Shown here one piece after another: positions 1-38,808 of a stretch of 38,808 nt of DNA. The DNA comes from a virus, in IMG/VR virus record IMGVR_UViG_3300009285_001880, positions 1 through 38,808 of that record; one strand, given 5' to 3'. A program made the translations under genes and the position numbers. How positions within the stretch are numbered: position 1 is the first letter of the stretch; each line of letters begins with the position of its first letter. The notes beneath the pieces were generated by a model. The model saw only the letters and a list, made by a program, of their open reading frames with translations, did no database searches and was not told the origin of the DNA.

Positions 1-402
1 TGTGTTTCTGGTTGTTTTAGTATATCGTTTTTTTTATTTCCTTTAGCATTTGATGATTTTATAGAATCTGGAGGCGAAAATAATTATTCAAAATCTCTGA
101 TTCCTCTTCCATATCTTTCATATATTAATCCACTTCTATTTTTAAAATTTAAAAAATAACACCATTCTGCAATTGTTTTACTAATATCATTATGTTTTAT
201 TATAATATTATTGCGCATATTATTTTGTTGTTCTTTATTGGTTGCCCATCTGCAATTTTCAGGTTCATAATTTTTATTTCCATCAATTTCCCAATCTGCG
301 CCTGGCTTTTCGCCCAATTAACGGCTGTGTTCTTGTAAGAATTAAGTTTTTTCATTATCGGTTCCTCATCTTCCTCTCACTCATTTTAGGGTTGGGTTAG
401 TT
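1..402. other. AT-rich left flank of different composition
   Basis: This stretch is strongly AT-rich, whereas everything from about 503 on is GC-rich. It holds an HNH remnant on the minus strand and a purine-rich Shine-Dalgarno-like site (around 360-385, minus) of a kind not seen in the central phage genes. The change in composition coincides with the hexamer array at 403-502. It probably belongs to a different replicon from the central phage, either as an insertion or through assembly. Confidence 0.7.
84..317 (-). pseudogene. HNH endonuclease C-terminal remnant (AT-rich flank)
   Basis: The 77-residue product carries the hallmark of phage HNH homing endonucleases of the type GEKP...IDG.NYEPENCRWAT..EQ.NN (residues 2-34), followed by a helix-turn-helix-like tail with ISKTIAEWCYFL. 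Family members have about 60-100 more residues upstream. Here the upstream reading frame is shifted (another frame opens with ATG at 354 after a good Shine-Dalgarno), so the N-terminal half is missing. I call it a truncated or frameshifted gene. It cuts DNA if intact; as it stands it is probably inactive. Confidence 0.6.
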
Positions 403-502
403 ACCCCGTCCTCGACCTCGACCTCGACCCCCACCCCGACCTCGACCTCGACCCCGACCCCGACCTCGACCCCGACCTCGACCACGACCACGACCACGAC
501 CA
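403..502. repeat. Left hexanucleotide array (GACCTC/GACCCC/GACCAC)n
   Basis: About 100 bp of tandem six-base units in which GACC is constant and the last two bases vary (TC, CC, AC). A matching array in the same orientation lies at 37697-37816. The two arrays mark the borders between GC-rich phage and AT-rich flank. Possible readings are low-complexity genome ends, a site of insertion, or an artefact of sequencing or assembly. Confidence 0.9.
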
Positions 503-510
503 GTAATTTT

Positions 511-527
511 GGAGCATCATATGCTCC
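511..527. repeat. Perfect 7-bp hairpin beside the left array
   Basis: GGAGCAT / ATGCTCC with a 3-base loop lies between the hexamer array and the end of the first leftward gene (stop near 534). On the minus strand it is followed by AAAATTA, not a T-run, so it is not a standard intrinsic terminator, although it is correctly placed to end the leftward operon. Confidence 0.5.
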
Positions 528-533
528 TTCAAG

Positions 534-872
534 CTACTTCTGGTCCGTAGGCAATTTGTGCGCCCACGGGAACATATCGACGATAGAACTAATGGAGACG
601 AGTGCTGGTCCGACTGGTTCGACTTCGCTTAAAGTCCCCTTCTTGATGGCGTCCGTGAAACGTCCCGTGTCCGCGACCCACGAAGCTTCTTCGAGGAGGA
701 AGAAAGGGCCGACGCGCTTCGTGATACGCCCGACGAGGAAATACGTCACGGTGCGGATGAGCCAAGCGTGACCGATGAGGTCATCCATCTCGGTCAGGAC
801 TTGGACTTTCTCGCCTTTCTTGGAGGACTTTTCGAGTTTGGACAACTGTTCTTCGTTCAGGTCTACGAGCAT
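534..872 (-). CDS. Conserved phage hypothetical protein (112 aa)
   Basis: A 112-residue soluble protein. Its middle (WVADTGRFTDAIKKGT then LSEVEP) matches, from memory, a family of small phage proteins of unknown function with an EASWVADTGR core and a C-terminal PWxHxLP-like end (here PWAHKLP). It is the last gene of the leftward block. No catalytic motif, signal or membrane segment is visible. It starts at ATG 870-872 without a Shine-Dalgarno. A gene-free stretch of about 170 bp (873-1042) lies upstream. Confidence 0.7.
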   Translation of the reverse strand: MLVDLNEEQLSKLEKSSKKGEKVQVLTEMDDLIGHAWLIRTVTYFLVGRITKRVGPFFLLEEASWVADTGRFTDAIKKGTLSEVEPVGPALVSISSIVDMFPWAHKLPTDQK

Positions 873-1042
873 AGATGTATGCGTTTCTGATTTAGTCAGT
901 CACTCGTCAAAGGACTTCGGTAGGGAAGCCCGATCCCACTCTCCTATCCGGGGCTGACGGTAACAAGCACCTATGCGTGGTCAAGACTCATGAGCCACTT
1001 GTCATTCCGTTCGGCCCCAGAGAGGGGAGAGGGATCGGGTCA
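873..1042. other. Short intergenic region without a gene
   Basis: About 170 bp with no supportable gene. It holds the 12-mer CTATGCGTGGTC (971-982), which recurs as its reverse complement at 4421-4432 beside the candidate RNA region. No promoter or terminator is clear. Confidence 0.4.
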
Positions 1043-1555
1043 TTATAGTTTCTTCAGCTTCTCCGAGAGGTGGGCCAGCAGTTGTTTCAGCTCCGGCACG
1101 CTCCAGTGCTTCACGGCGTTGGCCCGTCTCCGCAGCTCGGCCAACTGCTCCGGCGTCCTGACGGAAGCCAGCCACGCCGTCCCTTCCAGCGGTTCCTTGT
1201 GCCAAGCCCAGTGGCATCCAGCGCAGAGACACTTGGCGTTCAGTTCATCCCACCTGACGGCGAGGTTGGCCCTGGTGTAGATATGGCTCGTCTGAAGCTT
1301 GGAATAGTCCGCGAGGCCGCACCTCTCGCACTTCCCCAGCGAACGGATGAGCTCGGAGAAGGCGATGTCGAGCTTCTTCTTTAAGCCCTTCCGTTGGGAC
1401 TCCTCGTACTTCTTGGAGCCGAGTCGCCGGGCGTTCTTCTTACGGGCCTTCTCCTCGCGCCCGGCCTTCTCGCGGGAACGGAGGTGAAGGTAGCACCAAG
1501 AGGTGTTGGCGTAGCGTTTGGAAGAACAGAGGCGGCAGGGTCGGTCCTTCTTCAT
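1043..1555 (-). CDS. NinG/Rap-like HNH recombination nuclease
   Basis: 170 aa. An N-terminal zinc motif (CRLC near residues 7-10, then C near 21) is followed by a basic lysine/arginine-rich linker. The nuclease core spans about residues 62-130: KKKLDIAFSELIR, CERC, TSHIYTR, RWDELNAKCLCAGCHWAWH. This order resembles the lambda NinG (Rap) family, which acts on recombination intermediates. The family assignment is from motif order only; a homing HNH is the alternative. Its ATG overlaps the stop of the upstream gene by 4 bases (ATGA), so the two are translationally coupled. Confidence 0.65.
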   Translation of the reverse strand: MKKDRPCRLCSSKRYANTSWCYLHLRSREKAGREEKARKKNARRLGSKKYEESQRKGLKKKLDIAFSELIRSLGKCERCGLADYSKLQTSHIYTRANLAVRWDELNAKCLCAGCHWAWHKEPLEGTAWLASVRTPEQLAELRRRANAVKHWSVPELKQLLAHLSEKLKKL

Positions 1556-1755
1556 GCGGTCGGGTCAACGTGCTTCACGGTCACTTCCAACAGGATTTGC
1601 TTTCCCTGCGTCATCGCCACCTCTAGGGCTTTCGCCACGTTGGTCATATCAACTCCCAGAACTAAGTTCGCGTCGCCGCCTTCTAGGATTCTGAAACCTT
1701 TTGCAAGTGCCTGGAATGTAGTCTGCGAGTTTGATCCCGTGGAACTGGTCATCAT
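1552..1755 (-). CDS. Hypothetical protein (67 aa), start overlapped by an HNH gene
   Basis: A short protein without a recognised domain. The C-terminal half (VDMTNVAKALEVAMTQGKQ) looks like a regular amphipathic helix. Its first 107 bases overlap the 3' end of the HNH gene at 1649-2173 in another frame, and its stop overlaps the start of the NinG-like gene by 4 bases. An internal ATG (MTNVAKALE) would reduce the overlap, so the exact start is uncertain. The overlap suggests that the HNH gene inserted across the original 5' end. Confidence 0.5.
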   Translation of the reverse strand: MMTSSTGSNSQTTFQALAKGFRILEGGDANLVLGVDMTNVAKALEVAMTQGKQILLEVTVKHVDPTA

Positions 1756-2173
1756 ATCTATGCTTAGTCGTAATGTTTCTCTTAGAATCCATCAGCCAAT
1801 GACACTTGAAACAGGCCTTAACCCAATCGTCACGTTTATCGCTATCGTACTTTCCTGAAATGTTCGCCCAGTGGAAGTACTTCTTTTTGCCTTGAGGAAT
1901 CTCTGACCTATCGCACAGTTCGCAGCGATCAGCAGCTCCGTAGAGTCTTTTTACCCGCGTATGCAGGCCATAGTACCCCACCCCGGTCCCTGCCCATCTG
2001 GTGGCTTTCTCCCCAGTTTTAAGACTTTGGTGTTTTCCTTTGCATTGAATGGAACAGGCAATCGGAGGACTCTTTCGCAGGAAGTGGCTCGCCTTTCGGT
2101 AGGAAAGTTTTCCGCAGATAACGCACGGAAACTCCCTGCCTGTTTTTTCGTACTGACTACTCATTTCCCTCAC
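1649..2173 (-). CDS. HNH homing endonuclease, zinc N-terminus
   Basis: 174 aa. An N-terminal zinc motif (CVICGKLSYRK then CSIQC, about residues 17-43) precedes the HNH core: YYGLHTRVKRLYG, CELC, YFHWANISGKYDSDKRDDW and CFKCHWLMD (about residues 67-128). It is one of four paralogues here with the same core (also 2614-3006, 3836-4237, 34259-34714). These are freestanding homing endonucleases. ATG at codon 5 (MSSQYEKTG) is an equally good start. The last 35 or so residues (Arg-rich) overlap the next gene and look like read-through past the original end. Confidence 0.8.
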   Translation of the reverse strand: MREMSSQYEKTGREFPCVICGKLSYRKASHFLRKSPPIACSIQCKGKHQSLKTGEKATRWAGTGVGYYGLHTRVKRLYGAADRCELCDRSEIPQGKKKYFHWANISGKYDSDKRDDWVKACFKCHWLMDSKRNITTKHRYDDQFHGIKLADYIPGTCKRFQNPRRRRRELSSGS

Positions 2174-2272
2174 GGTCCACTTGGACCTTGTGTATCGTGG
2201 CTGGGAACTTGGTAGGCATATCTGGAAGGGGTGTTTTAGGGGTCTAGAATGGCTCAGGATCGACGCAGAGGG

Positions 2273-2602
2273 TCAAAACGGGATTCCGTCCGTCTCCACC
2301 TTCTTGACGGCGTAGGTCGTGTCCGTCCCAGCAGCTTCCCGCTTGACGTGGACCGTATCACCGACCTCGAACTTCGAGATGGCGTTGGCGAACCGGGAGG
2401 CTTTGGAGTCGAACATACGGTCACCCGAGGCATCCTTGAAGTAGTAGCGGATGGTCTTCCCCTTGTTCGGCTCCTCTTGGAAACCGTATTTTGGGTTGGC
2501 GCAGACGATGAGTTCAGGCTTCCCGCTGATCGTGAGGGTGATTCCGGCGTCGAAGTCCGCGCCTTTCAGGAACTTACCTCCGATATTGATGGGCATTTCC
2601 AC
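2273..2602 (-). CDS. Hypothetical protein (109 aa), beta-rich
   Basis: The protein is rich in alternating hydrophobic stretches (ITLTISGKPELIV, IRYYFKDASG, DTVHVKREAAGTDTTYAVKKVE), which suggests a small beta barrel, possibly OB-fold-like. That would suit a nucleic-acid-binding role in this early region, but this is inference from pattern only. No family is recognised with confidence. An HNH gene sits immediately upstream. Confidence 0.6.
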   Translation of the reverse strand: MEMPINIGGKFLKGADFDAGITLTISGKPELIVCANPKYGFQEEPNKGKTIRYYFKDASGDRMFDSKASRFANAISKFEVGDTVHVKREAAGTDTTYAVKKVETDGIPF

Positions 2603-2613
2603 TGTTTTGGGGA

Positions 2614-3006
2614 TTATTGTGACTGAGAGTCAAACTTTTTATGGCACGGATAACAGAGGCGCCGCCAGTCTTTTAAGTTTCTTTTGTATTTTCTACTTAT
2701 ATTCGCCCACTGAAAGTAGGAACGTGTTTTTCCCTTGTTATGAGGCGGCTTGTCATTTCCACAAGCCTCACATAATTGAGGACTGCCTAAGCGGTTTTTA
2801 ATCCATTTATGGAGGCCACTGTAGCTGACCTCCTTCCCCCTCCACTTTGGATGATTCCTCCCGAGTGGGCTATGTAGCCTTTGGAAGGCATCGTGGCACC
2901 GCACGGAACAAAAGCTTTCTTTGACCCGTCTCAGCAGAGAAGGTGGCCTGTAAACCTCTTTCTTGCACATGGGACATTTAATTGTCTTCCCGCTCTTTCT
3001 TCTCAC
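2614..3006 (-). CDS. HNH homing endonuclease, zinc N-terminus
   Basis: 130 aa. The zinc motif (CPMCKKEVYR then CSVRC, residues 11-37) is followed by the family core: WRGKEVSYSGLHKWIKNR, CEACGN, YFQWANISRKYKRNLKDW and LCYPCHKKFD near the C-terminus. It is complete and compact, ending right after the last HNH cysteine pair. It lies between two small hypothetical genes with only 6-12 bases on each side, as expected of an intergenic homing insertion. Confidence 0.85.
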   Translation of the reverse strand: MRRKSGKTIKCPMCKKEVYRPPSLLRRVKESFCSVRCHDAFQRLHSPLGRNHPKWRGKEVSYSGLHKWIKNRLGSPQLCEACGNDKPPHNKGKTRSYFQWANISRKYKRNLKDWRRLCYPCHKKFDSQSQ

Positions 3007-3012
3007 ACCTCT

Positions 3013-3246
3013 TTAGAACGGTTGGCTTAGCTTGTTGATGAGGTCTAGTTTCCGGGCCTCGATACGTTCCTCCACCCTGCGCCGTAGCTCGGTCCAGACT
3101 TTCTGGACGTCATCGTAGTCCATGTCGGAAGGTACCTGTTCGCTTTCGCTCTCGAAGAGGTCTGTGGACTCGTATTTCTTCCCGCCAATCGATTCGTGTT
3201 GGATTTTGACGCTCATCGAGCAGACGACGTTCTTAACGGTTTCCAT
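3013..3246 (-). CDS. Hypothetical protein (77 aa)
   Basis: An acidic middle (ESTDLFESESEQVPSDMD) precedes a predicted long charged helix (VQKVWTELRRRVEERIEAR). No family is recognised. The start overlaps the previous gene's 3' end by 14 bases, in line with tight early operon packing. Confidence 0.6.
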   Translation of the reverse strand: METVKNVVCSMSVKIQHESIGGKKYESTDLFESESEQVPSDMDYDDVQKVWTELRRRVEERIEARKLDLINKLSQPF

Positions 3247-3427
3247 ATTTCAGCATATTGACTTGTTGGCGATTGAGACGTTTCCAGATGAGCATGGCTC
3301 TCGCGAAGGATTTGCACTTCTCAAGCTCCTGTCGGAAATCTCCCCTCAAGAGGCGGTAGACGCTCTCCTTGTCATCCTGACAGACGAGGGAAGTGCGGCC
3401 TTCGGAGAACGTGACGTGCCAGGTCAT
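3233..3427 (-). CDS. Hypothetical protein (64 aa)
   Basis: A small basic protein (MTWHVTFSEGRTSLV start, then a helix LLRGDFRQELEKCKSFARAML). No motif is recognised. It ends inside the next gene, and one base separates it from the gene upstream. Confidence 0.6.
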   Translation of the reverse strand: MTWHVTFSEGRTSLVCQDDKESVYRLLRGDFRQELEKCKSFARAMLIWKRLNRQQVNMLKYGNR

Positions 3428-3428
3428 A

Positions 3429-3617
3429 TCAGAACTCTAGGGGCAGGCGAGAGAGGAAGTCTTTGACGGCCTCGCGGCCCACGAGCTTTTCGAGCGCCCG
3501 CAGATCGGAGGTGATGTTAAAGCGGAGCTGGCTCACTTCCCACTGTTTCGCGGCTACGAGGTCCGCGAGCTTCCTTTCACCGTTCCGGGCGATTTTGGCA
3601 GCTTCGATGAGGGACAT
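3429..3617 (-). CDS. Hypothetical protein (62 aa), helical
   Basis: Probably all-helical (MSLIEAAKIARNGERKLADL; LRALEKLVGREAVKDFL). Its start follows a GATATG context with no Shine-Dalgarno. One base separates it from its neighbour. Function unknown. Confidence 0.6.
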   Translation of the reverse strand: MSLIEAAKIARNGERKLADLVAAKQWEVSQLRFNITSDLRALEKLVGREAVKDFLSRLPLEF

Positions 3618-3618
3618 A

Positions 3619-3852
3619 TCAGCTTCGGTCTTTAGCCAGCTCCCTGGCGATGTAAGACTGGATCGCTTCGGGGGTGCTGATTTCCGGGTTAGAAGCCTTG
3701 GGGCAGTAGCAAGCGTTCTCGATAATCGACCAGTTCTGACACTTCTTGGCGTGAGCGATGCGCTCGATGAACCGAGCGTCTTTCACGGGGTCGAGATCGG
3801 CTTCGCGGAGGAAGGTGCGCATACTGATGAGCGTGTCACTTCTTAAAGTCAT
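3619..3852 (-). CDS. Hypothetical protein (77 aa)
   Basis: A small protein with two central cysteines (KKCQNW and ACYCPK). The C-terminal part is helical (TPEAIQSYIARELAKD). No family is recognised. Its first bases overlap the 3' end of the HNH gene at 3836-4237 by 17 bases, so the HNH gene probably arrived later. Confidence 0.6.
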   Translation of the reverse strand: MTLRSDTLISMRTFLREADLDPVKDARFIERIAHAKKCQNWSIIENACYCPKASNPEISTPEAIQSYIARELAKDRS

Positions 3853-4237
3853 TCCAACGTTTCTTCATGGCGCAGGACCGGCCGCACGTCGCCTTTCGTC
3901 CTCGGTCGCTACCCCGACTGATTGCCTTGAAAGGTTTTCGACAAATGGGACACGGGGTTTTTTTAATCTCCCTGCTTTTACTCATTTTACTGAATGCCCT
4001 TAGTCTCCCATCCTTTTTCATGTGACATCGGCGGCAGAGATATTCCCAATCTTTAAGATCGCGGAGATATTCTTGTGAACGGTTGGCCAAGTCGAGTTTT
4101 GGATTATTCTCGCCGCAGCTCGGGCAATCTTTCGGTTTGGGTAGTCGTCGTCTGATCCAGATGTGTAGTGGTCTGTAGCTTACCTTGTCACCCTTCCACA
4201 TGTGGTGCTCCTCCCCAATTTTTCTTTTTTGTTCCAC
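3836..4237 (-). CDS. HNH homing endonuclease with zinc motif moved to the C-terminus
   Basis: 133 aa, starting at GTG (4235-4237). The HNH core comes first: MWKGDKVSYRPLHIWIRRR, CPSCG, LRDLKDWEYLCRRCHMKKD (residues 13-77). The zinc motif comes after it (CPICRKPFKAI then CGRSC, about residues 95-123). In the paralogues at 1649 and 2614 the zinc motif precedes the core, so the domain order is permuted. The YFQWANIS segment is shortened to DLANRSQEYL. It could still act as a homing nuclease. Confidence 0.75.
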   Translation of the reverse strand: MEQKRKIGEEHHMWKGDKVSYRPLHIWIRRRLPKPKDCPSCGENNPKLDLANRSQEYLRDLKDWEYLCRRCHMKKDGRLRAFSKMSKSREIKKTPCPICRKPFKAISRGSDRGRKATCGRSCAMKKRWNDFKK

Positions 4238-4246
4238 AAGGCAATA

Positions 4247-4417
4247 TCAGCGATATCGTCCTCCGCACTCGCACTTAGGCTCCTCTCCGACGCTGGCGCG
4301 TTTCATCCTGCCGCACGGCCCCGAGCAGAAGACGCGCCGGAGGTTACGGATTTTCTCGACGCAAGACACGCCAGTTTTACTGGCGTTCGGGGAATTCGGA
4401 CCCGTGAGGGTAGACAT
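4247..4417 (-). CDS. Small cysteine-rich protein (56 aa), zinc-finger-like
   Basis: ATG at 4415-4417, stop at 4247-4249. The C-terminal half contains RVFCSGPCGRMKR then KCECGGRY, which resembles the zinc half-motif of the neighbouring HNH proteins. It ends 9 bases before the GTG of the downstream HNH gene, so it may be a detached zinc module of that protein. An 8-bp perfect hairpin (4368-4386) lies inside the early codons, which lowers certainty that it is translated. No Shine-Dalgarno is present. Confidence 0.45.
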   Translation of the reverse strand: MSTLTGPNSPNASKTGVSCVEKIRNLRRVFCSGPCGRMKRASVGEEPKCECGGRYR

Positions 4418-4439
4418 TGAGACCACGCATAGATGAGTT

Positions 4440-5035
4440 ATCGGTAAGACCGTATCACGCTTTTATCCACATGTCTAGGGGACAGAAATGGCCTTAAATA
4501 CGGGGTTCTGGGGTGGCCGCTACACGGGCCTCTGCCGTCGGTCGGTCCGGGTTGCGGCTTCGTTGTTTGTCATGGACGGCCAGTATGGGGGTCCGGATTG
4601 GGTCATCAAGAAGTCTCGGATTTCCCCTCCCCTGTTTTCAAGGCGTTTTACTGTAACCCACTCCTTCCGCAGGCAAAACATACGGGACTTATATACGAGG
4701 AAGGACCAGCCCCGTCGGTCTTGCCGTCGATGACCTTGCCGAAGTAAGATCGGGATGTCGGCGGCGTCCAAGTAGACGGAGCGCCGCTCCGACGTCCGAG
4801 GCCTTGACAGGCCGAGCTGGTGCGCCCAGAGGGGCTCGTGCTAGACTGGAAACGACCCAAAATCTATTCTCTCGTGGCTAGACGAGAGGAGCGACGCGTT
4901 CACCACGCACCCCACAGGTGGACCATCGAAAGGGGCTACCCTGCCAACTGCAAAGTTGTCGGGAGCTAGCACTCTGCCGACGCCCGCGCCTCAAAACGCG
5001 GTCTTGGGCGGGGTAGTCGCTTTCGATGGTTTTTC
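4440..5035 (+). ncRNA. Candidate large structured RNA A
   Basis: No convincing protein is encoded here, but the plus strand shows dense pairing. The closing helix pairs 4922-4932 with 5020-5030 (11 bp perfect), then after a 3x3 internal loop 4936-4945 with 5007-5016 (10 bp, one U-G pair). Inside lies a 5-bp hairpin capped by a GCAA tetraloop (4945-4958). Further hairpins are at 4662-4705, 4777-4791, 4800-4813 and 4869-4888. U-G pairs and the GNRA loop occur on the plus strand only, which sets the orientation. Five Ts follow the closing helix directly, like an intrinsic terminator. Boundaries are approximate and the RNA class is unknown. Confidence 0.55.
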
Positions 5036-5073
5036 GTGGAGAAAAACAAAAACCGCCGCTCGGACCTTCGATA

Positions 5074-5108
5074 AGCCTTAAAAACAAAGAAACGCCCGTA
5101 AAGGGCGT
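5074..5108 (-). terminator. Intrinsic terminator of the methyltransferase operon
   Basis: On the minus strand a 6-bp stem, ACGCCC (5092-5097) pairing with GGGCGT (5103-5108), is followed by TTTCTTTGTTTTT. It overlaps the last codons of the damaged methyltransferase gene and separates that transcript from candidate RNA A, which points towards it from the left. Confidence 0.8.
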
Positions 5109-5612
5109 ATGGGCTGCAGTATTCTGCTGGCGACGGGTTTTTCGTTCGGATGGGCCAGTTTGGAAGCGTCCACGCGCTGAACGCGGATGACGGATTTAGG
5201 ACGCTTGCCCGGAAAGGTGAACCGCCCCTTCGTGGCGAAGATGACGTTCTCATGGCAAGGGGCGAAGTCGCCACGCAAGTCCCCCATCCCATGAACCACC
5301 TTGTCCCAGATGACCTGGGCCTTGTCCTTGAATCCGGCCTCGCGCATCTTCACGCGGAAAACCTCCTCGACGTCGTATCTGGTGAAGCAAGCCAGCACCC
5401 CCCCGCTTGAGGACGCGGAAGGCGTCAGGTAGCCATGAGGTGAACGGCTCCTTGTCGTTGGCAATCTTGGGCTTCCACCTGCTCCTATCAGTCCGCCTGG
5501 CGGACTGATAGTCGATGCCGAACGGTGGGTCCGTCACGATACAGTCGATGCTCCCCTCCGTACCCTTCTTCAGGACGTCGAGGCAGTCGCCCAAAATTAT
5601 TTTAGTGTCCAT
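5078..5612 (-). pseudogene. DNA methyltransferase, frameshifted and C-terminally truncated
   Basis: The N-terminal part (to about 5400) has the beta-class N6-adenine/N4-cytosine methyltransferase start: GDCLDVL then TDPPFGIDY (motif IV) near residues 8-34. A run of seven G on the minus strand (5398-5404) puts the rest in another frame. With six G the protein continues as LKRGGVLACFTRYD to HPNEKPV. After HPNEKPV it stops within about 16 residues. The SAM-binding DPFxGSGTT motif that should follow in this class is missing, so it is probably inactive even if the frame is restored. Its 3' end now abuts the terminator and RNA A. Confidence 0.8.
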
Positions 5613-5982
5613 TTTTTCTTCTGAGGAGTGCGTTGGCCTCCAGGAACCTGTAGATTGTCCCGAAGGAGCATCCCATTAAACGGGAGATTTTAAGTGCTGA
5701 TAACCTCTCCTCTGAGTAGAAACGCATGACCTTTTTCTCGTCCAGAGTTACGGAACGCTTGAACCTAGTTTTTTTACCGATATCATCGTGTTCCTTTTTG
5801 TGTTCGGCCCTGCTCAACAACACCAAGTTCTCGACCCTATTATCGTACTTGTCGTGGTTCTTATGATGGACTATTTCTTGCGATTCCAGTTTTCTTCCTA
5901 GGTGCTTTTCCATGACTAGACGGTGAATCCGATACTGTCTTCCTTCAACCCACCTGGGTGGGATAGCCCTTGACCCTACCAT
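5602..5982 (-). CDS. HNH endonuclease (HNH_3 type) with C-terminal helix-turn-helix
   Basis: 126 aa. The HNH_3-like core is [23 protein letters not shown] then [18 protein letters not shown] (residues 19-72). It is followed by a DNA-binding helix-turn-helix ([22 protein letters not shown], 94-115). This is a different subfamily from the four zinc-containing HNH proteins of this phage. It overlaps the methyltransferase start by 11 bases and may have been involved in rearranging that locus. Confidence 0.85.
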
Positions 5983-6024
5983 GTATGATTTTGCTCTCCA
6001 TAATTCGCGGGTTTAAGTCTTGAT

Positions 6025-6047
6025 CGGGGGCCAGGTGTTAGCCCCCG
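6025..6047. repeat. 7-bp perfect hairpin in the intergenic region
   Basis: CGGGGGC (6025-6031) pairs with GCCCCCG (6041-6047) around a 9-base loop. There is no T-run on either strand, so it is only terminator-like. It sits between the HNH gene and the repeat cluster. Confidence 0.5.
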
Positions 6048-6056
6048 TAAGCTGGT

Positions 6057-6266
6057 TGTTACATTTGATTGTTACACTATAGAGAGAGAGAATTGTAACA
6101 TTCTCTCTCCCTCTACTTAGAACTTCTGGTAACTTGTTACTGTAACATTCACATTTTTGGCTAACCTTTCAAAAATCTATGGGCGATTGTTACAGACTTG
6201 TTACAAGTTTGTTACACGCTTTTGATTGTTACAGACCCTTTTCTTAGCCTTAAAAAGTTTGTTACA
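6057..6266. repeat. Nine TGTTACA repeats: iteron-like origin or operator cluster
   Basis: TGTTACA occurs at 6057, 6070, 6188, 6199, 6210, 6227 and 6260 on the plus strand and inverted at 6094 and 6141. Three copies are spaced by exactly 11 bp (6188, 6199, 6210). At 6135-6147 a TGTTAC/GTAACA palindrome is formed. A 10-bp hairpin (6084-6093 with 6100-6109) presents one copy in its loop. The region is AT-rich inside a GC-rich genome and abuts the stop of the primase-helicase gene. An origin with iterons is the likeliest reading; a multi-site operator is the alternative. Confidence 0.7.
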
Positions 6267-8298
6267 CTCTATTTAGCACGGCTAATCGGTAGTTTCCCCT
6301 TATATTTCCGCCTTTTATGAGCTTTGCGGTCGCCAAACGGTTGATGGTCGTTCGGATAGTTCCGGGGCTGATGTTGGGCAGGAGTCCGTAGAGCTGTTGT
6401 AGGCTGGTGTCCTCGTCTGTACGCAGTGCACCAAGGATGGACGGTCGGGGGTCACTAGCCTGGATGTAGGCCAAATCCTCCTCGTACTCGATACCCACCC
6501 CCTTGTCGCTCATCTTGATCGCCACGGGGCGGCTCAGTGGACCGTTGTTGAACTTCTTATGGGTCAGTCCTAGGTGCTTAACCGTGTCCCCTTCTTCGGC
6601 GTCGGACTTCATGTTCCAGATGTTTCTGGCCAAGTTCGTGAAGAATACACTCCCAAATGTCCAGTCGCCACTGTCCGCCTTGGCCTCATGCCCGATCGTC
6701 AGGCTCGTTACCCCGATGTGCCGGAGAGCACCGAAGTACCGGGTAGCGATGGCGGCGTCTTCAGGGGCACCACCGCAAGCAGGAGCAGCCGAGTCCACGA
6801 TGACGAGGCCGATGCCCTTCTCGACCACGAACCGACGCAGGACGTCCTTCATCTCATGGAGAGGGACGCCCCCCGAGTTCTTGTAGAACAACATAGACTC
6901 TGCCTCGTCCGTAAACCCAGGGCAGAACGGAGCGAGGGTCAGGAGGCGGTGCTTGAAGGTGCCGGGGGAGTTCTCGTAGTCGATGAACAGAGTCTTGACC
7001 GTCTTGGTGGGCTGGGAGCCAAGGAAATCACTCCCAGAGGCCAATGACATAGCCCAGCGAAGCGCGACGTAAGTCTTTCCAACCCCACCCTTGGCGAACA
7101 GGAGGTTGGCCGCGTCCTCCTCGATGAAGGGGAACAGGAGGTGCTTGGGTTTTTCAGGAAAAATCTCGACCGCGTTCACGATGTCGTCCGCCGCGCTCTC
7201 TCGGTAGGCTTCCTTGAACTTGGCCCCCGCCTCCGACAGGATGAGGGGCCACTTGATGTCCTTCCCGAAGGAGGCCGTAAGCTGTCGGGCGTAGGACTCG
7301 CAGGATGAACCGGACAGGACGTTCAGGCGGGATTCGAAGACCCGTTTGGCGTGTCCGGGTATCTCGACGTGGCACTTCACGATGGCCTCCATCTCCCCAC
7401 GGGAGTAGGTCGGCTCGTCGTAGGAGAAGACCGCGAACCCCTCATCGATGGGGATACGGACCACAAAGACGTCATTCTCGCGGTTGATGACGGCTTCACC
7501 GACTTTGGCCCCAGAAAGCCTACGGCGCGATTCAGCCCGTCCGATGGATTGGTAGATGGTCCGCAAGTCCCGCTCGGAGAGGGGGGGCTTGGCGTGTTCG
7601 GCGTTCCACGAGACGAGAAGGGGCCAGACATGGGTTTCCCACTCGTCTTCTCGGAACCTCAGCAGGAGTTTGCCTGCGATGGAGGTGATCGTTTCGTTCC
7701 TTGACCCGTCCCCCACGACCTCGTTCATCCTTTTGGACCAGTCCACCGTCTCTTGACCGCTGGCCTTGTTGAAAGCCTCGACGACCTTCATCGGGAAGGG
7801 AAGGAAAGGTGCGATGCCTACCGGAGCAATCCACGCATACTGGCCCCCGCTAGGGTGGTTAGAGGGTGGAGCGATGATAAGCCCCCCGTCGTTCCTGATA
7901 TCGTGGAGAGGAGCGAACTTGACCTTGTTCCGGACTCGGGGCGTGTAAGCGAAATAAAAGTGTTTACCCCCTCCTCCCGAATAGGCCGTGACCGTGGTAT
8001 TATCTTTAAGTCCGAACAGGTCAAGATCGGCTCCGGCCTCGGTATCAAGCACGGTGATTCCAGAGATTTTTCCCGTGATGATGGCGATGTCGGCGTCTGG
8101 CCACTTCTTCCACCACTCCCTGATTTCCGCCTCGGTCGGATAGCGTTCCTGAAAAACTTTCCAGTCCACCGGGTAAGAAATATCTTTTCCCACGGACCCG
8201 TCAGCCTTCTTTGCTCCACCCTTGACTGAGCAGGGGACAAGACTGAACCCACACGTCAGGTAGAACAACGCCGCCTCCAATTTCTCGTTCATAATCAA
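6262..8298 (-). CDS. Bifunctional primase-polymerase / RecA-like helicase
   Basis: 678 aa. An N-terminal prim-pol domain carries VLDTE (83-87), SGGGGKHFYF (107-116) and a DIR...SGGQYAW segment (133-156), the three motifs of archaeo-eukaryotic primases. A primase C-terminal-type helical region follows (about 200-255). The RecA-like ATPase has Walker A GGVGKT (404-409), Walker B GLVIVDSA (497-504) and IGHEAK (535-540). A winged helix ends the protein (about 630-670). It probably primes and unwinds at the phage origin; the TGTTACA cluster lies at its 3' end. ATG at codon 3 (MNEK) is also a possible start. No DNA polymerase gene is seen, so the host enzyme may elongate. Confidence 0.9.
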   Translation of the reverse strand: MIMNEKLEAALFYLTCGFSLVPCSVKGGAKKADGSVGKDISYPVDWKVFQERYPTEAEIREWWKKWPDADIAIITGKISGITVLDTEAGADLDLFGLKDNTTVTAYSGGGGKHFYFAYTPRVRNKVKFAPLHDIRNDGGLIIAPPSNHPSGGQYAWIAPVGIAPFLPFPMKVVEAFNKASGQETVDWSKRMNEVVGDGSRNETITSIAGKLLLRFREDEWETHVWPLLVSWNAEHAKPPLSERDLRTIYQSIGRAESRRRLSGAKVGEAVINRENDVFVVRIPIDEGFAVFSYDEPTYSRGEMEAIVKCHVEIPGHAKRVFESRLNVLSGSSCESYARQLTASFGKDIKWPLILSEAGAKFKEAYRESAADDIVNAVEIFPEKPKHLLFPFIEEDAANLLFAKGGVGKTYVALRWAMSLASGSDFLGSQPTKTVKTLFIDYENSPGTFKHRLLTLAPFCPGFTDEAESMLFYKNSGGVPLHEMKDVLRRFVVEKGIGLVIVDSAAPACGGAPEDAAIATRYFGALRHIGVTSLTIGHEAKADSGDWTFGSVFFTNLARNIWNMKSDAEEGDTVKHLGLTHKKFNNGPLSRPVAIKMSDKGVGIEYEEDLAYIQASDPRPSILGALRTDEDTSLQQLYGLLPNISPGTIRTTINRLATAKLIKGGNIRGNYRLAVLNRV

Positions 8299-8723
8299 GG
8301 TTTTTCAGGGGCCAGATGGAAGACGCCGCCGGCGTCTAGGAAAGAATTCCTCCCCCACTGGATGACCTCGACCTCGGTGACGTCGGGACCGCCCCACACC
8401 CCGAAGAAATTGATGAGGATGTTAGCAGGATATTCCCTGGGGTCTTTGGCCTCGTCCTTCTCGGCTACTTGGCCACGGATCGTGGTCAGGAGCGCGAACG
8501 CGAGAGATTCCTTATCGTCGCAATCGACGCTTCCCCCGTCGTCGAGACTGAGGATTTCGGACATCCTGCCGTCCTTGAGCCGACCGAAACTCCAGTTCCC
8601 TTTACGGAATCCCACCAAGATTTCTTTTCCGTTCTTGAACACCACACGGAACGCGCACTCAGACTTGATGAGAGGCGAGAGAAGCTGAAGTCCCTTCAGC
8701 TCCCCCGTAAACCGGATGTCCAT
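8295..8723 (-). CDS. Hypothetical protein (142 aa) upstream of the primase-helicase
   Basis: Starts MDIRFTGELKGLQLL and contains beta-rich segments (CAFRVVFKNGKEILVGFRKG) and a C-terminal VEVIQWGRNSFLDAGG. The family is not recognised; co-transcription with the replicative protein suggests a DNA-replication accessory role. A longer reading frame exists back to 8837, but that would read through the palindrome at 8782-8799 and its T-run. The ATG at 8721-8723 in a GATATCTATGG context is therefore preferred. Its stop overlaps the helicase start by 4 bases. Confidence 0.65.
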   Translation of the reverse strand: MDIRFTGELKGLQLLSPLIKSECAFRVVFKNGKEILVGFRKGNWSFGRLKDGRMSEILSLDDGGSVDCDDKESLAFALLTTIRGQVAEKDEAKDPREYPANILINFFGVWGGPDVTEVEVIQWGRNSFLDAGGVFHLAPEKP

Positions 8724-8775
8724 AGATATCCCCACTTTCGGTGGGTTGGTCAGGTTGTTAGCCCCTCTATCATAC

Positions 8776-8799
8776 AAAAAAACTCCTGATATCAGGAGT
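8776..8799 (-). promoter_or_regulatory. 18-bp perfect palindrome with T7 at the divergent junction
   Basis: ACTCCTGATATCAGGAGT (8782-8799) is a perfect palindrome, followed on the minus strand by seven T. It lies between the leftward replication genes and the rightward block. It could be an intrinsic terminator of leftward RNA, or a dimer operator for a regulator of the divergent transcription. A TATGAT hexamer follows on the minus strand (8769-8774), but no matching -35 box is seen. Confidence 0.6.
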
Positions 8800-8835
8800 G
8801 GATAACCGTCTTCCGTTCGGTGATAGACTATCCCC

Positions 8836-9015
8836 ATGCTCTCCCCCTACCCTGGCTACGCCAAACTCTTCAAGCGTTTTTCCCTGTTGGTAGACGAGTT
8901 CGACGCCGCCCGTCGAAACATCCCAGCCGACCAAAGGAGCAAGAACGAGAAGATGGACAAGCTCTACGTCCAAGCTGACATCCTCATCGTCCGTCTTCGC
9001 CGCCTCGGTTTCTGA
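8836..9015 (+). CDS. Hypothetical protein (59 aa), first rightward gene
   Basis: ATG at 8836-8838, TGA at 9013-9015. The product begins MLSPYPGYAKLFKRF and is predicted to be mainly helical (LLVDEFDAARRNIPAD; MDKLYVQADILIVRLRRLGF). Clean GC-rich codon use and its position at the start of the rightward block support it. A minus-strand reading frame over the same DNA lacks support. Function unknown. Confidence 0.6.
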   Translation: MLSPYPGYAKLFKRFSLLVDEFDAARRNIPADQRSKNEKMDKLYVQADILIVRLRRLGF

Positions 9016-9042
9016 ACTTCCTAAACGCCAAAGTCACGTGAT

Positions 9043-9071
9043 TTGCGTGGACCCGTAAAATCTGCTATATT
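9043..9071 (+). promoter_or_regulatory. Sigma70-like promoter P1
   Basis: TTGCGT (9043-9048), a 17-bp spacer, then TATATT (9066-9071). A start point near 9078 gives a leader of about 19 bases ahead of the ATG at 9097. This is one of the best promoter matches in the window. Confidence 0.75.
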
Positions 9072-9096
9072 AGACCCATATCAGTAATCCCCCCCT

Positions 9097-9300
9097 ATGG
9101 ATTACGAGGCTGAACGGGTCTACCGCAAACTCATCCGCAATCAGGAACAGGAAATCAATTTCTTGAGGGACATGCTCTGGAAGATGGCGAACGGGCATCC
9201 GTTCACGGTCACGCACGTCCAGGTGAAAGTACCGACGATCCCGCAAGAACAGCCCGGACCCACCGTCACCGACGGCTTCCTACGCGAACTACTGGCCTGA
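9097..9300 (+). CDS. Hypothetical protein (67 aa), coiled N-terminus
   Basis: Residues 1-32 form a likely charged helix (YEAERVYRKLIRNQEQEINFL). A proline-rich segment (VPTIPQEQPGPTVTDG) and a short helix follow. No family is recognised. The start has CCCCCCTATGG upstream and no Shine-Dalgarno. It is directly served by P1. Confidence 0.6.
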   Translation: MDYEAERVYRKLIRNQEQEINFLRDMLWKMANGHPFTVTHVQVKVPTIPQEQPGPTVTDGFLRELLA

Positions 9301-9317
9301 AGTTATCAACATCCGCC

Positions 9318-9346
9318 TTGTGTGAACGTCAAAAAGATGCTTTAAT
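9318..9346 (+). promoter_or_regulatory. Sigma70-like promoter P2 of the chaperonin-terminase operon
   Basis: TTGTGT (9318-9323), 17-bp spacer, TTTAAT (9341-9346). Transcription would start near 9353, right at the foot of a 7-bp hairpin (9351-9369), and read into four genes joined by 4-base overlaps (9549-11759). Confidence 0.7.
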
Positions 9347-9350
9347 GGCC

Positions 9351-9548
9351 TTGTGAGGGAGTCTCACAATCATATATCCCAAACTCACGGCTGGAATACG
9401 AACGGCCTTCGGGAGGCGAAGCTTCCCACCTGGCCCTACACCGCCGGATAAGGGGAACCCCGACTCCACCCACCCAGAGGACAGCCCACTTCGTGCCGCG
9501 CTGTTCTCTGCCGTTTACACGAAGACAACGAGAAAATTAATTTCTCCT
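9351..9548 (+). promoter_or_regulatory. About 200-nt structured leader of the chaperonin operon
   Basis: The leader holds no gene. A perfect hairpin TTGTGAG/CTCACAA (9351-9369) presents GGAG in its loop. Further on, CTTCG/CGAAG (9407-9411 with 9417-9421) competes with GGGAGG/CTTCCC (9411-9416 with 9422-9427), so the two cannot form together. GGGG-AA-CCCC follows at 9452-9461, and a GAGAAA/TTTCTC hairpin (9530-9546) ends just before the GTG start. This suggests RNA-level control of the operon, but no known riboswitch class is recognised. Confidence 0.5.
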
Positions 9549-9782
9549 GTGCGCGAAGAACTCCAAATCCTCCTTTCGGATAAACCCATCGCGGATCGCA
9601 AGCGTTCCGAACGCGAAGCAGTCGAGGCCTATATCTCCGACTTCACCAAGAAGATGGACGCCCTCCAGACCGAGTACGGCCTCACCTATCGCGCCAGTCT
9701 CCAAGTCACGGCTTCAGGAATCATCCCCGTCGTCCGCCTCACTCCTTTCGACCCGTCTAAACTCGAATCAGAGAAGAAATGA
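9549..9782 (+). CDS. Hypothetical protein (77 aa)
   Basis: Starts with GTG in the operon of P2. A helical N-terminus (REELQILLSDKPIADRKRSEREAVEAYISDF) precedes a short beta segment (LQVTASGIIPVVRLTPFD). The family is unknown. It overlaps the next gene by 4 bases (ATGA). Because it is the first gene after the structured leader, it would be the direct target of any leader-based control. Confidence 0.6.
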   Translation: MREELQILLSDKPIADRKRSEREAVEAYISDFTKKMDALQTEYGLTYRASLQVTASGIIPVVRLTPFDPSKLESEKK

Positions 9783-9976
9783 CCGCCATCATCTTCGTCT
9801 GCGCCTTCTTGGCCGGCTCGGCTTCCACCGCCGTCGGCATCCTGCTCGGAGCCTATCTTTTCAAGGCCCACCCCGAAATCCTGGACCGAGTGAAACAGCA
9901 CCTCCCTCGGAGGAAACTCAAAATCCTAGATATCTCCCACGAGGAAGCCGTTAAAGACTTGAACGACACCCTGTGA
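9779..9976 (+). CDS. Small membrane protein (65 aa)
   Basis: One N-terminal membrane helix (about residues 3-28, AIIFVCAFLAGSASTAVGILLGAYLF) is followed by a basic cytoplasmic tail (RRKLKILDISHEEAVKDL). It overlaps both neighbours by 4 bases (ATGA, GTGA). Its placement directly ahead of groES is unusual. Function unknown. Confidence 0.65.
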   Translation: MTAIIFVCAFLAGSASTAVGILLGAYLFKAHPEILDRVKQHLPRRKLKILDISHEEAVKDLNDTL

Positions 9977-10221
9977 AACCCCTGTTCAACTACGTCCTGC
10001 TCAAGTCCGTGGATCTCAAGAGCGAATCTGGACTCGTGGCCCCCGACACCGCCGCCAAAGAGCGTCCAGTCGAAGGCGAGGTCATCGAGATAGGTCCGGA
10101 CGTGAGCTGCCTCAAACCCGGCGACAAGGTGATTTTCAAGAAATACGCCCCCGACGAGTTCACCAAAGACGGAAACGATTATCTCCTCATCAGCCAAGAA
10201 GATATCATGGCGGTCCTATGA
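9973..10221 (+). CDS. groES: Phage GroES-like co-chaperonin
   Basis: 82 aa (bacterial GroES is about 97), GTG start overlapping the previous stop. The GroES pattern is clear: PLFNYVLLKS start, mobile loop with SGLVAPD (bacterial GGIVLTG), EGEVIEIGP, PGDKVIFKKY, and LLISQEDIMAVL at the end. Compared with E. coli GroES, about nine residues are missing between IGP and PGD, where the roof beta-hairpin lies. T4 gp31 also lacks that roof. It should cap the GroEL ring encoded next to it and may enlarge the folding chamber for capsid protein. Confidence 0.9.
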   Translation: MKPLFNYVLLKSVDLKSESGLVAPDTAAKERPVEGEVIEIGPDVSCLKPGDKVIFKKYAPDEFTKDGNDYLLISQEDIMAVL

Positions 10222-11759
10222 GAGTGCTCCACGGGAAAGAGGCCAGGGAAAAACTGAAGAAGGGCATGGACGTCATGGCCGATGCGGTCAAGAGCACCCT
10301 CGGTCCCAATGGCAAGAACGTCATCTTCTCCTCCGGTGGCGTCCCGGTCGTCACCAAAGACGGCGTGACGGTGGCTCGGGAGGTCATGCTCAAGGACGAG
10401 GGCGAGTACGTGGCGGTCAAGATCATGCGCCAAGCGGCCATGAAGACCAACCAAAACGTCGGGGACGGCACCACGACCTCCACCGTCTTGGCTCAAGCCA
10501 TCGTCACGCGCGGCCTCGACGCCCTCCAGGACAAGTCCCTGAACGTCCACGCTCTCCGCAAAGGAATCCAGGACTGCGCCGAGGAGATCAAGACCGCCCT
10601 CAAGGAACAGTCTCGAAGCGTCGATGGCGACTTGGAGAAAGTCGCGACGATTTCCGCCAACAACGACCCCATCATCGGCAAACACGTCGCCGATTGCGTG
10701 GAGAAAGCCGGTCCCGACGGTCTCGTGGTCGTCGAGGAATCCAAAAGTCTCGACACCCTCATCGACGAAGTGAACGGTATGGAACTGGAGAGGGGATACG
10801 TCGCCCCCTACATGGCCAACAACGAGCGTCTGGAGTGCGTGCTTCATAACCCCCTCGTGGCCGTTTCGGACAAGAAACTGTCCCTCTCCTCCGAAGTCCT
10901 CCCCCTCATGGAACTGCTGGTCAAGAACAAGCAGACCCGTGAACTCCTGCTCATCTGCGATGACATCGAAGGGGACGCCCTGGCTACGGCTTTCGTCAAC
11001 AAGCGGCAGGGCCAGTTCAACCTCGTGGTCGTCCGCGCCCCCGGAAGCCCAGGCGAGAAGAAAGAAATCCTAAGGGATATCGCTGAATACCTAGATACCG
11101 AAGTGATTTCCGAGACCGCCGGCCTCAAGCTCTCGACCTACGAGAATTACGGCACCGCAGAGAAAGTCATCATCTTCAAGGACAAGACCCTCATCATCGG
11201 GGGGAAGGGTGAGACTGAAAGGCGCATCGCGGACCTCAAGATCGAACTCGAAAACAAGGAACACGACCACGAAAAGGAGAAAATCAAGGCCCGCATCGCC
11301 AAGCTCCTCGGGAAGGTCATCGTCATCAAGGTCGGGGGTTCCACCGACTCGGAGATGCGAGAGAAGAAATACCTCTACGAGGACGCGGTCGGAGCGACCA
11401 AAGCGGCCCTCCGTTCCGGAGTCATCGCAGGCGGCGGAATCCCGCTCTACCACATCTCGGAGAAAATCAAGCCCAAAGATAGGGGGGCCGAAATCCTGCT
11501 CAAGGCGATCCAAGAGCCTTTCAAGACCATCATCAGGAACTCCGGACAGGACACCGAACGTGTCCTCAAGCACCTCCCGAAGGACGGAGGCTACGACGCC
11601 AAGACCGATACGTTCGTGGACGACATGCTGGCTCACGGCATCCTGGACCCCCTCGAAGTCACCCAGAAAGCCCTCGACAACGCGGTATCGGTAGCCACCA
11701 CCATCCTGACGACCGACTGCCTGATGTATGCCGAGCCCGACAAGAAAGACCCAAGCTGA
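10218..11759 (+). CDS. groEL: Phage GroEL-like chaperonin
   Basis: 513 aa. Nucleotide-binding TLGPNGKNV (27-35), GDGTTT (82-87), apical-domain segments EVLPLMELL and LLICDDIEGDALA, and AGGG (404-407) match GroEL. The catalytic Asp (E. coli D398) corresponds to D389 in YEDAVGATKAAL. The Gly-Gly-Met tail of bacterial GroEL is absent; the protein ends in a charged DKKDPS. It is coupled to groES by a 4-base overlap and lies directly upstream of the terminase genes. Carriage of both rings by a genome of about 37 kb is rare. It probably folds capsid or other virion proteins. Confidence 0.95.
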   Translation: MRVLHGKEAREKLKKGMDVMADAVKSTLGPNGKNVIFSSGGVPVVTKDGVTVAREVMLKDEGEYVAVKIMRQAAMKTNQNVGDGTTTSTVLAQAIVTRGLDALQDKSLNVHALRKGIQDCAEEIKTALKEQSRSVDGDLEKVATISANNDPIIGKHVADCVEKAGPDGLVVVEESKSLDTLIDEVNGMELERGYVAPYMANNERLECVLHNPLVAVSDKKLSLSSEVLPLMELLVKNKQTRELLLICDDIEGDALATAFVNKRQGQFNLVVVRAPGSPGEKKEILRDIAEYLDTEVISETAGLKLSTYENYGTAEKVIIFKDKTLIIGGKGETERRIADLKIELENKEHDHEKEKIKARIAKLLGKVIVIKVGGSTDSEMREKKYLYEDAVGATKAALRSGVIAGGGIPLYHISEKIKPKDRGAEILLKAIQEPFKTIIRNSGQDTERVLKHLPKDGGYDAKTDTFVDDMLAHGILDPLEVTQKALDNAVSVATTILTTDCLMYAEPDKKDPS

Positions 11760-12099
11760 AAAAGATTCGACCTGCAAGAAGGGCGGTTTCTGCCTCTGGA
11801 TGACCGACGGAAGGTACGCCGACGCGACGGTAGAACGATGCCTCAAGTGCGGACGTAAAGCCATCTGGAACAAGGTGGACGGCCGCATCGACAACCAGAA
11901 GTACCTCCGTTACCACCTGACGGACTTCGCCCAGCCCTTCGGACCGACCCATAACTTCTTCGAGCGAGCCTACGGGAAAGGGAAGGTCAGACTGTGGGAG
12001 GACCGCATGAAGGAACGTCTAGGTCGCCAGAACCTCTGGGACGACACCGAACGCGAGGCCCAGTACGCCATCAAGATGATGAAACGAACCAGCTTCTAG
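11728..12099 (+). CDS. Hypothetical zinc-binding protein (123 aa)
   Basis: Four cysteines in CKKGGFC (16-22) and CLKCG (38-42) could bind a metal ion. The C-terminal half is basic and aromatic (HNFFERAYGKGKVRLWEDRMKERLGRQNLW). The start lies inside the last 32 bases of groEL, so the genes are coupled. No family is recognised. Position between chaperonin and small terminase suggests a packaging or assembly role, but this is inference. Confidence 0.65.
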   Translation: MPSPTRKTQAEKDSTCKKGGFCLWMTDGRYADATVERCLKCGRKAIWNKVDGRIDNQKYLRYHLTDFAQPFGPTHNFFERAYGKGKVRLWEDRMKERLGRQNLWDDTEREAQYAIKMMKRTSF

Positions 12100-12101
12100 A
12101 T

Positions 12102-12503
12102 ATGCCGACCGTCCGTGAGGACAAACTGGCGGACGTCATCATCGAGAACGCGACATCCGACAGGGGAATGACGGCAAAACAGATGCTTGTTAAAGCAGGC
12201 TATGATACCACCACGGCAGAAGCCTCTCCGGGCCGAGTGATGAAGCAGGACGGAGTACGCGAAGCCCTCATCGCCAAAGGCTTTACCGTAGACAGAGCCG
12301 ATGAGGTCGTGACCGAAATCCTCAACACTGGAGAGAACCAGCACAGGCTCAAGGCTGCCGACATGATCTACGAAAGGCACGGTGCCAAGGCTCCCCAAAA
12401 GACCGTGAGCCTCAACCTCACCGCCGACATGAAGGACTTCGAGCAGTTCGACGAGATGAGCAAGAAGTACGACGAGGAGATGAAACGTAAGATGCGGGAG
12501 TGA
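12102..12503 (+). CDS. terS: Small terminase subunit (probable)
   Basis: 133 aa from ATG at 12102 (TAGATATG context). The N-terminal part has a helix-turn-helix-like layout (TAKQMLVKAGYDTTTAEASPG, then VREALIAKGF). A following helical region (RLKAADMIYERHGAKAPQK) resembles the oligomerisation and C-terminal region of TerS-type proteins that recognise pac/cos DNA. It is placed directly before the large subunit and overlaps it by 4 bases. A longer frame from 11994 exists but overlaps the zinc protein and is not preferred. Confidence 0.75.
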   Translation: MPTVREDKLADVIIENATSDRGMTAKQMLVKAGYDTTTAEASPGRVMKQDGVREALIAKGFTVDRADEVVTEILNTGENQHRLKAADMIYERHGAKAPQKTVSLNLTADMKDFEQFDEMSKKYDEEMKRKMRE

Positions 12504-14089
12504 GACTTTCCGACGTCAATCCCGCCGCGTGGATCGTCGAGAACCGCATCCGAGTATCGAGCGGCGTTCCCTTCGACTTCAAGAACCACCTGTTCTGGTA
12601 CGACGTCCTCACGGACCTCTCGCCCCATCAGGCGTGGCTCAAAGCCGCGCAGGGAGGCGGAACGGAAATCGCCATCCTCAAGGCTCTCTATCTCTGCGAT
12701 CGGAGGAAGATGGACTGTATCTACACGATGCCGACCGCCTCCGACATCAACACTACGGTCGGAACGAGGCTCAACCGCCTCATCGGGCTCAACCCCACTC
12801 TCGCGGCTCTCGTCAAGAACAAGGATTCCGTCGAGCAAAAACAGGTGGGGGACAACCTCATCCACTTCAGAGGGACTTGGGTCGAACGTGCCGCAATTTC
12901 CGTCCCGGCCGACGTCCTCATCCATGACGAGGAGGACCGGAGCAACCAAGACGTGCTCGGAACCTACGCCTCCCGCCTCCAGCACTCCAAGTACAAGTGG
13001 GACTGGCATTTCTCCAACCCCAGTTTTCCAGGTCACGGGGTAGATAAGTTCTGGAGGAAATCCGACCAGAAGCATTGGTTCATCAAGTGTCCCAAGTGCT
13101 CGCTCGACCAGTACCTCTCATGGCCTGAATCCGTGAGCGTGGAGCGCAAGGAGTTCGTCTGTAAGGGTTGCGCCGCGGCGCTTTCGTCTGACGACAGGCG
13201 CCGAGGGCGCTGGGTCAGGAAGTGGGAAGACATGGAATACTCCGGCTACTGGATTTCAGCCCTGATGTACCCGTGGCTCACCGCCCAGTACATCTGCGAG
13301 CAGTTCGAGAACCGCACGCGGGATTTCTTCTTCAACTTCGTCCTCGGACTCCCTTACGTCGCGGAGGGTTCCTCCGTGTCCAAGGACACCATCCTCCGCA
13401 ACTGTCAGCCCGGCCTCATCGTTGACCAGAGGAGGCCGGTGATCGGCGTGGACGTCGGCATCATCTGCCACTACGTCATCGGGACGAGAGAGGGACTTTT
13501 CTACCACGGCAAGACCGAGAAATCCGAGGAAATCGAAGGCCTGCTCCATAAGTGGAAGGACGCCATCATGGTCATCGACGCCGGCCCCGACATCTTCTTC
13601 GTCAGGCAACTCAAGGAAAAATACCCCGGCAGGGTCTTCCTCTGCTCCTTCTCCCGCTCCAAACCCAAGGAGGGCATCATCAGATGGGGGACGGGAGAGG
13701 AGTCCGGCAGAGTCATCGTGGACCGCTCCAGAGCTATCCAGCTGGTCTCGGACGAGTTTTCAGCCCGTCGTGTCCCCATCCAAGGGACTGCCCACGACTG
13801 GGAGCCGTTCGCCGAGCACGCCTCGGTGATGTACCGGGTCCAAGAACTGGACACGGCCGGGAACCCCGTCTACTCATGGGAATCCTCCAGTCCCATGAAC
13901 CACTGGTTCCTCGCCTCCGTCTACTGGCGCGTAGGGATGGACAGGTTCGGCGGTGACGTGGCTTTCATCCGAAGCTCCGAGGACTTCAGGGTTCCTGTCG
14001 GCCAGCCCGTCACCCTGGGCAAGATGCCAGCCAAGACCGCCGTTGACGTCCAGCGGATAGGCACGGACGAATCCGACCTATGGAGATGA
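12500..14089 (+). CDS. terL: Large terminase subunit (GpA-like)
   Basis: 529 aa, GTG start. The ATPase has a deviant Walker A, KAAQGGGTEI (48-57), as in lambda GpA-like terminases with K before the loop rather than GKT. Walker B is VLIHDEED (139-146). A zinc knuckle CPKC...CKGC (197-200, 221-224) precedes the RNase H-like nuclease with GVDVG (316-320) and VIDAGPD (358-364). It packages DNA into proheads. The GpA relationship suggests cohesive or defined ends, but this cannot be settled here. Confidence 0.9.
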   Translation: MRLSDVNPAAWIVENRIRVSSGVPFDFKNHLFWYDVLTDLSPHQAWLKAAQGGGTEIAILKALYLCDRRKMDCIYTMPTASDINTTVGTRLNRLIGLNPTLAALVKNKDSVEQKQVGDNLIHFRGTWVERAAISVPADVLIHDEEDRSNQDVLGTYASRLQHSKYKWDWHFSNPSFPGHGVDKFWRKSDQKHWFIKCPKCSLDQYLSWPESVSVERKEFVCKGCAAALSSDDRRRGRWVRKWEDMEYSGYWISALMYPWLTAQYICEQFENRTRDFFFNFVLGLPYVAEGSSVSKDTILRNCQPGLIVDQRRPVIGVDVGIICHYVIGTREGLFYHGKTEKSEEIEGLLHKWKDAIMVIDAGPDIFFVRQLKEKYPGRVFLCSFSRSKPKEGIIRWGTGEESGRVIVDRSRAIQLVSDEFSARRVPIQGTAHDWEPFAEHASVMYRVQELDTAGNPVYSWESSSPMNHWFLASVYWRVGMDRFGGDVAFIRSSEDFRVPVGQPVTLGKMPAKTAVDVQRIGTDESDLWR

Positions 14090-14286
14090 CGCGGATAGAG
14101 CTTACGCCCGAGGAGGCCCGAATCTTCATCGCCTTCAGGCAGAATCAGGACTTCCTTGCGGCGATCTTGGCCTCCGGTCTCCCTGACATCAGGAACGGCC
14201 AAGCCGTCCTCCATTTCGGACCCCACGGACTCATGCGAATCGAGGTCAACCGTTTGACATATCTGAACAAGAAGAATTTGACTTGA
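14080..14286 (+). CDS. Hypothetical protein (68 aa)
   Basis: Overlaps the terL end by 10 bases. The sequence has LTPEEARIFIAFRQNQDFLAAIL (helix) and a C-terminal beta part (MRIEVNRLTYL). No family is recognised. The next promoter (P3) begins within its last codons. Confidence 0.6.
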   Translation: MEMTRIELTPEEARIFIAFRQNQDFLAAILASGLPDIRNGQAVLHFGPHGLMRIEVNRLTYLNKKNLT

Positions 14287-14306
14287 GGCGTGAGACGTGC
14301 TATCGT
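14278..14306 (+). promoter_or_regulatory. Sigma70-like promoter P3 of the portal-capsid genes
   Basis: TTGACT (14278-14283), 17-bp spacer, TATCGT (14301-14306). A start near 14313 gives a leader of about 76 bases before the portal ATG at 14389. Confidence 0.65.
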
Positions 14307-14353
14307 CCAACCGAGACCCCAACCGCAGGCATCCCACGAGGATTAACCCAAGG

Positions 14354-14387
14354 CCGGTCGGCTATTAAGCCGTCCGGTCTTTCGTTT
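14354..14387 (+). terminator. Terminator-like hairpin just ahead of the portal start
   Basis: CCGG-T-CGGCT pairs with AGCCG-T-CCGG (14354-14377, one T-T mismatch, loop ATTA), followed by TCTTTCGTTTC. It lies between promoter P3 and the portal ATG, so it could act as an attenuator or end read-through RNA from terL. Confidence 0.6.
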
Positions 14388-14388
14388 C

Positions 14389-16140
14389 ATGGACCCAGTA
14401 ACCGGGTACCGCTCACTCTACGCGGACAAGAACAAAGCCCACCCCTCGGCCCAGACCGAGGGTGCTTCGGGTCCGGAAATCGACGAGCTTTCCCTCGAAA
14501 TGGACGACAAGGAGCTGATTTCCCTCAAGAAAGAGTGGATGTCTCTCTGGAAAGAGAAATCAGGCGACTTGGACAAGAAACGCAAGCGCAATCTCGAATA
14601 TTGGGAAGGCAAGCGTTTCGTCTGGATGGAAGACGAGACCGAGAGGAAGCCACTGGCCGATAACATCGTCTTCGAGGCCGTCGAGTCGTTCCTGCCGATC
14701 GTGACCAAGAAGACCCCGGAGCCGATGGTGTGGTCCGACAACACCCCCGAAGGCCAATCACTTTCTCGTGACGTCCAGCGGATGCTCGAATATCTTAGCG
14801 ACGTCTTGCGGATGAGGCTGGTGGTCAAACAGGCCACGAGGCACTGGTCCCTCTCCTACCTCGGATGCGTGAAGCTCGGCTGGAACGCCATCGAGGACGA
14901 AATCGCCATCCTCCCCGTCCACCCCCAAGACCTCATCCTCGATGCCAGAGGCACCATCGAGAACGGAAAGTATACAGGCAAGTACGTCGGGGAGTACCGG
15001 TGCGACACCCTGGCTAACATGCTCCAGCGGTTCCCTGAAAAAAAAGATTATCTCAACGAGAAATACGGGAAGAAGGGGACGGAAATCAAGTTCATCGAGT
15101 GGTGGACCGATGACTACGTCTTCTGGACGGTCGATAACGAGGTCTTGGGCAAGAGCAAGAACCCTCACTGGAACTACCCCGGCGAGACGACATCGGTGGA
15201 CGACTACGGGGAAGAAATCAGCAAGGCGACCCCGGGCTACAACCACTTCAAGGTTCCCAAAGCCCCTTACGTCTTCCTCTCGGTCTTCAACACCGGCAAG
15301 AACCCCTACGACGACACCAGCCTGGTGGAGCAGATACTCCGGCTTCAGGACATGGTCAACAAGCGCCTGAAGCAGATCGACAAGAACGCCGACAACACCA
15401 ATTCAGGACTGGCCCTCTCCGACGCCTTCACTGACGAGGAGGCCTCGCAAGCCGCCAGAGCCTTCCGGCGCGGCGACTCCATCCGAGTACCCAGAGGCGA
15501 CGTGAACCAGGCGGTCATGCGGACCACGGGACCGGCCCTTCCCAATTTCGTCTACGAATCCCTGCTGGATTATCGGGCTCGCGCCCTCAACATCTTCGGG
15601 GTCTCGGGACTCACGGCTCAAGGCCTTAGAGAGACCGAGACCGTCCGAGGAAAAATCCTGGTCAAGGCGCAAGACGCAGACCGCATGAGCTACGTCGTGG
15701 ACCACCTGGAGCAGTTCTCGGACCAAATCTACAACTGGATGGTCCAACTCATCGCCGTCTACTACGACGAACCCCATACCGCCGCGATCCTCGGCAAGGA
15801 GAAATCCCAGGAGTTCATCACCCTGACCAATTCCGATCTCGACAGAAAACTGGTGGTCTCGGTGAAGGAAGGTTCCCTCATCCCCCGCGATTCCCTGACC
15901 CAGCGGAACGAGGCCATCGACCTGTTCACGGCAGGCGCCCTCTCTCCTATCGAGCTGTTCGAGAAACTGGACTTCCCCAACCCCAGGGAATCTGCCGCCA
16001 ATCTCGTGATGTGGCAGACGAACCCTCAAGGGGCGGTCGGGCTGCCGGCTCCAGCCCCGACGCCCGCGATGCCTCCGACCGAGACAGAGCAGGTCGCGGC
16101 GGAGACGGAGCAAGCCTTCCAGCAGATTCCCGCCATCTAA
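14389..16140 (+). CDS. Portal protein
   Basis: 583 aa. A helical N-terminus (WMSLWKEKSGDLDKKRKRNLEYWEG) and the core with HPQDLILDARGT, PYVFLSVFNTGKNPYD, EQILRLQDMVNKRLKQIDKNAD and LNIFGVSGLTAQG match portal proteins of tailed phages. The portal is the dodecameric ring at one capsid vertex through which DNA passes. The start has no Shine-Dalgarno and follows a terminator-like hairpin. The C-terminus is Pro/Ala/Glu-rich, common in portals. Confidence 0.9.
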   Translation: MDPVTGYRSLYADKNKAHPSAQTEGASGPEIDELSLEMDDKELISLKKEWMSLWKEKSGDLDKKRKRNLEYWEGKRFVWMEDETERKPLADNIVFEAVESFLPIVTKKTPEPMVWSDNTPEGQSLSRDVQRMLEYLSDVLRMRLVVKQATRHWSLSYLGCVKLGWNAIEDEIAILPVHPQDLILDARGTIENGKYTGKYVGEYRCDTLANMLQRFPEKKDYLNEKYGKKGTEIKFIEWWTDDYVFWTVDNEVLGKSKNPHWNYPGETTSVDDYGEEISKATPGYNHFKVPKAPYVFLSVFNTGKNPYDDTSLVEQILRLQDMVNKRLKQIDKNADNTNSGLALSDAFTDEEASQAARAFRRGDSIRVPRGDVNQAVMRTTGPALPNFVYESLLDYRARALNIFGVSGLTAQGLRETETVRGKILVKAQDADRMSYVVDHLEQFSDQIYNWMVQLIAVYYDEPHTAAILGKEKSQEFITLTNSDLDRKLVVSVKEGSLIPRDSLTQRNEAIDLFTAGALSPIELFEKLDFPNPRESAANLVMWQTNPQGAVGLPAPAPTPAMPPTETEQVAAETEQAFQQIPAI

Positions 16141-16144
16141 AACT

Positions 16145-16324
16145 ATGCTCACGAAAAAGGGCACGACCATCATGGCAGCGATGAGGTCAGAGTACGGCGA
16201 CAAGAAAGGCGAGAGCGTCTTCTACGCCTCTCGTAACAAGGGGAACATCAAAGGCGTGGAGAAACGGAAGCACCGACAGGAACATCAGGAGAAGGCCATG
16301 CGCTCCATGATGAAGAAGAAATAA
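16145..16324 (+). CDS. Small conserved phage protein (59 aa)
   Basis: ATG at 16145, TAA at 16322-16324. The product contains EYGDKKGESVFYASRNKGNIKG and a very basic end (RKHRQEHQEKAMRSMMKKK). The KKGE.VFYAS.NKG pattern recurs in small phage proteins next to portal and scaffold genes. Function unknown; the basic charge suggests DNA or RNA binding. Confidence 0.7.
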   Translation: MLTKKGTTIMAAMRSEYGDKKGESVFYASRNKGNIKGVEKRKHRQEHQEKAMRSMMKKK

Positions 16325-16340
16325 CCTAATCGAAAATCAG

Positions 16341-17120
16341 ATGTCAGCGACCATGACGGGCATCCCCACCGACTCCCGACCTATCGAGGAGGAAGTGAAA
16401 ACTGCGGATGAACAGGCCGAGGAAACCGAGAAATCGGAGACCGACCCTGCGGAATCGTCACCCGAAAAGAAGTCAGAGGAAGCGGCCCCGTCCGATGCCG
16501 ATGAGAATACGGACGTCAATATCCCTCTGAACAAGGACAAGCGCTTCAAGGAAATCATCAAGGATCGGGATGAGGCACGCGCCCAACTCTCCGAGCTGAT
16601 GGAATGGAAGCGCCAAAGCGAGTCCGCGCTCAAAACGCAGGCTCAAACCCAGGACATCCCCCAGTGGTTCCGTGAGATTTACGGAGACGACCCCAACGTG
16701 TGGAAGGTGATGCAGGCCCAGTTCTCCGAAATCCGCAAGCAGGCGGCCGACGAAGCGTATCAACGCCTCGAAAGCCAGAAGCAGGCGGAGGTCAAGCAGC
16801 TGGAAGAAGCCAAGAAGTTCGTGGATTCCCAATTCGAGGCGCTCAAGGAAGAAGGCAAGACCTTCGACAAGAACGCCGTCATCGACACGGCGCTCAAGCT
16901 CAAGCTGTTCGACGACAACGGGAACTACAACCTCCGCGCCGCCTACGAAGTCTGGTCCGCGAAGCAGTCGAGACCCCAGAACACCGTCAAGAAGCGCATC
17001 GCTTCCGAATCGGTCAGGGGCTCGAAGGGCGACGCCAAACAGGAAGGCCACACCCTCTCCGAACTCCGGAAGCTCGGAGGATTCCGAGGCTTCAATAAGT
17101 ATCTTGAGAATAACGTATGA
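16341..17120 (+). CDS. Scaffolding protein
   Basis: 259 aa. The first 60 residues are acidic and disordered (many Glu, Asp, Ser, Pro). A long helical middle follows (RFKEIIKDRDEARAQLSELMEWKRQ, then a run of Gln/Glu/Lys around 130-170), and a basic C-terminal helix region (TLSELRKLGGFRGFNKYLENNV) could bind coat protein. Length, composition and position directly ahead of the capsid gene are those of prohead scaffolds. It overlaps the capsid start by 4 bases (ATGA). Confidence 0.85.
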   Translation: MSATMTGIPTDSRPIEEEVKTADEQAEETEKSETDPAESSPEKKSEEAAPSDADENTDVNIPLNKDKRFKEIIKDRDEARAQLSELMEWKRQSESALKTQAQTQDIPQWFREIYGDDPNVWKVMQAQFSEIRKQAADEAYQRLESQKQAEVKQLEEAKKFVDSQFEALKEEGKTFDKNAVIDTALKLKLFDDNGNYNLRAAYEVWSAKQSRPQNTVKKRIASESVRGSKGDAKQEGHTLSELRKLGGFRGFNKYLENNV

Positions 17121-18154
17121 TTACTCTCGGCAATCGCGTCCAGACGACGACCCGCGACTTCCTGATGCCCATCCTCGTGGATACGGTGCTTCAGGGAAAC
17201 AAGTTCGCTGGTTCCATCGTCCGCAAAGCCAAGAAATGGTCCGGCAAGCGGATGCAAGTCCCGGTGAAGTACGCCAAGAACTCGACGGCCACCTCGTGGT
17301 CCGGGTTCGACCAGCTCTCCACCTCGGCGTCCGATAACCGCGTCCTGATGAACTTCGACCCGGGGTTCGTCAGCATCACGACCGCCCTTCCCCTCGACGA
17401 AATCTCGACCTCCCTCAAGTCCGGCGCGGAGGAGGCGGTCCTGAACCTCGTCAGGCTTCAGATCGAATCCGACACCGACGACCTCGCCGACTCCGTCGGC
17501 ACCCAGTTCTGGGGCGACGGCACTGGCAACTCCAACAAGGATTTGCAGGGCATCGGAGCCATCGTGGACGACGGCACTTCGGTCGCCACCTTCGGCGGCC
17601 TGTCCCGCTCGACCTATCCGACCCTCGATGCCGAGGTCACGGCTTCGGGCGGCACGCTCACTCTCGACAAGATGACCACGCTCTACAACGCCATCTCGAA
17701 CGGCGGCGGCGTGAACCCGACTGTGGGCTACGCCATCGACGCCGTCCATGCGCTGTACGAGAAGCTTCTGGTCTCCCAGGAACGCTACGTCCTCACGCAG
17801 GAAATGGCGAAAAAGGGCTTCACGGCCGGCACGGGCGCGAAGGAACTCGCCTTCAAGGGCATCCCGATGACCCGCGACCGCAAGGCCACTGCGCAGACCA
17901 TGTTCATGTGGGACGAGCAGTTCATCGACTGGTACGCGCTCGAAGTCGCTGACGGCGAACCCATCAAGATGAACGACGACATCGAGGGCGACGACTACAC
18001 CCGCTCCGAGGTCGAAGGTTACGGCTTCCGCTGGTCCGGTTGGGTCAAGCCCACGAACCAGATGGCCTGGATCGGCTTCACTACGCTCGCAGGTCAGCTC
18101 ATCGGACGTAACCCGCTCCGCAGCGGCAAGCTCACGGGAGTGACCGGCGTGTAA
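17117..18154 (+). CDS. Major capsid protein
   Basis: 345 aa. The order DFLMPILVDTVLQGNKFAGS, GKRMQVPVKYAKNS, DEISTSLKSGAEEAVLNLV, QFWGDGTGNSNKDLQG and GLSRSTYPTL is typical of HK97-fold major capsid proteins of tailed phages. It assembles on the scaffold to form the shell. It is the best candidate client of the phage GroEL/GroES. The gene is followed by 25 bp without a terminator. Confidence 0.9.
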   Translation: MITLGNRVQTTTRDFLMPILVDTVLQGNKFAGSIVRKAKKWSGKRMQVPVKYAKNSTATSWSGFDQLSTSASDNRVLMNFDPGFVSITTALPLDEISTSLKSGAEEAVLNLVRLQIESDTDDLADSVGTQFWGDGTGNSNKDLQGIGAIVDDGTSVATFGGLSRSTYPTLDAEVTASGGTLTLDKMTTLYNAISNGGGVNPTVGYAIDAVHALYEKLLVSQERYVLTQEMAKKGFTAGTGAKELAFKGIPMTRDRKATAQTMFMWDEQFIDWYALEVADGEPIKMNDDIEGDDYTRSEVEGYGFRWSGWVKPTNQMAWIGFTTLAGQLIGRNPLRSGKLTGVTGV

Positions 18155-18179
18155 ATCTCCGGACTTCTAACGCGACTAT

Positions 18180-19145
18180 ATGCAGAAGTTTCGAGACACC
18201 CAAATCGCTCTCCAGAACGGCGCGAAGATCGTGGCCGAAGACCTGGCTGGCGTCCTCGGCCTCCCGACGGTCAACAACGTCTTCTACGTGGACCCGTCGG
18301 CAGGTTCGGACTCCGCCAACTCCGGCACCGCCTGGAACGACGCCTACGCCACGGTCGCGCAGGCTCTCTCCAGCTGCACTTCCGGTCAGCACGACGTGGT
18401 CCTCATCTCCCCCACGGGAGGCACGGGACGCTCGGCCGAGACGACCGCCATCAGCTGGAACAAGCGCTTCACTCACCTCATCGGCTCCGCCGCCCCGACG
18501 CAGCAAGACGCCCGTGCGGGCATCAGCTTCGGGACCGGGGGCTCCCTGACCCTCTCCGAGAACGGCTGCATCTTCCGCAACCTGACCATGAACGGCACGA
18601 CCGACATCAACGTGCCTTTCACTGTCACGGGAGACTACAACGCCTTCGGCGGAGTGGACTTCAAGGGTTCCCTGAACGACACGACCGGTGACGATACGGC
18701 ACTCCGCGCCCTCGTCCTGTCGGGCGCCCAGGAAAACACCTTCACGGGCTGCACGTTCGGCGCCGACACCTTCATGCGCTCGGCGGCCAACGCCACGGTG
18801 GAGTTCGCCTCGGCGGCCTCCCGCAACGTCTTCGACGGCTGCCTGTTCACGATGGCCGCCGACGCCGAAACGCCTGTCCATGTCCTCCACTCCGGGACCA
18901 ACTCGGTCGATCGCTGGACCCAGTTCAACGACTGCACGTTCTACGCCTTCTACACGAACCATACGGCGAAGGTGAACGCGGTCTTCGATCTCTCGGCCCA
19001 GACCGCGACGTGCGACGTCATCATGTCGGGCAACACCCTCGCGGTGGGCTTCGACGACTGGGAGGCGACGGCAAGCAACTTCATGTGGTTCCAGTCGTTC
19101 ACCGCGACTACCACCGCCATCGGCCTCGCCATCAACAACTCCTAA
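18180..19145 (+). CDS. Parallel beta-helix structural protein
   Basis: 321 aa. After a short N-terminus (ALQNGAKIVAEDLAGV), FYVDPSAGSDSANSGTAWNDAYATVAQAL is the standard lead into right-handed beta-helix proteins. Repeated coils follow with NGCIFRNLTMNGT, NAFGGVDFKG, ENTFTGCTFG, RNVFDGCLF and DCTFYAF. Its place between the capsid protein and a decoration-type gene suggests a head-decoration or fibre role. A lyase or glycan-binding activity is possible but no catalytic site is evident. Confidence 0.75.
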   Translation: MQKFRDTQIALQNGAKIVAEDLAGVLGLPTVNNVFYVDPSAGSDSANSGTAWNDAYATVAQALSSCTSGQHDVVLISPTGGTGRSAETTAISWNKRFTHLIGSAAPTQQDARAGISFGTGGSLTLSENGCIFRNLTMNGTTDINVPFTVTGDYNAFGGVDFKGSLNDTTGDDTALRALVLSGAQENTFTGCTFGADTFMRSAANATVEFASAASRNVFDGCLFTMAADAETPVHVLHSGTNSVDRWTQFNDCTFYAFYTNHTAKVNAVFDLSAQTATCDVIMSGNTLAVGFDDWEATASNFMWFQSFTATTTAIGLAINNS

Positions 19146-19157
19146 TCCTAATACCCT

Positions 19158-19877
19158 ATGGCAACTCGCCTCGGTCCCTGCGGTCAAATCGCCGCCGGAG
19201 ACCTCACGCTCAACGTCTCGACGCCGCCGCCGGTCCTCGGTGCGCTGTATCAGACTCCGGACGGCCGCGCCTTCCGCACCTGCAAGGCAGGCGGTACGGC
19301 TCTCGTCCCCGGCAAGCTCCAGCAGGCAGCGGCCGAAGACACGGCGCACCAGGACGTGGTCCCCGCCGCCGCCGCCATCGGCGCCACGTCGGTCACGGTC
19401 ACGCTCGGCGCGTCCGCTGCCACCGCCAACCAGTACGCCGGAGGCTACCTGATGATCACGGTCACGCCTGGCCAGGGCTATCAGTACCTCATCGCCAGCC
19501 ATCCGGCGGCTGACGCCTCGGCTACCTTGGCCATCTCGCTGTCCGACCCGCTCATCGTCGCCTTGACGACCGCCTCGAACTGCGACCTGGTCGCTAACCC
19601 GTATTCCGGCATCGTCGTCAATCCGACTACGGCGACTTCCGCGCCGGTCGGCGTGGCGGTCACGGCCGTCACGGCCGCCCAGTACGGCTATGTCCAAGTC
19701 GGAGGCGCCGCCTGCGTCCTGAACGACGGCGGTTCCACGGTCGGCACGAACGTGTCGGCTTCCAACGCGACCGCCGGTGCGGTCGAAGCAGCCGTCACCG
19801 CCCAAGCCGCCATCGGCGTCGCCCTCACGGGTATCGCCTCGACGGAGTACGGCGCTATCCTCCTCTCGCTCCATTGA
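19158..19877 (+). CDS. Probable capsid decoration protein
   Basis: 239 aa. It begins MATRLGPCGQIAAGDLTL and contains a domain ending in TAAQYGYVQVGGAACVLNDGG, then IGVALTGIASTEYGAILLSLH. This ending resembles, from memory, small phage structural proteins encoded beside the major capsid gene. It is rich in Ala, Thr and Val and probably all-beta. Exact role on the particle is inferred from position. Confidence 0.7.
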   Translation: MATRLGPCGQIAAGDLTLNVSTPPPVLGALYQTPDGRAFRTCKAGGTALVPGKLQQAAAEDTAHQDVVPAAAAIGATSVTVTLGASAATANQYAGGYLMITVTPGQGYQYLIASHPAADASATLAISLSDPLIVALTTASNCDLVANPYSGIVVNPTTATSAPVGVAVTAVTAAQYGYVQVGGAACVLNDGGSTVGTNVSASNATAGAVEAAVTAQAAIGVALTGIASTEYGAILLSLH

Positions 19878-19892
19878 TGAGGACGAGTTTCC

Positions 19893-19926
19893 GGGGGCTT
19901 CTCGCCTAAAAAGCCCCCACGAGAAG
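19893..19926 (+). promoter_or_regulatory. Two mutually exclusive hairpins after the decoration gene
   Basis: GGGGGCTT (19893-19900) pairs with AAGCCCCC (19911-19918). CTTCTCG (19898-19904) pairs with CGAGAAG (19920-19926). The two share bases 19898-19900 and interlock, so only one can form at a time, or a pseudoknot could form. No T-run follows. It may tune read-through or RNA stability between highly expressed head genes and the genes downstream. Confidence 0.5.
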
Positions 19927-19942
19927 AAATTAAACTTCACGC

Positions 19943-20425
19943 ATGAAATTCGCCCCGAGCTCGATGGTCCTGTTCAAGAACTGGTCACTCACCGACTTCA
20001 CCCACTCGTGGAACGGCGTCCCTTATTCCTTCCGCTCCGGCGAGGAAAAGTGGATGGAGGGCTGGATGGCTGCTCATTTCGCCAAGCACCTCACGGATCG
20101 TGAGATGAACGTGATGGGCCTCATGACCGACGACCACCGCAGGCACGAGTACGAGCAGAAGTGTTTCGTCTCCTCCGATTCCCTTCCCGCCGAACGCGCT
20201 GGCGACCCGTTCGCTCGCAAGTTCGAGCTCCTGAATCGCCAGAAGGAAGCCGAGAAGCAGGCTGAACCCGAAGCTCCCGCCCCGACCCCTGAACAGGAAG
20301 CTCCAGCTCCTGAAGCCGCTAAGGCACGTTTCTGCGACGAGTGCGATTCGAAAGGCGTCCGCCACAAGAAGGATTGCCCGAAAAACGCCTTCGCCGCCCT
20401 GAAGAATGAGGCTGCTAACGCCTAA
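19943..20425 (+). CDS. Hypothetical protein (160 aa) with C-terminal zinc motif
   Basis: The N-terminal domain (WSLTDFTHSWNGVPYSF, then WMEGWMAAHFAKHLTDREMN) is followed by a Glu/Pro/Ala linker (about 105-132) and a compact C-terminal CDECDSKGVRHKKDCPK that could bind zinc. No family is recognised. It overlaps the next gene by 20 bases. Confidence 0.7.
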   Translation: MKFAPSSMVLFKNWSLTDFTHSWNGVPYSFRSGEEKWMEGWMAAHFAKHLTDREMNVMGLMTDDHRRHEYEQKCFVSSDSLPAERAGDPFARKFELLNRQKEAEKQAEPEAPAPTPEQEAPAPEAAKARFCDECDSKGVRHKKDCPKNAFAALKNEAANA

Positions 20426-21134
20426 GAACGCCGAATCAGCCTACAAGGACCGTCAGAACGAGCTTGTCGGCCAGCTTTCGCTGATTTCGCAGGAGACAAT
20501 CAAGGAAACGGCGAGGTTGAATGAGGCGAAAGCCGCCTACGTCTCGGAAGTCTCCCTCATGCGAGCAGGAATCGAGTTTGAAAAGACCCGTCTCCTGGCC
20601 TCTAGGGATGAACTGACGAGGGAAGTCTCCTTACTGGAAAAGCGGAAGGAACAAGCTATCGCTCCGATCACCGACCTGATGGATGAAGCCGACAGGAAGA
20701 CGGCTCATGTCGCATCCAAAACAGCCGAACTGGCCGAACGGGAGCGACTGCTGGACCATCGGGACGAGGAATCAAGGCACCGCGCCCGTATCGAAGCCGA
20801 GTCCCTAGACACGGAACGCCGAGAAACGTCCAAGCTCCTCCAGAAAGCCGTCAGGGCCGCCGAAAGGTCTTCACGGACCCTCTCGGAAGCCGAACGGGAC
20901 AGGGAAGACGCCAGGCGCATCAGGCACGAAGCCTTGTCTGCCGAGGAAGCAAATCTTCGCTTGCTGGAGGAACGAGAAAAAACCGTCTCCATCAAGGAGT
21001 CATCCCTCGAAGCCGAAGCGTCCAGGCTCTCGGAGCTGAAGAAGACCCTCGAAGACCTGAAGCGACGCCTTGAATCGAGGCAATCGACCATTAACTTCGC
21101 CTTCGAGGAGGCGAGAAAGAAAGGAATCCTATGA
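20406..21134 (+). CDS. Long coiled-coil protein (242 aa)
   Basis: Nearly the whole protein is a charged heptad-like helix (for example FEKTRLLASRDELTREVSLL and RLSELKKTLEDLKRRLESRQ) with no globular domain. It could be a rod-like virion component or an assembly factor, given its place between head and fibre genes. It ends in an ATGA overlap with the next gene. Confidence 0.75.
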   Translation: MRLLTPKNAESAYKDRQNELVGQLSLISQETIKETARLNEAKAAYVSEVSLMRAGIEFEKTRLLASRDELTREVSLLEKRKEQAIAPITDLMDEADRKTAHVASKTAELAERERLLDHRDEESRHRARIEAESLDTERRETSKLLQKAVRAAERSSRTLSEAERDREDARRIRHEALSAEEANLRLLEEREKTVSIKESSLEAEASRLSELKKTLEDLKRRLESRQSTINFAFEEARKKGIL

Positions 21135-21442
21135 GCAACGTCAGGCAGCACGGCACGGCGGTCCACGCGACCGCGACTCACGCGACGGCACCAGTGGCAC
21201 AGATCGCCGCTGTCGCCGGCCAGTCCATCTACATCACCGAAGCCTCCTGCTCATCGGACAAGGCAGGTGCCATCCTTCTCATCAAGAACGGCACGACCAC
21301 TATCTGGCAGGAGCAGGTAGGAGCTTCTTTCTGTAACCTCCGGTTCGACCCCCCGCTGGCCTGCTCGGTCGGTGCCCTGGCTGAAGCCTCCATCGACTCG
21401 ACTTCGGCCGGGAAGGCGAACATCAACGGGGTCCAGTGCTGA
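21131..21442 (+). CDS. Small structural protein (103 aa), probable
   Basis: A beta-rich protein (IYITEASCSSDKAGAILLIKNGTTTIW then LRFDPPLACSVGALAEASIDSTSAGKANINGVQC). The pattern resembles small jelly-roll-like proteins in phage fibre operons. The family is not recognised with certainty. It is coupled to both neighbours. Confidence 0.6.
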   Translation: MSNVRQHGTAVHATATHATAPVAQIAAVAGQSIYITEASCSSDKAGAILLIKNGTTTIWQEQVGASFCNLRFDPPLACSVGALAEASIDSTSAGKANINGVQC

Positions 21443-21443
21443 T

Positions 21444-21725
21444 ATGGCCCAAGCCCCACGCGACGCGAACCATGTCCCTGCGGGGCTCGGCGTATCGAAC
21501 ACTGACGGGACCACGACTCTGCCTTTCTACATCGACTCCGCGACAGGCAGGGTGCTGCTCGACCTCTCGGTAGTAGCTGACGCCGGAGGGTCCGTCTCGG
21601 ACGAACCGGACGAGCGCGACGCGAACCGCGTCACCGCCATGCTCTGCCTCAAGGAAGACGGCTCTGGGCTAGGCAGCCCCGCCATCGACAACCGCAACGG
21701 ATACCTATACCTCGACCTATCCTGA
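21444..21725 (+). CDS. Fibre-anchor module protein (93 aa)
   Basis: ATG at 21444 in a TGATATG junction. Two related units are seen: [20 protein letters not shown] with [13 protein letters not shown], and [17 protein letters not shown] with [13 protein letters not shown]. The collagen-like fibre next to it begins with the same unit ([20 protein letters not shown] with [12 protein letters not shown]). This is probably a particle-attachment motif shared by fibre proteins, here present without a shaft. Confidence 0.65.
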
Positions 21726-21726
21726 T

Positions 21727-22956
21727 ATGGCCGACGCCAAACGAGACGCGAACCGAGTGACGACTTTGATGGGCGTGTCCGACGCGGACGGCACGACTCT
21801 TTTGCCTGTCCGTATCGATCCTGTGACCAACCGCATCCTCGCATCCGCCACGGGAGGCGTGACCGGCTACACCGGTTACACAGGTCCGACCGGCTACACT
21901 GGTCCCGGTAATTTCACCGGCCCCACCGGCTATACAGGTCCCATCGGCCCAACTGGCCCCACAGGCTATACCGGACCTACGGGCTACACCGGAGCCGGTA
22001 ATTTCACCGGCTACACCGGTCCGATCGGCCCTACGGGCTACACTGGCTACACCGGCCCCGACGGCACCCCAGGAGGCCCCACAGGTCCCACAGGTTATAC
22101 CGGCCCACAAGGAGCTGGCCCTACTGGCTATACGGGATATACGGGCTATACAGGTCCAATCGGCCCTACAGGCCCTACCGGCTACACCGGCTACACGGGT
22201 GCCGGTAACTTCACCGGCTACACGGGTTACACCGGCTACACCGGCCCCATCGGTCCGATCGGTCCTACAGGCTACACGGGCTATACGGGTCCAGGCAATT
22301 TCACCGGTTACACCGGTTACACGGGTCCGCAAGGACCGACCGGCTACACCGGTTACACCGGTCCGATCGGCTCCACCGGTCCGACGGGTTACACAGGCTA
22401 TACCGGACCAACTAGTGGAGCTACAGCGGTAACTTTGATTCCTTCCCCAAATTATCCTGTCTTGAGCGCGTTGACGACCACCACGTATGACACGAATACA
22501 CAAGGCAAGGTCGGCCAATTCGTTATCCCCTTGGCGATCACGGTCAACAAAATCTCAATCAGGACCGTCACGGTAACTGCTGATTCGACGATCGACTTGA
22601 CCCTCTACTCCGAGGATGGCCAAACACAGATATTCTCCGTAACTACGGGCACGATTACGGCTACGACCGACAACAACAAGGTCATAACGACGGCCGTTTC
22701 TGCGGTTAGTGTTCCCGCAGGCGTCTATTACTTGCTATCGAACAGCAACGGCACATCTAACACGCAACTCCTGACGTATACCAACGGATACGTCGGCGGA
22801 ATCGACGGAACTGGTAGCCTGTTGACTGACGTAACGAGTGAACCTGATTTACAAGGACAAATCGCAATTACAGCTTCGACTCCTCCTGCCACTTTGACTC
22901 CCACTACAATAGCGGGATCAGACAACAAAGGGATTTATTTCAGACTCGACAACTAG
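21727..22956 (+). CDS. Collagen-like fibre protein
   Basis: 409 aa. Residues 1-43 are an anchor unit ([20 protein letters not shown]). Residues 44-230 are Gly-X-Y triplets dominated by GYT and GPT, with threonine in most Y positions. The triplet register is broken four times by GPG-NFT or GAG-NFT, where Asn replaces Gly. A non-repetitive beta-rich C-terminal domain (232-409) with [28 protein letters not shown] and YYLLSNSNG is probably the trimerising, target-binding head. The protein is likely a head or tail fibre. Confidence 0.9.
21860..22412 (+). repeat. Imperfect tandem repeats encoding the collagen-like shaft
   Basis: Nine-base units of the GGC-TAC-ACC / GGT-CCG-ACC kind recur throughout, with varied synonymous codons. 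The variation suggests that the repeat is old or selected against slippage. The repeats also generate long spurious reading frames on both strands. Confidence 0.85.
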
Positions 22957-22983
22957 TTCCCATGAACTTCTCCCACGTCTGAT

Positions 22984-23070
22984 ATGCCTACTGGATACCG
23001 CAATAAAACAGGCGCAAACCCCTTCAAAGGAAAAAAGAAAAATGTATGCTTAATTGGTCAACCGTTTTAA
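22984..23070 (+). CDS. Micro-protein (28 aa), tentative
   Basis: ATG in a TGATATG context as used by real genes here, TAA at 23068-23070. The product begins MPTGYRNKTGANPFKG and is basic. It overlaps the start of the glycosyltransferase by 25 bases and may serve in translational coupling. Confidence 0.35.
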   Translation: MPTGYRNKTGANPFKGKKKNVCLIGQPF

Positions 23071-23606
23071 TAGCCCGTAACGAAGAAAAGACGCTGCCCA
23101 GGCTGATGGCGTCGCTTTCGGAGTTCCAGGCGAAGGGAGGCGAAGTGGTTCTGGTGGATACCGGCTCGACCGACGGGACCGCGAAGGTCGCCACGGAACT
23201 CGGCTGCCGCGTCGTCGAGGTCGGAGACAGGTTCCGAGTAGCGATCGACGACAAGACGGCGGAGGCCATCAACGCCAAGTTCGTGGTGGATGGGGAGGAA
23301 CCCGTGGTCCAAGCCGGAGACTCCCTGTTCGACTATGCCTCGGCCCGTAACTTCGCCGCGTCGCTCGCCCTGAACGACATGGTAGCCATGCCCGACTGCG
23401 ACGAGGCATATACCAGGCTAGACCTCGATGCGATTCAGGCCGCCGTCGCCGAAAGCGGTGCCGACCGATTCGTGTATGAATACGTTTTCAGCCACGATGA
23501 ACACGGCAATGAGGGAGTCGCGTTCAAACATAGCAAGTTCTACGACCGCAGAAAACACGAATGGCGCGGTGTAGTTCACGAGTGCCTTTTCCCTAGAATC
23601 AACTGA
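23046..23606 (+). CDS. Glycosyltransferase family 2 domain protein
   Basis: 186 aa. The GT-A fold N-terminus is clear: VLIARNEEKTLPRLM (7-21), VDTGSTDGT (37-45), and a DCD metal-binding motif (117-119) in MPDCDEAY. The end (WRGVVHECLFPRIN) is where full-length relatives continue into a TPR-like region. That region lies in the next gene, so the original gene looks split. It probably transfers a sugar to a virion or host glycan; the neighbouring Thr-rich collagen-like fibre is a plausible acceptor. Confidence 0.85.
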   Translation: MLNWSTVLIARNEEKTLPRLMASLSEFQAKGGEVVLVDTGSTDGTAKVATELGCRVVEVGDRFRVAIDDKTAEAINAKFVVDGEEPVVQAGDSLFDYASARNFAASLALNDMVAMPDCDEAYTRLDLDAIQAAVAESGADRFVYEYVFSHDEHGNEGVAFKHSKFYDRRKHEWRGVVHECLFPRIN

Positions 23607-23607
23607 T

Positions 23608-23676
23608 ATGGCTCCTCGAAGCGAACTCGGTAAACAACACATGCGAGAGGCGTGGCTTAAACTCGCATATGTTTGA
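23608..23676 (+). CDS. Micro-protein (22 aa) between glycosyltransferase genes, tentative
   Basis: ATG in a TGATATG junction directly after the first glycosyltransferase stop. The product MAPRSELGKQHMREAWLKLA ends within the start of the next gene. It could be a coupling peptide, or scar sequence where a fused gene was split. Confidence 0.3.
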   Translation: MAPRSELGKQHMREAWLKLAYV

Positions 23677-24925
23677 GAAATATCTGGGTCCTGACGTCAT
23701 CAAGCTCGAACACTGGCAGAACCATGACACGAACCGCTCTGGCTATCTTAGGGGGCTTGCTCTGGATTGCTTCAGCCATCCTGACAACGACCGCAACTGC
23801 CATTATCTGGGTCGTGAGCTCCTGTGGACGGGTCGTCCGAAGTCCGCTCTCAAGGAACTGGAGCGTCACGTCAAGATGGACAAGTGGCGGCCGGAAAATA
23901 GCCAGTCCCTCGTCTTCATGGGCGACGCCTTCCTCGCGCTCGGTGACGAGCGTTCCGCCGTCGCTTCTTGGCACGAAGCCTACGCCGTCGAGAGCGGAAG
24001 AAGGGAACCGTTCATCCGACTGGCTGAACACGCCATGAGAAAGCAGGACTGGCCGCGCGCCGAAGCCTACGCTTCAGCCGCCCTCACCATTCCACAATCG
24101 GGTTTCTACGCTGACGATGCCTCGAACTATCGGGAGAAGCCGCACGAAATCCTTTACACCGCCCTGTGGTATCAGGGGAAACCGGAGGCCCACGACCACT
24201 TCAGGAAGTGCCTCGGCTACCTGCCGAACCATCCGAAATATCTCCATGATCGCCAGTTCTTCCCTCTGCCCGAAGGCGTGTCGCCGGTCCTCGACAGGCG
24301 CATGGGGTCGTGGGAACTACCCACGGTATCCATCCTCGTCCCGACCCTCGGCCGGCCCGAAGGCCTGAAACGCTGCCTTGATTCCATCGAAATACTCAAC
24401 TACCCCAAGAACCTCATTGAGGTCTGGTTTCGGGAGGACGAGCCACGTTTGGGCGTCCCCAAGAGAGTCAGGCAAGGGGTGGAGGAGACGAGGGGGGAAT
24501 ACTTGGTCTTCGCCGCCAATGACACGGAGTTCGAGCCCGATACGGTCCTGCGAGCCGTCATGGCTTCGAGGAAAGAGAAGAAACGCCTAGTTGCCTTCAA
24601 TACGGGCGAGTTGTATCCCGACAAAGGGAACATCTGCGAGCACTTCCTCATCAAGAGGGACTTGCTCCCGGAGATCGGTGGCGACATCTTCGACACCGAG
24701 TTCCATCATGTCGGGGTCGATAACCTTCTCTGGGCCAAGTGCGAGGTACTGGGAGAAGCCACGAGGTGCGAGGAAGCCAAGCTGAAGCACCACCACTTCA
24801 CCAGGTCTCCGGTGAAGATGGACGAGGTATACGAACTTGGATACTCGAAAGCCGACCAGGACAGGCAACTGCTCAAGAACAAGTTAGCGAAGCTCTTGTC
24901 GGGAATGTCACCAGCCCTCGTATGA
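23669..24925 (+). CDS. TPR-like / glycosyltransferase fusion protein
   Basis: 418 aa. Residues 25-180 carry helical repeats of TPR type (SLVFMGDAFLALGDERSAVASWHEAY). They contain NDRNCHYLGRELLWTGRPKSAL, familiar from the linker behind bacterial GT2 domains. Residues 219-400 form a second GT2-like domain (VSILVPTLGRPEGLKRCLDSIE, then FAANDTEFEPD). It probably works with the preceding GT2 protein on the same glycan. It overlaps the zinc micro-protein downstream by 4 bases. Confidence 0.75.
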   Translation: MFEKYLGPDVIKLEHWQNHDTNRSGYLRGLALDCFSHPDNDRNCHYLGRELLWTGRPKSALKELERHVKMDKWRPENSQSLVFMGDAFLALGDERSAVASWHEAYAVESGRREPFIRLAEHAMRKQDWPRAEAYASAALTIPQSGFYADDASNYREKPHEILYTALWYQGKPEAHDHFRKCLGYLPNHPKYLHDRQFFPLPEGVSPVLDRRMGSWELPTVSILVPTLGRPEGLKRCLDSIEILNYPKNLIEVWFREDEPRLGVPKRVRQGVEETRGEYLVFAANDTEFEPDTVLRAVMASRKEKKRLVAFNTGELYPDKGNICEHFLIKRDLLPEIGGDIFDTEFHHVGVDNLLWAKCEVLGEATRCEEAKLKHHHFTRSPVKMDEVYELGYSKADQDRQLLKNKLAKLLSGMSPALV

Positions 24926-25002
24926 GCGAGGGGAACCAGTGTATCTACTGCGGTAAACGCCTAGACGAGAACGACCTCTGCCCCAACTGCGATCTTGACT
25001 GA
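24922..25002 (+). CDS. Zinc-ribbon micro-protein (26 aa)
   Basis: The product is little more than one zinc ribbon: CIYCGKRL then LCPNCDLD. The start overlaps the glycosyltransferase stop (ATGA), and the stop forms a TGATATG junction with the next gene, so it fits the operon precisely. This supports it despite its length. Function unknown. Confidence 0.6.
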   Translation: MSEGNQCIYCGKRLDENDLCPNCDLD

Positions 25003-25003
25003 T

Positions 25004-25213
25004 ATGGACTTCCAACTGCTTAAATCAATCGCTGAAGAAGGCATGGGCCTCGCGGCCTTCGCCGTCCTCATCGTGGCCGGGATGAAGGTCTGGCGGTTCA
25101 TGGACGTCCTCGTGAACAATCATTTGAAACACCTTCAGGACTCCCTGGGCAGGATGGAAGCGCACATGGAATCCATGAGGGACGCTCTTAATCGCCTAGC
25201 GAACAAGAACTGA
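25004..25213 (+). CDS. Putative holin (69 aa)
   Basis: One membrane helix (GMGLAAFAVLIVAGMKVWRF, about residues 13-32) is followed by an amphipathic or coiled C-terminal helix (HLKHLQDSLGRMEAHMESMRDALNRL). It lies directly ahead of the endolysin with a TGATATG junction. The layout is that of small single-span holins or holin-like proteins that release the endolysin. Confidence 0.6.
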   Translation: MDFQLLKSIAEEGMGLAAFAVLIVAGMKVWRFMDVLVNNHLKHLQDSLGRMEAHMESMRDALNRLANKN

Positions 25214-25214
25214 T

Positions 25215-25961
25215 ATGGCGACCATCTTCACCCATCTTCCCCTGAAGACCATGCGGCTCTCGCAAGCCTTCGGCTTGGACTTCCGGCGTGAGGACGGCAA
25301 GTGGTTCTACAAGGACATGAAGGACCAAGCGGGGAACCCTCTAGGTCTCAAGGGACACGACGGCTGGGACTTGGTTTGCCCATCAGGGTCCGAGGTCTAC
25401 GCCGTCTCTGATGGCTACGTCGAGACGGAGAAAAGCTCCGGCTACGGAGTGACCTGCCGCCTGTTCATCAACACCACCGCCGACGTCCAGCTGGAAGTCG
25501 TCTACGGCCACCTCAAGGAAGCCGTGAAGACTGGGCCAGTGAAAGCTGGCGACCTCATCGCCCTCTCGGACAACACGGGGAACAGTACAGGAAATCATCT
25601 CCACCTCGGCATCCGCATGAGGGTCAAGGAAGGCTCCGGCTGGCAAGTCACGAACTATGCCAACGGCTTCCTGGGCTATATGGACCCGGCCCTGTTCTTC
25701 CCCAAGACGGTCTTCAGCCTCGCGGTGGACCGTCAGTACGGCCTGAACGAGTACACGCCCGGAGTTCCTAGCTGGTGGGAGTTCCAGAAGACGAACGCTT
25801 GGTTCTACAAGACCCAGAAACGCCTGATGACCACGCGTGAACGCAACGCTTTCAGGTTCGGGTTTTACGATATCCATACTGTCCTGGACCCCACGAGGTT
25901 CTGGATATGGAGCACACGGACGAAGCCAGAGGCCGTCAAGCAAGGATTACTCGCTAAGTGA
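25215..25961 (+). CDS. M23 (LytM-type) peptidase endolysin
   Basis: 248 aa without a signal peptide. Zinc ligands and catalytic residues fit M23 peptidases: GHDGWD (H48, D52), YGHL (H99) and NHLHLG (H128, H130). It should cleave peptide cross-links in peptidoglycan for host lysis. An unassigned C-terminal part (about 170-248) may bind the wall. It is flanked by two candidate holins. Confidence 0.9.
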   Translation: MATIFTHLPLKTMRLSQAFGLDFRREDGKWFYKDMKDQAGNPLGLKGHDGWDLVCPSGSEVYAVSDGYVETEKSSGYGVTCRLFINTTADVQLEVVYGHLKEAVKTGPVKAGDLIALSDNTGNSTGNHLHLGIRMRVKEGSGWQVTNYANGFLGYMDPALFFPKTVFSLAVDRQYGLNEYTPGVPSWWEFQKTNAWFYKTQKRLMTTRERNAFRFGFYDIHTVLDPTRFWIWSTRTKPEAVKQGLLAK

Positions 25962-26188
25962 AACGTATGACAGCTCTCCTCGACCTGCTCAAAAGGTACT
26001 GGAACTGGTTGGACGGAAAGAAGACCGTGTTCGCCGGCGTCGGCTTCATGCTTTTCGGAGGGATCGGCTGGGTTCTGAACCTACTGGAACAGGAAAAAGC
26101 CATTCAGCACGTCCTGACAGGTGCCGCTCTCCTGGGCTTGGGCGGGAAGGCCCAGAAAATCATCGACGCCCTAAAGCGCAAGGAATAA
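25958..26188 (+). CDS. Second membrane lysis protein (76 aa), holin-like
   Basis: GTG start overlapping the endolysin stop by 4 bases. It has one clear hydrophobic span (VFAGVGFMLFGGIGWVLNLL, about 24-43) and a second weaker one (IQHVLTGAALLGLGGK). This two-span layout with a basic end (IDALKRKE) fits phage holins. Which of the two small membrane proteins makes the lesion cannot be told. Confidence 0.65.
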   Translation: MKRMTALLDLLKRYWNWLDGKKTVFAGVGFMLFGGIGWVLNLLEQEKAIQHVLTGAALLGLGGKAQKIIDALKRKE

Positions 26189-26192
26189 CCGT

Positions 26193-27104
26193 ATGCTCTC
26201 CTTCACAGGTCTCCGCTCGCTGGCAGGGAAACTCGTCAACGACACCGCCTCCGCGACGGCTGACTTGCTGGTGGATTCCCTCTACAACGACGAATACAAG
26301 CGCGTGGCCGCCATGTCGCCCTGGGACTTCCTCCAGAGGACTAGGACGGCGACAACGACCGCAGGAACGCAGTTCTACGACCTTCCGGCGGACGTGGACA
26401 TGATCGTGAATGTCACGGTCACGAACGGAACGCTCGTCTACACCCCCCGCCCAGTCCAGTCCAGGACGGAGTGGGATCAGCTCAACTACTCCACGGCGTA
26501 CAGCTCCAACTACCCGCAATTCTACTTCGTCTTCAACGGCCAGCTGGGTTTTTGGCCCAAGCCTTCCCAGACATCCAACACCATCACCTACTCATATCGG
26601 AAACGTGTACCCGACCTGTCTCTGGCCGACTATGCGACCGGCAACGTCTCCGCCGTGACGAGCGGAGCCGCCGCCGTAACCGGTACGGGGACTACCTGGA
26701 CAGTGCCGATGGCGACCAGGTTCCTCAAGATCACCCCCACCAGCACCGCCGCGGCTTCGGGCGACGGTTTGTGGTACGAGATATCATCCGTGGGTTCTAC
26801 GACGGCCCTGACGCTCGTGGATTCGTACCTCGGCACGACCATCAGCGCGAGTACCGCCTTCACCATCGGACAGATGCCGCTCCTGCCGGAGGCCTATCAC
26901 ACGCTGCCTCTTTGGAGGTCTTTGGACATCTACTATTCCTCCGTCCAGCCAGAGAGCGATCGTGCGCTCCTCTACCGCCAGAAATGGGAACAGTCCCTCG
27001 AACAGCTCCAAGCCGCCTACGGCAAGAAGACGACCAACGTGGTCCTCGACGGAGGGGACTGGCCGCTTTTGAATCCTAACCTCTTTCTTGAGGACGCAGG
27101 CTGA
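26193..27104 (+). CDS. Head-tail connector / adaptor protein
   Basis: 303 aa. The N-terminal helical part (LRSLAGKLVNDTASATADLLVDSLYNDEY then MSPWDFL) and IGQMPLLPEAYHTLPLWRSLDIYY resemble connector proteins below the portal in podovirus-like phages. The middle contains a Thr/Ser-rich beta domain. The assignment rests on this layout and on the tail genes that follow. Confidence 0.6.
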   Translation: MLSFTGLRSLAGKLVNDTASATADLLVDSLYNDEYKRVAAMSPWDFLQRTRTATTTAGTQFYDLPADVDMIVNVTVTNGTLVYTPRPVQSRTEWDQLNYSTAYSSNYPQFYFVFNGQLGFWPKPSQTSNTITYSYRKRVPDLSLADYATGNVSAVTSGAAAVTGTGTTWTVPMATRFLKITPTSTAAASGDGLWYEISSVGSTTALTLVDSYLGTTISASTAFTIGQMPLLPEAYHTLPLWRSLDIYYSSVQPESDRALLYRQKWEQSLEQLQAAYGKKTTNVVLDGGDWPLLNPNLFLEDAG

Positions 27105-28711
27105 TGTCTCTCCAACGCTACCGGATCGAATCCATCGGAGGCGGGATTTCCCCGACCTTCTACGACTCCCCCGAGGACAGTTACACGGGAGCGGTCGGTA
27201 TCGACCCTGACCAACCCGTGTCTTCCGGCAATTCCAGGACTTCGGGAGCCATCATGCCGACCCAATACTCGAAATTCTCCGGTACCGAAGTCACCGGATA
27301 TCCTTTGTGGCAAATCGCCCAGCCTAAGACGACCAACGCCTACGTCTACGCCTCCGACGGCAAGTTACATTCCTATAGTTCTACTCCGGCGATGCGGGCG
27401 ACTGATGAAGCAGGGACGGCTTTTCCCATATCCCTCACGGGGGGAGCGGGAAACGGTGCCGTCTACTACAACAACTTCCTGTACTTAGCCGAGGCCGCTG
27501 ACATCTCGCAGTACGGGGGCTTGGACCAAGGCGCCACTATCGCGGTGACTGAAAACGTCTGGACTGGAGCCAAGTTCGGTCTCACGGCCTTGACCAACAC
27601 CACGTATCCCAACGTGCGCGGAGCCCTTCTTCCGAACCATCCGATGCACTTGCATACCGATAACGCGGTCTACATCGGGGATGTCTTGCCTACTTCCGGT
27701 TCCACTTCAGGTCAGGGGGTCATCCATCGGATGAAGACCGACAGGACCACTTTCGACGGAGATACCAACGACGGGTCGGCTTATAACGTGCTTGACCTGC
27801 CGTATGGTTTCTATCCCACGGATATCGAGTCGTTCGGGACCGACCTCGTGATCGCCGCCATCCAAACGGTCGATAACGTAATCAACCAGGGTAAATCCTG
27901 CCTGTTCATCTGGGACACCTTCTCGGATACTTTCTATAAGCAAATCTGGGTTCCTGACCCGCTGACTACGGCTCTAAAGACCGTGAACGGGATCGTCTAC
28001 GTCTTCTCGGGCAACGCCGATTCTGGTTCACGCATCTGCGCTTATGGCGGCGGCGAATCCCTCCAAGAGATACTGTTCCAGGAACAGGGGGTCGCTCCTT
28101 TTCCCGGTGCGGTCGATGCTTACGGAGAAAAACTGCTTTTCGGAGCTTGTGCCACGAACGTCGGTTCCGGCGGGGTCGTCCAGTCGTGGGGTTCCAAGAA
28201 CGGCCGCATCCCCAAAGCCCTGCACAACGTCGTCAAGACCATCTCTGGTGGCGCGACCCCGGTAGTCAACTCCATCCTGGCTTTCCAGCAGTCTTCAGCC
28301 GGAATCCAGAACCGCCTGGTGGTCGGTTGGGGGGACGGGACTTCAAGAGGTCTTGATGCCCCGAACGGCAGCTCGACCTTAACCTCGATTTGGCTCTCCA
28401 GACTATTCCATGTGGGGCGCAAGTTCACGGTCATCAGGCTCCGTCTTCCTCTCACTGGACAGATGAACTCCAGTATCTCCATCACCCCCGAAATCCTGGT
28501 GGACGACGCCTCTACGACCTACACGCTGGCGACCATGAATCAGACGAACTACGCGGACCAACGGGAAATCGTCTACAAGACTCCAGAATTGACGGCGGTG
28601 GGTACGGTGAATTTCCAACTCAAGCTCACGTTCCTCGGGACCGCCGTACGAGGGATAACCTTCCCCATCGAAATCGACGTGGATGTGAGTCCTGACAGTA
28701 AGAGCGAGTGA
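27104..28711 (+). CDS. Tail hub / nozzle-type structural protein
   Basis: 535 aa, start overlapping the previous stop. The protein is beta-rich with recurring YxxxxLYxAE-like strands (YYNNFLYLAEAADIS, NAVYIGDVL, SCLFIWDTFSDTFY, GIVYVFSGNADSG). This looks like beta-propeller blades, as in tail nozzle proteins of podoviruses. The N-terminus (IESIGGGISPTFY) and the C-terminal beta domain (FPIEIDVDVS) are separate. Identity is inferred from order and pattern. Confidence 0.6.
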   Translation: MSLQRYRIESIGGGISPTFYDSPEDSYTGAVGIDPDQPVSSGNSRTSGAIMPTQYSKFSGTEVTGYPLWQIAQPKTTNAYVYASDGKLHSYSSTPAMRATDEAGTAFPISLTGGAGNGAVYYNNFLYLAEAADISQYGGLDQGATIAVTENVWTGAKFGLTALTNTTYPNVRGALLPNHPMHLHTDNAVYIGDVLPTSGSTSGQGVIHRMKTDRTTFDGDTNDGSAYNVLDLPYGFYPTDIESFGTDLVIAAIQTVDNVINQGKSCLFIWDTFSDTFYKQIWVPDPLTTALKTVNGIVYVFSGNADSGSRICAYGGGESLQEILFQEQGVAPFPGAVDAYGEKLLFGACATNVGSGGVVQSWGSKNGRIPKALHNVVKTISGGATPVVNSILAFQQSSAGIQNRLVVGWGDGTSRGLDAPNGSSTLTSIWLSRLFHVGRKFTVIRLRLPLTGQMNSSISITPEILVDDASTTYTLATMNQTNYADQREIVYKTPELTAVGTVNFQLKLTFLGTAVRGITFPIEIDVDVSPDSKSE

Positions 28712-28712
28712 T

Positions 28713-29180
28713 ATGGCTATCCCGGTTTTCAGACCTTCAGAAGCCCCTCCTAGAGACTACGACGAGCTGCGCATCAGGAAGACCGACGGGTTCTTCGGGG
28801 TCACGCTCCCGGTCGTGGTGAGGATTCAGGGAACTCTAGCCCAGACCGCGGCAAACTATCTCACGACTTTCTTCCGAGCGCAGAGAACATACGAAGTGAT
28901 AGAAGTAAGCGAAAGGCATGAGAACCCAGGGACGGACGGCGGAGCGGTGACGGTCATGCTGAACAAGGTGCCTAACGGGACGGCTCCAGCCTCCGGCACC
29001 TCGATACTGACCGCAGGACTCAACCTCAAGGCGACGGCCAACACCGACCAGGCAGGCTCAATCACGACGGTCATATCTGACAGACGGCTGGTTCAAGGGG
29101 ATTCCTTGGCCCTGGAATCATCAGGAACCCTGACATCGGTGGTCGGGGTGACGGTCACGGTCCTACTCAGAGCGATATAA
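28713..29180 (+). CDS. Structural protein (155 aa), probable tail component
   Basis: It begins IPVFRPSEAPPRDYDELRI and is then beta-rich (MLNKVPNGTAPASGTSILT; RRLVQGDSLALESSGTL). The middle segment resembles beta-sandwich proteins that coat phage tails or bind fibres. No firm family. It starts at a TGATATG junction. Confidence 0.6.
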   Translation: MAIPVFRPSEAPPRDYDELRIRKTDGFFGVTLPVVVRIQGTLAQTAANYLTTFFRAQRTYEVIEVSERHENPGTDGGAVTVMLNKVPNGTAPASGTSILTAGLNLKATANTDQAGSITTVISDRRLVQGDSLALESSGTLTSVVGVTVTVLLRAI

Positions 29181-29184
29181 ACCT

Positions 29185-31125
29185 ATGGCACTCCTAGACA
29201 GATTCTTAAGCAGGCCGACGGCAAGAAAAGCCCCTTTGATGAGCGTCGCTCCTCGGATGAGTACGGTCCCTCCGAAACCGGCTCCGAGTCAGGTGGAGAT
29301 TTCGCGCACCAAGCTCGGTCTCACCCCTAAACCAGCGGACCCGGACGCGGAACTGAACCGCCTTCGCGCCCTGAACGCTCCCAAGAAGGCCGAAATCGCG
29401 GCGAGGCAGGGGCAGATCGCGGCAGCTTCCAATATCCCTACGCCCCAGCAAGTCAAGACGAAATCGGAAGCTCCACCCCCCGTCTTCGACGCGAACGCGG
29501 CGGCAAGACAGCAGCTGGAAGAAGAAAACCGCAGGTTGGCCTCGACTGGCAGTGCGGCCGCTCCGGCCCGGTATCAGCCGCCGCTCGTTTCTGATACTCC
29601 GGCTCCATCCATCCCAGGGGAGTCGCCGCTTCCGAAACCTCCCCAAGACCAAAAATCCGCCCAACTGGAAGCTCTGCGGAAAGCCTATATCGAATCCCTT
29701 GGCCCTCAAGAAGAATCTCCTGAAGAAAAGGCCTTGAGGGACATCGCCGCGAAGCAAGCCAATCTCGCCGCTTCCGAACAGTTGGGCATCGAAAAGATTT
29801 CCCAGCAACCCATCCCCCTCGACTTCCTCACCGGTCAGTCTGCGGCCGTCCAGAGACAGGCAGCGGCCCAACAGCAGGCGTTACAGGCCCAAGCCGTCCC
29901 GCTCACCGATCGGTTGGTTATGGAACAGGCCCGTAGGACTTCGCTTCAGAAGCAGAGGGAGACCGAACTCGGATTCGCCAAGTCAGACTTGGAAGCGCAG
30001 CAAGTCACTCCCATCGAGGTCGGCGGCAGGCTTGTCAATCCTCGGACTGGTGAGGTCGTCTATGAGCCCCCGGCCGGCATGGGTGAGTCAAAAATCCTCT
30101 CTCCCGGCCAGGTCATCGTGGACGCTCAAGGAAACGTCATCGCCCGTAACGATTCGACGACGGACAAGTTCACGTCGGTTTCTCCCGGAGCCACCATCAT
30201 CGACTCGAAAGGCAACGTCATCTATCGGGCTCCCGAGAAAGGTGCGGTTAATGAGGCTACTAAGAGCCAACAGGCAGTCGAGTCGCTTACGGGGAAGCTC
30301 TCGCTCATCGACAGCCTCCTCACCTCTCCCGGAATGGCTGGTTCCGTGGGAGCGTATGGCGTCTCAAGATTCACGCCCCTCACGGCTGACAAGGCGGAAC
30401 GTCAGAATTTCGCCGCGGGTGTCAACCAACTCATTTCGCAAGACACCCTCGACACCTTGATTAACCTCAAGGCACAAGGTGGAACTCTGGGCGCTCTCAG
30501 CGATCAGGAGCGTCTCACCCTTCAGAGCGCGGCCTCCAAAATCGGTTCGTGGATGCAACGCGATGAGAACGGCAACCCCACGGGTAAATTCGAGGTCAGC
30601 GAACAGTTCTTCAAGGACGAATTGAACAAGCTCCGCACCCTCACCGAATCTGCCCTCAAGAGGGCTGCTGGAGTGGAGGCTCCGGGTGGAGGCTCCATGC
30701 AAGGCGTAGAAGGTGGAAGAATCGTTGACCCCAACGCCTTCCTAGATGCTTTTAGCAAGGGGGGGAGCGTCCCAAACAACGCTCTGACGCAGGTGAACCT
30801 CGGAGGGAAAATCGCTACGGTCGCCGGGACCATCGCGGATCGTCTTGCGAGAGCTGACGCCGACTTCTTCCGGGCTACAGGCAGACACTTTCAAGTGAAC
30901 CAATCCTATAGGACTCACGAACAGCAGGCCGCGCTCTATCAGGAGCTTTCAGCCAAGGGTGCCAGGGTCGCGCCTCCCGGAACTTCCTTCCATGAAAAAG
31001 GCCAGGCGGTCGATGTCACTAACTGGCAAGAGGCCCAAACCTTCCTCCGCAAGTACGGACTAGTGAATGACCTTCCTGACGACCGTGGACACTTCAGCTA
31101 CGGTGAGACACGTAACATCGGATAG
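29185..31125 (+). CDS. Large virion protein with C-terminal M15 (VanY-like) peptidase
   Basis: 646 aa. The first two thirds are Pro/Gln/Ala-rich and helical, including long Gln runs near 210-235. Three short repeats are visible: VIDAQGNVIARN, TIIDSKGNVIYR and VNPRTGEVVYE. The C-terminus is an M15 peptidase: SYRTHEQQAALYQ, SFHEKGQAVDV (H603, D610) and GHFSY (H636). It probably travels in the particle and opens the cell wall at infection. It should be distinct from the M23 enzyme used at lysis. Confidence 0.8.
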   Translation: MALLDRFLSRPTARKAPLMSVAPRMSTVPPKPAPSQVEISRTKLGLTPKPADPDAELNRLRALNAPKKAEIAARQGQIAAASNIPTPQQVKTKSEAPPPVFDANAAARQQLEEENRRLASTGSAAAPARYQPPLVSDTPAPSIPGESPLPKPPQDQKSAQLEALRKAYIESLGPQEESPEEKALRDIAAKQANLAASEQLGIEKISQQPIPLDFLTGQSAAVQRQAAAQQQALQAQAVPLTDRLVMEQARRTSLQKQRETELGFAKSDLEAQQVTPIEVGGRLVNPRTGEVVYEPPAGMGESKILSPGQVIVDAQGNVIARNDSTTDKFTSVSPGATIIDSKGNVIYRAPEKGAVNEATKSQQAVESLTGKLSLIDSLLTSPGMAGSVGAYGVSRFTPLTADKAERQNFAAGVNQLISQDTLDTLINLKAQGGTLGALSDQERLTLQSAASKIGSWMQRDENGNPTGKFEVSEQFFKDELNKLRTLTESALKRAAGVEAPGGGSMQGVEGGRIVDPNAFLDAFSKGGSVPNNALTQVNLGGKIATVAGTIADRLARADADFFRATGRHFQVNQSYRTHEQQAALYQELSAKGARVAPPGTSFHEKGQAVDVTNWQEAQTFLRKYGLVNDLPDDRGHFSYGETRNIG

Positions 31126-31127
31126 AT

Positions 31128-32894
31128 ATGTCGACTCAGAGAGAACTCGAACTCCAATTGGTGAACGAAGCACAGAAGCGCGGCATGACTCCTGATAAAA
31201 TCAAGGAGGCAGTTCAGGCATACCGCGCCCAATCAGGGATCGCACCCAAGTCCTCTGCTCCTACGGCCTCCCCGAAGACCCCCGCCCCCGCAGGATTCGT
31301 ACAGTCGGTCAGGGAGTCATTCGGCAAGCGACAGGAACAGGTTGAGAAAGCCGCTGACCTCTACGGAGGCAAGGAACAGACCCTTGGTGAATCCGCCCTC
31401 CAGACTGGAGGGGCAGCCGTGGGCCTTCTCGGGGACATCGCCTTTCAAGGCATCCGTGCGATCACACCCAAACCGATCAGACAGGCTCTCGCGGGTGCTA
31501 CCGAGGCCGTCGTCAAGGCTGCCCCGGTCCAAGCCGGAATCCAGAAGGCGCAGGAGTTTTCAGAAGCCCATCCCAGGGCCGCTAGGAACATCGGAGCCGC
31601 CTTTGACGTCGCCTCCGCCATTCCGCCCGTCAAAGGGGTCGGTTTGGGGCTTCAGGGCGTCGCCAAAGGCGTCCAGACGGGTATCCGAGGGGCTGAGGCG
31701 GTCGCTGACGTGGCTAAGGTGGGCCTGAAGGCCGTGGAAAAGGGTATAGAAGCGGCCAAGTCTACTGGCGGCATCCTTAGGCGTGGTGCGGAAAAGACCG
31801 CCCAGTTCGTCGAGCAGGCTCCCATGCGTTTGAAGACGGCGGCGGAGAAGGCTGCTGAAGAATCAGTCCAACTCGCCAAAGCCGCTCCAGAGGTCAGGAA
31901 GGCCGTCATCAACGGAATCGAGCTCAGGGACGCGAATCTCATCAAACAGGCCACTGAAGCCGAAAAAGACATCTTCAGAGACATGGTGAACCAAGCCAAG
32001 ACCTTCGAGATGGACAGGTCATCCTTGTCTTCAGCGGATGTGGCTGGGAATCAGTTGCAGCGCAGGATCGGACAAGCCGATGAATTGAGGAAGAAAGTCG
32101 GCGCCGAACTCGGTGAATCCGTCAAGGGATTGAAGGGTGAAGTCGTAGCCGTGAAGCAGAAAATCCTCAAGCGTCTTCAAGAGATTCCCGGCATGAGGGA
32201 CGTGAAAGTGAACAACAAGGGTCAGTTGGATTTCTCCAAAACCACTATTTCCCTCGACAAGGCTGCTCAGAACGAAATCAGCCGTGTCTGGACGGCCCTG
32301 AAGGGTCGGGATGCGTTCAGACTACACCAACTACGTCAGGAGCTCTTCGAGATGCTGGGAGGCAAGCAGAAAGCCCAGATTCTTCTCACCGAGACGCAGG
32401 AAAAAGGACTCGAATCCTTTCGACAGGGGATCGCGGATGCCCTGGAAGAAGTCTCCCCGAAGTACCGAAACCTGAACCGCCAGTACGCTCAGGTAGCGGA
32501 ACCGATGAAGCGTCTCCGCAAGTTCTTCCGTGGGCTTGAAGGTGCCTCCGAGGACATCTTGGACGAGCAGTCCGGCAACCTCTTGCGTCGCCTGACCTCC
32601 AACGCGCCGTCAGCGGCTCAGTTGCGTCAGGCCATCAACGACATCGACGCCGTGCTCGCCAATGCTGGTATGGAGTCGGGGATTTCTCTCCAGAAGCTCC
32701 AGGACTTCCAGAACGTCCTAGAGAGGACACTGGACATCACTAAAGACACGGGGCTGGCCGGCCAAGTGTCTCTCGGAGTCAGAAAAGGCGGTCTGATGGG
32801 TATGCTCGATAAGGGCGTCGAGCTCATCGAGTCTAAGCTCGGTGCGACTTCGGAAGTGAAACGTAAGATGATTGAGGAGTTGCTCGGACTCTAG
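31128..32894 (+). CDS. Internal virion / ejection protein (588 aa)
   Basis: The protein is Ala- and Lys-rich and nearly all helical. An N-terminal Q/A-rich helix is followed by a hydrophobic Gly/Ala stretch (GGAAVGLLGDIAFQGIRAI, about 92-110) and an IGAAFDVASAIPPVKGVGLGL segment. These would suit insertion into a membrane channel. Long coiled regions follow. Size, composition and place at the end of the tail genes fit podovirus ejection proteins. The gene ends in a 3-base overlap with a minus-strand gene. Confidence 0.7.
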   Translation: MSTQRELELQLVNEAQKRGMTPDKIKEAVQAYRAQSGIAPKSSAPTASPKTPAPAGFVQSVRESFGKRQEQVEKAADLYGGKEQTLGESALQTGGAAVGLLGDIAFQGIRAITPKPIRQALAGATEAVVKAAPVQAGIQKAQEFSEAHPRAARNIGAAFDVASAIPPVKGVGLGLQGVAKGVQTGIRGAEAVADVAKVGLKAVEKGIEAAKSTGGILRRGAEKTAQFVEQAPMRLKTAAEKAAEESVQLAKAAPEVRKAVINGIELRDANLIKQATEAEKDIFRDMVNQAKTFEMDRSSLSSADVAGNQLQRRIGQADELRKKVGAELGESVKGLKGEVVAVKQKILKRLQEIPGMRDVKVNNKGQLDFSKTTISLDKAAQNEISRVWTALKGRDAFRLHQLRQELFEMLGGKQKAQILLTETQEKGLESFRQGIADALEEVSPKYRNLNRQYAQVAEPMKRLRKFFRGLEGASEDILDEQSGNLLRRLTSNAPSAAQLRQAINDIDAVLANAGMESGISLQKLQDFQNVLERTLDITKDTGLAGQVSLGVRKGGLMGMLDKGVELIESKLGATSEVKRKMIEELLGL

Positions 32895-33034
32895 CGCCTC
32901 AAAATCGCGTCAACGATGAGATAGAATACGAGACCTCCCAAGAACCCGAAAATCAGGAACGGCGCGGCCAGAAGAAAGACGAAACCGCCGATCAGGACAA
33001 GGCCGAGCAAGACGTGTTTATTCGCTGTTTTCAT
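32891..33034 (-). CDS. Small membrane protein (47 aa)
   Basis: Minus strand, ATG at 33032-33034, TAG at 32891-32893. Two hydrophobic spans (VLLGLVLIGGFVFLLAAPFL and FGFLGGLVFYLIVDAI) are separated by a short turn, with a basic N-terminus (MKTANKH). It is the last gene of the right leftward block and converges on the ejection-protein gene with overlapping stops. Function unknown; a lysis or exclusion role would be a guess. Confidence 0.65.
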   Translation of the reverse strand: MKTANKHVLLGLVLIGGFVFLLAAPFLIFGFLGGLVFYLIVDAILRR

Positions 33035-33095
33035 TTTGTCGTATTTAACGCTTTTAGGTACCATACCTAGAGCATTCCGTCAAGGGGGGTTTCCA

Positions 33096-33215
33096 TTGCT
33101 CATCTTTCACAAGAGGTACTGTCCATCTTGCAGGGATATCACCGTCTGGGTGAGGAACCGCGACGAGGAGTGCTGCTCCCGTTGCTGGAAGAAGTTCCCT
33201 CTCCCCCGTCTCTAA
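33096..33215 (+). CDS. Zinc-ribbon micro-protein (39 aa), tentative
   Basis: TTG start after a G-rich stretch (33085-33089), TAA at 33213-33215. It has CPSCRDITVW then CCSRCWKKF, a regular zinc ribbon. It runs against its neighbours and overlaps by 77 bases a minus-strand gene that also has two CxxC motifs. One of the two may be an artefact of the other. Confidence 0.4.
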   Translation: MLIFHKRYCPSCRDITVWVRNRDEECCSRCWKKFPLPRL

Positions 33216-33300
33216 AGCACCTCGTACATCTCCGTCCCTCATGGACGGTCTTTTTCTTGCAGAAGGGACAGAACCTGCTGACGTAGATGCTCGGTCTCAT
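33139..33300 (-). CDS. Zinc-ribbon protein (53 aa)
   Basis: ATG at 33298-33300 overlaps the upstream stop by 4 bases. FCPFCKKKTVHEGRRCTRCF (residues 10-29) is a complete zinc ribbon. The remainder is a Gly/Ser/Arg tail of low complexity that overlaps the plus-strand ribbon gene. The 4-base overlap supports this frame. Confidence 0.55.
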   Translation of the reverse strand: MRPSIYVSRFCPFCKKKTVHEGRRCTRCFRDGGEGTSSSNGSSTPRRGSSPRR

Positions 33301-33467
33301 TGGGGTCGATGAGTCAGATGCCATAGATCGCAGACGGGGCAGAGGTAGGGGTTCAGCTTGATAGCCGTTCCGGCCTTGCAGAGCCATGCCTTGTTCTCCG
33401 CTTCCTGTTTCGTCAGGTAACTAACCTTCCTGCGGCAGTTCCTGACGGTCAAGGGTATCTTCTTCAT
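33297..33467 (-). CDS. Small zinc-binding protein (56 aa)
   Basis: ATG at 33465-33467. The product starts MKKIPLTVRNCRRKVSYLT and ends with LCPVCDLWHLTHRPQ. The C...CPxC..WHLTH arrangement is familiar, from memory, in small phage proteins of unknown role. It overlaps neighbours by 4 bases on both sides. Confidence 0.7.
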   Translation of the reverse strand: MKKIPLTVRNCRRKVSYLTKQEAENKAWLCKAGTAIKLNPYLCPVCDLWHLTHRPQ

Positions 33468-33784
33468 CTCAAGCACGCCTCGTACGCCCTCTCCACCGGC
33501 CCCGTCGTGAAGTATTTTCCGCTGACGGTATTCGCCAAGCGGTACGCCATCGCCCGGCAGTTCCTGCCTCTCGCTTCCCTCCAACCCGCCTCGATGGAGG
33601 GGTCGGGGACGAACTGAACCGTCGAGAAGATATAGATGGGCCATGCAGAGAAGACGACGAGGACGATGAGATAGGGGACGAGGCGTCCGATGTCGAGATT
33701 GCGCTTGTGGTGGAGGCAGGATTCCAGGGCGGGAGAAGCACCGCACGTCGCGCACTTCGTGGTGTAGTAGGTAGTTCCTTTCAT
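33464..33784 (-). CDS. Zinc motif plus membrane helix protein (106 aa)
   Basis: An N-terminal KCATCGASPALESCLHHKR could bind zinc. A membrane span follows (LVPYLIVLVVFSAWPIYIFS, about 34-53), then an extracytoplasmic or soluble C-terminal domain with two cysteines. No family is recognised. It overlaps the downstream gene by 4 bases. Confidence 0.65.
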   Translation of the reverse strand: MKGTTYYTTKCATCGASPALESCLHHKRNLDIGRLVPYLIVLVVFSAWPIYIFSTVQFVPDPSIEAGWREARGRNCRAMAYRLANTVSGKYFTTGPVERAYEACLR

Positions 33785-33791
33785 ATCACTA

Positions 33792-34262
33792 TCAGGAGTT
33801 CAGGTGGGTAATTACCTGTTCCGCGATTTCATCCGTTAGGCCCACCCCCCAAGATGTTTTGAAGAAGTTTGGCATCTGCTCCTCCAGCATATCGGCGTTG
33901 TCGTCGATGATGGCGTACTTCTCCACCCGGTTGTCTGGGTTGTGCAGGTTCCACGACCCGATCCAGGTCCGTATCTCGCTCCCCCGCGAGGACAGTCCCC
34001 TGTTGTCAGGCGTCCGGTCCAGGAAAGGGAAGACGAAGCCGTTTGCTTTCATCACCGTCCGCCAGTTCGGATCGGCGCGCCAGGAGGAGGACAGGACGAC
34101 CTTGAAATCGTGCCGGTCCACCAGCTTATTGAGCATAAAAACCTTCTCCGGGTCGGAGCAGATCATCACGGTCAGGTCCTTGTTTGTGGGGTCCAATTCG
34201 GTGCGGACGGGGGTGCGGTGCGTGTTCACCACGCCATCCAAATCCAGGAACAGTACCTTCAT
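33792..34262 (-). CDS. HAD-superfamily phosphatase, RNA-repair-like
   Basis: 156 aa. FLDLDGVVNT (5-14) carries the nucleophile D7 and D9; VLSSSWR (56-62) and IIDDNAD (118-124) supply the later motifs. The LSSSWR form is typical of the HAD domains linked to nucleic-acid repair. A 5'- or 3'-phosphate of a nucleic acid is the likely substrate, by analogy only. A nuclease-repair role beside many HNH genes would make sense. Confidence 0.75.
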   Translation of the reverse strand: MKVLFLDLDGVVNTHRTPVRTELDPTNKDLTVMICSDPEKVFMLNKLVDRHDFKVVLSSSWRADPNWRTVMKANGFVFPFLDRTPDNRGLSSRGSEIRTWIGSWNLHNPDNRVEKYAIIDDNADMLEEQMPNFFKTSWGVGLTDEIAEQVITHLNS

Positions 34263-34714
34263 AAAGTTTTCAGATAGGCGTCCCGTGCTTTAACCGCTCC
34301 TTCTTTCGTGAGGAACAGGCCGAGGAAGACATGCTTACCTCCCAGGCCGACTCTCACACCCCACTTCCGATTGCGCTTGTACCAGTGGATATTCTTTTCT
34401 CCGCTTGTATTCGTCTTCGGAGTCTTTGAGTGCCGCCGCAGGTGACGGTCGAACTTCCCATGACACGCGGCGCACAAGCGTTTCCAGTCCTCCACAATAC
34501 GGAGATAGTGGCCGCTGATGTTCGCCCACTGGAAGTATTTTTGGTCAGTCTCATGGCCGCGAGGCGGTACGGTGCGTCCGCACTCTTGGCAGACTCTCGG
34601 CCTGCCGAGGATGCGGGCTACCCACTGATGTTTCGCCTTGTACGAGGCCGCATCGCCCTTCCAGCACTTGTGCCGCTGACCCACGGCCCGTCCGTCATGT
34701 ACCCCTGATGGCAT
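34259..34714 (-). CDS. HNH-AP2 homing endonuclease
   Basis: 151 aa. The HNH core: CWKGDAASYKAKHQWVARILG, CQECGR, YFQWANISGHYLRIVEDWKRL, LCAACHGKFD (about residues 16-89). An AP2-like DNA-binding domain follows (NIHWYKRNRKWGVRVGLGGKHVFLGLF, 107-134). It shares the core with the HNH genes at 1649, 2614 and 3836, but has AP2 instead of a zinc module. It overlaps the downstream HAD gene by 4 bases and the upstream gene by 20. Confidence 0.85.
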   Translation of the reverse strand: MPSGVHDGRAVGQRHKCWKGDAASYKAKHQWVARILGRPRVCQECGRTVPPRGHETDQKYFQWANISGHYLRIVEDWKRLCAACHGKFDRHLRRHSKTPKTNTSGEKNIHWYKRNRKWGVRVGLGGKHVFLGLFLTKEGAVKARDAYLKTL

Positions 34715-34937
34715 AGTGGATCGCGCAAGCGCAACCTTCTACCTGGCAAGCCTCCAACATCTCCCTCTGCGCCTCCTGCCTGACGCGGCGGATGAAGGAT
34801 TTGATGCAGTCGAAGCCCTTACACGGCGAGTGGCTTCCGCACTTGATACCGAACTCCTTGAGACGGAACTCCTCGTCGAAGTCCGCTTCCCACTTCTCCT
34901 CTCGTCCCGCTGCCCGAATGTCGGTAGGGTGGGTCAT
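34695..34937 (-). CDS. Hypothetical protein (80 aa)
   Basis: Start taken at ATG 34935-34937 (MTHPTDIRAAGREEKWEADF), as the longer frame runs through the upstream gene. It contains KCGSHSPCKGFDCIKSFIRRVRQEAQ and EGCACAIHYAI, with five or more cysteines in two groups that could bind metal. No family is recognised. Confidence 0.6.
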   Translation of the reverse strand: MTHPTDIRAAGREEKWEADFDEEFRLKEFGIKCGSHSPCKGFDCIKSFIRRVRQEAQREMLEACQVEGCACAIHYAIRGT

Positions 34938-34941
34938 AGGG

Positions 34942-35277
34942 CTATGAGAATTGACAATCGTGAAAGATGTACTTTTTGATGATGATGTAATGGTAAGAAT
35001 ATTTAGCGATTTCCTCTGGCGTCGGGTGCAGTTCTGCTTGTTTCGCTTCGACAAGTTTCCAGAAATCGGCCCAAGATATTCTCTCACCATACTCATCAAA
35101 AATCGCCTTTCGCTTCGTCCATTTCTTCATCGCCGTCTTATCATGCCAGAACCGTTTGCCATTCAGTTGAAGCGAAAACTTCCAGCCACCAGAAGATTTG
35201 CCGAGGTGGATTTCCTCGAATGGACGCTTGCAGGTCGGGCACGCAGGCTTCAATCGGACGTAATAGTTGGTACCCAT
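34942..35277 (-). CDS. Conserved hypothetical protein (111 aa), MGTNYY family
   Basis: It starts MGTNYYVRLKPACPTCKRPFEEIHLGKSSGGWKF. The MGTNYY...CPTCGR...IHLGKSSGGWxF layout is common, from memory, in phage and bacterial proteins of unknown function and includes a CxxC zinc knuckle. The rest is helical (AMKKWTKRKAIFDEYGE). Function unknown, though the assignment to this family looks firm. Confidence 0.75.
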   Translation of the reverse strand: MGTNYYVRLKPACPTCKRPFEEIHLGKSSGGWKFSLQLNGKRFWHDKTAMKKWTKRKAIFDEYGERISWADFWKLVEAKQAELHPTPEEIAKYSYHYIIIKKYIFHDCQFS

Positions 35278-35278
35278 G

Positions 35279-35623
35279 TTATTTCAGTTTCTCCCTTTTA
35301 GCTTTCATTGCGAGGACGGCTTCGTTCCAGCCACGACGTTCGGCGGTCTGTTCCCAATGGAGATGCCCGTCGATTGTTTTCTCCTCCAACATCACACTGT
35401 CGGCTCCAGCCCTTGCCGCTTTCTGCTCACAAAAGGCAATGAAGAGGGCAATCTTAGAGATTAAGGCATCCTCGTATGGCTGCCACGGGCAATCGCAGGG
35501 CTTGTTCTTGAGGATGGCACACTCCGGTTCCTCACCACCGCTTTCGTGGCCTACATGGTGGTAAGAAGTTTCGTTGCGGACGAGTTCCTCCGCCGCATCT
35601 CGTTGTGAATCACTTGGAGTCAT
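35279..35623 (-). CDS. Hypothetical protein (114 aa)
   Basis: Mixed helix with a Cys/His cluster in the middle (HHVGHESGGEEPECAILKN and CDCPW). The C-terminal half is helical (GWNEAVLAMKAKREKLK). It overlaps the upstream gene by 14 bases. No family is recognised. Confidence 0.6.
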   Translation of the reverse strand: MTPSDSQRDAAEELVRNETSYHHVGHESGGEEPECAILKNKPCDCPWQPYEDALISKIALFIAFCEQKAARAGADSVMLEEKTIDGHLHWEQTAERRGWNEAVLAMKAKREKLK

Positions 35624-35795
35624 ACTCTTTGATAGTTTTTCTTCTGGCCCTGGCTTTATCTATCCACTCCTGCAAACGCATGAAGCACTCGTCGCTCCGA
35701 CAGATGGGGATTCCTTCGATGTCCAGGTCAGGGGAGTATCGCCACTTGGTCGGCTTCTCGCAGAAATGACACGGGATTTCAGGATTCTCCCCCAT
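35610..35795 (-). CDS. Zinc-finger protein (61 aa)
   Basis: CHFCEKPTKWRYS then CRSDECFMRLQEWIDKA gives a CxxC...CxxxxC arrangement in residues 9-37, followed by a basic end (ARARRKTIKEYDSK). Probably a small nucleic-acid-binding protein; the target is unknown. Confidence 0.6.
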   Translation of the reverse strand: MGENPEIPCHFCEKPTKWRYSPDLDIEGIPICRSDECFMRLQEWIDKARARRKTIKEYDSK

Positions 35796-35821
35796 ATTGA
35801 GCCGTGTCCTTGGTTTTCATT

Positions 35822-36022
35822 TCAGTCTTGGTCAGCGTTACGCAGGAATGAGAGCAGGTCCCCGAACTCGATGAGATTCACACTCGCTTGCTTCCCCTCA
35901 TCTCGTAGCCTCTTAAGTTCTACGTTGAGGCCAATAGTGGAGAGGTAGATGAGCTGATGAAGTTCGTCAGCATCCAATGCCCACTTGCCATTGTCGACCG
36001 TAATGATGGCGCTGCATTTCAT
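35822..36022 (-). CDS. Hypothetical protein (66 aa)
   Basis: A small protein with a beta start (AIITVDNGKWALDADELHQLIYL) and helices. It is coupled by a 4-base overlap to the membrane micro-protein upstream. No family is recognised. Confidence 0.6.
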   Translation of the reverse strand: MKCSAIITVDNGKWALDADELHQLIYLSTIGLNVELKRLRDEGKQASVNLIEFGDLLSFLRNADQD

Positions 36023-36153
36023 ATCAGCGCTTCAGGCACCACTCCAAGTCGTTGGTCTTGGCGGCGCACTCGGTGAGGTTCTGGCGTGACAGCCACGACA
36101 GCGACGGCGACGGACATGATGATGGCGGACACGATGATGGTGTAGGTGATCAT
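36019..36153 (-). CDS. Small membrane protein (44 aa)
   Basis: ATG at 36151-36153. The N-terminus is a membrane span (YTIIVSAIIMSVAVAVVAV, about 4-22), followed by a basic tail (HRVRRQDQRL). The stop TGA overlaps the next gene's ATG (ATGA). That overlap, used throughout this genome, supports the gene. Function unknown. Confidence 0.55.
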   Translation of the reverse strand: MITYTIIVSAIIMSVAVAVVAVTPEPHRVRRQDQRLGVVPEALI

Positions 36154-36171
36154 TGTGGATTCTTTTAACCC

Positions 36172-36408
36172 CTAACCTTGAATAATTACGTTCTTCTTCG
36201 CGATCCTCGCCAACATGGCGATGCCTTGACCTGTGAAGTAAACATAGAGACGATCCACATTCGTGATCATGACGTGGTTCGTGATCATGCCCAATTCAAA
36301 CCGAACGACCTTGGCGGTCGCGAACACTTTGAGCTTCCCGTTACTTTTCTCGAACCACCCATAGCAACCGATGACCCGATTCCATTTATCCTTGCGTTTC
36401 ATTTTCAT
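36172..36408 (-). CDS. Hypothetical protein (78 aa)
   Basis: A basic, beta-rich protein (VIGCYGWFEKSNGKLKVFATAKVVRFELG then VYFTGQGIAMLARIAKK). No family is recognised. A CTTCCG/CGGAAG hairpin lies upstream between it and the HNH-AP2 gene. Confidence 0.6.
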   Translation of the reverse strand: MKMKRKDKWNRVIGCYGWFEKSNGKLKVFATAKVVRFELGMITNHVMITNVDRLYVYFTGQGIAMLARIAKKNVIIQG

Positions 36409-36474
36409 ATATCGCTTCGTTTGAGTCGTTCATTCGTTATCTTCCGACCTCCTGTGAAGGGCGGAAGGCAACAA

Positions 36475-36951
36475 TTAATCCAGTTTGTTAAGACGACCAA
36501 ACTTCCCGTGATACTTCAGAGAGGCTTGGTTGTAAGCTTGAGCGGCCTCCTTAGCTTTACTAAAAGAACCCAGTGAGATGTGGCGACCCTTCAGATAGAT
36601 GAAAGCACGGAACTTTCCTTGCGCCTTATGCCAACTCACGCCCTTGAAACCGGAACGGTTATTCCGCTGGTTCTTTCGATTCATTAGGTTTTGGGCATTG
36701 GTACAGATTCCAAGGTTTTCTCGTCGGTTATTTAGCCCATTCCCATCTATGTGGTCAACCACTAAACCTTGGGGTGCTCCAACGATAAGGCGATGCATAA
36801 TGACTAGAACGCCCTTTTCTTCGCGTCGTGCATAGCTCGTGGAGCTTCCAATATGACAGCTCCACTTTCCGACAGACTTAACCCAAGCATAGTCTTCATT
36901 ATCGACGACGGCATACTTGCCTTTGGTCAGAGGAATCTTTTTCATGTTCAC
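36475..36951 (-). CDS. HNH-AP2 homing endonuclease
   Basis: 158 aa. N-terminal NUMOD-like start (KIPLTKGKYAVVDNEDYAWV), HNH core (MHRLIVGAPQGLVVDHIDGNGLNNRRENLGICTNAQN, about 53-89) and AP2-like DNA-binding domain (GFKGVSWHKAQGKFRAFIYLKGRHISLGSF, 101-130). ATG at codon 3 is an equal start. It lies next to candidate RNA B. It belongs to another HNH subfamily than the zinc-containing ones. Confidence 0.9.
   Translation of the reverse strand: MNMKKIPLTKGKYAVVDNEDYAWVKSVGKWSCHIGSSTSYARREEKGVLVIMHRLIVGAPQGLVVDHIDGNGLNNRRENLGICTNAQNLMNRKNQRNNRSGFKGVSWHKAQGKFRAFIYLKGRHISLGSFSKAKEAAQAYNQASLKYHGKFGRLNKLD
36917..36945 (+). promoter_or_regulatory. Weak sigma70-like promoter candidate ahead of RNA B
   Basis: TTGCCT (36917-36922), 17-bp spacer, TTTCAT (36940-36945), 4 of 6 matches in each box. 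A start near 36952 would begin six bases before the first hairpin of region B. It lies inside the 5' part of the HNH-AP2 gene on the other strand. Confidence 0.35.
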
Positions 36952-37690
36952 AATTGAGCGGACGAGCTTTCACTCGCCGCCTGCCCCGCACATCCTTTCC
37001 CATCACGGCCGATCAGGTTGGGGAAATGCGGGAGAGGCGACGACCGAGACGCCGTTCCGTCCCGCGTACGCAGGGTAGAAGCAAGGGGCTTGCGCTCCAC
37101 GTCTCGGTGTCGCTTGCGTTTGAGTAATCTCCTAGCGAGGATTTCCACCACTCACCTCGCATGGGGCTATTCGGTAGCCTTTCGCCCCTCGGCTCTGCTA
37201 CTCACCCTCACAGGTAGAGTCAAAAGCCTAGCGTCTACATTCTCCTACCGCGTTATTTGGCCTTCTCCGTGACAGAAAAGGTCGTGGTTGCTCGATCGGT
37301 TTATCCCGCGTCCGGGTTCAGTTCCCGACCTAGCGATAGGAATGTCTATTCCGCCATAGATTATTACTGCGCCCTTGCCAGGTGCGCCGGGGAATGTTCC
37401 CGCCACGGGGTCAGGAAAGTAGGTAGCCCCTCGAACGTAGAAGTCGCTCGATTGACCTCTCCTGACCCCTTGGCGGGGGCCAAGACGTGAATCTTGACCC
37501 TTGGACCGGCTTACGGCGACCCTTGTGATGCTAGTCGATACTTCACATCACGAGTGCGCCGCTGCCCGGCCTGGTGACCGCTGGCTTCACAACCCCACGC
37601 TCGGAAGCGCTTATGCGGTTTTAGTAGCGTGGCTATCCCACACCAGGCCGGGCAGCGACGAGGGAACGCGGGGTTCCCTGCGTCTGCTGA
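36950..37690. ncRNA. Candidate large structured RNA B
   Basis: No protein is supportable over about 740 bases. Strong complementary pairs are 36958-36966 with 36973-36980; 36985-36990 and 36996-37001 with 37021-37032; 37037-37051 with 37100-37113 (one bulge); 37135-37140 with 37155-37160; and 37399-37416 with 37460-37477 (17 pairs, one mismatch). A 17-bp perfect pair joins 37560-37576 with 37641-37657. Local hairpins are at 37081-37093, 37163-37188, 37469-37484, 37595-37632 and 37661-37679. Strand is not settled: U-G pairs favour plus in three helices, but a GAAA loop (36967-36970) and one extension of the 17-bp helix favour minus. Confidence 0.55.
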
Positions 37691-37696
37691 CTAATA

Positions 37697-37816
37697 CGAC
37701 CCCGACCTCGACCTCGACCCCGACCTCGACCTCGACCCCGACCTCGACCACGACCACGACCACGACCACGACCCCGACCTCGACCACGACCACGACCACG
37801 ACCTCGACCCCGACCA
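37697..37816. repeat. Right hexanucleotide array (GACCTC/GACCCC/GACCAC)n
   Basis: About 120 bp of the same degenerate hexamer as at 403-502, same orientation. It separates candidate RNA B from the AT-rich right flank. The apparent Thr/Ser/Pro reading frame across it is an effect of the repeat. Confidence 0.9.
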
Positions 37817-37862
37817 TAGGATATCCAAAATACATAATGCGTTATTTAGATAAATCATATTT

Positions 37863-38171
37863 TTACCATTTCAATTTAGTAAAAGATTCAACTGCATTCC
37901 ACATAATCTGTATTTCGTTAGGCGTATCTTGTAAATCAGAAGCGTTTTTAGCATTAAGTTCACCTGTTTCATATACAATACCTGCATCAGTTAAAGTAAT
38001 GTAAGTTGAGTTTACTGCTTTTACTTTTCCGTGATATATGTATCTTGCGCACCAGAAAGTAAATACTTGTCCAATAAGATCGTTTAAATCTTCGATTGGT
38101 TTAGTTTCTGTTTCATCTAGTTGATCTTTTATTAATTCGTATGTTTCATCAGAAATTTTGATTGTTTTCAT
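37863..38171 (-). CDS. Hypothetical protein (102 aa), AT-rich flank
   Basis: It begins MKTIKISDETYELIKDQLDE, the usual start of ribbon-helix-helix-like or antitoxin-like proteins. A beta-rich part follows (VFTFWCARYIYHGKVKAVNSTYITLTDAGIVYETG). A perfect Shine-Dalgarno (AAGGAGGTGA, 38178-38187) lies 6 bases before the ATG and inside the 3' end of the upstream gene (4-base overlap). It looks like a small phage or plasmid protein from a Firmicutes-like replicon. Confidence 0.75.
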   Translation of the reverse strand: MKTIKISDETYELIKDQLDETETKPIEDLNDLIGQVFTFWCARYIYHGKVKAVNSTYITLTDAGIVYETGELNAKNASDLQDTPNEIQIMWNAVESFTKLKW

Positions 38172-38404
38172 ATAGTTTCACCTCCTTCACTTATGTTTAA
38201 TACTTTTCTCATACTTTCAATCATAACTTTTAACGCCTCTGCTTGACCCTCGGTTATACAATAAACATTTATCCCCTTACTATTTGGGTTTTGGCTAAGG
38301 GTTTTAGGAGCGTTGCAAATAGCAATAACTACCCCTAGACGCATATAATCTTTTTCCCACCCCAAGTATTTTGCTATTTCGTAAATTCCATATAATTTTT
38401 TCAT
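38168..38404 (-). CDS. Hypothetical protein (78 aa), DNA-binding-like, AT-rich flank
   Basis: The start (MKKLYGIYEIAKYLGWEKDYMRL) has the look of a helix-turn-helix or excisionase-like fold, in which a short beta turn leads to EIAKYLG. The remainder (GINVYCITEGQAEALKVMIESM) is helical. A purine-rich Shine-Dalgarno (GGTGAAGGG) precedes the ATG. Function is inferred from this pattern only. Confidence 0.6.
   Translation of the reverse strand: MKKLYGIYEIAKYLGWEKDYMRLGVVIAICNAPKTLSQNPNSKGINVYCITEGQAEALKVMIESMRKVLNISEGGETI
38178..38187 (-). promoter_or_regulatory. Strong Shine-Dalgarno site in the AT-rich flank
   Basis: AAGGAGGTGA on the minus strand, 6 bases from the ATG at 38169-38171. No central phage gene has a site this good, which is key evidence that flank and centre have different origins. 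Confidence 0.85.
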
Positions 38405-38499
38405 TTCTTTCCCTTCACCTTCCGTTTAGTCGATATTAAGGCTGGGTAAACAACTACAAACATAACCTAATGTCGCCCGACAATGTTTTTGATGTTTCT

Positions 38500-38772
38500 T
38501 CATTTCTCGACCTCTTTTAGTTTAGCTAACACGCCAGATACAGATTCCCCCGTAATAGGTACTTTGCCACTCCATTTCTCGCCATATAACATTAAGTGCC
38601 ACTGCCCATCAGACCATCGGTGTAAAAACTCAAAGTCTTTTCTATTTAACAACCCAATTAATCCTCTCTCGTGTTTCTTTATAAGGGCTAAAAGGGCATC
38701 CACTTGTTTGTCTTTAACTAACCATTGGTCTTCTAGTATCTTTGATATTTCAGAGTGTAGATTGTTTTTCAT
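38500..38772 (-). CDS. Hypothetical protein (90 aa), AT-rich flank
   Basis: A helical N-terminal half (SEISKILEDQWLVKDKQVDALLALI) with a compact C-terminal part (RWSDGQWHLMLYGEKWSGKVPITGESV). No family is recognised. AAAGAG lies 1-6 bases before the ATG, a weak Shine-Dalgarno. It is the first gene of this leftward run inside the window. Confidence 0.6.
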   Translation of the reverse strand: MKNNLHSEISKILEDQWLVKDKQVDALLALIKKHERGLIGLLNRKDFEFLHRWSDGQWHLMLYGEKWSGKVPITGESVSGVLAKLKEVEK

Positions 38773-38808
38773 CTCTTTTTCTTTTTAGGCCAGTCGATTT
38801 GGTATTGT

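Follow-up and report, generated by a model that had tools for sequence, protein, structure and literature searches.

The window, by which we mean the whole stretch of DNA analysed, was a virus record of 38,808 bases that carried a chaperonin pair on the + strand, upstream of the terminase genes. The groES gene (9973..10221, +; GTG start, TGA stop) encoded a co-chaperonin of 82 aa that matched Pfam Cpn10 with an E-value of 2.6e-17. The groEL gene (10218..11759, +; ATG start, TGA stop) encoded a protein of 513 aa that matched Pfam Cpn60_TCP1 (E 1.9e-52) and the PHROG annotation chaperonin GroEL (E 9.3e-134). The two genes overlapped by the four bases ATGA at 10218-10221, and the 5' end of groES overlapped the preceding gene by GTGA (9973-9976). 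A complete GroES-GroEL pair with 4-base coupling had been claimed in an earlier note on this DNA; both points held, the Pfam and PHROG matches being far beyond chance. The pair had also been placed directly ahead of the terminase genes, and it did lie upstream of them, but one small gene intervened.

The intervening zinc-ribbon-like gene of 123 residues (11728..12099, +) was labelled from the C..C pairs in its consensus; it had HMM matches in 36 relatives as well as in the window, and no Pfam family was found for it above the cut-off. It was followed by a putative small terminase or packaging gene (12102..12503, +; the open reading frame was listed from 11994), which was named by position only, had tblastn relatives at the corresponding position of other loci and gave no PHROG match. 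The genes of the terminase large subunit (TerL; 12500..14089, +; PHROG 675, 8.3e-92; Pfam GpA_ATPase, 1.2e-17), of a P22-like portal protein (14389..16140, +; PHROG 156, 4.3e-12; Pfam P22_portal, 6.7e-6, slightly below the cut-off) and of a major capsid protein of 345 aa, a candidate client of the pair (17117..18154, +; PHROG 9953 major head protein, 2.5e-39), were located further downstream. Other genes of the window were assigned to PrimPol, tail-fibre, glycosyltransferase and peptidase functions; a collagen-repeat tail-fibre gene and then two glycosyltransferase-family genes were observed at 21727-22956 and 23046-24925. Rfam and tRNA searches of the window gave no match. The description of the phage as small was supported in part: no terminal repeat was found in the 38,808-base record, and two relatives of 38,840 and 38,956 bases were deposited as complete circular genomes.

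The roof of GroES was measured as the interval of residues from the conserved Gly before the roof to the Gly in the GD motif that comes next. This interval was 8 residues in the window GroES (PDVSCLKP), 10 in T4 gp31 and 17 in Salmonella GroES, in agreement with the earlier estimate that about nine residues were missing at the roof of the 82-residue protein. An AlphaFold2 model of the window GroES had a mean pLDDT of 83.7, with values of 53-63 in the mobile-loop blocks. No strand was present at residues 41-51 of this model, and the roof hairpin is thus predicted to be absent. The model matched Cpn10 folds with Z up to 12.3 (1wnr) and was similar to gp31 in its GroEL complex (2cgt_O; Z 10.3, rmsd 1.5 over 64 residues). 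The window GroES therefore belonged with Cpn10 both by sequence family (Pfam 2.6e-17) and by its beta-barrel fold (Z 12.3). The mobile loop SGLVAPD was kept, as had been stated. By alignment, its length was close to that of the Salmonella GroES loop and shorter than that of gp31; the tripeptide after the Gly was L-V-A, the third position being mostly I, V or L in bacteria.

Roof intervals of 8 residues or less were found in none of 79 bacterial GroES proteins encoded beside the closest GTDB GroELs (12 in 45, mostly Bacteroidota; 10 in one; 16-18 in 33) and in none of 29 Patescibacteria GroES proteins (16-17 in 27 and 12 in 2). Among 29 distinct GroES proteins of the phage lineage defined by TerL, the interval was 6-8 in 20, 10-12 in 7 and 17-20 in 2 (L014 and L058); this count omits a thirtieth protein (L048), which was cut at the contig start and whose interval reads 26. 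Since 20 of the 29 lineage proteins and none of the 108 bacterial ones had an interval of 8 or less, the short roof was considered a trait of the lineage. It is no general rule for viral GroES, the interval being 16-20 in all 62 GroES proteins encoded near GroEL in general viral contigs. An interval of 8 residues was also present in the lids of elemo phage and Bacteroides phage SJC03, and the lid of a crAss-like phage was short-roofed as well, by a weaker alignment. Lids without a roof are known from cells too: the available text of PMC4242682 describes two such Cpn10 proteins of Arabidopsis chloroplasts. It was also observed that the interval of 12 in Bacteroidota GroES (bacterial loci L117-L196) was about five residues shorter than the 16-17 of other bacteria. 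Because cells have roofless (chloroplast) or shorter-roofed (Bacteroidota) lids, the loss of the roof alone is no proof of a capsid-folding role.

The model of the window GroEL had a pLDDT of 89.1 and matched GroEL 4ki8 with a Z of 44.6 and an rmsd of 3.5 over 503 residues; by the Pfam match (1.9e-52) and the three-domain fold (Z 44.6) the protein was assigned to the group I chaperonins. Residue mapping showed that D48, D83 and D389 were the equivalents of E. coli D52, D87 and D398, and the catalytic Asp noted previously, D389, thus corresponded to D398. At E. coli positions 199, 203, 204, 234, 237, 259, 263 and 264 of the apical groove the window GroEL carried Y, Y, M, L, M, L, F and V, respectively. 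All eight positions checked were hydrophobic or aromatic, and a groove able to bind substrate and lid appears to be preserved. The GGM tail was lacking, as had been reported, and the protein ended in ...AEPDKKDPS; such a tail was present in none of 21 lineage GroELs and in 75 of 82 bacterial rows. C-terminal GGM repeats are common in group I chaperonins, but membership does not require them. These results support a genuine group I chaperonin pair in which the catalytic and lid-binding residues are kept. Two GroELs of the lineage (L053:2425-3912 and L058:1041-2513) had Asn at the D398 position and non-standard residues in the nucleotide loop; judged from these residues, their ATPase may be slow or inactive.

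A TerL scan of IMG/VR yielded 80 relatives, in which HMM searches for GroES and GroEL were then run. Matches were obtained in 36 relatives for GroES and in 24 for GroEL, HMM detection within the lineage being partly circular. After the removal of near copies, GroES and/or GroEL were present in 32 of 62 relatives, a figure in which absence from short contigs is uninformative. The Pfam Cpn10 cut-off was passed by three of the four lineage GroES proteins tested, with L059 (0.017) below it. When 15 distinct relatives with at least 5 kb upstream of TerL were considered, GroES was found in 11, GroEL in 12 and either of them in 13. The other two, L069 and L081, had neither gene anywhere in their records (26.3 and 38.8 kb), and the pair is therefore dispensable in the wider group. 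These counts support the conclusion that a phage-encoded pair in the packaging and head block is a widespread trait of the lineage.

The window GroEL was at best 47% identical to a cellular protein (Patescibacteria) and at best 44% identical among 80 GTDB GroEL loci, and its branch was long (1.88). A recent host transfer, which by the earlier note would have spoken against its reading, was rejected on these GroEL identities. Chaperonin genes are common in bacteria, all 14 control genomes having them, and a recently acquired host gene or a chimeric assembly might by chance have brought such genes into the record without any phage function. This was judged very improbable, because many independent contigs carried the same genes in the same position and the GroEL was as divergent as described.

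In a quick tree, one side held all 17 lineage GroELs and the rows of 2 capsid relatives, along with the 21 rows of Patescibacteria and a single long branch of crAss-like type (SH-aLRT 96). A careful tree, from which five long-branch phage rows were left out, gave a support of 86/92 for the grouping on the Patescibacteria side; a tree that held the 14 main lineage rows, the window included, with other bacteria was better by 3.11 log units (AU p 0.569). The GroEL group of L078/L070/L065/L114 was located inside Patescibacteria (99/90) and was the only lineage group placed there firmly. The GroELs of Vibrio and Bacteroides phages, the hosts of which are known, grouped with the phyla of their hosts in the same tree.

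In the phylum of Candidatus Uhrbacteria (L120), 5 genomes out of 379 had full-length TerL matches, of 257-284 bits, and there was one weak match in addition. Matches in three other phyla were far weaker: the best reached 37 bits in that of a Bacteroidota genome (1 match among 375 genomes), 46 bits in that of a Vibrio genome (29 among 378) and 130 bits in that of a Ruminococcaceae genome (9 among 378). The five Patescibacteria TerL regions contained no capsid gene, GroES or GroEL of the window type and hence back the host assignment only indirectly. These genomes (L319-L323) had a full-length TerL homologue, and two of them a weak portal match; the regions are perhaps a separate prophage group. 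One capsid relative was recorded as a TM7 phage. Several clues, namely this record, the TerL homologues, the GroEL subgroup nested there and the grouping of other phage GroELs with the phyla of their known hosts, suggest that the hosts are probably Patescibacteria. No paper on GroES or GroEL in Patescibacteria phages appeared in the literature collection searched, and the terms groEL, groES and chaperon had zero occurrences in the available text of PMC13059738, PMC10746230, PMC7137472 and PMC12911398.

The inferred host bacteria carried a GroEL of their own in 85 of 96 sampled genomes. This would be consistent with the pair being a general host-supporting moron, that is, an extra chaperonin for host and phage folding under stress or after host shut-off, with no dedicated client. 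General substrates could bind to such a protein, given the best cellular GroEL identity of 47% and the conserved groove residues. However, the pair adjoined the packaging genes, its position was kept across divergent relatives, and its roof was lost, unlike in bacterial GroES; we consider a moron of this kind improbable.

The order GroES - zinc-ribbon - TerL was constant across the relatives, and a zinc-ribbon-like gene followed GroES in most of them (L002, L050, L061 and others). The place of GroEL shifted. In the window it was located between GroES and the zinc-ribbon gene; it preceded GroES in L015 and the L050 group (L035/L039/L040/L041/L044/L050/L057/L059), followed the zinc-ribbon gene in L012, L049, L053, L055 and L058, and lay beyond TerL in L038. 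On the TerL tree, a minimum of five changes of arrangement was needed. Since the order of the three genes was fixed while the place of GroEL shifted, we infer that the lid gene is probably old and that GroEL was captured later, perhaps repeatedly. The relative nearest to the window by TerL (L002, 54%) had GroES, but its 31.6-kb record contained no GroEL; GroES-only records were mostly incomplete at one end. The window GroEL was 29-36% identical to lineage GroELs whose TerLs were 38-48% identical, but reached 47% with Patescibacteria GroEL. When only the three best-supported absences of GroEL were used on the TerL tree, 2 changes of presence sufficed. A single origin of all lineage GroELs was not rejected (AU p 0.233), and GroEL may thus have been present early and moved around.

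The lid tripeptide was fully hydrophobic in 10 of 12 GroES proteins without GroEL in the locus examined, against only 3 of 17 where GroEL was present (Fisher p 0.0007); on the tree this contrast comprised only 5 independent pairs, too few to confirm drift. A broader history is put forward only tentatively. It describes a widespread lineage of ~39-kb phages, probably on Patescibacteria, with a roofless GroES as a near-core gene of the packaging block, in which GroEL was captured several times at different positions and the private chaperonin came to have a lid-barrel contact that drifted from that of the host. We regard this history as possible but somewhat doubtful.

It was proposed that the window pair is a roofless heptameric GroES lid acting on its own GroEL and folding late proteins of the phage, GroES being the older gene and GroEL the later addition; the probability of this reading was estimated at about 0.55. 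The heptameric GroES without roof loops would cap the GroEL barrel from the same phage, and the clients would be late proteins of neighbouring genes, such as terminase, portal, capsid or tail proteins. At first, the roofless GroES beside TerL would have been paired with host GroEL, as T4 gp31 is. The later addition of GroEL, at different places in different sub-lineages, would have resulted in a self-sufficient machine in the window phage. By analogy with gp31, the lid may leave the dome open, and part of the chain could then protrude.

According to the available text of PMC6318259, the roof is absent from gp31 and is not needed for its lid function, the chamber is 8% larger, the client gp23 is about 56 kDa, and the longer mobile loop of gp31 is also credited for the larger chamber. 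The earlier statement that gp31 is likewise roofless, with a slightly larger chamber, agreed with this source and with the gp31 roof interval of 10. By the same comparison the pair had been interpreted as a dedicated folding machine for the capsid or another large virion protein. The lost roof, the kept group I residues, the position in the packaging and head block, the wide occurrence in the lineage and the want of a recent host copy spoke for that interpretation, and the size of the capsid protein and the mobile loop, which was not lengthened as in gp31, spoke against it.

In its strict form, with a chamber widened by the loss of the roof to take the major capsid protein, just as gp31 serves gp23, this interpretation is unlikely. 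The pair does sit in the head block and has lost the roof as gp31 has. In the public phage collection only two records had a full-length relative of the capsid protein, and in both of them GroEL was immediately preceded by a small gene that resembled GroES in position and, weakly, in sequence; a single-protein scan for capsid relatives, and one of viral_contigs for GroEL relatives, found none. However, the Pfam Cpn10 match of that small gene was weak in one record (0.0031) and absent in the other, and L069 and L081 had related capsid proteins yet no chaperonin. Moreover, the window capsid protein of 345 aa (roughly 38 kDa by length) is well below the ~56 kDa of T4 gp23, and by its size it does not need a larger chamber. 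Alternative candidate clients were TerL, the portal protein and the tail proteins of 529-646 residues. A role in capsid folding is plausible but not favoured over late proteins in general.

If the proposed folding of late proteins by a phage-owned lid and barrel is true, a small virus has moved from borrowing the folding machine of the host, with only a lid of its own, to owning all of it, and the lineage may record the transition from a lid alone to lid and barrel. Its many natural pairs would also allow the roles of the GGM tail and of the GroES roof to be examined. Should Patescibacteria prove to be the hosts, this would suggest that phages of such small and reduced cells supply folding capacity themselves.

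Phage GroES-GroEL pairs are already known, and the window pair is a further variant, with a roofless lid beside packaging genes. Such pairs were reportedly described among virioplankton chaperonins by Marine et al. in 2017, a study cited in PMC7185714. Like gp31, the window lid is a GroES-fold phage protein without roof loops (8 and 10 residues, respectively). It differs in that gp31 has 111 aa with extra segments and a longer mobile loop and uses host GroEL, whereas the window lid, with 82 aa and a loop of ordinary length, is accompanied by a GroEL of the phage itself. Adjacent GroES and GroEL genes are also present in Flavobacterium phages immuto and elemo and in Bacteroides phage SJC03, but these genomes are larger (60-180 kb), and in the stretches inspected the terminase was not next to the chaperonins. 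Among the matches listed, the window GroEL was at most 42% identical to phage GroELs.

The two public capsid relatives, TM7 phage DolZOral124_53_65 and Caudoviricetes sp. MW202566, share with the window the capsid family, a size of about 39 kb and GroEL with a small gene in the GroES position. Their capsid proteins were 28-32% identical to that of the window, and their lid genes were hardly recognisable as Cpn10 and lacked the short roof interval. The chaperonins of phages EL, OBP and AR9 are phage-encoded GroEL relatives too, the EL protein matching over 84% of the window GroEL query with 28% identity. These single-ring or lidless chaperonins belong to giant phages and act with no co-chaperonin, according to the available text of PMC9598537; in the window, by contrast, a lid gene is coupled to GroEL. 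A parallel arrangement was observed in crAss-like phage cr111_1 (L281:4454-6220), in which GroEL and an annotated 10-kDa chaperonin, with no Pfam match and an 8-residue roof interval, were located close upstream of the terminase.

Follow-up and report, generated by a model that had tools for sequence, protein, structure and literature searches.

A candidate large structured RNA in a 745-nt gene-free region of an uncultured tailed phage

A 745-nt non-coding gap in the genome of an uncultured tailed phage, here called B, has a non-random fold and a bias towards the minus strand. Our best reading, put forward tentatively, is that B may be a large structured noncoding RNA of the phage, an orphan read from the minus strand; that it is transcribed, set free as an RNA of its own and functional is what we infer. 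A large structured RNA is also what the initial annotation had proposed, and the proposal stands as the best reading, with a non-random fold and now a direction, but about 40% of the region folds near chance and it belongs to no Rfam family.

Genomic setting and fold of B

The source is IMG/VR virus record IMGVR_UViG_3300009285_001880, a linear sequence of 38,808 bases that was analysed over its whole length (the window). It carries genes for large terminase, portal, major capsid and GroEL, together with several HNH genes. Genes run rightward from ~9 to 33 kb and leftward on either side of that block. The phage-encoded GroEL chaperonin is at 10218-11759 (+; phrog_5725, E 9e-134). B is flanked by two minus-strand genes:

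36475..36945 (-): HNH-AP2 free-standing homing endonuclease gene, directly downstream of B (Pfam HNH_3 6.2e-9, AP2 3.2e-8; phrog_99 1.2e-40)
36946..37690 (-): B, candidate large structured RNA (gap limits, fold z, no coding signal, no Rfam family)
37691..37858 (-): array gene, directly upstream of B, a hexamer array read as Ser-[Trp/Arg/Gly] repeats (MIYLNNALCILDILWSGSRSWSW...SGSY*)

The gap, first described as about 740 gene-free bases, was borne out at 745 nt on the minus strand, bounded by the array ORF's stop (37691) and by the ATG of the HNH-AP2 gene (36945), whose 158-aa product combines HNH_3 and AP2. ORFs within B have codon scores of -0.10 to -0.42, whereas most large phage genes lie between +0.2 and +0.56, a test that is weak here because several HNH genes likewise score negative. 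No promoter or terminator patterns above chance were found for B, and ARAGORN with default settings found no tRNA genes in the 38,808-base window. A tRNA-like T-arm seen by eye at ~37311-37333 (+) was rejected: neither default ARAGORN nor Rfam finds a tRNA there, and relaxed ARAGORN makes 124 calls genome-wide, so the T-arm is noise.

Folded on the minus strand, B reaches -344.4 kcal/mol versus -285.9 +/- 8.0 in 50 dinucleotide shuffles (z -7.3); the plus strand gives z -5.1 (50 dinucleotide shuffles). B contains three of the genome's five leading 250-nt fold windows, which rank after two short hairpin elements. The long helices listed in the initial annotation are present, with 17 perfect pairs at 37560-37576/37641-37657, 17 pairs and one mismatch at 37399-37416/37460-37477, 14 pairs and one bulged base at 37037-37051/37100-37113, and a bulged hairpin at 36985-37032. 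The first can be extended to 20 positions (37557-37576/37641-37660), in which the sole mismatch is C-A on the plus strand and G-U on the minus strand. Two ungapped helices score 18.7 and 17.1, compared with 14.7 for the best of 60 shuffles, and four helices score at least 9 versus 1.95 expected (shuffle maximum 5). The statement that random DNA would not give this density agrees with the fold z and the long helices, but small hairpins are as dense in shuffles as in B; because the fold excess arises from a few long helices, 'density of hairpins' overstates the case.

These values bear on the idea that B is a chance fold, or an assembly oddity beside a low-complexity array with a GC jump from ~30% to 60%. 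GC does fall sharply beyond the array, and an independent copy of B was not found, but a z of -7.3 and helices above every shuffle speak against it, as does the position of the composition jump, which falls outside B and leaves B with the phage's own GC. We consider this account very improbable.

From 5' to 3' on the minus strand, B divides into the following domains:

37655..37690 (-): D1, 5' hairpin (GACGCAGGGAAC...GUUCCCUCGUC); z -4.0, 0/150 shuffles as stable
37557..37660 (-): D2, helix of 20 pairs with a perfect core of 17, closed by a 64-nt loop; z -7.1, helix scores higher than in any of 60 shuffles
37511..37556 (-): D3, hairpin with stem GUGAUG/CAUCAC; z -1.4, indistinguishable from chance
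37380..37510 (-): D4, closed two-hairpin domain with the 17-pair helix 37399-37416/37460-37477 and a 9-pair hairpin; z -7.0 (-), -2.8 (+)
37117..37380 (-): D5, multibranched middle, weakly supported; z -2.1 (-), -0.3 (+)
37034..37116 (-): D6, 14-pair helix with one bulge, enclosing two hairpins; z -3.7, 0/150 shuffles
36960..37036 (-): D7, bulged hairpin and 3'-terminal hairpin; z -2.0

The per-domain z values point to two robust blocks, 37380-37690 and 37034-37116, both far beyond chance, with a loose middle at 37117-37380 (z -2.1). Together with 37511-37556, this middle makes up the ~40% of B that folds hardly better than chance. The D2 loop may hold a pseudoknot in which CCACGCU/AGCGUGG (7 pairs) crosses ACCGC/GCGGU (5 pairs). 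Crossing helices of this kind occur in 2.2% of shuffled loops, but by the same rule they are also present on the plus strand, so the pseudoknot is no more than suggestive.

A second ornate RNA in the same genome had also been proposed; the case is weak, with a fold z of only -2.6 for region A, and comparison of A with B revealed no shared sequence. Region A begins where a DNA methyltransferase gene (5078-5612, -) is cut off, the gene being frameshifted and ending after HPNEKPVA, before the expected FxGxG motif; a terminator-like hairpin comes next. Elsewhere, a compact, very stable nested hairpin element occupies 876-1125, between an HNH gene and gene 534-872 (250-nt window z ~-7.8 on both strands). 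At 6020-6250, just downstream of the primase-helicase gene, the words TGTAACA/TGTTACA are repeated, some of them in a hairpin; they are iteron-like and possibly mark a replication origin or operator.

Strand and position in the gene order

The evidence favours the minus strand as the one from which B would be read. The strand had initially been called unsettled, and domain energies, the balance of G-U and A-C mismatches and gene orientation now favour minus. D1, D2, D4, D5 and D6 fold more strongly on the minus than on the plus strand, and D3 and D7 about equally; the strongest single argument is D4 (-7.0 versus -2.8 on the plus strand). Across the four best helices, mismatches are G-U on the minus strand in eight cases versus G-U on the plus strand in three. 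The minus-strand energy lead of ~28 kcal/mol is inside the spread of strand differences for coding windows, and because differences this large also occur there, no single item is decisive.

Strand symmetry also matters for an account that sees the hairpins as inverted repeats at the DNA level (fold-back elements, sites of protein binding or recombination, or hairpin debris beside a homing endonuclease) without any RNA function. Both strands of B fold significantly, other long hairpins are found in the HNH-rich left arm (900-1045, 4915-5035 and ~6000-6125), and the flanking arrays and GC jump suggest a recombining neighbourhood. A pure palindrome is expected to be strand-symmetric, yet D4 and D5 favour minus, and the helices of B enclose further structure instead of forming simple palindromes. 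On balance, we hold a purely DNA-level origin to be quite unlikely.

B lies exactly between two minus-strand genes, and its last hairpin, in D7, ends ~14 nt before the HNH ATG, with no clear Shine-Dalgarno sequence visible there. Both observations would fit a long structured UTR, either a cis leader that damps HNH translation or sets its timing, or a 3' structure shielding the message upstream. However, 745 nt is long for a leader, the upstream regions of the first and best 26 HNH relatives hold no comparable structure (only isolated 200-nt windows dip), and no B-like block follows the array at any of ~65 other array loci with enough flank. We regard a UTR as an unlikely explanation.

If B is instead a noncoding RNA in its own right, it would be part of a minus-strand phage transcript from a leftward operon that runs from the array gene through B to the HNH gene. 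The transcript of B would fold into a multi-domain structured RNA of ~700 nt, with two strongly folded blocks (37380-37690 and about 36960-37116) on either side of a looser middle. In infected cells this noncoding RNA, stand-alone or processed, would most likely work through its fold.

Relatives of B and of its neighbours

The homologue search suggested in the initial annotation yielded no relative of B in phages, plasmids, E. coli, IMG/VR, GTDB, 50 related virus records or 80 array-bearing phages. Using blastn against phages, plasmids and E. coli, B matched nothing, and in one search only the HNH gene matched. The 50 virus records related by terminase (best 52-53% identity) gave short chance blastn matches only and no B, and a covariance model of D2-D3 found no match among them. 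Translation-based seed searches of IMG/VR and GTDB contigs, which detect only close homologues of B (roughly 85-90% identity or more), returned no relative. Covariance models built from the single sequence of each of three B domains, with R1 run on 51 virus records plus the array loci and R2 and R3 on related contigs plus HNH loci, recovered only B, its own reverse strand and one weak chance match for R1 (L255, E 0.39). Several candidates were discarded: two exact 17-mer matches to B were judged chance, near-matches in L082, L115 (within a coding gene), L312 and L313 were chance or coding on inspection, and the strong fold in the nearest relative (L085, ~7750-8375) consists of AT-rich hairpin repeats that are not B. 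Within the collections searched, B appears to be an orphan.

For the HNH gene we gathered 80 relatives, nearly all at ~45% identity or less; 20 of their loci contained no intron, and the one Rfam RNA there was a tRNA locus, met twice. Because the HNH relatives examined are without such an RNA, B is not one half of a conserved element made of an RNA and an HNH gene.

The (CGACCN)n arrays occur next to B and near the left end of the window; translated from the minus strand, each gives Ser-[Trp/Arg/Gly] repeats framed by a start and a stop codon of its own (ORFs 37858-37691 and 520-401). A pattern scan found at least 120 such stretches, and 80 loci were retained. Among these, 35/80 code for a protein related to the 534-872 product (E<=1e-5), mostly immediately upstream of the array and on its strand, and at least seven match the AT-rich protein 37863-38171. 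One locus, L189, encodes a homologue of gene 534-872 (53% over 78 residues) and then a TCT-based version of the repeat (4098-4337), SRSWSRYRYR..., and the array gene beside B has the same leader and repeat style. The arrays are best read as coding Ser-X repeat microproteins of a phage module widespread in IMG/VR, and the TCG and TCT versions suggest that array codons track base composition. An origin as assembly or telomere artefacts was set aside in favour of coding repeats. Just outside both arrays (1-400 and 37820-38808) GC is ~30-38%, a drop that looks as if a GC-rich circular genome had recombined with an AT-rich one at the array, by insertion or assembly chimera. The AT-rich gene 37863-38171 is possibly related to the small conserved phage gene 534-872. 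Among strongly folded regions behind the arrays of other phages, we inspected the four with the most structure, and these code for protein wholly or in large part.

Comparison with known large RNAs

An Rfam scan of the whole window at the gathering threshold matches no family, and at E<=10 the B region returns noise only, mostly microRNA-like. Of the Infernal models proposed at the outset, those for GOLLD, ROOL, HEARO and group I/II introns were run and gave no match at E<=10. This holds for GOLLD (RF02032), HEARO (RF02033), the group I intron model Intron_gpI (RF00028) and the group II models Intron_gpII (RF00029) and group-II-D1D4-1; ROOL (RF03087) had no match at E<=10 in the phage's own genome and none at the gathering score, and the control genomes were silent too, which makes the ROOL negative at E<=10 less firm.

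HEARO adjoins an HNH (IscB-type) ORF. B is like HEARO and the HNH-bearing group I/II introns in being a structured RNA directly 5' of a same-strand HNH gene, and this placement is what favours reading B and the HNH-AP2 gene together as a mobile ribozyme that has degenerated or diverged very far and resembles a group I/II intron or HEARO. Yet Intron_gpI, Intron_gpII, group-II-D1D4-1 and HEARO are all without a match at E<=10, and no gene is interrupted at B, which lies between the HNH gene and an array ORF that ends in a stop of its own. The HNH product is a small AP2 homing enzyme with free-standing relatives, intron-free in the 20 loci. We regard a mobile ribozyme as improbable.

Large structured RNA classes known in phages are, to our knowledge, few. 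ROOL is usually, though not obligatorily, found near a phage tRNA island, and GOLLD is typically near tRNAs and has a conserved 3' half. Of the traits expected of a large ornate noncoding RNA, B shows a long gene-free region, an energy far below shuffles and a strand bias. It is possible, if doubtful, that B represents a new class of large ornate phage RNA, of which it would be the first known member, unrelated to GOLLD and ROOL and encoded in a leftward operon directly behind a Ser-X repeat gene. If this is true, such an unrelated class would tell whether phages evolve RNAs of this sort repeatedly; for now B is a single, relative-less sequence, and its value is that of a well-delimited target (745 nt, minus strand) for detecting transcripts and finding homologues.

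GOLLD is a large phage noncoding RNA (>800 nt) of a size class comparable to B (PMC12286853), whereas B has no match to its model at E<=10 and no tRNAs nearby. The likeness to ROOL lies in a phage-encoded, gene-free RNA of about 600-700 nt (659 nt in one example) with a multi-domain fold and unknown function (PMC12286853); B differs in being without a model match (controls silent), a tRNA island or homologues found. GOLLD and ROOL, the best studied of the large structured phage RNAs, form cages made of RNA only, with a purpose as yet unknown (PMC12286853). By the tests run a member of neither family, B would act in a mode that resembles these large ornate phage RNAs.
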